DNA from: Siphonodentalium dalli
Taxonomy: Eukaryota > Mollusca > Scaphopoda > Gadilida > Siphonodentaliidae
Length of the DNA stretch: 64,000 nt
Assembly (NCBI GenBank): GCA_032622095.1
Contig: CP136063.1
Coordinates: 62,323,897 to 62,387,896, forward strand
Direction of reading: 5' to 3'
In this document: positions 1 to 64,000 of the stretch, piece by piece
Numbering within the stretch: the stretch's first letter is position 1
How the letters are laid out: every line of letters starts with the position of its first letter
Made by a program: the position numbers and the translations under genes
The notes under the pieces: generated by a model
Seen by the model: the letters and a program-made list of their open reading frames with translations, nothing else
The model's database searches: none
Told to the model about the DNA's origin: nothing

Positions 1-471
1 ACAATTAGTCCAGTGCATTTATGAGAATAAAGTGCCAAACCTCAAAATAATTGCAACACAAAGTTTCTCAGTGGGAATAAGTACTTTAACCCATCACAAG
101 TGATATACTAAAAATAAAAAAAAATCAAGAAAGGCGAAATTGATGAATTTTGTGAAATAAATTTGTTAGAATTTTGTAAAATCCCCATTTTATAGTTTTT
201 CCAAGGATGTTTATAAAAAACTTCATTTCACATGTCCTTCCATTTATATATACATTTTGTTGAGTACACAATCCTGATTACAGAACAGAAAACATTTTCC
301 AGATACGTTGAGAATATTTCGAGTTATGTGCCTCCAAAATTGGGAGTTTGTCTAATTTAGGAGCCTCAATTTCTTAAGAATTAGCTAAAATCCATATTGT
401 ATGGTCTAGTATTTTAAAAACTAGAGAACAATGAAGGGATATCTTACTGTTGTATTAGTTGCCTCACTATA
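1..471. other. Intergenic, no gene seen
   Basis: AT-rich sequence with stop codons in all frames. I see no exon, repeat or known mobile-element end here. It forms the left flank of the long inverted repeat that follows. Confidence 0.5.
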
Positions 472-1885
472 TTGTGCACAAAAAAATTGATTACTTTATG
501 CATCTATGATCTAGAAGACAAAAATATTCTTAAACAAAATGTGTGTTCCATTGTATGGACTTAGCCAAATTTGCCTTGTGACACAGAACTGGTGTGATGA
601 AATACCATATTTGAGGTCATACAACTCAATAAATTTATATCCATATGCCCTCTATTTCTCACAACCTCTTACATATACTAGGTTAAACACACTGTGCTGG
701 AATTGCTAAACACATATGTGCCATAATCAACTTATGGCCCTATGAATCCTTTGTATTGACTTTTTTTCCAAAAATGCTATTTTGGACTGTTTTGTGGTGT
801 TTTTGTCCACTTAATTTTTTTTTTTTTATCACAAATAGAAAACAACAATGAATACAATTAGATTTTAATGTGTAAAATCATTTGAATGTACCTCCTAAAA
901 CACTTAGTGTTGGAAAAAATAGGATTACATTGGTTATGCCAATCAACAGTCACTAGATTTCACATATTTTTCAAGAAACTGACTCCAAATTTGAATGTTG
1001 ATAATGGGGTTGGTGAAATCACAAAGGCTATGATCTTGTCACCATATTCTAGCCATTGGAGACAAAGGGTTGTTTTATTCCAGTTTGTGCAGATTATTCT
1101 TGCATGGTAAACACTTTAGTACTTTAATAATTAGTGGATGTTTATTAGAACTTTATCAGCATGTTTATATATAGAACCAGCCCAAAATAATTATTCGCCA
1201 TTGAGTTACAACAAAAAGGATCGTAGCTCTAAATATGAACATCAAAACAGGAAGCAGTATACTCTGTATGAAAGAATACGGTTTGTAAGAGCTGGTGATG
1301 GTAAAGGTTTATGCATCAAGGTCCATATTTTCTAGATTTTGTTAATATAGTTTCCCCTACCCCATTTTTCAGTTATTCAAATTTGGCATCAGTTTCCAGA
1401 AAAATTTGTGAAATTCAGTGGCATTCATTGACATATCCAATATAAGGCATTTATTTCAACACTAAAGTGTTTCAGGAGGAAAGTTCAAATGATTTTGCAC
1501 ATTAAACATACATTGTTTTTACTATTTATAAACAAAAACCTTTAAAAATGAAAAAAAAAAACGCCTCAAAATGGCATTTTTAGATGAGTCAATTCTAAAG
1601 ATTCATAGGGCCATAATTTGATTTTTACACCATAATTTGTGAAATTCCTTTACAATGTCAATGAGTTTAACAATGTATACTTAAGTGATTATGAGAAAGA
1701 TAGGGAATATGGATACATAATTATTGATTTGTATGACATCAAATATGCTATTTCATCACGCCGGTTCTGGACCACAGGCAAATTTGGCTAAGTCCATACA
1801 ATGGTGGAACACACATTTTGTTTAAGAATTTTTTTGTCCTCTCAATCATAGATGCATAAAGAAATCATATTTTGTAGTGTGCATG
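472..1885. repeat. Long imperfect inverted repeat (foldback element)
   Basis: About 540 bases at 472-1025 recur in reverse complement at 1345-1885. Matching stretches include the outer ends (tttatgcatctatgat), a block around 575 that matches one around 1765, and a block near 880 that matches one near 1460. A central loop of about 320 bases separates the arms. The arms differ at roughly one base in ten, so the element is not recent. It abuts a hAT transposase fragment on its right. No target-site duplication is clear to me. Confidence 0.85.
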
Positions 1886-2362
1886 ATGTTTGGAAAAAAC
1901 AATTCAGTGTGTACTCGAATTAAGAAAGTTCAGCCATCAGTGGTCAGCCTTGGGTGCATTTGCCATTTGGCAAATTTGTGCATAAAGAAAGCGACGAAAG
2001 AGCTGCCTTTAGGTATAGAGGAATTAATTACGGATGTCTATGGTCACTTTAACAAGTCGTCAAAGCATAGGGAAGCATACAAGGAGTTTCTTGATTTCAC
2101 AGACAAGGAACCACTTAAGATTCTGAAGCATGTTACAACTAGATGGTTAAGTTTACAGCGATGCATTCGACGGTTAAATCAGCAATGGCCAGCATTGGAA
2201 CTGTACTTTTCGGGATTAGAATTGGATACCGATCGCATTCGACGTACGGCATACAGTTTAAAAGACATCAATATGAAGCTGTATTTCTCATTTATGTCGT
2301 TCATTTTGGACCCTCTCAACGAATTCAATACATTGTTCCAATCGGACGAATCTATGTTATGA
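1877..2362 (+). pseudogene. hAT-superfamily transposase fragment
   Basis: The 161-codon frame matches the middle of invertebrate hAT transposases (ZBED/SCAND3-like). It has a GKNNSV start, a C-x-C-H-L-A-N-L stretch, a segment on an F-N-K-S-S-K-H-R pattern, and the diagnostic TRWLSLQRCIRRLNQQW near residues 100-118. The upstream catalytic part and the C-terminal dimerisation region are missing; the left edge coincides with the end of the foldback repeat. The frame stops at TGA shortly after an LFQSDES motif that is typical of the family. It is a truncated, probably dead copy. An intact exon of a domesticated hAT gene is less likely because no splice context is visible. Confidence 0.75.
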
Positions 2363-2482
2363 GTGATGACAAAAGAAATGTGCCGATTGTTGAGGAACTT
2401 TCTCGGAAAGTTTGTTAAATAAGCGGTGATAAAACAGTTTCCAGACTTGACATGTCTATATTATAATTATTGTATTATTATA

Positions 2483-2519
2483 GGGCTCTGACCCATAAGC
2501 CATGGCTTCCACAGAGCCC
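2483..2519. repeat. Short hairpin with GGGCTCTG stem
   Basis: GGGCTCTG at 2483-2490 pairs with CAGAGCCC at 2512-2519, and the loop holds the palindrome AAGCCATGGCTT. It could be the terminal hairpin of a small element. Related gagcccc/ggggctc pairs occur near 26370-26430 and 34345-34400. Confidence 0.5.
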
Positions 2520-3039
2520 CATTACCACATTGTAATTTATGCATTTTCGGCAAAAGTACGTGATTTGTGCGTAATTGATAATCGATAAGTATCAATTATT
2601 CTCGTGTCGCATCCGACTCGATTGATTACAAATTATTAATTATACTATAACATTAAATGTTATTGCGGGAAGATTTTTCCCCGACTTGTGGATATTTTTT
2701 GAAATTTGAGGTGGTGAAAATTTCAGGTTTCACTCATTTTCGAAGGGTGTATTTACATGTCTAAAACCCTCATTGTGTCTCAGCCTGCGATTTTTGACGG
2801 GGTCTTTTTGCCCTCGCGACGTGTGCTGACCATTTAGGGTCATTTTTCCACCCTGTAAGTAATTGGTAAATTTGTTTTTCCATCGCGTTGGAAAAATATT
2901 TGGGTACTTCAAATATAATTTGGCATAGATTTCCCAAGGGTACACTGTGGGATCTGTAATGGGGTTGTATTATTTATAGAGGTTGGAAAACCCAATTAGG
3001 CTGTTAGACAGTTTTCAGGGTCATTGAGATTTTGAAAAA

Positions 3040-3966
3040 ATGGCAACCGCAATTAATGGGTCTTCTGATTTTGAATCGGACGATGGGATGACCGGTCATC
3101 TTCAGATCAATAGGTGCGATTTTTATTCCCTGTTGGTCCTGCCAGGGGTCAATACTGAGAGAGCCAGAAATATATTAGCTAAAAGAGCAGAATTGGGAAA
3201 TTTCACGGTTGATAACATCAACCAAGTAGCTTCCCTCCGGGTGTCAAGGGCTTTGATAAGAAGTGTGGATTTTACACCACACCAGGAAAATCCAATAGGA
3301 AACAGAGGAAGCTGGCTGATGCAACAAAATGTCTTAATGAATTGAGGGAGATTAACCCGCATGCAGTGATCTTCACAGTGTTGAACCCAAACATACGACA
3401 GATTCCTCGATCGTACAACAGAATTCCCTTTACCACTCTTGAATTTGAGAGACACAAAATATGATCAACTAAGTGCGGAAGATCTGAAGAAATCATGCGA
3501 GAATGTATTCGAGACCTTGTCAGTGACTGAGTCACAGGCTCTGGCTTTGGAGAATGCTACCACTAAACAGTCGAGATGCAAAACTTGGTTCGACTCCAGA
3601 CAGGGACCTCTGATAGCATCCAATTTCCACGATGCTATACATATGCAGCCTGATTCGAAGTCTGTTATAAAAAAGATAATGAACATGGCAAAACCGTTCA
3701 CTTTAAAGTCTACGCAATAGGGCGTCGACCATGAAGGAGAAACAAAAGAAGCATATCATCAATCGGCAAAAGAGATTCATGATGACTTCACATTGCGAGA
3801 CAGTGGGTTTGTTATGAATCCAAACATTCCCCACCTGGGGGCAAGTCCGGATGGTGTGATTAACTGTAAATGTTGTGGAAAGGGGATAATTGAGGTGAAA
3901 TGCACATATTTGTTCAACAAATCCTTATTGTCATGTTTGTACCCTTGGTTATGTAAACAAACATAA
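3040..3966 (+). pseudogene. HhH plus YqaJ/lambda-exonuclease-type nuclease, broken
   Basis: The ATG at 3040 opens a protein with an acidic N-terminus and a helix-hairpin-helix-like segment at residues 30-60 (LPGVNTERARNILAKR, then G-N-F-T-V). The frame shifts near 3235, continues in frame 3 (KKCGFYTTPGKSNRKQRKLA) and shifts back near 3430. The nuclease part follows: SRCKTWFDSRQGPLIASNFH, then a TAG at 3718-3720 where the family usually has tryptophan, then GVDHEGETKEAY, LGASPDGV (metal-binding Asp) and IIEVKC (Glu-x-Lys), the core of the YqaJ fold. Coding stops at 3964. Proteins of this type occur in invertebrate mobile elements. Catalytic residues survive, but two frameshifts and a stop make it a pseudogene. 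An intron at one shift is possible. Confidence 0.8.
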
Positions 3967-5089
3967 CAAAAGTTACTTCACGATTGTTTGTAGACAAACA
4001 CTGGGAACTACCATATCGACCAATGAAAATGTTCCGTTGCGATGTGGAATGCATGGATACAATTATTGGCGCTATCAATAATCACATTCAAATCACACCA
4101 AATTTTATTTTAATCCACCCATTTTTCCCGCTGTCAGTTCAACATGAAGCTAATCCACATTACTTCATGATTGCGAAATGATCAGACAGAAAACATGTAC
4201 ATAACATGATTGTTCTCCAAAGAGATGAATCTTTTTCAATCCAGTTGGTATATTCTCCTAACCTATATATATGGTAATACATGCCAAACAAGGAATATTA
4301 CGATGAAGCGTATTTTGAGTTGTAAGCGCACCAACTTAAGTAGTTTTACAACCGACGTAAAGCTCGCAAATCTAAATACGGAAATGGCGCAATATCATGA
4401 CTTATCTTATAAGCAACCCACTGCGCTTTTTGTGAGTTAGGCAACCTGGTGGGGGCAATGATGGAGGCAATGGGGAAGGAGTGTAGAGGGGGTGGAGTTT
4501 TGACCCCCTACTTTGATCAAAATTTATACAGTTGACATATTCATGCCTGGTATTAGTTGTATATTAGATGTTTACATCGAAAACAGGTTAGAATTGTTCT
4601 CATAGTTTGGTTTTGGTTTTCCAACATGTGTGTTTTTTTTACCCAACAGTCCATATGTTCCCCTACTTCAGGTTAAACTGTTGGACCAAATTAGCCACAA
4701 ATTTTAACATTATGGGGTTGGTAATTTTCAAACGTTTGAGAGCTTGAAGTACTGGTACCAGTTGTAAAATTCAACCTTAGAGGGATGTGCAAAGGATTTT
4801 TATGAACTTAGTACTGTGGTATGGTTGTCTTCTTTAAAAGGTAAGAGGTTGGAGATTTGTCAGTGGTGTGCAATTAGAAATTTAAAGTTGAAGAGCTCTG
4901 CTCATCTGTGAACCTCGAGCTATGTCCATGTTTAGAACTACTTGTCTTATGTGATATTGTCACATACTGACCCTTGTAGTCTTCAGAGTCCCAGTCCTCT
5001 CAATCTGGTGTACAGTCATTGACTGTCTTGTTTGTTGCCTCGTAGAAGGAGATGTCAGTAAGTAATTTTGTCATTTGTTTGAGTTAGCA
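3967..5089. other. No supported gene
   Basis: A decayed coding-like stretch lies near 4300-4440: a frame reading YYDEAYFEL and RRKARKSKYGN, with stops. It may be the tail of the nuclease element or another gene, but I cannot assign it. The rest shows nothing recognisable. Confidence 0.35.
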
Positions 5090-5500
5090 TTAACCCTTTA
5101 CCCAACAAAACGGCCAAAAACGCCCAAATAAAGCTTCAACAGCCTAAAATATCTTTGGTCTGTCTCAATAACACCATACAAATATGGATATCATTGGAAC
5201 CGGTTCATTGACCACATTGTGATGGTTACAGTTATGCCCTGACCATAGGTCGCCTCGCATATATAAGAGAATGCATTGGCCTAAAAAAAAAATCTTTTTT
5301 AACACTTTTTACCATTTTTTCTTACATTCTTACATTTTTTAACAATTTTTATAATATTTTTCTACATTCTTTGACAATTTTATAATTTTTAATATGTGTT
5401 AAGCCAATGCATTCTCTTATATATGCGAGGCGACCTATGGTCGACTCGCATATATAAGAGAATGCATTGGCATAGGGCCGTTCTGTTGGTAAAGGGTTAA
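5090..5500. mobile_element. piggyBac-type MITE, copy A
   Basis: The 411-base unit is bounded by TTAA at 5090-5093 and 5497-5500. Its terminal inverted repeats are CCCTTTACCCAACA at the left and tgttggtaaaggg at the right (one base lost). A TTAA target and a CCC-type end are the signature of piggyBac elements. It has no coding capacity. Inside is a near-perfect palindrome, GCCAATGCATTCTCTTATAT followed by ATGCGAGGCGACC and its complement. Three more copies lie at 45664, 60699 and 63094. Confidence 0.85.
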
Positions 5501-5761
5501 GGTGCATCATACTAATAGCAGCTAACCATTTATCTGCTAAACAGTCTCCGATTCATCTCATTTCAGATATTTTTGACAGGATCAGTGCAATTTTTTTGTC
5601 CTACATTTTTCCCATTTTTAACCTCATATTCTATGTTGACGGGTCTCTATTTTAGAGAATTCGGATTCATTTATTGATGTTCATTATCCTGCAAATTATT
5701 TCAAGGAATCTTTACCAAGATATATATACATGTACCATCTGGAAGTTTCATTCTAGAATAA

Positions 5762-7134
5762 TATGGGGAAGTTGTCGAAATTCCACCAACTGATGACACT
5801 TATACGTTTGAGATAAGGAGGGGAGGAAGACTGCCTGGTTAGTTGCAAAGTGAGAAATAATGATCGCATTTACAGCACAGCCATCTCGGAATGTTCATGC
5901 TTGCAACTAAAACTTGCAGTTAAGTCTATACTGACAGCAATAATCTGTTGGCAGAAACACCAGTCTATACCTGTTTCCATATGATTGATTCAGATTTAAA
6001 TTGTTACTGTTCTTGTGATTGTTGCTCGTCTTACATCTTGTTGTCATAGAAATGATTCCCACATGTACAAAAGTTACCAATGAGTAACATTAACTGTTAT
6101 TACTGTATACTTTATAGAATCTGACTTCATGCCAATAATTACTAGATGAAGTATTCCGCACTGCCTGTTAGTCTATTAGACCAGTCTACAGTACAGACTA
6201 CTTTTGTTATTCTTTTACTCCAAAGCAGCCATCCTTGAGTTTCAGTCCTCAAATTCGGCAATTCCGTTGTAAATACCATCATAGATGATACTATTGCCAG
6301 GACTTGTTTTTGTCATCATACATTTATAAAATCTTCAGTTTTCTAACCTAAACTTTTCTCCTGATTCATACTCAACAATTCCTCATATATCAAAAGAGCT
6401 ACATAGTTTGAAAAAAAACTACTGATACATTTGGAGTGTTTTCTGAAAGCTGAACAGCTAACGGTGAAGAGAAAGTACTGTATTGCTAAAACATAAATCG
6501 TAAATCATCATAATAACTTATCCATATGAAGATAAAGCGTAATCAAAGTAAATTACAAAGCATTTTCAAATGTGCTATCACAAGTACAATTTACCGATGC
6601 AAATTGAATTGGCAATTAACAGCAAATTTCTGCTGTTGTATTCCATCTCTAAGTCCACGGACGAGAATTTTCAGTGGTTTTTATCCAATTGCTATCACAA
6701 TCAGTATGCATACAATATGTTGTTTGCCTGTCTTCCAAAATGCGTTGAAGGAGACACTGTGAATTCAAGTGATTTATTTATGGTGTCAAGATATGCTGCA
6801 GTGTCATTGACACTTTCCTTATGCCTGCTAACAGCTTGTTTTGAATTCTGATTATTCTGAATACTTTTCATCTCCATTAATTTTTCTCAGGATAGATGCC
6901 AGCAAGGATGACGGGTCATATGGTAGGCTCATAAATGATGACCACATCAATCCAAACTTATCTGTTCATTCTGGAATCACCTTCCCACAATTTTATGCAA
7001 AATGCAACATAAAGAGTGGAGAAGAAATCACTTATAATTATGGAGAGGGACCCTATTGGTGGAGGGATAAGAAAAGGATAGAAGACAAGACTGGCTATGT
7101 TAATTCTCTATCCAAGAAAAGATTGACTGATTAG
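5762..7134 (+). pseudogene. Two exons of a SET-domain protein
   Basis: Exon 1 (5762-5837) encodes YGEVVEIPPTDDTYTFEIRR, ending at a good donor (G|GTTAGT at 5838). Exon 2 starts after a pyrimidine tract; using the AG at 6894-6895 the phases join exactly, giving DASKDDGSYGRLINDD, then EEITYNYGEGPYWWR, and a TGA at 7132-7134. These are the SET-fold motifs: GE-V, the GRLxND cofactor/knot segment, and the ExxYxYG strand with the catalytic tyrosine. The family methylates protein lysines. The N-terminal half of the domain is not visible, and a TAA directly precedes exon 1, so this is probably a broken or partial gene. The more canonical AG at 6889-6890 leaves the frame off by one. Confidence 0.7.
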
Positions 7135-7624
7135 TTTCCAGCAGCTTAGGCTATATCACTGACTAAAGACTCTAAATACTATGATCATGCGTCTGAGGCA
7201 GCTATGCTAATGGCAAGGAATCACACATCATTAAGGTTCTTAAACTTCTCCTTGGGAAACTGACTAAAAAAACTGAGATATTTTCAAATTTCGTGTTTCA
7301 AAAAGTTATGCCAAACTCACTTTGACTTAGAAAATAAAAAAATATTTGTAGTACAGGGGCATCCCTGGTATCTTCATTTCTTCCTACAGTTTTTATCATA
7401 GGAAGTTGAAACTTTAGGACATCATTATTGATCTATGATTCTCATCGTTCACAAATAGAATTACGAAAATAGTTCTATATTCAGTGGAATTCTCTTAATT
7501 GAAGAATTATGTCTGATATTTCACCAATAAAGCAGATATTTTTCAAGTCTTTGGCATAAATTCAGTATAATTGCCTTAAAAGTTAGACAATATTATAAAT
7601 TCTGCAATTAATATGTCATGTTTC

Positions 7625-8028
7625 GGACAAACGCCGCCGGTAGCTCAAATTTCGTATGTAAGTGTAAAATCCCACCGACACCGCCGTGGTCGCGTTTTGG
7701 AGAAGCTCAGAGCACCCTTTATCCACTCCCAAATCACCGCAAAGGCACGGCGTGGGTTAATCAAGTGATTATTTAATGAGCGTTTGTTTTTGACGCATCG
7801 CTATAAAGAGCGTCTGTTTGCCATTCAACGTTATTAGCATCTGCAGAGAGATATACGGAACATAAATTCAATTTAAAAAACATTTGTTTCTGACCAACCC
7901 TGCGAGCACGGATGGCGCGCTTTGTTTTTACAGTCTTCGGTATATACCGAAATCATCCCAGATAATCACGAATACAGCATCAGATTTCTCCCCAGATATA
8001 CCGTTATAAAGCTACTGCAATCTGCCAA
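7625..8028 (+). repeat. Degenerate Helitron remnant
   Basis: The block 7660-7760 (tgtaaaatcccaccgacacc and following) matches, in the opposite orientation, the 5' half of the Helitron at 32698-33572. Near 7880 a sequence like its 3' end (tgtttctgaccaaccctgcg) appears. The remnant abuts a newer, shorter Helitron on the right. Confidence 0.6.
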
Positions 8029-8476
8029 TCTACTATATAATTTGAGACTTCCGTATATATATGTCCTTTATAGACTCGAACCGATTGAGCTCAAACTTGC
8101 TAAATACGGGAAGTGTCATGGACGGGTTCATTGAAAAACAAAAAAAAATCGGGTAAAATTGAAAAACAAAATTAAAAAGGCACATTTAACTCATTGAAAA
8201 ACCAAAACAAATACGGGAAGTGTCATGGACCGGTTCATTGAAAAACACAAAAAAATCGGGTAAAATTGAAAAACAAAATTAAAAAGGCACAATTAACTCA
8301 TTGAAAAACCAAAACAAATCGCGTAAAATTTAAACACAAAAACAAAAAAATTAACTCATTGAAAAACAAAAAATTAAATTAATTACAAAAATTAATTAAA
8401 ACTTAAACATTGTCATGTTTCTGAAAACATTGTCATGTTTCTGACTATTGCCGCCAGTGGCGGGCTAACCTGCTAG
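8029..8476 (+). mobile_element. Short non-autonomous Helitron
   Basis: It starts with TCTACTATATAATTTGAGAC after a host A and ends with a GC-rich hairpin (GCCGCCAGTGGCGGGC) followed by TAACCTGCTAG and a host T. A 5' TC, a 3' hairpin plus CTAG and an A/T insertion site are the Helitron signature. The interior is AT-rich, with a roughly 107-base tandem duplication (aaatacgggaagtgtcatgg at 8102 and about 8208). No Rep/helicase coding is present. A related, larger copy lies on the other strand at 32698. Confidence 0.75.
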
Positions 8477-8509
8477 TAAATAATAAATGTGAAAAGGGCC
8501 TCCCATAAA

Positions 8510-9400
8510 ATAGATCACATTTATGGCAATTTTATGCTAAAGCGCAAATATATTATTAGACACATATTTTTTGCGCTTGAGCGCAATTGATTTACACTAA
8601 TAAATAATATATTTGAAAAGGCTGTCTCCCATGCGATTCCCTCTAAACACAAATTTACTCTGGCAATAAGACATCAATCAAACATCGGTTTAGACTCCCC
8701 CATATACTATGAGATGGACTCAATTATTCAGACAGAGGAAATCAGTTGGAGTTCAAATAGGTATTTATTAAGCATTATTCATTTTAATTATGCTTAAGTG
8801 TGAATGAGTTCCGCGCTTAAGCGTAAATGAAGTACACTTAAACGTAATTCATATAAACTCTCATTGAACTCCCCTCACGCTGAAATGGATGCAACCGCAT
8901 TACTAATGCCAGTAACCTACATCAGGTTATACCAATACACATGAGGTATATGGGGAGCCAAATTAACATTTAATAAATAATAGAGCTTAAGCGATATAAT
9001 TGAGCTTAAGCGATATAATAAGGGAAGATATAATTGCGATTAAGTTCAATAAGGAAATATCTAATTGCGCTTAGCAAAATAAGGAATATCTTATTGCACT
9101 TAAGCACAAAAAGGAATATCATATTGCACTTAAGCGCAATAAGGAATCTCTAAGCGCAATAAGGAATATTCTTATTGCGCTTAAGCGCGATAAGAAATAT
9201 TCTTATGCACTTAAGTGTAATTAGAGATTCCTTGATTGGGGTGGGGGGAGGGCTTTAGCTCAATTATTTATTAAATGTTAATTTGGCTTCCTCCCATAGA
9301 GGTGAGATAGCTGTATTACGCTTATCGTAAGTTAATTATGCTTAAGCGTAAATAATTTACAATTAAGTGTAATTAGCTACTATAAAGTGAATCTGGGATA
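8510..9400. repeat. Foldback region rich in CGCTTAAGCG palindromes
   Basis: More than a dozen variants of the palindrome ATTGCGCTTAAGCGCAAT occur across the block, most densely at 8990-9220. A larger inverted repeat folds around about 9130: sequence at 8955-8990 (ggggagccaaattaacattt) recurs reversed at 9265-9300. It has no open reading frame. It is probably an old non-autonomous element. Confidence 0.65.
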
Positions 9401-9419
9401 AGGGGAGTACTCTAAATTG

Positions 9420-10690
9420 TTCTTTACACCAGCTGTTTCTACCAATTAAAAAGAATTCTCATTTATTTTGAAACTAATGAAAGACAACAGTATAATTTTT
9501 TACTGGTAATATTCATTATAAACTTGTACAAATCTGAAAACAAAAAAACATTTAATATTTAAGAAATTTAGCGTTCACTCTCTTACAGCAGCGACCAATA
9601 TGCCAGGAAGACCAATCGATCTAGTTCAGCCCGATTGGGCTATTATAATAATTTATAGATCGATCGGTGGTTCACTTTCTGCATTTCAAATATTGCTAAT
9701 AATTTCCATTTACAGAAGTCAATACATGTAATGCCATTGCAGATAACTTCATCTTAAATTCGACCAAATATGTTGACGTTTGATAAGAAACGCAGGAATT
9801 CCCCGATTTGTTTATTTTCAATCGATGAGAAGCATGACCACCTGGATCAGGTCGGAGGTGTGCCAATCTTATTTTGCATGCTGTGAATACCCATTCACGC
9901 CTAAATTTGCAAACAATCCATATATAACATATACACAGTGTGTACACTTTGTTAGTTGCCAATTAATTCTCGAAATTTCAATTAGAAAACATGAGATATC
10001 GATGCAAAAATCAAGACGTTATCTAGTTTGTGTTTTGTTGAATCTACTTTCGGTTATCGACATGCCAGCTATTGTTTTGGCTGTTCTGTCAACCGTGCGT
10101 GCCAGCCGATCGTCGTTTTTCGGGCGGTTCCGATTTCTTCCGAATATAATTCCATGACCTCCACGCGATGATTCGCGCCGAAAATGTGGTTGTATCTGAG
10201 AAGATTTCTTACTCTGACCGCAGTTTTCAACAATTTAATACGGGGCGAATACCGCATCAATAATATGCAACCTTGGGGTTTTATTTCTAGTTTTTTATTA
10301 CCTTTCTTATGGTATATCGGATACAGTTCTGTCTGACATGAAATATATACCCACCGGGAGTGACGCTAATGACTTTAACTTTGAGATATGTCTGCATTAC
10401 ATATTAGTGTGGAAATATCCGAAATAAAAAATCTACAATATTATAAATATAAAATAATCTTATAAATTAAAAAAAAAATTATATTCTAAATGTTAATTCT
10501 AATATGAAATTAGTTGAATTAATTTCCACAGCTTTAGAAATGCTTTCAATTGCCAAAACAATACAACAACTGAAAATAGTTGCATTTCGTCACAACGCTT
10601 ATATTTATCATTTATGTTTACCCACAATACTACTGCAGTTGTAAATAATATATATACAGACTGTGTATGTTATCTGATACTAGTAATTAT
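9420..10690. other. No supported gene; small inverted repeat at 9615-9675
   Basis: CCAATCGATCTA at about 9621 pairs with TAGATCGATCGG at about 9657. Open frames at 9780-10157 (plus) and 10069-10260 (minus) overlap each other, lack splice context and match nothing I recognise, so no gene is called. Confidence 0.4.
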
Positions 10691-10701
10691 TTTATTTCCA
10701 G

Positions 10702-10850
10702 AATGCTGCATCTGCATGGAAGGGGCCAGAGAAGCAGTGTTTGATCCATGCGGGCACATTTCAACCTGCATGGCATGTGGTACAATTTTAAGGTTCTGCC
10801 CAATATGTAGAAGAGAGAAGATGAAGGTCATCAAAGTGTTTTACAGTTAA
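10702..10850 (+). CDS. Terminal exon encoding a C3HC4 RING finger
   Basis: A pyrimidine-rich acceptor (ttattttatttccag, AG at 10700-10701) precedes a 49-residue exon ending in TAA at 10848-10850. The cysteine/histidine ligands are CCIC, then PCGH, TCMAC and CPIC, with spacing and C-terminal tail (ending KVFYS) like the last-exon RINGs of IAP, neuralized and mind-bomb E3 ubiquitin ligases. Such RINGs recruit E2 enzymes and ubiquitinate partners. No upstream exon of such a gene is seen in the preceding 10 kb, so it is either the end of a gene with a very long intron or an orphaned copy. All zinc ligands are intact. Confidence 0.7.
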
Positions 10851-11082
10851 GAACTTTGAGTACCCAATTTAAGAAATTTTGTATCATTTTCATTGAGCTA
10901 AATCAAGCATCATAGACATGTATGTGAAAATAATAGGCACCATGCTAGTATATGATACTTTAAAGCCTATTAGACAGTGACAATAGGTGATAAGAAAAAT
11001 AATACGAAGTGTCACAACATGCATATCAGTGGAAATTTACTACAATTTTCAATCTATACTATAACTATGTTAGTCAATGAGT

Positions 11083-11757
11083 AGATTATGTATACAACTT
11101 ACCACAACAAGTTTGTTATTAGTAGTTTGACCCATGTTGACTTTCCAAGATCCGAAGTAAAACATGGAATTTTATAAGTTAAATTCTAAGAAAAAAGAAC
11201 ATCACAAATCAGAACAAACTTAAGCATCATAAAGTTCATTATTCACAGCAGTACAACCCCTATATATGTCCAGCGCAAAATAGAGATTTATGTTTGTCAC
11301 AAGTTGTTTCAAGTATGTGGCCTTTTAATATTTTATACCCAAATATACTCTGAATCGCATACCCGGTATATATTTTATATTAAATAGGTGAGAAAATACA
11401 ACACTTCATCGACAAACTCATCTGACTTAAGATGTTGTCATTGCTGTGTCCGGTTGTGGATCCTGATTTTTAATTCACCACAATGATTTTGCAGATTTCT
11501 CAACTCAGAGATGACTGGAGAGTTTGGAGTTACCTTTCAACTTTTTGGAATTATTTTGCGCTGGACATATATAGCTGTTGTACTGCTATGAATAATAGAC
11601 TTTATGATGCTTAAGTTTGTTAAGTTTGTGATGTTCTATTTTCTTACAATTTAACTTATAAAATTCCATGTTTTTCTTCGGATCTTGGAAAGTCAACATG
11701 GATCAAATTACTAATAACATACTTTTTGTGGTAAGTTTTATACATTAAAGGCCCATT
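11083..11757. repeat. Inverted repeat with about 205-base arms
   Basis: Arms at 11083-11285 and 11551-11757 are reverse complements with scattered differences; both contain tttccaagatccgaag and gcatcataaag or their complements. The spacer is about 265 bases and non-coding. It looks like an old foldback MITE. Confidence 0.8.
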
Positions 11758-11942
11758 CCCACTTCGTGGGGGTAAATTTTTCAAATTAAAATTTAGTATG
11801 TATTGTGTGCTATTGGACATAGAAAACCTCAAAACATGCGCAGATGGTCACCATTTGGTCGAAACATGACTAACAATTCAAGAAATAATACGTGCGCCAT
11901 AGTATAATTCACATTGTTAACCAGACACCGTTAATTACGACC

Positions 11943-12260
11943 AGATTTTTAGCTCACATGAGACGAAGTCTCAAAGTGAGCTTTACCCGTAACCCATCAC
12001 TTGGTGTCCGTCATCCGTGTGTCAACAATTTATAAAATCGACTTCTTCTCTAAAACCACTAGTCTGATTTGACTGATATTTTGTATGTATGGTCCTTGGG
12101 TGACTGTGAATCAAGTTTGTTCAAATCGTTCCGGTCCGTCGATTAGGGGCCGGTTGAGAGACAGATAACTCTATTTTTGACCAAAATACTTAAAAAATTG
12201 ACTTCTTCTCTAAAATCACTAGTCCGATTTGGCTGGGAACCAATAAAGGGCGTTTATATA
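11943..12260. repeat. Interspersed repeat with AGCTCAC hairpin end
   Basis: It begins with a hairpin (agctcacatgagacgaag then tctcaaagtgagct) and continues with a tandem pair of blocks containing tcgacttcttctctaaaa. Repeats of this shape are abundant in mollusc genomes as I recall them; this is recognition, not a search. Confidence 0.5.
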
Positions 12261-12474
12261 ATTTGTGTGTGATTAGCCAGTAGCATTGTGCTGTCTTCTG
12301 TAACAAAATCAGGTGCTTCCTTAGGTAAAATATAGTAGGTCTTCATGTTGCTCAGGTAAAATATAGTAGGTCTTCATGTTGCTGTGCGATGGTCATAGTA
12401 TATATGAACGAAACTATGCATTTTAATGTTTTTCCGTATATATATATATGTTATGGAGGATTATTTATTTGCAG

Positions 12475-12948
12475 GATTCAACCGGGAGCGAAAGTATTGG
12501 GACATGAAGATGTATAGTCCGGCAGGCGTAATCGTTCACCTAGGAGGGAACGACACTGATTTTGACACGACAGCTGCCGGTATGCTGGTGAGAATCGCCA
12601 GCCTGAGACGACGCTGGAACGGCAAGGCAGGCTAGTGGTATTTACATCAATTCTAGACCGCAAGAATCTTCCAAATAGACGCCGTCCCTCCCTCTTCGGG
12701 TGTAAATTCAACAGGGTGCGTAATGCCATCAATCGAGACCTCAGCACTGTCGTAACTGTGCTACCACTCTGCATGACAGGTGTTGAGTATGGTGATGATG
12801 ACATTCACCTAGACGACATTGGGATGACGATGCAGTTGCTTGTCATGAGCGAAGCTGCGCGCGTCCTCAGAGGAAATCGAGGCCATCCAACCCTTTCTTT
12901 CAAGAAAGATAACTTGGTTGCTTCGCCACGACAGTTCGGCTGTCCCTC
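12475..12948 (+). pseudogene. SGNH-hydrolase-like exon with frameshifts
   Basis: The exon is flanked by a good acceptor (atttatttgcag, AG at 12473-12474) and a perfect donor (GTGAGTAT at 12949). One frame gives PGAKVLGHEDV, a second gives SPAGVIVHLGGNDTDFD, and a third gives RLVVFTSILDRKNLPNRR, later HLDDIGMTMQLLV. GGND and the late D-x-x-H-L-D block match SGNH/GDSL-type hydrolase folds found in invertebrate mobile-element proteins. Because three frames are needed, at least two single-base indels have occurred. It was probably an esterase-like domain of a retroelement protein; function is inferred only from these motifs. Confidence 0.55.
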
Positions 12949-13139
12949 GTGAGTATATACATAATGGGCATATATAATATATATATTCCTATAGTCAACA
13001 CCGCTTAAATATGAATGTACAGCTTAATATTTGCAAAACGAATAGGCAAATAAAACATTAATTTTACATAACTTGTTTCTATACCAATGTTATATATCAA
13101 GTGAAGCAGTATTCATATTTACTTTTGTTCTTGCATGTC

Positions 13140-13450
13140 CACCTGATAACAGGAAGGTTATTTAGTGGTGTCAACTTTCACGATGCCTTGGGGCGAACAC
13201 ACTGGGAGAGCATGTGCCTTCAACTAATCTTCAAGACCAGCAGGAATTATAATTTAATCAAGCCCTGTACAAATAAAGTTAATTTGATACATGTCATGTT
13301 TGAATCATATAGGAAAATGCGCCCAGCATGACATATTTACTTTTACCCGACACCAGGGTATAGTGACAGGTTTAGTGGTGTCAACATTTTCTGCCATGCT
13401 TCCTTGTGGTGAACACACTGGTAGAGTGCATGCCTGCAAAAATTCTCTTT
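13140..13450 (+). repeat. Diverged duplicate of a short exon-like segment
   Basis: Segments at about 13153-13230 and 13370-13445 share a frame with LVVSTF and GEHTGR. Both follow an AG that could serve as acceptor. The first ends at TAA; the second runs on. They may be decayed, duplicated exons of the SGNH or downstream gene. Confidence 0.4.
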
Positions 13451-13787
13451 TGATCACGAAACAACAAATATTATTTATTCTCTGACCAAAGGTTGAAAGT
13501 GAAGGGAGACAAATCATTTGATCTGAATGGTCTCAAATTGAGAAGGAAAACCCCATGTCATATTTATGTTGCGTCAGTCACGGCATGCATGTATTAAGTA
13601 AATTGAAGAAAATTTGTTGTGAAAGACCAAAAAGTTGCAATGACCTATGAGGATACAAATCAGCTTAATAATGTGTTGTGTCACTCGCTGAATGATCCTC
13701 ATCATATTTGGAATATATATAAAATAGAGGGGTGCCTGGTTGATTATAGGGGTTCCCATCGAAGTATATATATCTCTCAAATTTCAG

Positions 13788-15031
13788 TGGACGGTTGGGT
13801 TCCGGTTGGTGTTGTTGTGGAACGTCTTTGTACCAATAGCAACACCATCATCAATCAGCTGCCGACCTGCCAGGGTCTAATGGAACGTATCGAAGTGTGC
13901 ATTCAATCCACACATGGCCACAGTGTGGAGGTAGTGTTATTTCCCATTCGATCTTTTACTTACTATATTATTGCCAATGTGAAAATATTCAATTTGAATG
14001 TCCATGATACATACATGCCCATAAATAGTTAAGCAGACTGACATGATATATATATCATAAATAAATAATACACATTCCTGTTTTAATATGTCCAGATGGA
14101 TAATTACATAGATGTACATTTATATTGTTCGCAAAGAATGACGTTGGATTAATTGGCGTTATCGATATTGAGTTCGTTGGTGAAATCATCTGATTATATT
14201 TGCAGATCGACCAGAGCAAAATGCACTACAAGGCTGTGAGACTCTCGGGTGCACAGATATTTCACTACACATCGAGAGATAACACTGCGGCCATATGTCA
14301 GGTGGCGAGTATTTGATTATCTGATCTATTCATCAGGACCAACTCACCCATACACTCGATATACTTTTGCTTTTGTGGAACTATAATTTGGAGGGTCAGT
14401 GTCCCGGAATCCCTCATACCAGAGCATGGAAGGCGGCATATACATATAGGGGTGGGTGGGTGACGCCCTCATATTGTATACATTTATAATAATACCCAAG
14501 CAATACCCCTATATTTAACTCCAGAAATCATAAGACATTTAAAACGTTATCAGTATTTATTAGGAAGGTCCTAGAGATATTTCGGTCCCACTGAGGCTTA
14601 CAACCAGCAGCCAGTCGAATTGAAACAGCGTAGCTAAAGAATATCGCCCACCCATTTCTACATGTATATACTGGGTCCAGAAATGTTGCCCATGGTTCTG
14701 CTGTTGTTGGATGTTAGGTTGCTTTGGTCATTACTGTATATATATATTTACATTGTATTTATGTATACAACTCTTCTTTAATGTCTATATTGACGATCTG
14801 AATAAACTTAATTCAATTGAATTGAATATATACATACCACTGCAGTCTTATATATAGAGTTCATTGCAATAATATCGCTCTTCCAGGGAATCAATATGAT
14901 GGGACGAGCATTCATCCACATGTGAGAAGTGACAAATGAGGTGTCCAGAGAAGACCTACATACACAGATGCTCGCGACAAAGCGCTACGTGGTTGCCATT
15001 GAACTCGACTCGGAAGAAATGGATAGAAGGC
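13788..15031 (+). pseudogene. Three phase-compatible exons of an unidentified gene
   Basis: Exon 1 (13788-13930) follows ctctcaaatttcag and ends at a GTAGTG donor; it encodes DGWVPVGVVVERLCTNSNTI and, at its end, CIQSTHGHSVE. Exon 2 (14206-14301, exactly 32 codons) runs from a ttgcag acceptor to CAG|GTGGCG and includes VRLSGAQIFHYTSRDNTA. Exon 3 (14887-about 15031) follows ctcttccag and encodes GINMMGRAFIHM, a TGA at 14923-14925, then EVSREDLHTQMLATKRYVVA up to a GTCCGA donor. The junctions between exons are phase 0, which is unlikely by chance. I do not recognise the protein. The in-frame TGA argues for a pseudogene or a misplaced exon 3 end. Confidence 0.5.
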
Positions 15032-15149
15032 GAGGTCCGACTTTACCGGAACAGCAAAGGGATCCTTCTTTGCCAACAACACATTCCTGTGACTTGTTTC
15101 TATTTTGTTTAGTATTTGACCCAATTGTGTATTTGACCCAATTGTGAAC

Positions 15150-16436
15150 GATTAAAAATGGTCAGCATCCATTCTAGATAAAATTAAAGTGATGTGAAAC
15201 ACTCCAGCAGGATGATCGAATAGAACTAGAGAATAATCTTGTTCAAAGTAGTAATGTATATATCCAAATTGACAACACACACCGTAATTCTTATATATTA
15301 ATTAATTGCAGTGGCTCTTGGTGGGGAATCGTTTTCGTTAGTTTATCGCAGATACATGTAGATGCGTCCCGAATCGAGTAGTAAATATTTACGATGTTTT
15401 CTATGGAGTGGTTGGGTCGTTTAGCTTCAGATTTTCGGCAATGTTAGAATAACTCAATCAATTATGACCGATATAGACCAACTAACATCCACTATTAACC
15501 CCCACACCCGAACATTGCAAGTTGCAACATGCTTATAAGAATATATATATAGACAAAGGTCTGCCAATTAAATATATCCCCAAAATATATAGACCCTTTC
15601 GTCCCAAATAGAATATACCCACATCAACCTAACAGCATGCCCATAAACCAATTCATGTACCTGAATCGACCCCAAAATGTATTTATTATAAATAAACTAA
15701 TATAGCCATTCCATTACAGATAAATTCCAATATCTAAAATAACCAGAGCTCGATTTTGCTCATTTTTTAAAAATCGGTTCACACTCCGACGAGACTTTAC
15801 CGAATTAATATAGGTTTATCACTTGATAAAACTATATCAAATTTGTCAAAACGTCGCCATTAACACTACATCAAATTTGACCCTCAATGATGTCTGTGTG
15901 AATATCATGAATGGTAATTCTGATATGCGACGTCAGGTGCAACTTTATATATACCCCGTCCTCTCTGTCTTTCTCCATCATAATCTCTCTCCCTGCGTCT
16001 CACGACAACAACATTATACTATAATTATGATAGTTTCATTCCTTCCCGGCCAACCCCCCCTCTACACTTAATGAAGAGTGGGCGCGAAACACAAGGGGAG
16101 CAAACTTCATAAAAGACCTAATTGGGCTTGTTGTTTAATCCCCCTTCCAATCATCCGATTATATATATTATTCTGTCTTACTGTAAAATATTTGTCAAAT
16201 GTTTAAACATGTTATTTTTTTTATTGGAATAAAATATGTTTACATCACAATAAATTGAATTGAAGTTCATCTGCTGGTACAGGGAAAATAAGGCGATTTG
16301 GACTGGTGGCAGACATGCATCACCACGGGGTATGCAATAAACTCTTGGGCCATGACGTAACATGTCTGGCTTCCTGGGTATATTACCGAGGTAACCATCA
16401 CTTTTCTGGTAGACTGCATAGAATTCCAAAATTGTC
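15150..16436. other. No gene seen
   Basis: AT-rich DNA with no convincing exon, inverted repeat or mobile-element end. The stretch just before 16437 may hold the promoter of the PHD exon, but I see no clear TATA box. Confidence 0.4.
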
Positions 16437-16672
16437 ATGTCTTCTACGGAATGTGATTATCCATGTGGTATGTGTGGACGCAAGTGTGATACTGACGTAA
16501 TCGAGTGCGACGAGTGTTTCAAATGGATTCATCAAAGATGTTCAATATACTACTGGTTGTTGGAACACAAGTGGAATCCCACAAACAAACAAAACAGTGT
16601 GACATTTTTGTGCAAAGCATGCACATTCTGCAGAAATGATGGCGGTTACAACTTGGTGGCGGCTTTGGACAG
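16437..16672 (+). CDS. First exon encoding a PHD finger
   Basis: The ATG at 16437 starts MSSTECDYPCGMC, followed by CDTDVIECDEC, KWIHQRC and LCKAC. This is a complete C4HC3 set with standard PHD spacing: C-x2-C, then C-x2-C-x4-H-x2-C, then C-x2-C. The exon ends at AG|GTTCGT (16673), phase 2, after DGGYNLVAALD. PHD fingers of this type sit at the N-terminus of some LINE ORF1 proteins and of chromatin readers. A homologous but broken exon, also starting M-x-S-S and containing YPCGIC, occurs at 20957, which favours a retroelement origin. No following exon is recognised; 370 bases on, a Ulp1-exon fragment and a reversed LINE ORF1 interrupt. Confidence 0.65.
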
Positions 16673-17040
16673 GTTCGTATTTCTAATTAATCGTCTTGAT
16701 CTATCATTCAATCTGCCCATCACCATATATATGCATGGCTTAATTGTAGAGTAGATTGGAATTTACATAACAGAACTTTGACCCGACATGATAAGACAGC
16801 GATATCAGGCGTAATTGATCTTTCTTTGAAATTCTATATACCTCATTCGTCATAGTCGTGTCAGCGAATGTTAACAGTATTACAGTTTGTGTGGGTGTAA
16901 TAGTAATTATTAACTGTTGTTGGGGACGTGACTAACACTCAGCACGAATTAATTGCTTTATTTGTCAATATTATTTATTAAAACGACACATAATCCCAGA
17001 ACCGAAATAATTAAAGCTACAGTTTACCCGTTCTTTCACT

Positions 17041-17160
17041 TTCAGGCATTTTATGTTTTTGACTTCCATATATAAAAATGTCGAAAAATTTCTTTCGATA
17101 GATTTGTTCAACTTTATTTAACAATTATCTTTCCTCTTTCACAGTGAGAGAAAACTGTCC
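17041..17160 (+). repeat. Truncated copy of the Ulp1-exon repeat
   Basis: Intron sequence, acceptor (cctctttcacag) and the first 16 exon bases match the repeats at 24283, 25274, 25955, 33929 and 42098, then identity stops abruptly next to the LINE ORF1 end. Confidence 0.7.
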
Positions 17161-17197
17161 AAAATGAGATTTATCTCCCCTGTGGATTGACTATCCA

Positions 17198-17740
17198 TCA
17201 TTGTAATGGATTCGGAACATAGGTATGTAAATCTACTTTCATGTACCCAACCTTCAATGTCGGTGGATGATTGCACCGATTGAAGGTCAGGAGATAACTA
17301 TTCAGAGGAACTCGAATACCATCAACAGTTTTTGTAAATCGACGGACTTCTGTAACTCCCTGTGGTGCCAACTCCGCCAATATCTCTGATTCAGAAGAAT
17401 CAGCTATATCGCGGGTCCGCAACACAGCTCTGCTACTATTTAATGTCTTGTGAGGAGTAACCAATACTGGTGTTTGTGCAATAGCTGTTAACTCTAGCAG
17501 AGCATCAGATTGAACTTTCTTTGAGCATTCAATCAAGAGAGAGCCACTTATTGGCCCAGTCCTGATTGGTTTGACAGATTTCAATTGACCAGCAATGCTT
17601 TGTAGCGTTTTATCGATAACAAAGATAGGTCGTTTCACATTTGGTTCGAAGCCAAGAACCAAGTACTGTGGGAATACCACAGCAACATTGGAACTTGGCG
17701 CGTCATCATCTTACGTTTGGTTGTTTGTTTGAGTTGCCAT
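17198..17740 (-). pseudogene. LINE (Jockey/Nimbus-like) ORF1, truncated
   Basis: Reading the minus strand from the ATG at 17740 gives MATQTNNQT, a TAA at codon 10 (17713-17711), then VFPQYLVLGFEPNVK and a 150-residue body. The body contains GSLLIECSKKVQSDALLEL, TPHKTLNSSRAVLRTRDI, APQGVTEVRRF and VDLHTYVPNPLQ. These match the RRM-like gag domain of Jockey-superfamily ORF1, which binds the LINE RNA. The CCHC knuckle that normally follows PNPL is missing because the sequence is truncated at the junction near 17200. No reverse transcriptase is seen nearby. Confidence 0.75.
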
Positions 17741-18301
17741 ACAAAAAGCAAAATATCGACAACTAGCCCAGCAGCCGCCGTGGACTACCCTTCAAATTCT
17801 GTTCGGGTCGAAGACTGGTACATAGCTGAAGCGGAGACCCGTTTAGCCACTGCATATAGCAGCCTCCCGGTACCTCTCCACAGTGAGACAGGCGTGAACA
17901 ATACAGGATTCAACATTCAACAATCATCAGACGTTCATAAAGAGACAGGACAAAACAGAAACATCAGACATGAATAAACTGAAAACAATACTTCAAACAT
18001 CAGACGAACCAAATGAATCTGAAACATTGTGGAGAGGCGTGACTAGCCGATTGATTGAGCCGGGTCAACTCAACCACCCGTCTTGAAGAGATGTAGGACC
18101 AAAGAGGACCATGAGCTAAGTCATATCCGCAGGTCGATGCCTCACGTGATACCACTGCCCTTGTACCTCCAGGACTCCTACACCACACCTCACGGGATGC
18201 ACCCCACTGCAAACAGGGTGCCACATTAGGGGATTTTTATCCCTCGCAGTGGAACGGTAGGCCTATTCTATCCCGGACCCACACGGGCAATACAGTAAGT
18301 T
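17741..18301. other. Possible LINE 5' region, no gene
   Basis: If the ORF1 on the minus strand keeps its upstream DNA, this more GC-balanced block would be the LINE 5' UTR. A plus-strand open frame at 17717-17977 shows no recognisable domain. The assignment rests on position only. Confidence 0.3.
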
Positions 18302-18573
18302 GTTAGATAGCAACACCATACAGGTTCAGTTAGATAGCAACACCATACAGGTTCAGTTAGATAGCAACACCATACAGGTTAGTTAGATAGCAACATCATA
18401 CAGGTTCAGTTAGATAGCAACACCATACAGGTTCAGTTAGATAGCAACACCATTCAGGTTCAGTTAGATAGCAACACCATACAGGTTCAGTTAGATAGCA
18501 ACACCATACAGGTTCAGTTAGATAGCAACACCATACAGGTTCAGTTAGATAGCAACACCATACAGGTTCAGTT
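18302..18573 (+). repeat. 27-base minisatellite, 10 copies
   Basis: Unit ttagatagcaacaccatacaggttcag, nearly identical throughout, with one copy lacking three bases. The same unit occurs 3 times at 26545-26617 and 4 times at 34519-34627, each time followed by the same agctcaattcaatttatatc flank, so the array is part of a larger duplicated block. Confidence 0.95.
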
Positions 18574-19500
18574 AGAAGCTCAATTCAATTTATATCGTCA
18601 ATATTCCACATGTTGATTGATTGATTGGGGTTTAACGTTGTTTTAGCAATAAAGCCATATCACAGCGAGAAGAAACAGATTATCAAAATCGAGTGAAGCA
18701 ACTGTGAATAGAAATGCCAGTGAATTAGACTAAAACGAAACAGATTACATACAACTAAAAACACCCATATTCCACATGTAGTGCAATACATAAATTGTCA
18801 ATTTTTTATATAGTGATTTCCATGGTGCATGTGTGCAGTGCATAATCAAGATTCTAATCTATAGGTAGTTTTATTCAGTAACCAAGAGATGGGGTCTGGG
18901 TTGGTGGAACATGTTATTCATGCGAACAAGGTGGACAGTGCAGTTCGTTAAGAGTTATTGATATCAAATGGTAAAGAAATCTCTACCCATGCACATACAT
19001 CTTTAAATGACAGGAAATGAAATGCTTTCCATTACAGCCTTGAACTGATGATGTGAACAAGCTCAATGCATACATCACAGAAACAGCAAATAAACTTGTT
19101 GATCAGCTGAAAGAATATAATCATGATTCCCCTACATGGTGCTCAATTAAATTGTTCTATCAAAGATAATATTATTAAATCACAAGATCCATAGATTTCT
19201 GCCGCTTCAGCCACGCCTCCATCAGTGACAGTCCAGATGACAATCCGGAATGATCCCAAAGATCAGAATCAGTGGCATACCTCAAGACTGTTCCATCACA
19301 TCCAATACTGGCCATGTGATGATATAGTATCGCTAGTTACCACTGGAGAATTTCACCTGGCGGCTCAAGCTGTGCTGTGCAATCTGGAGAAAACATGAGA
19401 TTTTATGTGTGAAGCAGGACCAACACTGCGTCTTAAGAGATGGGACGACAAGGCCACAGAGGAATACAGTAAGTTGTAAATTATATAATTTTAATTATAC
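18574..19500 (+). repeat. Duplicated block with helical exon and array unit
   Basis: Matches 34628-35420 along its length. It includes a SINE-like stretch (gattggggtttaacgttg), a decayed exon in which one frame reads KLNAYITETANKLVDQLK (at 35090-35150 in the sister copy, with TDDV just before), and one unit of the coiled-coil exon array from about 19190. The helical peptide suggests a coiled-coil or helical-bundle region of the parent gene. All copies contain stops. Confidence 0.65.
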
Positions 19501-19510
19501 CCACCAAAGT

Positions 19511-19773
19511 TTGGTTTGTTAGGGTTTATCGTCGTTCTAGCCGCAAGGCCACACAGAACGTTGTCAATTTTACGGGTGGAGGAAAGACCACGCAGACGCT
19601 TAATTTCAACGAGAAATCGTCCCACTGACCCCCGGAAAGCAACTGACAAACTTGCCCAGATACATGATTCCGGTCACCCTCCTTATAATGGGGCTCGAAC
19701 CAGCTTCGTCAGGGCTGGACGGCCTGTGACGGTGTAATGCGCCTGGCACTCTACTGACTGGACCACATGGGGC
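19511..19773 (-). mobile_element. tRNA-derived SINE, copy 1
   Basis: On the minus strand a pol III A box (TGGTCCAGTCAGTAGAGTGCC, 19765-19745) is followed about 64 bases later by a perfect B box (GGTTCGAGCCC, 19701-19691). Downstream is a body with cgatttctcgttgaaatt and a tail ending GACGATAAACCCTAACAAAC, like the conserved tail of mollusc SINEs. It is inserted in an array unit between cccaccaaag and caaactatgctg. A second copy lies at 37166-37458. Confidence 0.8.
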
Positions 19774-20069
19774 AAACTATGCTGTGTAATCCGGACAAAA
19801 CAAGAGATTTTATGTGCGAAGGAGCAAAGCTGTGTCTTCTGAGATGGGACGACAAAGCCACAGAGGAATACAGTATGTTGTAAATTATATAATTTTAGTT
19901 ATACCCACCAAAGAGAACTGGACGTTTGTAAACAAAAATATTCAGCGCTAGAATGCAAAGTGCTGGTGACTGCTGGTGATGGACGAAAAATCGCCTTTCT
20001 AGAACCAGATATATATGCTGCTTCAGCATTGCCTGCGCGGTCACTATGAATACCGAACATAACTGAACA

Positions 20070-20650
20070 CAACCGAAAACAAGTCAAAATAAGGGTTAAA
20101 AGACGGAAATATATGAAATAAAGTTTATAATGATGTGTGTGTATATGTAAGCTAGTGATATGTGAAGTTTGCTGCAATTTGGCCAATTAAAAGTTGCGTT
20201 ATTATTAGCTGCGGGCACGCAAACCAGAGTTCGACAAGATGGTGGCTAACTCTATGAATACCGAACACAAGTTCAATAAGGGAAATATATAAAATAAAGT
20301 TTGTACTGATGTGTATTTATATGTAAGTTACTGATATGTGAAGTTTAATGCAATTTGGCCGATTTAAAGTATAGTTATTTATAGGTTTATGTACAATATT
20401 ACCTGTCGGCACACAAACCAGAGTTCGGCAAGATGAATACTGACCACAAGAATAAAAGGGAAATATATAAAATAAAGTTTATAATGATGTGTATGTGTAT
20501 GTAAGTTAGTGGCATTTGAAGTCGGCACGCAAGCTAGGGTTCGGCTAATCTTGATTGACAGCCGTCTTGTTCCTAAAGTGTATGCTTGGAGTCAGGAATA
20601 CCCTGGTTAGGGTTCGGCAAGGATTTCTATGAATGTCGAACACAAGTCAA
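20070..20650 (+). repeat. Tandem repeat, three units of about 177 bases
   Basis: The marker aaataaagtttataatgatg starts near 20116, 20292 and 20470. Each unit also carries a variant of ggcacgcaaaccagagttcg. The units are diverged and non-coding. The array directly follows a truncated coiled-coil exon unit. Confidence 0.75.
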
Positions 20651-20956
20651 AATAAGGGATGATTAAGACATCACCGTCAGGTGATAATTAATTTCCCCTA
20701 ACATCTGGCACTGCGCAGTAGAGCCTTTGTTGTTGATTAATTACCGATGTGCGATCGTGGATTACTCTGGCTTACCGAAAAGATTTCAGGGATGTTTTGC
20801 CAGTGATATTCAAGCAAGGTTTCACAGGTTTCATAGCAACCAAAATGGTTGAATAAACAATATATTGGTGATGATTAAATGAGTTGATGGTGTCATATGC
20901 AGGGTATAAGTATGAAATGGACTCTGAAAATTTCATTCGATCTTCGATCTGAAACA

Positions 20957-22830
20957 ATGACTTCATCAAAGTCTTCAACCATGTTGTATCCGTGTGGCAT
21001 TTGTGATGCATCATGTCACTAGATTCGCAGTATAGGCTGTGGTCTCTGTGACAGGTGGTATCACCTCAACTGTGAGTTTCTTAAGGTAAGTGATTTTAAA
21101 TTTTTTTAGAAGTCTGCTCTCGATTATTTCTGCAGTAAGTGTCTTTATTCTGCTGGTGCATTCAACTGGGATCATTCCCACTTGTGTCTCATGATGTCAG
21201 TGAACGAAGGGTCGACTATCGAGGCCACAAAAAGGGAAAAGATCTTTTGAGTCCCGAAATTGGAAAATGAGTGGAAAACGTTGCGACTGACCCGACTTAA
21301 CAGACAATTTATCAGAAATAGTTGACGATCAATTACAGGACATTAGAGGTGCTTTACATGGCTGTGGAAATTTTCAATTAGCGAATCAGGCAATATCATT
21401 AAAAGTACACAATAGTAGTGATGAGCCGATAAACGGGAACGACAATCGGAATCGGATTTGAACATCGGGATTTCCGATTGTCTAAATAATAAATAGGTGC
21501 TTGTTTTTCTTCAATAAACTGTTTTAAATATGACGATGTTTTGTTGAATAAATGACCAATAAACATGTGGGAAGTGATACCACACACAAACTTGATATAC
21601 AGACATGTCCTATTCAATACCCCGGCCGTACCTGGGTCTATGTTTGAACAATTTATTAGTGGGGATCAGTGGGAAGCACGTGACACTTTGTGTTAGAGTG
21701 AGGCGGCAAGCATGACGCCATGATTGCGCATAATCATTAATTATTGGCATACCGGAACAGTCGTTTCAGTCAATTGATTTCGTTAGCATTATGATGTACA
21801 CAACGTATATATCATGGGACTCATGAACACCCATAGGTAACTTTATTGTTCATCAACATGTAGACATTTTGATTTATGTCAGACTATCAAAAATCAAGAT
21901 GTATACATACGGAGTACAACAGAGCTATCTATATAGTACATACAGCTTAACAGGAATAAACTATACTATAGAAACCGAAAGTGCATGTCACGTGACTTTA
22001 AATAGTCAAAGACAATGTCATTCCATCCAGTCAGCCTCGTGTGACGTCACGTATAGATCACCACCAATGATTATTATGATGACCACGCTGAAATCGAATC
22101 GTGTCTGTGAAATTGACATGAACATGGTGTAACTTGCAACTAGTTCAGTCGGCTCATTTCCTTTGATGTGGTGTCTTTGAATTGGGATCAAAGAAAAATG
22201 CCATTGGATGAATTGTTATCAAAAACGAACCGTGGACATGTCGTCATGCACGTGGCTACATCAAACTTTCAAACAATTTGTTGTGCAATAGCCTAAAATA
22301 CATGGGTAAGTTGCCTGTATTCGATCACAAGTCCGCCCATGCCCACCTATATACTTACCCAAACATATACCTATGTACATACTGTGTGCTGGCATATTAC
22401 TTCGTTTGTTGCTTGCTTCTAATTCTAAGTATTATATAACACATATAACATATTCTGCTACAATTATTGAAATAATCGGAATCGGCTGATTGTGATCTCA
22501 AATAATCGGCAATCGGCGCAAGGCTCTATTTGACAATTGGCTCATCACTTAACAATAGTACATGGGTAAATATGACAGCAGACAAACGTGACCGACGACT
22601 AAAACGACTAATGACGTATGTTTATGATACTGCTAACTACAAACATCAATGGACGGACGCCTGACTATTCCGAAAACAGTGGCTATTGCCAAAAAACTGG
22701 GACAAGTAAAGCGAGTAAAATCTTGCAAAACAAAATCAGTTGGCAATAAACGCCAAGAGTCGTTTGATGTGTCTGAGTTTCCGGCATTGGGTCATTTTGA
22801 ATTCTAACTCTAAGTCTTCTGAGTCTAAAG
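20957..22830 (+). pseudogene. PHD-type retroelement ORF1-like pseudogene, split by a hAT element
   Basis: The ATG at 20957 opens MTSSKSSTMLYPCGICDASC, then a TAG, then IGCGLCDRWYHLNCEFLK, another TAG, and DYFCSKCL. These are the PHD ligands, homologous to the exon at 16437. Further frames give LSEIVDDQLQDIRGALHG and VKRVKSCKTKSVGNKRQ with SEFPALG, a linker style seen in LINE ORF1 proteins. A 1.1-kb element interrupts at 21417; the frame is continuous across the two sides (QAISLKVHNS before, TWVNMTADKRDRR after). At least two stops and two frameshifts show it is dead. A LINE ORF1 origin is inferred. Confidence 0.6.
21417..22551. mobile_element. hAT-type non-autonomous element
   Basis: Ends are TAGTGATGAGCCGAT at the left and, in reverse complement, TAAGTGATGAGCCAAT at the right, which fit the hAT end pattern. 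The 8-base sequence acaatagt flanks both sides (21409-21416 and 22552-22559), the hAT target-duplication length. The interior is AT-rich and non-coding. A partial second copy starts at 62682. Confidence 0.8.
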
Positions 22831-22974
22831 TTCGTTCGCCAAAGCTTGACATATATACAATAGCATATCAACTTCCTGGATTCCTTCGTGCTTACCTTCG
22901 AGTTTTCGTTTTGCCACACACAGGAGCCATTTCCATCCACTGACTTCAAGGAGAACAATCTCTGTGACAGTCAA

Positions 22975-24230
22975 GAAGCTATTTGGGATAACAATCTACG
23001 ATGATTCCACAGATCCAAATCAGTGGTATACCTCAAGACTGTTTGATCGTTCATCACATGCACTCATGGCCATGTGATGATATACATGTAGTATCACTGG
23101 TTACCACTGGAGAATTTCACCTGGCGATTCTACCTGTGCTGTGCAATCCGGACAACAAAACAAGATATTTAATGTACAAAGCAGGACCAACGCTGCGTCT
23201 TCTGAGATGGGATGACAAGGTCACAGAGGAATACAGTAAGTTGCAAATTAAGTCATTTTAATTACACCCTCCAAAGAGAACTGGACGTTTGGAAACAGAA
23301 ATAAGCAGCACTAGAAAGCAAAGTGCTGGTGATGGAAGAAAAGATCACCATTCCAGAACAACCACAGATATCTGACGCTTCAGGCACACCTGCATCAGGG
23401 AGTCGAGCAGCTATTTGGGATAACAATCCAGGACGATTCAACAGATCAGAATCAGTGTTATACCTCAAGACTGTTTGATCGTTCATCACATGCACTAATG
23501 GCCATGTGATGATATAGTATCGGTAGTTACCACCAGAGAATTTCACCTGGTGACTTGAGCTGTGCAAACCAGACAAAACAAGAGATTTTATGTGCGAAGC
23601 AGGACCAACACTGTGTCTTATGAGATGGGATGACAAGGCCACAAAGGAAAAAGGTAACAATGTAACAATCCAGGACGATTCGACAGATCGGAATCAGTGG
23701 TATACCTCAGACTGTTTGATCATCACACGCAATCATGGCCGTGTTATATAATATCTGGTCACCACCGGAGAATTTCACCTGGTCACTCTACCTGTGCTGT
23801 GCAAAACATGAGATTTTATATGTGAAGCAGGACCAATGCTGCGTCTTCCGAGATGGGACGACAAGGCCACCGAGGACAACAGTACATGTATCTAATAATC
23901 AGGACGATTCCGAGATCAGAATCGGTGGCATACCTCAGACAGTTCGATCATCACATGCACTCATGTCCGTGTAATATAATATCGATGGTTAACACAGGAG
24001 AATTTCACCTGGCGACTCGATATGTGCTGTGCAATCCGGACAAAACACAAGATATTATGTTTCGAAGCAGGTACAACACTGCGTCTTCTGAGATGGGACG
24101 ACAAGGCCACAGAGGAATACAATAAGTTGTAAATTATGTCATTTTAATTACACCCACCGAAGAGAACTGGACGTTTGTAAACATAAATATGTACACTAGA
24201 ATGCAAAGAATAAAAATGTCGAAAAATTTC
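22975..24230 (+). repeat. Array of coiled-coil exon units (long-short-short)
   Basis: The landmark ggtatacctca occurs at about 23026, 23457, 23698 and 23927, giving spacings of about 430, 240 and 230. Long units carry a coiled-coil segment (ALESKVLVMEEKITI-type); short units lack it. The last unit breaks at 24208, where a Ulp1-exon repeat begins. The units have stops or shifts and are not a gene. Confidence 0.8.
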
Positions 24231-24282
24231 TTTCGATAGATTTGTTCAATTTTATTTAACAATTATCTTTCCTCTTTCACAG

Positions 24283-24696
24283 TGAGAGAACACTGCCCTA
24301 TAGCAAATGAAAGAATTATTGGAGGTTGTAAAGATAGGCAAATAAATAATTCAACAAAACCATAAACAAAGTTTCCGAGCAAATGATGCAACAAGAGACT
24401 TATATTATGAAATGTTGCCATTTGAACCAGAAATAATCAAACATACAGAGCATCTACTCGATTCAACAGATATACAGGATGCAGACTTGCTACAGATGAT
24501 TAGCTGCCTACATATACTGGCAACAATATGTGGAGCTAAAATTACTGAACTCACTCAGGCATTGTATGACAAACCAAACCAGTTGAATTCTGTAAAAATG
24601 ATTCCAAGCAAATGTATAAAGATTAGAGTCGGCGATGTGTCCATATCAGCCAAAGAATTAATGTGTTTAAATAATGATCAGTGGCTGGATGACAAG
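24283..24696 (+). pseudogene. Ulp1/SENP-protease-like exon, copy 1
   Basis: Acceptor cctctttcacag and donor gacaag|gtatta frame 414 bases. After a one-base insertion near its start and a TAA, a 100-codon frame from 24412 reads MLPFEPEIIKHTEHLLDSTD, later VGDVSISAKELMCLNNDQWL, ending DDK at the donor. The last motif is the entry to a Ulp1-type cysteine protease domain (L-x-x-x-x-W-L-D-D). Such proteases cleave SUMO-like proteins and also occur in DNA transposons. The catalytic His/Asp/Cys exons are absent here. Confidence 0.65.
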
Positions 24697-25273
24697 GTAT
24701 TATCAATTACTTAGTAAAACATATTGCTTTGTTTTTTTTTGGATACTAGTAGCGATGGGCGGTACAGGTATTTAATGTGTGGTATTGGTGTCCGCATAAT
24801 ACCAATTTACCGTAACAAATAAAAACTAAAATATTGAATTTTCGGTACTCATATTATTCACGAGTATAGCTATAGATGGAGCAGTGGCTTCAGTCCTAAT
24901 TTGATCGAGCATGACTGGGGAATCTTGCAGAGAAAATTACATTGTAATATATTGGTCTAACAATATTTACTGGACCGTTTTAAGCCAGTGCATTCTCTTA
25001 TATATGTGAGGCTCCCTTTGCTGCACAAAAGTTGTTTATTGCTAAATAGCAAATTAATTAATTTTGAGGTTTATAACATTAGGTTTAAATTTAAATAAGA
25101 TATCTGAAAAATATTTAGAAAATCAACAGCAAATTTGTCAATTTCATTAATGACATTTTTAAAGTTTTCAGGCATTTTATGTTTTTGACTTCCATAGAAT
25201 ATAAAAATGTCGAAAAATTTCTTTAGATAGATTTCTTCAACTTTATTTAACAATTATCTTTCCCCTTTCACAG

Positions 25274-25697
25274 TGAGAGAAAACTTCCCTATAGCAGATG
25301 AAAGAATTATTGGAGGTTGTAAAGATAGGCAAACAAATAATTCAACAAAACCATAAACAAAGTTTCCGAGCAAATGATGCAACAAGAGACTTATATTATG
25401 AAATGTTGCCATTTGAACCAGAAATAATCAAACTTACAGAGCGACTACTCGATTCAACAGATATACAGGATGCAGACTTGCTGCAGATGATTAGCTGCCT
25501 ACATATACTGGCAACATTATGTGGAGCTAAAATTACTGAACTCACCATAACTCACTCAGGCATTGTATGACAAACCAAACCATTTGAATTCTGTAAAAAT
25601 GATTCCAAGCAAAAGTATAAAGATTCGAGTTGGCGATGTGTCCATATCAGCCAAAGAAACAATGTGTTTAAATAATGATCAGTGGCTGGATGACGAG
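25274..25697 (+). pseudogene. Ulp1-like exon, copy 2
   Basis: This copy keeps the glutamine codon (KIGKQIIQQNHKQ) that is a stop in copies 1, 3 and 5, but has a one-base insertion at its start and a 10-base insertion (ccataactca) near 25545 that breaks the frame. It follows a copy of the same intron and a ccagtgcattctcttatata module at about 24985. It is a broken sister of copy 1. Confidence 0.65.
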
Positions 25698-25954
25698 GTA
25701 TTATCAATTACTTAGTAAAACATATTGCTTTATAGCAAATTAATTAATTTTGAGGTTTATAACATTAAGTTTAAATTTAAATAAGATATCTGAAAAATAT
25801 TTAGAAAATCAACAGCAATTTTGTAATTTCATTAATGACATTTTTAAAGTTTTCAGGCATTTTATGTTTTTGACTTCCATAAAATATAAAAATGTCGAAA
25901 AATTTCTTTCGATGGATTTGTTCAACTTTAACAATTATCTTTCCTCTTTCACAG

Positions 25955-26125
25955 TGAGAGAAAACTGCCCTATAGCAGATGAAGAATTATTGGAGGTTGT
26001 AAAGATAGGCAAATAAATAATTCAACAAAACCATAAACAAAGTTTCCGAGCAAATGATGCAACATATATTATGAAATGTTGCCATTTGAACCAGAAATAA
26101 TCAAACTTACAGAGCAACTACTCGA
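25955..26125 (+). pseudogene. Ulp1-like exon, truncated copy 3
   Basis: It runs from the acceptor to ctactcga and then changes to unrelated sequence. The part from atgatgcaac to atattatg has lost agagactt. The same truncated form is found at 33929-34098, so truncation preceded a segmental duplication. Confidence 0.7.
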
Positions 26126-26800
26126 AAATTGATGATACTGACATGAGAACCTGAGGGGGCCAAATCATTACAAGTTGTGTGGTGGCTAACGCAAGAGATT
26201 CCAACGTACACATACCAAGATATTGCTTAAAACATTCAATTCATTAAAGCGTTTAATTTCTGTAAAACTATATAATTATATCACACAAACGCTCTATATC
26301 CTTAAAGCCTTATAACTGGATAGATATTGCTTATATTCTTTAACAATTTTATAATTCACCCATACAGAGCCCCAGACAAACATGAGCAGACGACACTCTT
26401 CTATATGCTTCTATATTTGTGTGGGGCTCCGTGCAGGGTAATGGATGTTTTTTATTTTATGTCCTAAAAAATGTAAGAAACATTTATTAAAAAAAAATGA
26501 TAAAAAATTGATAGGCCAATGCATTCTCTTATATATGCGAGGCAACACCATACAGGTTCAGTTAGATAGTAACACCATTCAGGTTCAGTTAGATAGCAAC
26601 ACCATACAGGTTCAGTTAGAAGCTCAATTCAATTTATATCGTCAATATTCCACATGTTGATTGATTGGGGTTTGACGTTGTTTTAGCAATAAAGCCATAT
26701 CACGGCGAGAAGAAACAGATTATCAAAATCGAGTGAAGCAACTGTGAATAGAAATGCCAGTGAATTAGACTAAAACGAAACAGATTACTAAAAACTGAGA
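26126..26800 (+). repeat. Duplicated spacer block with 27-base minisatellite
   Basis: Equivalent to 34099-34800. It contains a gagcccc...ggggctc hairpin at 26368-26430, a half palindromic module (ccaatgcattctcttatata) at about 26517, three 27-base minisatellite copies (26545-26617), and the gattggggtttgacgttg stretch. No coding. Confidence 0.75.
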
Positions 26801-29800
26801 GAACAAAGAGAACTGGATGTTTGTAAACAAAAATATGCAGCACTAGAACACAAAGTGCTGGTGACTGCTGGTGATGGAAGAAAAGATCGCCATTCTAGAT
26901 CCACAGATTTATGCCGCCTCAGCCATGCCTGCGACAGTGACTGTCAAGAAGCTATTTGGGATAACAATCTATGATGATTCCACAGATCCAAATCAGTGGT
27001 ATACCTCAAGACTGTTTGATCGTTCATCACATACACTAATGGCCATGTGATGATATACATGTAGTATCACTGGTTACCACTGGGGAATTTCACCTGGCGA
27101 CTCTAACTGTGCTGTGCAATCTGGAGAAAACATGACATCTTATGTGCGAAGCAGAACCAATACTGCGTCTTATGAGATGGGACGACAAGGCCACAAAGGA
27201 TTACAGTAAGTTGTAAATTATATAATTTTAATTATACCCACCAAAGAGAACTGGACGTTTGGAAACAGAAATATGTAGTACTAGAAAGGAAAGTGCTGGT
27301 GATGGAAGAAAATATCAACATTCTAGAACAACCAGATTTCTGCCGCTTCAGCCACACCTGCGTCAGTGACAGTCGAGCAGCTATTTGGGATAACAATCCA
27401 GAACGATTCCACAGATCAGAATCAACGGTATACCTCAAAACTATTTCATCGTTCATCACATGCACTAATGGCGATGAGATGATATAGTATCGCTGGTTTC
27501 CACCAGAGAGTTTCACCTGGCGGGTTGACCTGTGCAAACAAGACAAAACAAGGGATTTTATGTGCGAATCAGGACCAACACAGTCTTATGAAATGGGACG
27601 ACAAGGCCACAAAGGAAAAAGGTAACAATGTAACAATCCAGGACGATTCGACTGATCAGAATCAGTGGTATACCCCAGACTGTTTGATCATCACATGCAA
27701 TCATTGCCATGTAATATAATATCGATGGTTACCACCGGAGAATTTCACCTGGTGACTCTACCTGCGCTGTGCAAAACATGAGATTTTATATGTGAAGCAG
27801 GACCAATGCTGCGTCTTCTGAGATGGGACGACAAGGCCACAGAGTATGTAATAATCATGACGATTCCACAGATCAGAATCGGTGGTATACCTCAGACAGT
27901 TCGATCATCACATGCACTCATGGCCGTGTAATATAATATCGATGGTTACCACCAGAGAATTTCACCTGGCGACATAATATGTGCTGTGCAATCCGGACAA
28001 ACCAGAGATTTTAAGTGCGAAGCAGGAGCAATGCTGCATCTTCTGAGATGGGACGACAAGGCCACAGAGGAATACAGTCAGTTGTAAATTATGTAATTTT
28101 AATTATACCTACCAAAGAGAACTGGACGTTTGTAAACAAAAATATGTAGCACTAGAACGCAAAGTGCTGGTGACTACTGGTGATGCAAGAAAAGATCGCC
28201 ATTCTAGAACCACAGATTTATGCCGCTTCAGCCATGCCTGCGACAGTGACAGTCAAGAAGCTATTTGGGATAACAATCCAGGATGATTCCACAGATCAGA
28301 ATCAGTGGTATACCTCAAGACCATGTGATGATATGGTATCGCTGGTTTCAACAAGAGAATTTCACCTGGTGACTTGAGCTGTGCTGTGCAATCCGGACAA
28401 AACAAGATATTTAATGTACAAAGCAGGACCAACGCTGCTTCTTCTGAGATGGGACGACAAGGGCCAGAGGAATACAGTAAGTTGTAAATTAAATCATTTT
28501 GATTACACCCACCAAATAGAACTGGATGTTTGGAAATAGAAATATGTAGAGCTAGAAAGCAAAAAAGCAAAGTGCTGGTGACGGAAGAAAAGATCACCAT
28601 TCTAGAACAACCACAGATTTCTGCCGCTTCAGCCACGCCTGCATCAGGGACAGTCGAGCAGCTATTTGGGATAACAATCCAGGATGATTCCACAGATCAG
28701 AATCAGCGGTATACCTCAAGACCGTTTGATCATTCATCAAATGCACTAATGGCCATGCGATGATATAGTATCGCTGGTTTGCACCAGAGAGTTTCACCTG
28801 GCGAGTTGACCTGTGCAAACCAGACAAAATAAGGGATTTTATGTGCGAAGCAGGACCAACACAGTCTTATGAGATGGGACGACAAGGCCACAAAGGAAAA
28901 AGGTAACAATGTAACAATCCAGGACGATTCGACTGATCAGAATCAGTGGTATACCTCAGTCTGTTTGATCATCACACGCAATCATTGCCGTGTAATATAA
29001 TATCGATGGTTACCAACGGAGAATTTCACCTGGTCACTCTACCTGTGCTGTTCAAAACGAGATTTTATATGTGAAGCAGGACCAATGCTGCGTCTTCTGA
29101 GATGGGACGACAAGGCCACAGAGGAATAGAGTATGTAATAATCAGGACGATTCCACAGATCAGAATCAGTGATATACCTCAGACAGTTTGATCATCACAT
29201 GCACTCATGGCCGTGTAAAATATCGCTGGCAACCACCGGAGAATTTCACCTGGTGACTTGATATGTGATGTGCAATCTGGACAAAACACAAGGTTTTATG
29301 TGTGAAGCAGGACCAAAGCTGTGTCTTCTGAGATGGGACGACAAGGCCACAGAGGAATACAGTCAGTTGTAAATTATGTAATTTTAATTATACCCACCAA
29401 AGAGAACTGGACATTTGTAAACAGAAATATGTAGCACTAGAACTCAAAGTGCTCGTGATAGAAGAAAAGATCACCATTGTAGAACAACCACAGATTTTTG
29501 CCGCTTCAGACAGTCGAGCAGCTATTTGGGATAACAATCCAGAACGATTCCACAGATAAGAATCAATGGTATACATGTACCTCAACACTATTTGATCGTT
29601 CATCACATGCACTAATGGCCATGTGATGATATAGTATCGCTGGTTTCCACCAGAGTTTCACTTGGCGGGTTGACCTGTGCAAACCAGACAAAACAAGGGA
29701 TTTTATGTGGAAGCAGGACCAACACAGTCTTATGAGATGGGATGACAAGGCCACAAAGGAAAAAGGTAACAATGTAACAATCAGGACGATTCGACTGATC

Positions 29801-31560
29801 AGAATCAGTGGTATACCTCAGTCTGTTTGATCATCACATGCAATCATGGTCGTGTAATATAATATCGATGGTTACCACAGGGGAATTTCACCTGGTGACT
29901 CTACCTGTGCTGTGCAAAACATGAGATTTTATATGTGAAGCAGGACCAATGCTACGTCTTTTGAGACGTGACGACAAGGCCACAGAGGAAAACAGTATGT
30001 AATAATCAGGACGATTCCACAGATCAGAATCGGTGGTATACCTCAGACAGTTAGATCATCACACGCACTCATGGCCGTGTAAAATATCGCTGGCAACCAC
30101 CGAAGAATTTCACCTGGCGACTCTACCTGTGCTGTGCAAAACATAAGATTTTATATGTGAAGCAGGACCAATGCTGCGTCTTCTGAGATGGGATGACAAG
30201 GTCACAGAGAAACAGTATGTAATAATCAGGACGATTCCGCAGATCAGAATCGGTGGTATACCTCAAGACAGATCAGAATCGGTGGTATACCTCAAGACAG
30301 ATCAGAATCAGTGGTATACCTCAAGACAGATCAGAATCGGTGGTATACCTCAAGACAGATCAGAATCGGTGGTATACCTCAAGACAGTACGATCATCACA
30401 CACACTCATGGCCATGTAATATAATATCGATGGTTACCACCAGAGAATTTCACCTGGCCACACGATATATGCTGTGCAATCCGGACAAAACACAAGATTT
30501 TATATGTGAAGCAGGACCAAAGCTGCGTCTTCTGAGATGGGATGACAAGGCCACAGAGGAATACAGTAAGTTGTAAATTAAGTAATTTTAATTATACCTA
30601 CCAACGAGAACTGGACGTTTGGAAAAAGAAATATGCAAAACTAGAAAGCAAAGTGCTGGTGATGGAAGAAAAGATCACCATTCTAGAACAACCACAGATA
30701 TCTGCTGCTTCAGCCACACCTGCGAGAGTGACAGTCGAGCAGCTATTTGGGATAATAAACCAGGACGATTCCACAGATCAGAATCAGCGGTATACCTCAA
30801 GACTGTTTGATCGTTCATCACATGCACTGTGATGATATATTATCGCTGGTTACCACCAGAAAATTTCACCTGGCGAGTTGACCTGTGCAAACCAGACAAA
30901 ATAAGGGATTTTATGTGCGAAGCAGGACCAACACTGTGTCTTATGAGATGGGACGACAAGGCCACAAAGGAAAAACGCAAGTTGTAAATTATGTAACATC
31001 CAGGACGATTCCACAGATCAGAATCAGTGGTATACCTCAAGACTGTTTGATCATGACATGCAATCATGGCCGTGTAATATAATATCGATGGTCACCACCG
31101 GAGAATTTCACCGGCGAGTCGATATGTGCCGTGCAAAACATGAGATTTTATATGTGAAGCAGGACCAATGCTACATCTTCTGAGATGGGATGACAAGGCC
31201 ACAGAGGAAAACAGTACGTGATAATCAGGACGATTCCGCAGATCAGAATTGGGGGTATTCCTCAGACAGTTCGATCATCACATGCACTCATCGCCGTGTA
31301 ATATATCGATGGTTACCTCCGGAGAATTTCACCTGGTGACACGATATATGCTATGCAATCCGGACAAAACACAAGATTTTATGTGTGAAGCAGGTACAAT
31401 GCTGCATCTTCTGAGATGACGACAAGACCACAGAGGAATACAGTAAGTTGTAAATTATGTAATTTTAATTATACCCACCAAAGAGAACTGGACGTTTGGA
31501 AATAGAAATATGTAGCAATAGAAATCAAAGCGCTGGGGATGGAAGAAAGATCACCTATGG
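26800..31560 (+). repeat. Large higher-order array of coiled-coil exon units
   Basis: About fifteen units. Spacings of the ggtatacctc landmark run about 430, 240, 220, 420, 405, 240, 215, 400, 247, 221 and so on: mainly one long unit then two short ones, a higher-order period near 880. A typical long unit encodes LDVWKQKYAALESKVLVM and EEKITILEQPQ (heptad leucines), then VEQLFGITIQDD and QNQWYTSRLFDRSSHALMAM; each ends in RWDDKATEEY or, in another frame, SEMGRQGHRGIQ. Frames are broken in every unit. It is an amplified relic of a gene. Confidence 0.8.
30247..30387 (+). repeat. 29-base minisatellite inside an array unit
   Basis: Five head-to-tail copies of a 29-base unit (agatcagaatcggtggtata then cctcaagac). 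It is a local expansion of the array landmark. As 29 is not a multiple of 3, one long open frame passes through all three phases of the unit. Confidence 0.95.
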
Positions 31561-31790
31561 TCGACTCGCATATATAAGAGAACGCATTGGCACATAGTAA
31601 AAAAACCCCGACTTACGACTGGATTTAATATGGCGGGTCTCATATAAACAACCGCGAAGACAATCCGCACCTTGCTGTCGGGCACCAGAGGTCGAGCGTT
31701 ACGCCGACACTATTACGTCACTGTGTCGATGACATCAGTATATCCGTAACGGAAGTACCGTACGTACTTTGTCAATCAGAGTGATTAACA

Positions 31791-31878
31791 ATGACAAAGA
31801 TATGGTGTGAACCTTGTAAGGTGAAATTCAGCACTAGGAGTAATTTGCTCAGACATCGAAAAAAAAATTCATGGCGGG
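31791..31878 (+). pseudogene. First exon with a C2H2 zinc finger, frame damaged by an A-run
   Basis: The ATG at 31791 reads MTKIWCEPCKVKFSTRSNLL then RHRKK, ending before GGG|GTAAGT. The finger has C-x2-C-x12-H. The second histidine is restored only if the run of nine A at 31860-31868 is one shorter, giving HRKKIHGG. The upstream 150 bases are less AT-rich than average and contain atggcgggtctc, which could be promoter. It may be the N-terminal exon of the gene whose other exons fill the arrays; the neighbour exon at 32058 (VDESDYSE) follows an ttaattgcag acceptor. Confidence 0.5.
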
Positions 31879-32214
31879 GGTAAGTTGTTCATGTATTATA
31901 TAATTTTAATATAATTTCATTTTATACATGTATGCATTATATTTCAATATACTATATAGACTATAGTGTTCAGGTTGTAGCATCTCGTACACTTTTATGC
32001 ATGTATGGACTGAGGTTTGAGCACATTTTGTAATGATTTTGAATATGTTAATTGCAGGTTGATGAAAGTGACTATTCGGAATGATCTTATTCAATAAAAT
32101 GATTTGTTTCATTCGGAAGATATTTATTATGTTTTTAGAAAGCAACTGCTTTTGTCTTCGGCATCTCGCAAATGCGGCCAAAAATGGTGATTTTATTAGA
32201 TTTCCTCAGATCAT

Positions 32215-32697
32215 TATTAAAATGGGATAAAACCAGTTTTGCAGTATCATGAAGTGGACATATCATTTACATCATTTTCAGGTAGTAAATAGCAGACATT
32301 TGAACATACAGCGCCAACTGTATTATTGTCAGCTGTTCAAAAAACGAAAGCAGCAGTTAGCGATGCATGTCAGCAACCACCAAAATGTGAGAACAAAACA
32401 TTTAACAAAATTATTAATTAGACAACTAAAAGCTGTTCCCAGAATAAAACAACCAAGCTCTACAAATGTTGGTAGATAATAATTTGTTTAAACAGTGATG
32501 GATGATGTTCCAAACTTATATTAAAAGTGAGAATAATATGTGAAAATACTCACATGGCTAAACATTATAGTTAGAAAACAGATTGTATATGATAAAACTA
32601 ATTGTGTGTAGAAGGTTGACTGATTAACCTTTTCATGACTGGAGCTGCGTGACATTTTGCCAAAACCCTGTGCCAATGCATTCTCTTATATATACTA
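32215..32697 (+). repeat. Segmental duplicate of 41240-41751
   Basis: High identity throughout, including an exon-like part: the 41-kb copy reads SAIPKKKAAVTTSDACQQPP after a tcattttcag acceptor. Both end in tgccaatgcattctcttata. In this copy a Helitron follows at once; in the other copy the host sequence continues. Confidence 0.85.
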
Positions 32698-33572
32698 CTA
32701 GCAGGTTAGCCCGCCACTGGCGTGGTTGGTCAGAAACATGACATTTTTTTAATTATTTTTTTATTCAATTTAAAAAAAAAATTAATTTAATTTAATTATT
32801 TTTTGAATTTTAAATTGTTTTAATGCCGTGGTTGGTCAGAAACATGACATTTTTTGAATTTATTTTTTTTGAATTTTTAATATTAATTTAATGTTTTTTA
32901 AATTAAATTTTTTTTTTTTTTTAAATTTGTTTAATTTTAAATTGTTTTAATTAAATTGTTTTTTTCTGGCGGAAAAATTTACCCGATGAAATCCCCCCTT
33001 CCTAGTAACGACAGACAACGCATTCTTTGTTTTACTTTTTTTTAAACCTGCCCGTACCCGTCCTAATGTCGTGAAATCTCTCTGCATAATATTTCGAGCG
33101 ATAACATTTCATTGCATTGAAAACATACGCTTTCCGTCGTGAAATCTCTCTGCATAATATTTCGAGTCTGTCGTACCCGTCCTAATGTCGTGAAATCTCT
33201 CTGCATAATATTTCGAGCGATAACATTGCATTGAATTGAAAACAAACGCTTCCCGTCGTGAAATCTCTCTGCATAATATTTCGAGCGACAGGCTACAATC
33301 AGACTCCCATCATACAGATGAGTAGATAGCGAATACGACGCTCTTTATATAAACACTGCGGAAAACGAACGCTCTTTATATATCAACGCTATTAATCCCG
33401 AACTGCCGACTGCGGTGATTTTGATGATTGGGAAGGGAGAAACGGTGCTCTGAGATTCTCCAAAACGCGACCACGACGGTGTCCGTGGGATTTTACACAC
33501 GCTTTTCCGATTCTATGAAGTACCCACACACATATATATATATATACGGAAGTCTCAAAATATATATATAGA
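32698..33572 (-). mobile_element. Helitron (875 bases) with paralogous empty site
   Basis: Read on the minus strand it begins TCTATATATATATTTTGAGA (33572) and ends with hairpin GCCAGTGGCGGGC and CTGCTAG (32698). It sits between host A and T. The locus at 41751/41752 shows the same flanks (tatatacta|taggaaacc) joined with nothing between them. The interior holds four copies of ctcgaaatattatgcagaga or its complement around 33070-33290. No Rep/helicase coding is present, so it depends on an autonomous partner. Confidence 0.9.
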
Positions 33573-34098
33573 TAGGAAACCACACAAATATCAGAGAACA
33601 TATTGGTCTAACTATATTTACTGGACTGTTTAATCCAGTGCATTCTCTATATATGTGAGGCTCCTTTTGCTGCACAAAAGTGGTTTATAGCAAATTAATT
33701 AATTTTGAGGTTTATAACATTAAGTTTAAATTTAAATAAGATATCTGAAAAATATTTAGAAAATCAACAGCAATTTTGTCAATTTCATTAATAACATTTT
33801 TAAAGTTTTCAGGCATTTTATGTTTTTGACTTATTAAAAATATAAAATATAAAATATAAAAATGTCAAAAAATTTCTTTCGATAGATTTGTTCAACTTTA
33901 TTTAACAATTATCTTTCCTCTTTCACAGTGAGATAAAACTGCCCTATAGCAGACGAATAATTATTGGAGGTTGTAAAGATAGGCAAATAAATGATTCAAC
34001 AAAACCATAAACAAAGTTTCCGAGCAAATGATGCAACATATATTATGAAATGTTGCCATTTGAACCAGAAATAATCAAACTTACAGAGCTACTACTCG
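33573..34098 (+). repeat. Segmental duplicate with truncated Ulp1-like exon, copy 4
   Basis: The host sequence resumes after the Helitron and matches 41752 onward, then 25735-26125. The exon copy starts at 33929 after tcctctttcacag and has the same truncation at ctactcga as copy 3. Confidence 0.75.
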
Positions 34099-34518
34099 AA
34101 AATTGATGATATCGACATCATAACCTGAGGGGGCCAAATCATTACAACTTGTATGGTGGCTAACACAAGAAATACCAATGTACACATAGTAAGATATTGC
34201 TTAAAACATTCAATTCATTAAAGCGTTTAATTTCTGTAAAACTATGTAATTATATCACACAAACGCTCTATATCCTTAAAGCCTTATAACTGGATAGATA
34301 TTGCTTATATTCTTTAACAATTTTATAATTCACCCATACAGAGCCCCAGATAAACATGAGCAGACGACACTCTTCTATATGCTTCTATATATGTGTGGGG
34401 CTCCCTGCAAGGTAATGGATCTTTTTTATTTTATGTCCTAAAAAAATGTAAGAAACATTTATTTAATAAAAATGATAAAAAATTGTTAGGCCAATGCATT
34501 CTCTCTTATATATGCGAG

Positions 34519-34627
34519 GCAACACCATACAGGTTCAGTTAGATAGCAACACAATACAGGTTCAGTTAGATAGCAACACCATACAGGTTCAGTTAGATAG
34601 CAACACCATACAGGTTCAGTTAGAAGC
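34519..34627 (+). repeat. 27-base minisatellite, 4 copies
   Basis: Same unit as at 18302-18573, preceded by half of the palindromic module (ccaatgcattctctcttata) and followed by the shared flank agctcaattcaatttatatc. Confidence 0.9.
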
Positions 34628-35420
34628 TCAATTCAATTTATATCGTCAATATTCCACATGTTGATTGATTGGGGTTTGACGTTGTTTTAGCAATAAAGGC
34701 ATATCACGGCGTGAAGAAACAGATTATCAAAATCGAGTGAAGCAACTGTTAATAGAAATGCCAGTGAATTAGACTAAAACGAAACAGATTACATACAACT
34801 AAAAACACCCATATTCCACATGTAGTGCAATACATAAATTGTCAATTATTTATATAGTGATTTCCATGGTGCATGTGTGCTGTGCATAATCAAGAACTAC
34901 AGGTAGTTTTATTCAGTAACCAAGAGATAGGGTCTGGGTTGGTGGAACATGTTATTCATGCGAACAAGGTGGACAGTGCTGTTCGTTGTTGAGAGTTATC
35001 GATATCAAATGGTAAAGAAATCTCTACCCATGCACATACATCTTTAAATGACAGGAAATGAAATGCTTTCCACAGCCTTGAACTGATGATGTGAAGAAGC
35101 TCAATGCATACATCACAGAAACAGCAAATAAACTTGTTGATCAGCTGAAATATAATCATGATTCCTACATGGCACTCAATTAAATTGTTCTATCAAAGAT
35201 AATATTATTAAATCGTAAGATCCATAGAGTTCTGAAGCTTCAGCCACGACTCCATCAGTGACAGTCCAGATGACAATCCGGGATGAACCCAAAGATCAGA
35301 ATCAGTGGTATACCTCAAGACTGTTCCATCACATCCAATACTGGCCATGTGATGATATAGTATCGCTAGTTACCACTGGAGAATTTCACCTGGCGACTCG
35401 ACCTGTGCTGTGCAATCTGG
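34628..35420 (+). repeat. Duplicated block with helical exon
   Basis: Sister of 18574-19460. The decayed exon at 35090-35150 reads TDDVKKLNAYITETANKLVD then QLKYNHDSYMALN before a stop. At 35225 a coiled-coil array unit begins and then expands into the 74-base minisatellite. Confidence 0.7.
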
Positions 35421-35426
35421 AGAAAA

Positions 35427-36960
35427 CATGACATTTTATGTGTGAAGCAGGACCAACACTGAGTCTTATGACATTTTATGTGTGAAGCAGGACCAACACT
35501 GCGTCTTATGAGATGGGACGATAAGGCCACAGAGGAAAAACATGACATTTTATGTGCGAAGCAGAATCAACACTGAGTCTTATGAGATGGGACGACAAGG
35601 CCACAGAGGAAAAACATGACATTTTATGTGCGAAGCAGAATCAACACTGAGTCTTATGAGATGGGACGACAAGGCCACAGAGGAAAAACATGACATTTTA
35701 TGTGCGAAGCAGAATCAACACTGAGTCTTATGAGATGGGACGACAAGACCACAGAGGAAAAACATGACATGTTATGTGCGAAGCAGAATCAACACTGAGT
35801 CTTATGAGATGGGACGACAAGGCCACATAGGAAAAACATGACATTTTATGTGCGAAGCAGAATCAACACTGAGTCTTATGAGATGGGATGACAAGGCCAC
35901 AGAGGAAAAACATGACATTTTATGTGCGAAGCAGAATCAACACTGAGTCTTATGAGATGGGACGACAAGGCCACAGAGGAAAAACATGACATTTTATGTG
36001 CGAAGCACAATCAACACTGAGTCTTATGAGATGGGACGACAAGGCCACAGAGGAGAAAACATGACATTTTATGTGTGAAGCAGGACCAACACTGAGTCTT
36101 ATGAGATGGGACGACAAGGCCACAGAGGAAAAACATGACATTTTATGTGCGAAGCACAATCAACACTGAGTCTTATGAGATGGGACGACAAGGCCACAGA
36201 GGAAAAACATGACATTTTATGTGCGAAGCAGAATCAACACTGAGTCTTATGAGATGGGATGACAAGGCCACAGAGGAAAAACATGACATTTTATGTGCGA
36301 AGCAGAATCAACACTGAGTCTTATGAGATGGGACGACAAGACCACAGAGGAATACAGGAGAAAACATGATATTTTATGTGTGAAGCAGGACCAACACTGA
36401 GTCTTATGAGATGGGACGACAAGGCCACAGAGGAAAAACATGACATTTTATGTGCGAAGCAGAATCAACACTGAGTCTTATGAGATGGGACGACAAGGCC
36501 ACAGAGGAAAAACATGACATTTTATGTGCGAAGCAGAATCAACACTGAGTCTTATGAGATGGGATGACAAGGCCACAGAGGAAAAACATGACATTTTATG
36601 TGCGAAGCAGAATCAACACTGAGTCTTATGAGATGGGACGACAAGACCACAGAGGAATACAGGAGAAAACATGACATTTTATGTGCGAAGCAGAATCAAC
36701 ACTGAGTCTTATGAGATGGGATGACAAGGCCACAGAGGAAAAACATGACATTTTATGTGCGAAGCAGAATCAACACTGAGTCTTATGAGATGGGATGACA
36801 AGGCCACAGAGGAAAAACATGACATTTTATGTGCGAAGCAGAATCAACACTGAGTCTTATGAGATGGGACGACAAGGCCACAGAGGAAAAACATGACATT
36901 TTATGTGCGAAGCAGAATCAACACTGAGTCTTATGAGATGGGACGACAAGGCCACAGTGG
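35427..36960 (+). repeat. 74-base minisatellite, about 20 copies, derived from an exon
   Basis: The unit starts aaaaacatgacattttatgt and ends gacgacaaggccacagagg; starts at 35541, 35615 and 35689 show the 74-base period. Two units are lengthened by aatacaggag. It is an expansion of the 3' part of the array unit at its head (agaaaacatgacattttatg). Because 74 is not a multiple of 3 and stops occur, the minus-strand open frames here are by-products. Confidence 0.95.
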
Positions 36961-37165
36961 ATTACAGTAAGTTGTAAATTATATAATTTTAATTATACCC
37001 ACCAAAGTTTGTGTGACATTTAATGCATTGAGCCAATATAGCACCCACATAGACAATCCGCCTATATATAACCTGATGCGTGAGAATACATGGGACTTTT
37101 CTGTATTCATATCTATCTGCTTGATGCTATATTAAATTCTATATCCAACGAAGTCTAATAATTAC

Positions 37166-37458
37166 AGTTTGGTTTGTTAAGGTTTATCGTCGTTCTAGCC
37201 GCTAGGTCACACACTACGTTGTCAATTTTACGGGTGGATGAAAGACCACGCATAGGCTTAATTTCAACGAGAAATCGTCCCACTGCGTATGTAGAAACCA
37301 CTGACCCCCGGAAAGCAACTGACAAACTTGCCCAGATACACGATTCCGGTCACATCTTTATAATGGGGTTCGAACCAGCTTCTTCAGCGCTGGACGGCCT
37401 GTGACGGTGTAATGCACCTGGCACTCTACTGGCACTCTACCGACTGGACCACCGGGGC
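37166..37458 (-). mobile_element. tRNA-derived SINE, copy 2
   Basis: Same family as 19511-19773. B box GGTTCGAACCCC lies at about 37376-37366; the A-box region contains a short duplication (gagtgccagtagagtgccag). A separate insertion of about 155 bases (37015-37168), flanked by agtttg, interrupts its tail side. Confidence 0.8.
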
Positions 37459-37700
37459 AAACTTTGCTGTGTAATCCGTACAAAACAAGAGATTTTATGT
37501 GCGAAGAAGGAGCAAAGCTGTGTCTTCTGAGATGGGACGACAAGGCCACAGAGGAATACAGTATGTTGTAAATTATATAATTTTAGTTATACCCACTAAA
37601 GAGAACTGGACGTTTGTAAACAAAATAAAAGGTCAGCTGACCACAGTGTCCCCCGAAAAAGTGGCAAGTCGATGGCGCTTTATTAAAGAAATATTTTTAA

Positions 37701-38085
37701 AAGTCGAAAAGGGTTAATAACTCTGTCAAAAAATAATTTTTCCGTCATCTATATACATGTTGCACATCTTCAATATATGGGCAACAATATTCTGAAGTTT
37801 CAAATCTCTAGGATGAAAACTGTGGGAGGAGTTGATTACACCATGAAGGTACCCTCATACTAAAAATTATAAAAAATGTTGAAATTTTCTAAGTCGAAAA
37901 GGGTAAATAAGTGTCAAAAAATAATTTTTCCGTCATCTATATACATGTTGCACATCTTCAATATATGGGCAACAATATTCTGAAGTTTCAAATCTCTGGG
38001 ATGAAATATGTAGGAGGAGATGATTACACCATGATGGTACTGAAAAGTGTGACGGACGGACGGACGGACGGACCCCGTTTCTATA
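37701..38085 (+). repeat. Tandem repeat (190-base unit) ending in GGAC run
   Basis: aagtcgaaaagggttaataa at 37701 recurs as aagtcgaaaagggtaaataa at 37891, with near-identical sequence between, then gacggacggacggacggacg. Repeats of this build, a tandem interior plus a (ggac)n stretch, also occur at 42960-43672. Confidence 0.8.
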
Positions 38086-38238
38086 GTTCCCCGAAAATAA
38101 ATTTTTCGGAAGACAAATATGCGGCACTAGAACGCAAAGTGCTGGTGACTGCTGGTGATGGAAGAAAAGATCGCCATTCTAGAACCACAGATATATGCCG
38201 CTTCAGCCATGCCCGCGACAGTGAGTCAAGAAGCTATT

Positions 38239-40607
38239 CGGATACCCGTTTAGGTTCGGACATTCCAAGATGGCGGCGCCCACTAAAGCAGATAAACAGT
38301 AAGTGTATATATTGTCTTCAAGCAGCAATCAACGACATCTTTCGGTGATACACCTTGAACCAGTTATGTTGGAATTTGTATGCCCAACACATACGTAACA
38401 CGCCTTTCGCATGACAGGCATGTGAATTGTTGTATTTGGCGTGTCAAGTCGTCATAATTTTTCGAAATTTTATCGAGGCGGCGAAATGTCCGCTTTTTAG
38501 AATTTTTTTGGCCCTGGGCTCATGCATCTGCAAATTTATGTATTGTTGCGGGTAGATTAGGTCACCACACATCTTCGGAATGCAAAACCGGCGATATTTT
38601 TATTGTCCAACTCCGAAAAACGACCTTTGAAAATTTCAAAATGTTCAGGTTCGGATTCGCAACATTCGCGATGATTTTGTTCAGGTTCAGACACAATTTT
38701 CGTTCAGGGTCGGACAAATTTGGTTCAGGTTCGGACGCATCAAAAACTTCGCATAAAAATGACACGCCGAGGTAGTCGCGTTCTTATTGCGTTTTTGTGC
38801 ATTTGGTTATCTTCCATTCGTAAAAGAAACGATAAATGGGGAACACGAGGCATGGTTTTAGCCCACTTGTGAATTTGGGCGGACTTTGTTATTTTATGCG
38901 TGTGAGATGTATGCGATCATGTGATTCCCCTCCACATCCACATACGATGCCACGAAGGTCGCCGCATGTAGATGAGCAGATAACTGTCCATAATATAAGT
39001 TACATGGCTTTTTGAGGGGGGATACTGTGTGGTATGCCCCGGTAGAGGCTCGTATCACCCGAGGCGATCCCCCCTCAACAAGCCGTGTAATGATGTATTT
39101 ACCCCCAGTCTCTATTAACAATATATTCCCAGACATAAAGCGCAGAAACGAGCCATGAACAGTAACTCTATTTTGTTAGACTGCTTATACAATGAATGAT
39201 TACTCTCGGGGTCCAAATGAGCATACGGTGCGGAATAAGAGTACAGGGTGGACAATTCTGCTAAATCCAATAAGAGTACGGGGCAGAATAATAGTACAGG
39301 GTGGAAATTTCCAACATGGAAGCAAGTCCATCTGAAATTCTACATGTATATAAGGTCAATCATATATATTTCATAATTTTGCACTGTTTGTTGTCATAGG
39401 AATTACCAAACAGACTTTCGGCAACATGTTTGGACTATCTGTTCCTTATCTGAATGAAGGCTCCATCAATTCTGATAGGCCTGTAGTAAAAATTTCTTGA
39501 CAATCCCACTATATAAATAAACATACGGACCAAATAAGCACCATACAGGGCGGCAACTTTTCCAAAAATTAATAAGCATACGGGTATGCTTATTTGGATC
39601 CCAAGAGTATATAGCTGTTACCACAATTTGCCCATAAATACTTGCTGGCCTCGCTAACTTTAAAACAAATATCTGTTAGTGGATATACAATGGGGCAATA
39701 TATTTCACAAAAATAATGACAAATAAGTCGGACATCCCGAGTAAATGAGGCATGAATAACACGATAACCAGCACACCAGAAATTAACTTGGCTTTGCATG
39801 ATGTACTTTCGGACGTTCAATTTTTGTGGGCTAATTTCAGTTTCACAAGGGCGTAAGAGATTGTTTTTACCCTTGTATATAGCGACGACATTTTGTGCAG
39901 GTTAATACGATATAATTGTTTCCTGTTTAGTTAACATAATTATGTCGAACAAGAACACCGGGATACTTACAATTCTAGATTACAATCAATTTCAGCTGAC
40001 ATATTTAGATATAACAAATTAACAATGCATGTTCGTTAATAACACGCACAATAAGATCGCGACTGCACCTCGGCATGTCATTTATAGGTAAGGTTTTGAT
40101 GCGTCCGAACCTGAACTAAAATTGTCCGAACCTGAACCAAATTGGACCGAACCTGAACGAAAATTATGTCTGAACCTGAACAAAATCATCGCGAATGTTG
40201 CGAATCCGAACCTGAACATTTTGAAATTTCAAAGGTAATTTTTCGGAGTTAGACAATAAAAATATCGCCGGTTTTGCATTCCGAAGATGTGTGGTGATCT
40301 AATCTACCCACAACAATACATAAATTTTCGGATGCATGAGCCCAGGGCCAAAAAAATACTAAAAAGCGGACATTTCGCCGCCTCAATAAAATTTCGAAAA
40401 ATTATGACGACTTGACACGCTAAATACAACAATTCACATGCCTGTCATGCGAAAGGCGTGTTACGTATGTGTTGGGCATACTAATTCCTACATAACTGGT
40501 TCAAGGTGTATCACCGAAAGATGTCGTTGATTGCTGCTTGGAGACAATATATACACTTACCGTTTATCTGCTTTATCTTGGAATGTCCGAACCTAAACGG
40601 GTATCCG
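38239..40607. mobile_element. 2.4-kb DNA element with about 555-base terminal inverted repeats
   Basis: Ends are CGGATACCCGTTTAGGTTCG and its complement (CGAACCTAAACGGGTATCCG at 40588-40607). Arms 38239-38790 and 40045-40607 are near-identical reverse complements. Each arm carries four or five copies of a TTCAGGTTCGGAC-like motif near its inner end, plus one next to the terminus, which could be transposase binding sites. The interior (38800-40040) has a long hairpin at 39007-39090 (TTGAGGGGGGAT stems), repeated AATAAGxxTACxGGG motifs, and no convincing gene. It splits one coiled-coil array unit: left part ends at gaagctatt, right part resumes at atgattccacagatc. Confidence 0.85.
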
Positions 40608-40990
40608 ACAGTGAATCATGATTCCACAGATCCAAATCAGTGGTATACCTTAAGACTGTTTGATCGTTCATCACATGCACTAATGGCCATGTGATGATAT
40701 ACATGTAGTATCACTGGTTACCCCTGGGGAATTTCACCTGGCGACTCTAGCTGTGCTGTGCAATCAGGACAAAACAAGATATTGTGATGATATAGTATCG
40801 CTGGTTACCACCGGAGAATTTCACCTGGCGACTTGACCTGTGCAAATCAGACAAAACAAGGGATTTTATGTGCAAAGCAGGACCAACGCTGCGTCTTCTG
40901 AGATGGGACGACAAGGCCACAGAGTAAAAAGATAAGTTGTAAATTATGTCATTTTAATTGTATCCACCAAAGAGAACTGGACTGAACATT
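40608..40990 (+). repeat. Right half of the split coiled-coil array unit
   Basis: It continues the unit interrupted at 38238, with ggtatacct, gaatttcacctggcgac and gagatgggacgacaaggcc landmarks, then an abrupt change at actgaacattcc (40983). Confidence 0.75.
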
Positions 40991-41239
40991 CCTGATTCTC
41001 ATTTGATCTTCCCGACAGTACCATTGGAAAGAATTTCATAAAAAGTCAAATTGGAAGCAGTTGAACTTTAATACCGTATGTTGGCAGCAGCAGTCAGTCA
41101 CTAATAATGTGACATAATATCGGCTGACAATTAGAAACAGATGGCCATCGTGACAATGACTAAAGATACAGAGTTTTAAAAGTATAAGTTGTTACAAGCT
41201 AGGACTTCACTCCTATTTGTTTTGTTCAGGTTTATGGAC

Positions 41240-41751
41240 CAGAGATAATTATTAAAAAGGGAGTAAACCAGTTTTGCAGTATCATGAAATGGACATATCA
41301 TTTTCAGGTAGTACAAAGCAGCCATTTGAACAGACAGAGCCTACTGTGGTATTGTCAGCTATTCCAAAAAAGAAAGCAGCAGTCACCACAAGCGATGCAT
41401 GTCAGCAACCACCAAAATGTGAGAACAAAAACATTAACAAAATTAGTAACTAGATAACTAATAGCTGTTCCCAGAATATGACAATCAAACTCTACAAATG
41501 TTGGTAGATAATAATTTGTTTAAACACTCATTGTGATGGATGAAGATGTTCCAACTTATATTAAGAGTGAGAATAATATCTCGGACTCAGATGTGAAAAA
41601 TACTTACATGGCTAAACATTATAGTTAGAAAACAGATTGTATATGATAAACTTAATTGCGTGTAGAAGGTTGACTGATTAACCTTTTCATGACTGGAGCT
41701 GCGTGACATTTTGCCAAAACCCTGTGCCAATGCATTCTCTTATATATACTA
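41240..41751 (+). repeat. Segmental duplicate of 32215-32697, exon relic
   Basis: After an acceptor (atatcattttcag) one frame reads STKQPFEQTEPTVVLSAIPK then KKAAVTTSDACQQPPKCENK before a stop. The upstream part reads YGPEIIIKKGVNQFCSIMKW, related to an exon at 46486 (YEPEVIINNSIRANKFC). The function is unknown. The right edge is the empty site of the Helitron. Confidence 0.65.
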
Positions 41752-42097
41752 TAGGAAACCACCACACATATATTAGACAACATATTGGTCTAACAATATT
41801 TACTGGACCGTTTGAGCCAGTGAATTCTCTTATATATGTGAGGCTCCCTTTGCTGCACAAAAGTTGTTTATTGCTTTATAGCAAATTAATTAATTTTGAG
41901 GTTTATAACATTATGTTTAAATAAGATATCTGAAAAATATTTAGAAAATCAACAGCAATTTTGTCAATTTCATTAATGACAATTTTGAAGTTTTCAGGCA
42001 TTTTGTGTTTTTGACTTCCATAGAATAAAAATGTCGAAAAATTTCTTTCGATAGATTTGTTCAAATTTATTTAACAATTATCTTTCCTCTTTCACAG

Positions 42098-42510
42098 TGA
42101 GAGAAAACTGCCCTATAGCAGATGAAGAATTATTGGAGGTTGTAAAGATAGGCAAATAAATAATTCAACAAAACCATAAACAAAGTTTCCGAGCAAATGA
42201 TGCAACAAGAGACTTATATTAGGAAATGTTGCCATTTGAACCAGAAATAATCAAACTTACAGAGCAACTACTCGATTCAACAGATATACAGGATGCAGAC
42301 TTGCTACAGGTGATTAGCTGCCTACATATACTGGCAACATTATGTGGAGCTAAAATTACTGAACTCACTCAGGCATTGTATGACAAACCAAACCATTTGA
42401 ATTCTGTAAAAATGATTCCAAGCAAAAGTATAAAGATTCGAGTTGGCGATGTGTCCATATCAGCCAAAGAATTAATGTGTTTAAATAATGATCAGTGGCT
42501 GGATGACAAG
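42098..42510 (+). pseudogene. Ulp1/SENP-like exon, best-preserved copy 5
   Basis: The exon is 413 bases, phase 1 in and phase 0 out, between tctttcacag and gacaag|gtatta. It reads ENCPIADEELLEVVKIGK, a TAA at 42157-42159, then IIQQNHKQSFRANDATRDLY, PFEPEIIKLTEQLLDSTD, and ISAKELMCLNNDQWLDDK. Only the one stop breaks it. The C-terminal motif matches the start of the Ulp1 C48 protease fold; the catalytic triad would lie in later exons, which are not found here. After the donor, the flank carries tagagatgggcggtacaggt, a hAT-like end. Confidence 0.7.
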
Positions 42511-42959
42511 GTATTATCAATTACTTAGTAAAACTTATTGCTTTGTTTTTGTTTGGATACTAGTAGAGATGGGCGGTACAGGTATTTAATGTGCGGTATT
42601 GGTATCAGCATAATACCAATTTACCATAACAAATCAAAACTAAAATATTGAATTTTCGGTACTCATATTATTCATGAGCTGCCAACGTGTGTGTCTTTGT
42701 ATTGAGAAAAGTTTTATCAGTAAACACTCCCTGAGTAGGATACATTTATAGCATGTTATGTTGGTACCTTTCTATTAATTGATTATCATCGACATCATGC
42801 AATTGCACAACTTTTAACTTCAAAGATTTTACAAAACCTAAATATGCCCAACTCTATTACACATGGCTTTTGTAAAAATAGTTAAAGACAAAGCAGTGGC
42901 TTCACAGTCCTAATTTGATCGAGCATGACAGGGAATCTCGCAGAGAAAGTGACAACTAG

Positions 42960-43672
42960 AGGTGTGACTGTCCCCCCGCCCTGTGTTTTTAAAATACTAA
43001 GATGTTTCACATGTCAGTAAACATTTAGTTAAAATAATAAAATAACAGTTCTCATTGCAGGTGCACAAACCTAACTGTAATCTATTGACCGAAAAAAGTA
43101 GGAATAAAAGCTCGGTCGAAAAAGGGGAATAACACCACAAAAAAGTCGGACAGACATCATAATCGCAGGTGCACAGGATCTCATGGTACTAGATATCAGT
43201 GCCAAGATTAAAAAACATTGACCTAAAAATGTAGAAATAAAAGCTCGGACAAAATTATAGGAATGTTGCAAAAAAAATTCTAAGCGAAAAAGGGGGATAA
43301 CTCCACCAAAAAAAGTCGGACAGACGTCATAATCACAGGTGCACAGGTTCCCAAGGTACTAAATGTCTGTGCCAAGTTAAAAAAAAAATTACCAAAAAAT
43401 GTAGGAATAAAAGCTCGGACAAAATTATACATGTTGCAAACATTTTCTAAGTCAAAAAAGGGGGAATAACTCCGACAGACGTCATAATCGCAGGTGCACA
43501 GGTTCCCATGGTGGTTGATGCCTGTGCCAAGTTTCATGGAAATTGATAAAAAAACGACTGAGAAAAACTCTGGACAAATTTGTGTTCACGGACGGACGGC
43601 TAGACAGACTACGGACGGACGGACAAGCTGATTCCAGTATACCCCCCCTAACTTCGTTGCGGGGGGTATAAT
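42960..43672 (+). repeat. Tandem-cored repeat with GGAC run and terminal hairpin
   Basis: Three diverged units contain ataaaagctcggacaaaatt and cataatcgcaggtgcacagg, followed by ggacggacggacaagctg and a hairpin tatacccccc/ggggggtata around 43640-43672. This is a common style of mollusc non-autonomous element by recall. Confidence 0.7.
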
Positions 43673-43859
43673 AAGTAATCATGTTAAAAACATTAACTCA
43701 AGAATCAGTTATGATGTATTTATTGGGATTTGTGAATTGTGATCACTGATTACTACTCACAATTTTATTCACTAACGAAAATGTAATGTGACGAAATTGA
43801 CATGTATATACATGTATATTGCAGTCATGCATTGATTCATTCTCTCATTCTTTTCAAAA

Positions 43860-45660
43860 GCTGTGCAACAGTGTGCGTGTAAAATTAAATCATCAAAGAG
43901 CTGGCTGCCACTTGGCTAGTGATGGATAAAAGAGAACAGCGAGCTGGCTGCCACTTGGCTAGTGAATTTTCCGGTGAATCGGTCAATGATATTAACCCTG
44001 TCTATACTAAAAAAATTCTGCCATCAAGTTAAAGTGTATGTTGGAATAAACTATTATTGAGGGGTGTATAGGTAATATATAAGCAGACAAAGGTCGCAAA
44101 AAGATTGTATTTTGCAAACGCAGTCTCCGCCACCAGGAATTCAACAGTCAGAAGATGAATTGAGTTCAGGACTGCCTGATATAGTTGCCACAAAGACTCT
44201 GAAAATTAACCCACTGACATCTGCCCAATAACTGACACTGCACAAAACCGATTATTTCAGCTTCCAGTAAAGCTGCCTATTCTCAAAGCACATAGAAAAC
44301 TAGACTTTCCTAGTTCAGAAAATCTCACAATTCACACAATTGGAATTGTTCCAACAAAGGGAATATTATTTAATCGCAAAAGCCATAGATCTCTGCCGCT
44401 TCGACCATGACAGTCGAGCAGCTATTTCGGATAACAATCCGGAATGATCCCACATCAGAATCCGTGGTATACCTCAAAGATTGTTTGATTGTTAATCACA
44501 TGCACTATGGTCATGTGCTGATATAGTATCGCTGGTTACAACCAGAGAATTTCACCTGGTGACTTGACCTGTGCAAACCAGACAAAACAAAAGGTTTTAT
44601 GTGCGAAGTACGACCAACACTGTCTTATGACATGGAACGACAAGGCCACAAGGAAAAAGTTAAGTTGTAAATTATGTAACAATCCGGAATGATTCCACAG
44701 ATCAGAATCAGCAGTATACCTCAAGACTGTTCGATCATTCATCACATACACGAATGGCCATGTGATGATATAGTATCGCTCGTTACCACCGGAGAATTTC
44801 AACTGGCAACTCAAACTTTGCTGTGTACCGTAGTTAACAATCCGGACAAAACAAGACTTTATGTGCGAAGAATGAGCAACGCTGCGTCTTCTGAGATAGG
44901 ACTACAAGGCCACAGAGGAATACAGTACACGTAAGTTGTAAATTATGTAATTTTAATTATACCCACCAAAGAGAACTGCCTCTGAACTGGTCGTTTGTAA
45001 ACAGAAATAGGTAGCACTAGAACACAAAGTACTTGCGATTGAAGAAAAGATCACCATTCTAGAACAAAAGATTTCTGCTGCTTCAGCCATGCCTGCATCA
45101 GTGACAGTCAAGAAGCTATTTGGGATACCAATCCAGGATGATTCCACAGATCAGAATCAGAGGTATACCTCAAGACCATTCAATCGTTCATCACATGCAC
45201 TAATGGCTATGTGATGATATAGTCCAAGTCTTGCAAAATATCACCATTCTAGAACAACCAGATTTCTGCCGCTTCAACGACGACGACATCAGTGACAGTA
45301 GTTGAGCAGATATTTGGGATAATAATCCATGACGATTCCAATGATCAGAATCAGTGGTATTCCTCAAGACTGTTTGATTATCACACGCACTCATGGCCGT
45401 GTGATAATATAGTATCGCTGGTTACAAAAGGAGACTCATACTGTGGTGTGCAATCCGGACAAAACAAGAGATTGTATGTGCGAAGCAGGAGCAACGCTGC
45501 ATATTCTGAGATGGGACGACAAGGCCACAGAGTAATACAGTATGACTTTGGACCTCCAGCATATATATGGATAGGAAAATCATTGCAATGTTAAAAACAA
45601 AGAGTTCTGCTAAAGAATTAAACCAACCCATTAACTATCTTACATATGGATGAGAATCAT
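43860..45660 (+). repeat. Gene-relic block: exon series leading into array units
   Basis: In order: a decayed exon near 43960-44070 (its sister at 48995 reads NDIKPLDKVYIGMVYD), an exon at 44108-44230 reading CILQTQSPPPGIQQSEDELS then SGLPDIVATKTLKINPLTSA, three coiled-coil array units (44385-45540), and an exon start reading GPPAYIWIGKSLQC at 45550-45592. The same order recurs at 48860-51650, so it reflects the parent gene. All exons carry stops or shifts. Confidence 0.65.
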
Positions 45661-45663
45661 TCA

Positions 45664-46047
45664 TTAACCCTTTACCCAACAGAAGGGCCCTGTGCCAATG
45701 CATTCTCTTATATATGCGAGTCGACCATAGGTCGCATATATAAGAGAATGCATTGGCTTAACACATTAAAAATTATAAAATTGTTAAAGAATGTAAGAAA
45801 AAATGGTTAAAAGTGTTTTTTTTAGGCCAATGCATTCTCTTATATATGCGAGGCGACCTATGGTCGACTCGCATATATAAGAGAATGCATTGGCACAGGG
45901 TAAAACTGTAACCATCACAATGTGGTCAAGGAGCCGGTTCCAATGATATCCATATTTGTATGGTTTTATTGAGACAGACCGAAGATATTTTAGGCTGTTG
46001 AAGCTTTATTTGGCCGGTTTTGGCCGGTTTGTTGGGTAAAGGGTTAA
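45664..46047. mobile_element. piggyBac-type MITE, copy B
   Basis: TTAA at 45664-45667 and 46044-46047, ends CCCTTTACCCAACA and TGTTGGGTAAAGGG. It is 384 bases, in the opposite orientation to copy A. It contains two palindromic modules and sits in the relic gene just after a DDGPPAYIW-type exon. Confidence 0.9.
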
Positions 46048-46380
46048 TAATGTGGCATAATATCGGCTGACAATTAGAAACAGATGGCCATCGTGACAAT
46101 GACTAAAGACACACAGAGCTTTAAAAGTATAAGTTGTTACAAGCTAGGACTTCACTCCTATTTGTTTTGTACAGGTTTATGAACCAGAGATAATTATTAA
46201 AATGGGTGCAAACCAGCTGAGTTTTGCAGTATCATGAAGTGGACAATGTGTAATATAGATTTCTCCATTTTGAGCAGGTATATTGCACTGTTTTCCAAAC
46301 AATCTATGTCTTTATAGCCACCAATGGTGATGGACCACCAGCATATGTTCACAAAGTCTATATCTTTATATGTCTTTATA

Positions 46381-46600
46381 GGCACCAATGATGTTGGGTC
46401 ACAAGCAGATAATCAGAATAGAAATCATTGGAATGTTCAAAATATGAGTTCTGCCAAAGATTTAAACCAACCAAATTGCTGCACTACATATGAACCAGAA
46501 GTCATCATTAATAATAGCATAAGAGCCAATAAATTCTGTAAAATAATGAAGCAGTCGGTCTTTAACATTGATTTTGATCTATACAGTAGTTCTCAGTAAG
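46381..46600 (+). pseudogene. Exon relic of the array parent gene
   Basis: After a tatgtctttatag acceptor an open frame reads GTNDVGSQADNQNRNHWNVQ and then TTYEPEVIINNSIRANKFCK and FNIDFDLYSSSQ to a TAAGTG end. A partial upstream duplicate of the exon start is at 46319. The sister exon at 51425 (NDDGPLAYIQ) is broken. It is the longest open piece of this exon type in the window; its product is unknown. Confidence 0.5.
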
Positions 46601-47202
46601 TGATAGTTTTAATCTTCACATGTAAAACTTTACTAAATGCAGCATTATCTTGATGCTTTAATCCATCTAAGTCAGCTCATTAGTAGATTGTAAGCAATTA
46701 ATAACCACAATTATAAAACATGTAAACATATACAAAAAGAGAATATCTTTCAGAGTTTTTGTCAGCTCAAAACTCATTGACGCTACCGATTTTATTATCT
46801 AAATCAACTTCGTGATTGGAAGCATTTCGTTTGTTAACTTTCCATTTTTTTCATAAAGCTGATGAAATGGAGTTTGTCTAAATTTTGACATGTCAACTGA
46901 CAATTAGAAACAGATGTTACTTTTGACAAAAATATATTGCTTCACAGTGCTATCTGTATAACGATTTGTAAGAATGAAAATGCCACATGGTACAATATGT
47001 GAAATCGAATATTGTGCTACGTTATTTATAATCGACACAAAAGTTTCTTTCATCAAGTTTCATCGCTATCTTATCTACTTGCTGTTCTGAACATCGCACA
47101 AAATATTTGCGATTTATGTTCCTATCATGGATACAAGACTGAGCCAACTCAGTCTGGATTTTAATGACAGACTCGGATGTATGTGTCGTCCACAGGCAGA
47201 TT
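46600..47202. other. Intron-like DNA holding an empty insertion site
   Basis: The sequence from 46600 to 46730 matches 51650-51877, and from 46731 to about 47160 matches 60005-60410. The junction aaacata|tacaaaaag at 46730/46731 is therefore the pre-insertion form of the site occupied by the nested elements at 51878-60002. No gene is seen. Confidence 0.8.
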
Positions 47203-47513
47203 AAGGGAGATAACCCAGCCTGGTTGTTACTAGCAGACACTCTATACACCTGAATCTCTGAGGGGAGGTAATCCAACCTGGTTGTTAATAGTAGACACTC
47301 TATACACCTGAATCTATGAGGGGAGGTAACCCAGTCTGGTTGTTACTAGCAGACGCTCTATACACCTGAATCTATGAGGGGAGGTAATCCAGCCTGGTTG
47401 TTACTAGCAGACACTTTATACATCTGAATCTCTGAGGGGAGATAACCCAGCCTGGTTGTTACTAGCAGACACTATACACCTGAATCTCTGAGGGGAGGTA
47501 ATCCAACCTACAA
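47203..47513 (+). repeat. 58-base minisatellite, about 5 copies
   Basis: Unit contains cctggttgttactagcagac and acctgaatctctgagggg; cctgg-type marks at 47219, 47277, 47335 and 47393 give the period. Non-coding. Confidence 0.9.
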
Positions 47514-47939
47514 ACTAGAAGACACTCTTTAATTCTCATACTCGAGCATGACACTTGAAAATAAGTTTGCATATATGTACGGGGTAACTCAATTCACAAT
47601 TTTAATTCCCAACCTGATACACAGGTCATACCACAGACTATCAAGCAGATGAAGATGTTGAACAACTCAACACAATTCACACAAAGAGTCCGAGTGTGTC
47701 AAAGAAGTATATCTTTTATAAAAAGAAAATGGTGTGTGCTCTTTAAAAACTACCACCCACCCATACAGTAAAAATAGTTTTATTCCTTACAATTTATAGA
47801 AATACGAACGATAAAATAATCTCATGGCAAATATAATGCGGCGAACATAAGTACTTGTCTTATATCACCGCAGCATAAGAACAATACATTTAGTGATAAT
47901 ACACTTATATTTGTTGAATCTGGAAAGACAGTCATCTTC

Positions 47940-48128
47940 CTAAAAGTGTGAAGCACAAATCACCGAATGTTCCGATGGTTTCCATTTTTTCTGCTTTTTA
48001 TTTTGGTCACTTCGTCTAATTGAATTGATCCATTTTTCGCGAAGTTCTTTATTCCATATGTCATCGCCTTTTGGAAAATGATGACCACCACGATTGTTGC
48101 AGAACATTGCAGAACATTGGCTCGGCAT
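47940..48128 (-). pseudogene. THAP zinc-finger N-terminus, with in-frame stop
   Basis: From the ATG at 48128: MPSQCSAMFCNNRGGHHFPK, then LREKWINSIRR, KKWKPSEHSVICASHF, then TAG (47942-47940), after which the frame continues EDDCLSRFNKYK. This is a THAP domain (C2CH zinc finger: C-x4-C, later C-x2-H, with the conserved HFP, W and P). THAP proteins bind DNA and derive from P-element-type transposases. The TAG sits directly after HF, where the family continues, so the copy is probably dead or newly mutated. No downstream exon is found. Confidence 0.8.
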
Positions 48129-48390
48129 ATTTTCTAATATTCAGCCACATAATTCACAGAAAGTATATATAAACGAAATGCAAGATGTAGCTTGTGTCAA
48201 AGCTAATGCTTAAATGAAGCTGTTTACATTTCAACCGGAAATGAAGTGGTCCACTGAATTATCCACCTAGCGGCCATACTGACATGGGAAATAACCGCAA
48301 TATTGTCCCCCATTCACTGTATCATACAGCAGAGATAACCATGCCTCCAATATATTGCCCGACTATAGTGGTTAAGACAAACAAACCTCA

Positions 48391-48630
48391 ATGTCTGACA
48401 GAAAGGAACGACATGATTCAACTTTGGTGGACTCGCCACCAGATTTTGCTGAATTGTTCTTTAATTCTACTGAAACTTCTTTGAAATCTCGACAAGGATA
48501 CAATTATTATCATGAGGGCTACATACATCCAGTGTCAATGTTTATTTGGGGTGACAAAGCAGTTTATTGGGGCAAAATGCCACCGAAGCATTACAATTTG
48601 TTCATTATATTTTTGTTCTTTGTTAGTTAA
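48391..48630 (+). CDS. Short unknown ORF with immediate poly(A) signal
   Basis: The 79-codon frame starts MSDRKERHDSTLVDSPPDFA and includes KSRQGYNYYHEGYIHPVSMF. The Y-x-x-E-G-Y-I-H pattern recalls the region before the SWIM finger in YqaJ-type mobile-element proteins, but the rest is absent. TAA is followed within three bases by AATAAA. It lies head-to-head with the THAP start, 263 bases away, so the two could share a promoter. Identity is unsure. Confidence 0.35.
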   Translation: MSDRKERHDSTLVDSPPDFAELFFNSTETSLKSRQGYNYYHEGYIHPVSMFIWGDKAVYWGKMPPKHYNLFIIFLFFVS

Positions 48631-49109
48631 ATAAAGTTTGGAAAATAATAAGATGGTTTATTATGATGTGCAACCGTTGGTCAGACTTAACGTTCAGGAG
48701 TAGGTGAGCTGCGCTAAATAGGGGTAGGTCATAGATGAAATTAAAGAAACTGTTATTGAATATTTAGATTTTATCTACTGAAATCAAAAATCACATCCCT
48801 TCTGAGAATGAGAGGCTATATGGACTTTGGATACTGATCAGCTTTATGATGTCATGTTAAATCTAGATTTTCATGTGGCGACAAGTTCCATTTTGTTGAA
48901 TTTCTTATTCCGTCAGTGGTTGTGGCTCATGGACAGACGAGAACGAAGAGCTTGGCTAGTGAATTTTCTAGTGAATTATGAGAAATTTCAATGATATCAA
49001 ACCTTTAGATAAAGTTTATATTGGAATGGTCTATGATTGATTTTGGAGGGTTGTACAGGTAATAAAAGTCATGAAATTTCCAACTCTTTGACCATTTTGA
49101 CCAAAGTTC

Positions 49110-49138
<29 letters not shown>
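49110..49138 (+). repeat. Run of 29 G
   Basis: Uninterrupted G homopolymer in intron-like DNA of the relic gene. The length may be affected by assembly. Confidence 0.8.
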
Positions 49139-49140
<2 letters not shown>

Positions 49141-49352
49141 AAGAAGTAAAACCCTCAGAAAATTGTATTTTACAAACGAAGTCTTCGCCACCAGGAAATC
49201 AAAAGACAGTAGATGAACTGAGTTCAGGACTGCTTGATACCAGTTGCCACAAAGACTGAAAACCCACTGTCATTCACCCAATTACTAACAGTGTAGTTCG
49301 TTGCTGAGAGTTATTGATATCAAATGGAAAGAAATCTCTACCATAAAGTTGG

Positions 49353-49866
49353 ATTATCTCTTTAATTAACAAATTTTAAATAGTTGCGTGGGTATAAAAT
49401 AATCAATATGATCTGAAGAACCCTGTCCGGGAAGGCCTCTTATCAATTAATATTGATTTTATTTCGATATATTTTATTGGGCCCATTTATTTGTCTATTT
49501 TTAGAACAGACCATTCGGGTAATACCATATAGCGATAGAGAGCATTAGGCTGTTCCTATGGCTACGTACCGAACGTCAAATGTCTCAGATTGATTGGTTG
49601 TATTATTTTATTCCATAGTTATAAGTGATAATGAGTATAATTAACGTTTATTTGTGACAAAATTATGCAATAACATTTCTGGTCTCTGTTAACAGTAACC
49701 ACTATTGTTCGTTAGCTAAACAACCACACCTTTTTACAGCAGAAAATATTCGAAATAAAATTAATATTAATCGATAGAAACATTTCCGGACAGGAGTCCG
49801 ATTCAGATCTAATAGTTTATACCCCGGTAACTATATAATACAGGTTTACAAAGAGATAATCCACCT
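49353..49866. mobile_element. Non-autonomous DNA element, about 130-base TIRs
   Basis: The left arm 49353-49487 and right arm 49741-49866 are reverse complements with differences. Shared segments are ggattatctcttt, GGGTATAAA, GATCTGAA, CCTGTCCGG and ttaatattgattttatttcg. The sister blocks at 18990 and 35015 lack it (aaatctctacccatgcacat then acatctttaaatgacagg), so it is an insertion that replaced about 13 bases of that exon relic. Confidence 0.75.
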
Positions 49867-51877
49867 TTAAATGACAGGAAACTAAATGCTTTGCCATTAC
49901 TGCTTTGAACTGAAGATGTGGAGAAGCTCAATATATACCTCACAAAAACAGCAAATAAATGATCTAGTGCTATACCTGAAGACTGTTCTACGTTCATCGC
50001 ATGCGCTCATGGCCGTGTAATATAATATCGCTGGTTACCACCGGAGAATTTCACCAGGCGACTCTAACTGTGCTGCGCAATCCAGACAAAACAAGAGATT
50101 GAATGTACACAGGACCAACACTGCGTCTTATGAGATGGGACGACAAGGCAACAGAGGAATACAATATGTTGTAAATTATATAATTTTAATTATACCCACC
50201 AAAGAGAACTGGACATTTGGAAACAGCAATCTGCAGCACTATCAGACAGTCGAGAAGCTATTTGGGATACCAATCAGAAATGATTCCACAGATCAGAATC
50301 AGTGGTATACCTTAAGACTGTTCTATCGTTCATCACATGCACTAATGGCCATGTGATATACATGTAGTATCGCTGGTTACCACTGGAGAATTTCACCTGG
50401 CGCCTCGAAAAAATAATACATTTTATGTGCAAAGAAGGACCAACGCTGCGAGGAATACAGTATGTTGTAAACTATGTAATTTTAATTATATCCACCATCA
50501 ACTATGTAATTTTAATTATATCCACCAAAGAAAACTGGATTGAACCTTCCCCGATTCTCAGTCATCTTCCCAACACTACCACTGGAAAGAATTCCACAGA
50601 AAGTCAAATGCGAGGCAGTTGAACTTACCATATGTTAGAAGTAGCAGCTTGCAAAAGCACACAATTCTAGAACAACCACAGATTTTTGCCGCTTCAGCAA
50701 TGTCAACATGACAATCTAATATGTTTAAGTCTAACGTTGTTCAAAGGTCACCGTTATCCAGGACCAGACTTTTTAGTAAAGATGTTTAAGTTTAACGTGG
50801 TGCAAAGGTCACCGTTATCCAGGACCAGACTTTTAGATAGAGAAGAAAGAGCGGAGGACATACCAGCGTATGCATTCATTGTATCTTGATAATTGATAAT
50901 TAAATAGCTTTTAAACAAACATCAGTGACCGTATTTTAGCAGATAATTTGGGATAATAATCCATGACGATTCCACAGATCAGAATCGGTGGTATACCTCA
51001 GACTGTTCGATCGTCATTCCGCCTCATGGCCGTGTTATATAATATTGCTGGTTATCACGGCAGAATTTCACATGGTGACTCTACCTGTGCTGCGGAATCC
51101 GAACAAAATGTGAAATTTTATGTGCGAAGCAGGACCAACGCTGCGTCTTCTGATATGGTACGACAAAGCCACAGAGAAATACAGTATGACTTTATAGCCA
51201 CCAAAGATGATGGACCTCCAGCATATATATGGATAGGAAAATCATTGCAATGTTCAAAACAGAGTTCTGCCAAAGAATTAAAACAACCCATTAACTGTCA
51301 TACATATGGACGAGTAGTCAGTCATTAATAATGCGACATAATATCAGCTGACAATTAGTAACAGATGGCCATTGTGACAATTACAAAGACCACCAGCCAA
51401 TATTCACACAGTCTATGTCCTTATAGCCCCCAATGATGATGGGCCTCTAGCATATATTCAGAATAGGAAAATCATTGGAATGTTCAAAATAAGAGTTCTG
51501 CCAAAGAATTAAACCAACCCAATTGCTGCCCTACATATGGATCAGAAGTTGATATGAACGATAACACAAGAGCCAATAAATTCTGTAAAATAATGAAGAG
51601 GTTGGTCTGTAACATTGATTTTTTGTCTATACAGTGGCTCTCAGCAAGTAATAGTTTTAATCTTCACATGTAAAATGTACTAAATGCAGCATTATTTGAT
51701 GCATTAATCCAGCTAAGTCAGTTCATTAACAAATTCTTATATTCTATAATTAAATGTTCTCATAATCTAGTATTGTATTTGAAAAACATCACACAAAATT
51801 GGAACCATTTTTGTAGCAACTGTTCCATTTTATAGATTGTAAGCAATTAATAACAATTCTGAAAACATGTAAACATA

Positions 51878-52004
51878 CAGTAATGCCCTAAATAATTGAC
51901 TCCTTAACCACAGCAGAATTACAAATAATTTTTAAGGATTTAATCAGAAATATGGCTTGTTGCCATCCATCAGAATGCACTCACCAAATTAATTAGGGCA
52001 TTAC
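51878..52004. mobile_element. Left part of a 129-base MITE with TA target site
   Basis: It starts CAGTAATGCCCTAAATAATT after a TA (51876-51877), and its right terminal repeat AATTAATTAGGGCATTAC reaches 52004. The missing TG and the flanking TA lie at 60001-60004, on the far side of the large element. A TA duplication and CAGT ends suggest a Tc1/mariner-type MITE. It is the landing site of the 8-kb element. Confidence 0.8.
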
Positions 52005-52076
52005 CAGGTCGGGCACAGGTACCAATCGATCTCCGGAGACCGAACGATCTAGGAAGACCGTTCGGTCTCCCCAAAT
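52005..52076 (+). repeat. Left terminal inverted repeat (72 bases)
   Basis: Identical in reverse complement to 59924-59995. It contains its own hairpin: GGAGACCGAACG (12 bases) pairs with CGTTCGGTCTCC across a 12-base loop, and an adjacent CTCCGGAG palindrome. Such a folded end could be a transposase recognition site. Confidence 0.95.
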
Positions 52077-52627
52077 TACTATGTTAATGAAGGAAGTCAT
52101 TGACGCGCACCGAAGCGACAGCGAAATCAGGTAACATCGAAAAATGTTGATCAAAATATAATTTTAGAGATGACTACCTGAGGGGATCATAACGGCACTA
52201 ATGTCGTATTTGAGTGCACATTCTTATTATTTTACCGGATGTTCTGCTGTTGATGAAAGAATTAGTTGACATAAACAATATTGTCAACATACGAGATAGA
52301 TTTTTTCCCATGCCATAATCGTGGTTGGATCAAGTGAACATCATCCAATCTCAAACTGTGTTGCAATCGGTGATTGGTTGGAATGCAAAGGTATGTTCTA
52401 TTAAATTAATGGGTACAATTTGTCGCAGCAGAAATAACAGCGGTCAACTACGGAAACACATAGAGGTAAAAACACTAACATATTTCGCTTGACGACCGGA
52501 CTGAAACGGTTCTATCGCTTACTATCCGTGGCAATGTATCCTACCACAATTAAATATGGTATAGCCCACAGATATCACAATCACGATTTATGCTGATCTG
52601 GTGACGACCACTCCCATTTGAAGGAGA

Positions 52628-52635
52628 TATAAAAG
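52628..52635 (+). promoter_or_regulatory. TATA box of the MADS-box gene
   Basis: TATAAAAG, 83 bases before the ATG at 52718. A TCAGAC initiator-like sequence follows at about 52652. The match to the mirrored box at 58907-58900 supports both. Confidence 0.55.
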
Positions 52636-52717
52636 CAAACAGAAATTTATATCAGACAGAAATAGCTACATAAAGAACAGCTGGACAGCGATATAGTACT
52701 AACTCACCGAACTAGTG

Positions 52718-55700
52718 ATGGAGACAGAAGCAGAAGCTGCGGCTGTGAGTATGCTACTATAGATAAGAGTCTGAAATACATGTATATATGCCTATAATTA
52801 TCATAGAACCATTGCAGCATTATCTCACAATAGTATTTGTTAATTGGAGTAGAATGACAACAACAACATCTTTATACGACTGCCGATAATGCAAAGGCAT
52901 CGGCGATAGGCTGATTTCCCGAAGATAGAAAGAGCATGAATGTTACACTAGTCAGTTTATATACGAGCAGTCAGTCTTTGTTTATTAATTTCGGCTCGAT
53001 ATATCAATAAAGAGCGTTTAATTTATTAGTTTCTTCAGGCAATGACAACAAAAATTAATAGAACTCAATGTGCTTATAGAGATAGAAATTTGGAAAATTG
53101 GAAACTCTGCATTCCCTTTATGCAATTTATATAACATTTCTGGAACGGGCTAATTAATTGGTTATAATTAAATAAATAACGTTTAATTTATTAGTATATG
53201 ATAAAAATCAGTTAATCCACTATACCTGGCACTCAGTGCACATGCTTATATGTGTGGGGATTATTGACAAAGAACGTGTAGGACTTACATATGACTCCTG
53301 AGTGTTTTTTTGTTAAAATAATTGATGTCCTCATAAGTGTTACAGAATGTAATAAAATTTTATATAAAGAAAAAAATGATAATAAATTGTTAGGCCAATG
53401 CATTCTCTTATATATGCGAGGCGACCTATGGTCGACTCGCATATATAAGTAAATGCATTGGCACAGGGTATGCAATGTCATTATGTATTGTTTTTGCAAC
53501 CTGTCCAGTGCCCACAGTTGGATGTTTATTGCAATATAGTTATCTATCTACAAAAATCGATGTCTGATCACCCTGACCTTTGATGGATGGGTTCCTCTAC
53601 TCGAATACAATAAATTTTGATAATGCATATTTAATATATTATTGATATACGAGTATACTCAAACTATGAGAAGATGAACAATTAATTAAAGTATTGTTAT
53701 TTACATTTACAGACGTCTTCCACCGACGACGATGTGGTATATGAAAATGACCAGAGCAAAGACAATCGGGGAAATAACGTCCCTGGCCAGAAGATGAGGG
53801 CGAAGAAGCATCACACGGGCAAAGTGGAATGCAAGTTGATCACCAACGCAAAAGCTCGTGGTCAGACATTCCGGAAACGAAAGTTAACATTGATAAAAAA
53901 GGTAAGTATTTGATTGCTAAATACCTTCATCAAGGTCCTGGTTATTGGCGATGAAATCATCATGTAATGTGTGCATGAATTGCTGCAATTTTTTGTACAG
54001 ATTGATCACATCATCCTTTTTCGATCGTTGAACTTTTTTTAAATAATTCACGATATTCGGTGTGTTCGCCGTCGTAACCAAGTTTGTGAATCTGGAAACG
54101 ATGGAATCATAAAACATATCATTGCAATAAAGAAACACATTGATTATCCAATATATCGTTCAATAAGTTGTTATGTGTACGCAACAAAAAATACAAAAGT
54201 TTCTGTGTGTAAACTCGACTCGCCCCTTTAATTATATCAACGATACTCACCTGATCAAGAAGAACTTCAACCATTCCTTTCAGCTGTGCAATAGTCTTCT
54301 TTTCTAGCCTCTCTGCTGCTTCGCGATCACTTTTCAACACATGGACGGGCTTGACATCGAATTTGTAGTTCCCCTTTTCTGTCGCATGGTTGATATATGC
54401 ATCTCTGTTTTGCATTGCTTTGTCCGTAAAGAGGTGCAACGAGTCGTCTAGTATGTCCCCTCCTGCGATTTGTAATAAGATGAAACGATCAGCTATCTTA
54501 ACATAATTTCTGTAATAGTTTCGAAACGCTCTTTAACCGTAGTCGCTAATAGGAAACCGACGCTCTTATAGTGAATAGTCTATTAGGTTGCTGTCGACGT
54601 GCTGACTTATGGTAATATAAACAATGATAAAGAGCGTTATTTACCAATTTTGAAAGTCATAACTTAGTAAAACTGGCTTTCATTAGACAGTTGGTTCTTG
54701 AATACGGCACTAAATACATAATAATGATAGTGATTGCCTGAGATAAAGTACGGATATATATACGGATATCTGTTGTAACAGCATATTTATACTCAAAGGG
54801 GTATAATTTGCGTTCTGGTATTATTTTAAACAGCTTGGAGCAACTGCTAACCATTCTTATCAGCTGGCGTCCCCCTTCTTTTCGGGACGTTCGTTAAGAG
54901 CTATCAGCTACTCGATTGCAATAGGATTTGTAATATGAACATTCCCCACTCGTCGGACAGGCGTCTTATCAAGTAATTCGCACTCGTTGAAATCGAGGTG
55001 TGAGATGACGCATGTAATATTGTTGGTTTATAGAGCAACCATTGTAAATGTAGAATATTTTAAATACCACATCATGCGTTATCGATATTCAGTATTTAAT
55101 TGGTCCAAATAATCCAGATCATACTATCGCCAAACGATTTTAACTGTGAGATACATAGTCGTAAACACAACAATCTGCGATCGTAAATAGAGTTATCGCT
55201 AGTGGACAGCAACGACGTATTGATTATTGATTATCGATTCTACATGGCTTTGCCTGTTCGCGATTTTCTCACTAACCCCTGGACCTATTTAAATCAAATT
55301 TTCTGTTGCGACTTTGGGTACCCCGGTCGATATTAAAATGGCTTTAGGTGTTAAAAATAAAAAATAAAATTTAAATTGTCAAATAATAATAAAATAGTTA
55401 AATTTAAGAAAAAAAAAATTCATTAAAATTTATTAGTTTGATGAAACTAACACTTACCAGAAAAACATGTTAAGGATATGGATATGTTTGCAGTATCCAG
55501 ATACCCACTTGAATTTAACTCTTTCTGCCATGCGTCTATTTCTTGCGTCAAATCCACTCTACGATGGTGGTCGACGGAGGCGATTTGACCGACAACGTTA
55601 ACTTCTTGATGTTTGATCTTATCTGCAAAAGAATAGAACCTAGGTTGAACATGTCATTTTTATTGTAGGGAAAACAATTGAGCAGCTCGACAGGAGCTGA

Positions 55701-56576
55701 TGTTTTCATTCGGATGAGGTACGAGGAGAAACAAAGTCTCTATTGGGGTACTCCGACCCTAAAGAACGAGTACAAGGTATTGTATAGTTTTCCATAGAAC
55801 AAACATCAATAATTTATTGAACAGTATTATTTTCAATACTTATTTAACAAACACCATTAACTTGTAAAAATCACAACTTATTCTATATTTCCGTGAATCA
55901 TATTTTAATACATATATTTTATGCAGAACAACAATGGTTGACTATCTTGGCGAAAGATGTTAGGAAATAAAGTTTATAGTTGTTATTTTGGCATCGCTTC
56001 AGAACATGTCTAGTGATGACTCGGCTCAGAATTATTATTTCAGAATGAAATTTGTTTAAAGCGTGCATGACAGATAAATATATTTGTATAATGCTGAAAT
56101 ATAATTAGATGTGTGTACATGTATTACTTTCCTTGTCGTATTTCCTGATGTATTTTTATTTTATTATTTTTTCAATTGAAGGAAATGCTGCAAATGAAGG
56201 CTGCAAGAACACCCAGGTCGGAAGAGGCAGAATCGGCGGAGCCATCGACGTCTGGATCAATTACAATATCATCATCAGAACCATCTGTTGTAAATTCGCC
56301 TAGCAATCTTGTTAGGCGAAGAAGTATCGAAACACAGACTGAGAAATATGTGCCCAAGTTGATCTACAGGCGTTCCCCATCTATTGCCCCGAGCATCGAG
56401 ATGAGCGTCTAAAAGCCCACCGCGAGTCCGACCCACAGTATTATGAATACGATGGGGATGAAGACGTCAATGGGGGGAATGTTGTGGTCGTGAACCAGAG
56501 TAGTAGAAGTGCCACGGGTAGAGGAAAAGGGAAAGCTCGTGGTCATGGCAGGGGCAGACCCAAGAAAGGGCAATAA
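52718..56576 (+). CDS. MADS-box (SRF-type) protein of the transposon, four exons
   Basis: Exons: 52718-52744 (METEAEAAA), 53713-53901, 55669-55776 and 56182-56412. Introns are GT-AG and all junctions are phase 0, giving 184 residues. Residues 45-90 form a MADS domain: GKVECKLITNAKARGQTFRK, then RKLTLIKK across the exon 2/3 junction to GKQLSSSTGADVFIRM, aligning with SRF around its TFSKRK and LTG segments. MADS domains dimerise and bind CArG-like DNA. Exon 4 is Ser-rich and closes at TAA 56410. A -1 frame is open beyond it to 56576: PEHRDERLKAHRESDPQYY and a basic tail GRGKGKARGHGRGRPKKGQ with an AT-hook core (RGRP). That reading would give about 239 residues, and AATAAA overlaps its stop at 56572. 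Either a one-base deletion or frameshifting separates the two parts. It may bind the element ends or control its promoters (inference). Confidence 0.85.
53226..53475 (+). repeat. Repeat fragment with palindromic module in MADS intron 1
   Basis: The full palindrome (gccaatgcattctcttatat then atgcgaggcgacctatggtc and its complement) at 53393-53462 matches the core of the piggyBac-type MITEs. The lead-in (aatgataataaattgttagg) matches 26490 and 34465. The TTAA ends are absent, so it did not arrive as an intact MITE. Confidence 0.7.
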
Positions 56577-58841
56577 ATATATTTTAACATGTCTTGCTAA
56601 TACTTGTCTTGTATACCATATACAACAGGAGAAACGCTATTCCAACAACAACAACAACAACCACCACAACATTATCCACAGAAAACCTATTGATTTTAGA
56701 GTTATCCAACTTAATCCGCAATTTGGTTCACGACCGTGGGCTTGTCGACGGTTTACTCCTAATCTTATTACATACATGTACATCTTTAATCATTTTCGGC
56801 ATATACTTCGAACTGTTGCGAAATGATCGTGTTCGAACGAATACTAACCTTTTCAAGGCAGTCCATGTTTCTACACACCCTCTGCCAGCGATGTTTATTT
56901 GGCAGTCCTGGTGGAATCCACATCTTTGTCCTTCGGTTCCTCGACTCCAGGACGAAATCCCCTCCCTCATGAACTGACGGGTCACCTGACTGAGAAAGCA
57001 GCATGTTGATCTAAATATTCGCGAACTTCCTCTGGTGCCTGTAATTTCATTACAAGGTCACGCATAAATATTTCTCGGTAATTCGGCATGTTAACACCGA
57101 ACATCAACAAACTGAGCTTACTTTGAGCCGCATTTATTATGTTTGCATTGTTTCTTCTAGTTCCGATTCTAAAGAGTTGTAGTCCGAAAATGTATGTGAA
57201 AACCATTTCAAATATAAACGTATAGTTTGAATTATTTGTTTGTGATATCCAAATGTACAGACCACATTCAGTTGGAGTTTCATTTTTCGTTTTACAATCA
57301 TCAACGTAGGGTTGCAGGAGTTCATTAGAAGTAGAAAATAGGATGGTAAGAATTTGATAAGCCTTGTGGTGGTCATACGCGCCCCTGCAGGCTGCCATAG
57401 CATTTGGCGACTTGAATCCCAACATTAAACCGACATCTTTAATTATCATGTCCCACAAAAGTTTAAAAATTGCCCGTACATAATTTATCTCATAATGTCC
57501 CAATCCAGGCACCATCAGAATGTTGTTAAATTTTCCGGTTTTATCTTGGTGCCTGGAACCAATTAAATACGGGGACCCATCGCACCCTACTATGGTCCAT
57601 TTGCGATCGTCTTTTATGGCACCAGTTTCCAGCTCTGCCAGCACACTGTCCACTGCTTCGGCGGAACTCGGGTTGACCAATATGGGTTCACCCATAACGA
57701 ATTGAGTATTTTGGACATTTGAAGACATTTTAACATAAGGATAATCATTGTTCACATTAGAATTTCGGATGCGATTTGCCTTATCGTCAACTTCCATACA
57801 TTCACTTTTATTTTGTTTATTTGTGTCAGCTAAAAACGTCAGGCGTTCTTTAATAAACTGAGATCGGCACTCTCGAAATATTTCTTCATGTTTTGACAAA
57901 GCCGAATGAATTTTATCCTTCGCCGACTCCATTTCCCTCAAATCAGTATGGAGCCACTGACGAGTGGATAGTGAATCTTTCCCTTGTATAAACGTATCGT
58001 CCGTTACGATATGTAAAACTGTTGTTATCACACTTAGCAGTGCTTTAGAGTTTACTTGAACCCTCCAACGTCTGGCCAAAACCTGATTGTTGTCCATAAA
58101 TGTTGAAATATTGGAATTGGCAGGAGTTAATGCATTTGACGATTCAGCGTTTGCCCAATTTAAAATTGTTGTGTATGATCCCGCCGGATGAACTTTACTA
58201 TAAATTGAACAGGCGGTTTTACTGCCTGTCATGTAATAATTCATCAAATTAATAATCATGTTCATGGGTCCAATATAGTTTAAGTCCCTCAAGTGGCGAA
58301 TCTGTTCCACGCACATTGCCAGAGAATTTGTTTTTTTTTCACTTGTTAATGTACTGCTGTCGACTATCCCTTCCAAAAACCCTACAATTATTTCATTTTG
58401 AGTTGATAGCCATGTTTTAGTAGAATAATTCTGAAGCGAGTTAGATGTCAGGGGCATCTCACATTGTTCATAAATTTTTTTCCTTTGGGTTTTCCCAATT
58501 TCTTTGGCTATTATAGAAAGACATGTATCGTCCATTGTCGGTATTGCATCCATAATTTCTTCAAAAGTTATTTTAGTGTCAGTTTGTGATGATGATGTAA
58601 TATGTTGTGTACTTAATGAAGGCGAAGATTCAACATCTGCGTTTCCAAGTGTTTGTTGTGCATACGATTCACAATCACCGCACAATCTACGAGCTTTTTT
58701 TGACAGAAAATCTTTTTCGTACAACAAATCTAAAGTCGCTTTTCGTATCCGTCAACTTTTAATAGTTATACACGCGGTGGAATTTGATGAATTCCAATTC
58801 ACATGTTGCTTACAACCACAATCACTTTTCGCACTATCCAT
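54011..58841 (-). pseudogene. Transposase-like gene of the 8-kb element, four exons, two or three lesions
   Basis: Minus-strand exons: A 58841-56845, B 55622-55458, C 54462-54251, D 54091-54011. Joined phases fit exactly (A ends one base into a codon, B starts with two), 818 codons including TGA, provided one extra base near 56992 is ignored. Exon A: MDSAKSDCGCKQH, a TGA at codon 30 (58754-58752), LCGDC, then after a long helical region IVGCDGSPYLIG (about 417-428), VPGLGHYEINYVRAIFKLLW (444-463), YDHHKAYQIL (489-498) and, past the frameshift, HEGGDFVLESRNRR and KMWIPPGLPNKHRW. Exons B-C: DLTQEIDAWQKELNSSGYLD, LDDSLHLFTDKAMQNRD and TIAQLKGMVEVLLDQ. I recall a widespread uncharacterised invertebrate family (cnidarians, amphioxus, molluscs) with the GHxEIN, DHHK, EGGDF and SGYL blocks; its link to transposition is supported here by the TIRs. 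A DDE role for the Asp/Glu residues is inference. Exon D could also be read in a second open frame. Confidence 0.8.
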
Positions 58842-58899
58842 TTTATATCCTCGATTATAGAGATAAACAGGGAACCAAAGCCAAAGCTAATGAGGTGAT

Positions 58900-58907
58900 C
58901 TTTTATA
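58900..58907 (-). promoter_or_regulatory. TATA box of the transposase gene
   Basis: TATAAAAG on the minus strand (CTATAAAAGATC in context), about 60 bases before the ATG at 58841. It is the same octamer as in the MADS promoter. Confidence 0.55.
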
Positions 58908-58921
58908 GAGGCAAATCAATC

Positions 58922-59173
58922 ATTTGGGGTTTGCAGACGACGAATCACGATTGTGGCAATATCATTGGTTGATATGGAAGTTGCTTACAACAACATTAAA
59001 ATATCATTGGCTGATCACGTTATCTTTTCAAGTTATGGGGGTCACGTTACGTGTGCCCCTGGAACTTGAGTTGATAACGCGGTTAGCCAATGATATGCCG
59101 ATATTGTGGTAAGCAAAATCCATATAACCAATGAAATTGCCAGATCGTTATTCGTCTTCATTCGGCCCCAAAT
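58922..59173. repeat. 252-base imperfect palindrome upstream of the transposase promoter
   Basis: The left arm (atttggggtttgcagacgac at 58922; atatcattggttgatatgg) and the right arm end (tcattcggccccaaat, 59158-59173) are reverse complements around a centre near 59047 (gggggtcacgttacgtgtgc). It could be a small foldback insertion or a structural element of the transposon. Confidence 0.8.
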
Positions 59174-59311
59174 TAATGGATGTTCACCGATTCAACAATT
59201 TCGTCCTCTCATATTAAAAAAAAAATGACATGCTTTAATGTCGATAAATTTGTGAAATTCAAGCTTTGAATATCACGCAAGAAGAAAGATGTATGAGGTG
59301 AGTGTTGTGTT

Positions 59312-59338
59312 GGGGGGGGGGGGGGGGGGGGGGGGGGG
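59312..59338 (+). repeat. Run of 27 G
   Basis: G homopolymer between the palindrome and the right TIR of the 8-kb element. It could fold as a G-quadruplex. The length is uncertain. Confidence 0.75.
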
Positions 59339-59923
59339 TCAGCTATAGGCCTACAAATTATTCACATTAAAACATTCACGCATGTTGGAACGTAATACTT
59401 AAACGCTCATAACTTAGTCTCTTTTTTGTTGTAATAAGCATTATTATTTCAAATAATATGCAATTTACTTCAAATAATGATTTATGTCACTTTAACAAAA
59501 ATTTCGGTTTGTCCGGAAACTATATTTCCCCATATTCCGTGTTTCATAACAAACCTGTCTCCCGTAGATCAGTACATTTTCGTACCGTTATACTGCGTTC
59601 TAAATAGTGCATTGCAGTGCACCACACATTTTAACCAATCAAATCGTTTCTTTCGTATATACCCCAAGTGACACATCGAATGCACCACAAGAGTTGATGG
59701 AAACGATATTATTTGATCAAGTAAAGACTCATTTTTCATAGTTTTATCGACACGGTTCACCATTTTTATTAGGTACGACATCTGAAATGAGCATTAAAGT
59801 GTTGAATAATGCTCCAACATTTTCAGGTTTGCATTTTAATTTGCTAAAATACTCGTAGATATTTTTGAGTAGCCATTTATCGAGGTACAACATGCCTTCT
59901 AGCGACTATCCAATATCACTGAT

Positions 59924-59995
59924 ATTTGGGGAGACCGAACGGTCTTCCTAGATCGTTCGGTCTCCGGAGATCGATTGGTACCTGTGCCCGACCTG
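59924..59995 (-). repeat. Right terminal inverted repeat (72 bases)
   Basis: Exact reverse complement of 52005-52076, ending CCTGTGCCCGACCTG, followed by the target duplication ATTAC. Confidence 0.95.
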
Positions 59996-60002
59996 ATTAC
60001 TG

Positions 60003-60430
60003 TATACAAAAGGGAGTATCTTTCTGAATATTTTGTCAACTCAAATTGAATACCCTGATTTTATTATCTATATCGACTTAGTGATGGAACAGTTTCATTT
60101 TATTAACTAGAAAATGGAACCTGTCTAAATATTGACATGTCAACTGACAATTAGAAACAGATGGCCATTTTAACAATGACTAAATATGTACAGAGTTGAC
60201 ATTTGATAAAAATATATTGCCTCACAGTGCTATCTATACCATTGTATAATTACTGGTATAATCTCCAAATTTCGTACTACGTTATTTCAGTCGACTCAAA
60301 AGTTTCTTTCATGAAGTTTCATTGCGATGTTATATGCTTGCTGTTCTAAACATCGCACAAAATATTTGCGAGTTATCATGTATACAAGAATGAGCTCAAT
60401 CTGGTTTTTATTGGTGCAGTTAATTAATGA
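60003..60430. other. Right flank, paralogous to 46731-47160
   Basis: Matches the 46.7-kb locus across tacaaaa...gtatctttc, tgacatgtcaactgacaatt, and gtttctttcatgaagtttca. No gene is seen. It confirms the original continuity of the DNA before the nested insertions. Confidence 0.75.
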
Positions 60431-60698
60431 GCTGATCACACCTATTTTTTGCGCGAATTCTTTGTATTGTTATTCAGTAAGTTGACTCCCAACTTAGCAA
60501 GGTCCTCCGATTTGGAAGCCTATTGGGGCTAGTCGAAAAAATTCCCCCCCCCAAGCCTTCCCATCCAATTAATGAGATAATCTGTTGGTGGCTATAGTTA
60601 GTTTTGAATTGAAAACAATGGTATTTTCATACTTTTTGAAGTTAGTAAATTTTGTATAAATAGAATTGGCACAATAAACAGAGTACTGCATAATTTAC

Positions 60699-61096
60699 TT
60701 AACCCTTTACCCAACAAACCGGCCAAAACCGGCCAAATAAAGCTTCAACAGCCTAAAATATCTTCGGTCTGTCTCAATAGAACCATACAAATATGGATAT
60801 CATTGGAACCGGCTCCTTGACCACATTGTGATAGTTACAGTTAGCCCTGTGCCAATACATTCTCTTATATATGCGAGTCGACCATAGGTCGCCTCGCATA
60901 TATAAGAGAATGCATTGGCCTAAAAAAATCTTGTTTTAACACTTTTTACCATTTTTTCTTACATTCTTTAACAATTTTATAATTTGTAATGTGTTAAGCC
61001 AATGCATTCTCTTATATATGCGAGGCGACCTATGGTCGACTCGCATATATAAGAGAATGCATTGGCACAGGGCCGTTCTGTTGGGTAAAGGGTTAA
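60699..61096. mobile_element. piggyBac-type MITE, copy C
   Basis: TTAA at 60699-60702 and 61093-61096 with ends CCCTTTACCCAACA and TGTTGGGTAAAGGG; 398 bases, same orientation as copy A, with two palindromic modules. Confidence 0.9.
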
Positions 61097-61140
61097 CTGT
61101 TACTTCAGTTGCTTTTTTATTATGTTTATGTGTGTATTTA

Positions 61141-61468
61141 TTTTGTTTGAGTTTGTCAAATCACTTAACATGTGTATTGTTTTAACATGTGTAGCCTATT
61201 ATTTGTCATGTTTGTATTTGGTCTGTATGCATTCCTTGTTTCTGTGGACCTTGCTTCGTTGGGTCCACTTTACGGCCAAATAAATCATTAACTTATTAGT
61301 AGTATTTTGTTTGAGTTTGTCAAATCACTTAACATGTGTATTGTTTTAACATGTGTAGCCTATTATTTGTCATGTTTGTATTTGGTCTGTATGCATTCCT
61401 TGTTTCTGTGGACCTTGCTTCGTTGGGTCCACTTTACGGCCAAATAAATCATTAACTTATTAGTAGTA
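61141..61468 (+). repeat. Exact tandem duplication of 164 bases
   Basis: 61141-61304 and 61305-61468 appear identical by eye (both run from ttttgtttgagtttgtcaaa to cttattagtagta). It has no coding. Confidence 0.9.
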
Positions 61469-61548
61469 TTTTAATTCTCATGGATACACCACACAATCTT
61501 ATCCAAGCCATGCAGGGAATTATCCTGACTGGTTATCTGACCTATGCA

Positions 61549-61690
61549 ATTTCATCATGGTATCCAGTGGTTTTATTGTTATTTCATCATGGTATCCATT
61601 GGTTTTATTGTGATTTCATCATTGTATCAGTGGTTTTATTGCGATTTCATTATTTCTACTGGTTTTATTGTGATTTCATCATGGTACAGC
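61549..61690 (+). repeat. Short tandem repeat of about 33 bases
   Basis: Four diverged copies of a unit based on atttcatcatggtatccagt followed by ggttttattgtg. Confidence 0.85.
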
Positions 61691-61749
61691 TGCATGGTAT
61701 CTAGCTTTTTCAGTGATTTATGATAACATGTAGTTGTATTTTTTTAAAG

Positions 61750-62175
61750 AAAGTCAGAGCGAAGGGTGCAAACACTATAAATCTATATAGTCATCTAAAT
61801 CTTCACCATCCAACTGAGTATGCAAAGCTTCACAAGGAAACCCCCCCCCCAACTTACGATTTGCTATTAGTGCCCAAATGGGGGAAGACACAAAATCGCA
61901 ACAAAGTATCTCAGATCTTTCAGATGTACGAGCGAAATGGCAAAAACTGGAACAAATTAACAAATGGTGTGTCATTTTGTTTATCAAAAGACATGCTCCG
62001 GATATATACAGCTCACAAAGATGGATTCATAGGAATGCTAGCTGAATTTTATCCACGTTATGAAATGCCCCGTATGCAAGATTATTTGAACTTAATTTAT
62101 CATCAGTTCTTACTATTCACTAATTTTGTCAGTAAAGGTGCTTTTAACACATCTTACAGTTTATATTATGTCTGA
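61750..62175 (+). pseudogene. BED-finger hAT transposase exon
   Basis: After a ttttttaaag acceptor-like end, the frame reads KVRAKGANTINLYSHLNLHH then PTEYAKL, the second half of a BED zinc finger (the N-x-x-x-H-L-x-x-H-H signature). It continues with LSKDMLRIYTAHKDGFIGML and AEFYPRYEMP, the classic block that follows BED in ZBED/hAT transposases. The first BED cysteines would be in an upstream exon not seen. After 62100 the similarity fades and the frame closes at TGA. It is a truncated hAT copy, different from the fragment at 1877. Confidence 0.7.
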
Positions 62176-62681
62176 CCAAATTATGAGTTGAAAGTTGTTT
62201 CGGCATCGGAAAACTATCAGATGCTGCAATCATGTGAAATACATATTTACTCAACCTCGCATGACCCACAAATCATAAATAAAACATAGGGATGTATTGT
62301 GAAAAAATGCTTCAAACAGCTAGCCAAAAATGAGAATCTCCTACAAAAACAATTTAAACAAAAGGTCGCTGACAAAAAATGTCGTCCTCCTCTTGGAGCT
62401 TCCTGAAATTTTTTGAAAGCCCTGTGCTAATGTCTTCTCTTATATATGCCTTGACCTTGTATGCTAGTGCATTCTCTTATTAGTATATATGCTAGTTTCT
62501 CTATGGGAGACTCGTATAGAGAAGAGAATGCACTGGCACAGGATCTTTAATGATGCACTAGCGCAGCTCCTATCATGAAAGGGCTAAAATGGGCTGGTTC
62601 GATCTTTGTAGATATAGACCATGCAAAGTTAAAGATGTTAGCACATAAGAGTCAAATTGACCAAATCATAATTACAATAAC

Positions 62682-63010
62682 AAGTGATGAGCCGATGATC
62701 GGAAACGACAATCGGAATCGGCCGATTGTGGCCCATCAGATGACAATCGGTACTCGGGTTTCAACATTGGCATTTCCGATTGTCTAAATAATAATCAGGT
62801 GTTTGTTTTTCTTCAATAAACTGTGTTAAATATAACGATGTTTTGTTGAATAAATGACCAGTAAACATGGGGAAAGTGTAACCAAACACAAATTTGATAA
62901 TATACAGCCAGGTCCTGCCTAACACAGGTATAACCCCCCAAAAGTACATGTCACCTTGACACATAATTACGCAGTTGACTGCATTCACCACGCATCGGTT
63001 ATTATATATC
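62682..63010. mobile_element. Left portion of the hAT-type element seen at 21417
   Basis: It starts AAGTGATGAGCCGATGATCG and follows 21417 onward (gtttttcttcaataaactgt, gttttgttgaataaatgacc). The right end is not recognised before copy D of the MITE. Confidence 0.65.
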
Positions 63011-63093
63011 GAATGAATTGAAATAATTATGTATAGTCCGACGAGACCCATTATATAGTGTAGTGTGTTTACAACATCCCCAATGTTCACCAA

Positions 63094-63376
63094 TTAACCC
63101 TTTACCCAACAGAAGGGCCCTGTGCCAATGCATTCTCTTATATATGCGAGAATGCATTGGCTTAACACATTAAAAATTATAAAATTGTTAAAGAATGTAA
63201 GAAACATTGGTAAAAAAAGATTTTTTTTAGGCCAATGCATTCTCTTATATATGCGAGGCGACCTATATATATATACGTATATATAAGAGAATGCATTGGC
63301 ACAGGGCATAACTGTAACCATCATAATGTGGTCAATGAGCCGGTTCCAATGATATCCATATTTGTATGGTTCTATT
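63094..63376. mobile_element. piggyBac-type MITE, copy D, lacking its right end
   Basis: It starts TTAACCCTTTACCCAACAGA and matches copy B up to tatggttctattgagac (63380), where a 55-base duplicate of its own left flank (63043-63097) takes over at 63377-63431. The right TIR is gone. Confidence 0.85.
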
Positions 63377-63431
63377 GAGACCCATTATATAGTGTAGTGT
63401 GTTTACAACATAACCAATGTTCACCAATTAA

Positions 63432-64000
63432 CAACTACTATTCAACATAGTGACCGCTAATCACCAGTATCACCTAATCACCAGTATTCACACTGATAAT
63501 CAGGTCAGCCAGTGACCTCAATGACCTCTTATCTGTAAGCCGACCTAAAAACAAAACCTGCAGACAGTAAACAAGTGTTGCGTCATGCCCTCGAATGTTA
63601 TGCATGGTTTCCATGGTAATGTCTCCACAGTTGAGTTCAGGATAATGTGGTACAACACCAAAATCCCTTCCTCAGATGGAGGTCTCATGTTGAATTCTTG
63701 TATTTTATTAATTGGATAGGGATACATACACTGGTAACAATTATTAATAGTTTTTATTTGTAATTAAACATTTCGTTCCTGTTTTGATGTGAACGGTCAT
63801 GCAATCTTCTGAGTTGTCATCACGGCAACTGCCAACTCACCTGTGTCTGTGATTGTAGCCAGAATTCAGACCCCCCCCTATCGACTTACAGTTGTATAAG
63901 GTGCATGCACATTTTGAGGGGAAATGCTGGGTCAACAAGTAGCGACCTATAGACAGACATCTACGATAAATTGAGCATAATATAACATGTGTTCTGGTTG
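63432..64000. other. No gene seen
   Basis: Contains a short repeat (aatcaccagtatcacctaat then caccagtattcac) and a C-run near 63871. No coding signal is convincing. Confidence 0.4.

Follow-up and report, generated by a model that had tools for sequence, protein, structure and literature searches.

RAG1/RAG2 and the ProtoRAG/Transib elements are the closest described systems to the locus presented here, as they likewise leave 5-bp target-site duplications and combine in one element an enzyme and a PHD-containing partner in convergent orientation. The PHD finger of RAG2 tethers RAG1 to chromatin. A transposase with a separate accessory gene, together with non-autonomous derivatives, is also known from PIF/Harbinger (Myb-like protein), En/Spm (TnpA) and MuDR (mudrB). 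The MADS domain is the core of SRF and MCM1. To our knowledge, no transposon has been reported to have a MADS-box protein among its components, and a literature search for such components, using a narrow query with all terms required together, found no paper. The element described here lies in a 64,000-nucleotide stretch of the Siphonodentalium dalli genome, hereafter the window, and carries a gene for a DUF6589-related protein, presumed to be the transposase, interleaved with a gene for a MADS-PHD protein.

The element is 7,991 bp long from TIR to TIR (Table 1), and its ends bear out the initial annotation in that the TIRs are identical at 72 of 72 bases and the 5-base duplication ATTAC is present on both sides. 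Elsewhere in the host genome the same TIR gave 40 matches (40 of 54 candidates scored), which form 12 inverted pairs, each within 12 kb. Both ends were read in 13 copies, namely the 12 inverted pairs and L027, and an exact 5-bp duplication is found in 12 of the 13 (the window copy, nine of 12 loci by script, and L012 and L019 by eye with mutated ends allowed for), L011 being the copy that has none. Ten of the 12 pairs are short (0.7-3.9 kb) and align with the element at both ends without enclosing the genes, as would be expected if they were non-autonomous. L009 is a second full-length TIR-bounded copy of 8.2 kb that carries the duplication ATATA and has both genes inside; the reading frames of its transposase exon 1 and of its MADS-PHD exons are uninterrupted. 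Four further MADS-bearing copies (L020, L022, L023 and L024) each lie in a 10-kb stretch that also has one TIR of the family. TIRs are established for the window family; in the L039/L040 family one end was placed by comparison of two copies (CACAATGATG...) and the other was not found when looked for in L060. The placed end resembles the Transib start, a likeness not used as evidence here.

Table 1. Features of the transposon and its insertion site, in window coordinates.
Feature	Position	Strand	Remarks
Related site without palindromic repeat and without transposon	46684..46929	+	matches to both flanks adjoin
Small palindromic repeat (TACAGTAATGCCC...GGGCATTACTGTA)	51875..52004	.	right terminus split by transposon
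Target-site duplication ATTAC, left copy	52000..52004	.	5 bp
Left TIR	52005..52076	+	72 bp; internal 12-bp inverted repeat at TIR positions 31-42 and 55-66
MADS-PHD exon 1	52718..52744	+	ATG to GTGAGT donor; equivalent exon in L009
MADS-PHD exon 2	53713..53901	+	first half of MADS domain; CAG acceptor, GTAAGT donor
Transposase exon 4	53920..54090	-	inside MADS intron 2; boundaries approximate, by eye
Transposase exon 3	54248..54463	-	inside MADS intron 2; boundaries approximate, by eye
Transposase exon 2	55457..55622	-	inside MADS intron 2; boundaries approximate, by eye
MADS-PHD exon 3	55669..55776	+	second half of MADS domain
MADS-PHD exon 4	56182..56576	+	acidic/serine linker, PHD remnant, basic tail; frame broken in window copy
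Breakpoints of 139-bp deletion (vs L009), PHD finger removed	56350..56356	+	window copy vs L009
Transposase (DUF6589-related) exon 1	56849..58841	-	N-terminal zinc-ligand motif, DNNQ, GCDG, GHYEIN, DHHK, EGGDF
Right TIR	59924..59995	-	72 bp
Target-site duplication ATTAC, right copy	59996..60000	.	5 bp

The transposon splits the right terminus of a small palindromic repeat, the last bases of which, TGTA, lie beyond the element at 60001-60004. The unsplit terminus (GCATTACTGTA) occurs in the flank of L009 and, reversed, at the repeat's own other end (letters read by eye), which shows that the element inserted into a repeat that is also present without the split. At the related site (46684-46929) the left-flank match is 90% over 48 columns and the right-flank match 74% over 204 columns. 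The window element has the hallmarks of a TIR cut-and-paste transposon: shared TIRs, a fixed duplication, a related empty site and deleted copies.

The initial annotation described a complete element with two multi-exon genes filling the space between the TIRs. Both genes are present as gene models, one on each strand, but they do more than occupy the space, since exons of the one lie between antisense exons of the other, an arrangement found in all three families checked. Completeness holds for the structure but not for the coding capacity. Compared with L009, the window transposase has a TGA at 58752-58754 in the N-terminus and a frame change near 56990, its frame also differs in exons 2 and 4, and the deletion listed in Table 1 removes the PHD finger of the partner.

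The minus-strand gene belongs to a protein family with open frames of up to 770 aa and at least 80 loci genome-wide. Six protein homologues were found (P0001-P0006), two with organism names (Saccostrea cucullata and Argopecten irradians), and a search with a profile of seven transposases recovered no homologue beyond these. When joined, the three 3' exons align with the C-terminal part of P0002 (22% over 171 aa, E 3.7e-6). DUF6589 (PF20231, gathering cut-off 27 bits) is matched by P0001-P0004 and the L009 ORF at E values from 2.9e-8 to 1.6e-3, with scores of 33.3 bits for P0003, 25.7 for P0004 and 17.6 for L009; the window ORF gave no match at E <= 1, and P0005 and P0006 no match. As the cut-off is reached by P0003 and not by the element ORFs, the label DUF6589-related is applied through the homologues. 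Three acidic residues (L009 numbering) are nearly invariant, D266 in 27 of 27 rows, D437 in 30 of 31 and E467 in 26 of 27, many of the rows being close copies. Two low-confidence structure models (mean pLDDT 51.5 and 56.1) place a strand-helix-strand-helix arrangement around the second D and the E. Foldseek with the first of them gave no match at E <= 0.001 among 39, and because both models are poor and Foldseek returned nothing usable, the RNase H-like fold is put forward as a prediction. The transposase profile hit 32 PDB chains at E <= 10, the best at 0.09; these are mainly zinc-finger chains, and the zinc-finger matches cover an insert found in some relatives. In viral contigs 75 stretches fitted a pattern and no relative was among them. 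The dN/dS between L009 and the window copy is 0.28 for the transposase and 0.14 for MADS, both well below 1; where damaged copies enter the comparison, values for exon 4 go up to 1.37. The position of the minus-strand gene, its copy number and the conserved acidic residues give good support to its assignment as the transposase, as the initial annotation proposed, with catalysis as a prediction.

The partner layout, taken from L009, comprises a MADS domain, a PHD finger and a basic RGRGRPKK tail. Upstream of the gene, TATAAAAG at 52628..52635 (+) is what we take to be a TATA-like box. The MADS domain scores above the SRF-TF (PF00319) gathering cut-off of 26 bits in four sequences from three families (L009 37, L059 35.9, L060 44 and the joined window exons 35.1 bits), which agrees with the earlier reading of the gene as a MADS factor. 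Single halves score lower, at 22.2 bits for window exon 2 and a weak 12.5 bits for the second half alone in the fifth family (L061). A profile of the four sequences matches MCM1 and SRF in the PDB at 2.8e-10, and the presence of a MADS domain in the predicted partner is secure. The PHD finger passes its Pfam cut-off (PF00628, 24 bits) in one of five exons scored, at 28.6 bits in the L039 family, and gives 16.3, 23.2, 18.5 and 22.2 bits in four other families; its zinc ligands C-C-C-C-H-C-C-H are present in five of the six families aligned, and L044 has the first seven. The PHD finger was invisible to the reader of the window copy, where it has been lost, and was seen in L009. The element contains no CArG box of the form CCW6GG (shuffle mean 0.65) and three MEF2-like sites, no excess over the shuffle mean of 2.93.

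Of 83 partner loci genome-wide, most of them recognised only through the PHD exon, 46 have a transposase locus within 12 kb, and all 46 are on the opposite strand and to the 3' side of that locus. Random placement gave a mean of 0.118 pairs and a maximum of 2 in 500 trials. The 46 pairs include near-identical copies and are therefore not 46 independent events. In two scans that were both partial, 34 of the 80 transposase loci had no partner locus nearby and 37 of the 83 partner loci no transposase locus, and some of the PHD matches may be host genes. Both the MADS exon and the PHD exon occur in five families, whose transposases are about 33-47% identical to that of the window, by segment. Across six families the divergence of the PHD finger follows that of the transposase (Mantel r 0.81; 12 of 720 permutations). 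Judged from sequence comparison, the gene pair is shown to be kept together across distantly related families of the same genome. The coupling of MADS gene and transposase claimed in the initial annotation therefore stands, because L009 encloses both genes and the 46 pairs share one arrangement; an accidental association, in which TIRs never enclose the genes or the genes sit at fixed single-copy loci, is contradicted by L009 and the multicopy pairs.

It is proposed that these elements probably form a family of two-component cut-and-paste DNA transposons whose partner binds both element DNA and chromatin. The product of the DUF6589-related minus-strand gene would be the transposase, its D...D...E set fitting an RNase H-like core with predicted DDE catalysis. 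We infer an accessory role for the MADS-PHD protein, in DNA binding or in regulation. A MADS dimer would most likely bind within the element itself, perhaps at the palindrome of the TIR or in subterminal DNA, while the PHD finger, as a putative histone reader, and the basic tail would anchor the complex to chromatin, as the RAG2 finger does for RAG1, and so raise activity or select target sites. Transposase and partner would be in physical contact.

The MADS-PHD protein could instead act outside the transposition complex, as the element's own transcription factor on its promoters or as a copy-number repressor, with overlapping antisense transcription contributing to control. MADS proteins classically bind promoters, and the genes are convergent with interleaved antisense exons, so that each promoter would sit near one element end. 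This regulatory role is unlikely, if clearly the most serious competitor, and by itself leaves unexplained why the PHD finger is retained beside MADS in five families. It is very improbable that the minus-strand gene encodes something other than the transposase, with the TIRs moved by the enzyme of another element. The structure models are too poor to bear out an RNase H fold and the short TIR pairs show that TIR-bearing ends can evidently be mobilised without the genes, but both full-length copies enclose the minus-strand gene, its family is multicopy with long open frames and nearly invariant acidic residues, and none of the six other open frames between the TIRs (74-129 aa) matches a transposase family in Pfam. 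A poxvirus-protein match in one of these six, a low-complexity frame, was dismissed as chance (17.2 bits against a cut-off of 24.1). Least likely of all, and rejected, is that the element picked up the MADS-PHD gene from the host and carries it along as a passenger that does nothing for it: transposons are known to capture host exons and unpaired partner loci exist, but the partner matches (mostly the PHD exon) keep a fixed antisense 3' position in every pair, the MADS exon is present in five families, divergence tracks that of the transposase, MADS dN/dS between the two full-length copies, L009 and the window, is 0.14, and no homologue of the MADS-PHD protein at E <= 10 was found among 656 candidates from 5.8 billion proteins.

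The two-component reading with a chromatin-binding partner invites comparison with the systems introduced above. Unlike in RAG1 and Transib, the transposase is DUF6589-related, and no RAG1 or Transib family came up in Pfam scans of the window ORF, the L009 ORF and the six homologues, which leaves room for a remote relationship. In place of the kelch repeats of RAG2 the partner has a MADS domain, and the TIR of the window family begins with CAGGTCGGG whereas Transib starts with CACWATG. In contrast to the accessory proteins of PIF/Harbinger, En/Spm and MuDR, that of the element combines MADS, PHD and a basic tail, and its exons are interleaved on the opposite strand, which offers a compact case of two genes on one DNA stretch under joint selection. 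Unlike SRF and MCM1, with which it has the MADS core in common, the partner has its MADS domain fused to a PHD finger and is encoded by a transposon without a CArG box. Pfam gives no function for DUF6589, which the element ties to TIRs, duplications and a MADS-PHD partner; if borne out, this would provide a mobile role for a protein family whose function is listed as unknown. More tentatively, and with rather less confidence than the two-component reading itself, the elements might constitute an undescribed eukaryotic transposon superfamily, one marked by the joint evolution of a DUF6589-related transposase and a MADS-PHD subunit that reads chromatin. If so, they would be an independent or very distant parallel to the RAG1/RAG2 design, in which a PHD reader couples cutting to chromatin state. 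For the question of how RAG2 acquired this coupling, a partner with a PHD finger that is kept across transposon families offers a natural point of comparison, and the element makes the question testable outside vertebrate immunity.

The initial annotation described a complete 8-kb transposon with identical terminal inverted repeats (TIRs) and a five-base duplication, and these ends are confirmed (see table). The window, C3:62323897-62387896, belongs to a 2.23-Gb genome of 9 contigs, which contains at least 40 TIR matches (40 of 54 candidates scored) that form 12 inverted pairs no more than 12 kb apart. An exact 5-bp duplication flanks 12 of the 13 copies in which both ends were read (the 12 pairs and a further copy, L027), the exception being L011; besides that of the window, nine were found directly by script and those of L012 and L019 by eye, allowing for mutated ends. 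The duplications are biased towards the palindromic R-T-W-A-Y, with T at position 2 in 9/12 and A at position 4 in 10/12. Two pairs, the window copy and a second locus, L009, are about 8 kb long and carry both genes; the remaining ten span 0.7-3.9 kb, with both ends matching the element. The TIR itself contains a 12-bp inverted repeat (TIR positions 31-42 and 55-66). In loci L024 and L022 the homology to the element begins just within the left TIR (window 52081), the place of which is taken by other sequence.

Features of the element, its second full-length copy and other repeats of the window (window positions unless a contig is named)
Feature	Position	Strand	Remarks
Element	52005-59995		7,991 bp; 72-bp TIRs identical over full length; ATTAC on both flanks
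Partner gene (modelled)	52718-52744, 53713-53901, 55669-55776, 56182-56576	+	Four exons; ordinary splice sites
Transposase exon 1 (modelled)	58841 to ~56849	-	Long; gene start at 58841
Transposase exons 2-4 (modelled)	~55622-55457, ~54463-54248, ~54090-53920	-	Boundaries by eye
L009	C8:146183705-146191934		8,230 bp; duplication ATATA
Inverted-repeat element	38284-40575		357-bp arms, 95% complementary, ~1.6 kb between arms
Foldback repeat family	53387-53468, 45664-46048, 60699-61096, 5089-5478		Inverted matches 80-99% alike

Joining the flanks shows that the insertion hit the end of a small palindromic repeat (TACAGTAATGCCC...GGGCATTACTGTA), which itself sits inside a larger one. Copies of the palindrome are present in several of the retrieved loci, among them L009, L023 and L028, and the L009 flank preserves its terminus unsplit, as GCATTACTGTA (letters read by eye). 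At window 46684-46929 a match to the left flank (90%, 48 columns) adjoins one to the right flank (74%, 204 columns), and both the small repeat and the transposon are missing from the junction, again as read by eye.

Both multi-exon genes claimed between the TIRs are present as gene models, and their exons are interleaved: intron 2 of the plus-strand partner gene contains all three 3' exons of the minus-strand putative transposase, intron 1 of which contains partner exons 3 and 4. The distant copies L059 and L060 show the same arrangement. Taken together, transposase exons 2-4 align with the C-terminal part of the oyster protein P0002 (22%, 171 aa, E 3.7e-6 when compared with six proteins). One member of the foldback repeat family lies within intron 1 of the MADS gene, and L009 has the same member.

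L009 is 93-96% identical to the window copy over three aligned blocks. Its transposase exon 1 lies within a 710-aa stop-to-stop frame, part of which is upstream and intron sequence. The partner gene of L009 gives a 288-aa reading, with a PHD-type zinc finger and then an AT-hook-like GRGKGKARGRGRGRPKKG tail in exon 4. In the window copy a 139-bp deletion has stripped the PHD finger from the partner. The transposase reading frame is interrupted by a TGA at 58752-58754 and changes near 56990, and its exons 2 and 4 also depart from the L009 frame. The window copy is therefore complete in structure and broken in coding; given these lesions, either it was mobilised in trans or the damage arose after insertion. 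For the pair of L009 and the window copy, transposase exon 1 has a dN/dS of 0.28 (644 codons), MADS one of 0.14 (99 codons) and the leftover of exon 4 one of 0.33 (129 codons); across all pairs the ratio ranges from 0.21 to 0.69 (10 pairs), 0.10 to 0.89 (14 of 15 pairs defined) and 0.33 to 1.37 (10 pairs), respectively, the upper values including broken-frame copies.

Profile scores establish the MADS domain of the partner, and its zinc-ligand pattern indicates a PHD finger. The L009 protein scores 37 bits against Pfam SRF-TF (cut-off 26); the joined MADS halves of exons 2 and 3 reach 35.1 (window), 35.9 (L059) and 44 bits (L060), and window exon 2 by itself 22.2. A four-sequence MADS profile (window, L009, L059, L060) finds the MCM1 and SRF structures in the PDB at 2.8e-10, followed by MEF2. 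Against Pfam PHD (cut-off 24 bits) the L039 family, at 28.6, is the only one above the cut-off, the others scoring 16.3, 23.2, 18.5 and 22.2, and the BPTF PHD finger is a weak PDB match (0.01). The eight zinc ligands align in five of the six families compared, L044 lacking the last.

Among the transposase homologues P0001-P0006, P0003 exceeds the Pfam cut-off for DUF6589, P0001, P0002 and P0004 match below it, and P0005 and P0006 are not matched in the same scan; the window ORF has no Pfam match at E <= 1, and a further six open frames in the element match no transposase family in Pfam. In an alignment of 31 rows from the same genome to L009 (L009, L029-L058), several of them near-identical (L030 repeats L009, and L032 and L041 are a single copy), the covering rows conserve D266 (27/27), D437 (30/31) and E467 (26/27), as well as N-terminal C23, C25 and H28 (12/13 each) and C69 and C72 (22/22). 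In two low-confidence models the second D immediately follows the end of a strand, and a helix, another strand and the E-bearing helix come after it, a predicted order consistent with strand 4 to helix C in an RNase H fold; a Foldseek search with a low-confidence model gave 39 matches, none at E <= 0.001. A C2H2-like zinc finger, under Pfam cut-offs, is inserted between GCDG and GHxEIN in P0002, P0003, P0004 and P0006 and is absent from the window ORF, P0001 and P0005.

The coupling of a MADS factor to the transposase is supported by L009 and by pairing across the genome, with the correction that the factor is a MADS-PHD protein. Searches gave at least 121 matches with the window transposase (74 of 618 candidates scored), at least 80 with P0003 (62 of 615) and at least 98 with the L009 partner (135 of 260). 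All rows of the first and last and 45 of the 80 P0003 rows were used, the remaining 35 being loci already given by the window transposase. Merging same-strand matches (<3 kb apart for transposase, <13 kb for partner) left 80 transposase and 83 partner loci from exon-wise scans of the scored candidates. Of the 83 partner loci, 46 have a transposase locus no more than 12 kb away, and in all 46 pairs the partner is on the opposite strand and on the transposase 3' side; in 500 random placements of the transposase loci on their own chromosomes, pairs averaged 0.118 and never exceeded 2. Since many paired loci are close copies, these are not 46 independent events. The window-transposase loci alone give 44/83, and the first 51 partner rows 23/39 loci. 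Another 34 transposase and 37 partner loci have no counterpart among the loci listed; most distant partner matches reach the PHD exon only. The interval C6:67.5-71.9 Mb is 0.2% of the genome, yet holds four of the 40 TIR matches, all on the minus strand, together with roughly ten matches to the transposase and around twelve of the 83 partner loci; the interval may be a graveyard, reflect tandem duplication or form a piRNA cluster.

The association extends to four families besides that of the window, in which a MADS exon lies beside a transposase that is, by segment, ~47% (L059), 41-42% (L060 and L042), 37-46% (L065; MADS E 1.2e-13) or 33-43% (L064 and L061; first MADS half at E 1.1e-8, second at 0.013) identical to the window ORF. 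Because the MADS profile derives from the window, L009, L059 and L060, only L042, L061, L062, L064, L065 and further window-family copies are new finds. A PHD exon is read in all five MADS-bearing families. PHD and transposase identities are correlated across six families, chosen by us among those at hand (Mantel r 0.81, equalled or exceeded in 12 of 720 permutations), the pattern expected if both genes descended jointly.

The transposase would cut at the TIRs and insert with a 5-bp stagger, and short TIR-bearing copies would be mobilised in trans. The partner is most likely a transposition co-factor that attaches to element DNA and chromatin through its MADS dimer, PHD finger and basic tail. 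Alternatively, it may solely regulate transcription of the element. As the genes converge on one shared stretch, one promoter is predicted at each element end; a TATA-like TATAAAAG lies at 52628-52635, and a scan of the whole element found no CArG box.

The element possibly represents a new superfamily. Searches of open-licence papers, which provide weak evidence, found nothing on DUF6589, alone or with transposition, on MADS-box, DNA transposon, TIR and mollusc, or on MADS, transposase, PHD finger and duplication; among papers on new superfamilies with 5-bp duplications, the main text of PMC12730594 mentions neither MADS nor PHD. In the 42%-identity family of L039 and L040 the copies diverge directly outside CACAATGATGTAGTACC, at about position 91, and a search for the opposite end did not find it. 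Transib elements start with CACWATG, and CACAATGATGTAGTACC, at the one end of this family that was located, resembles that start.
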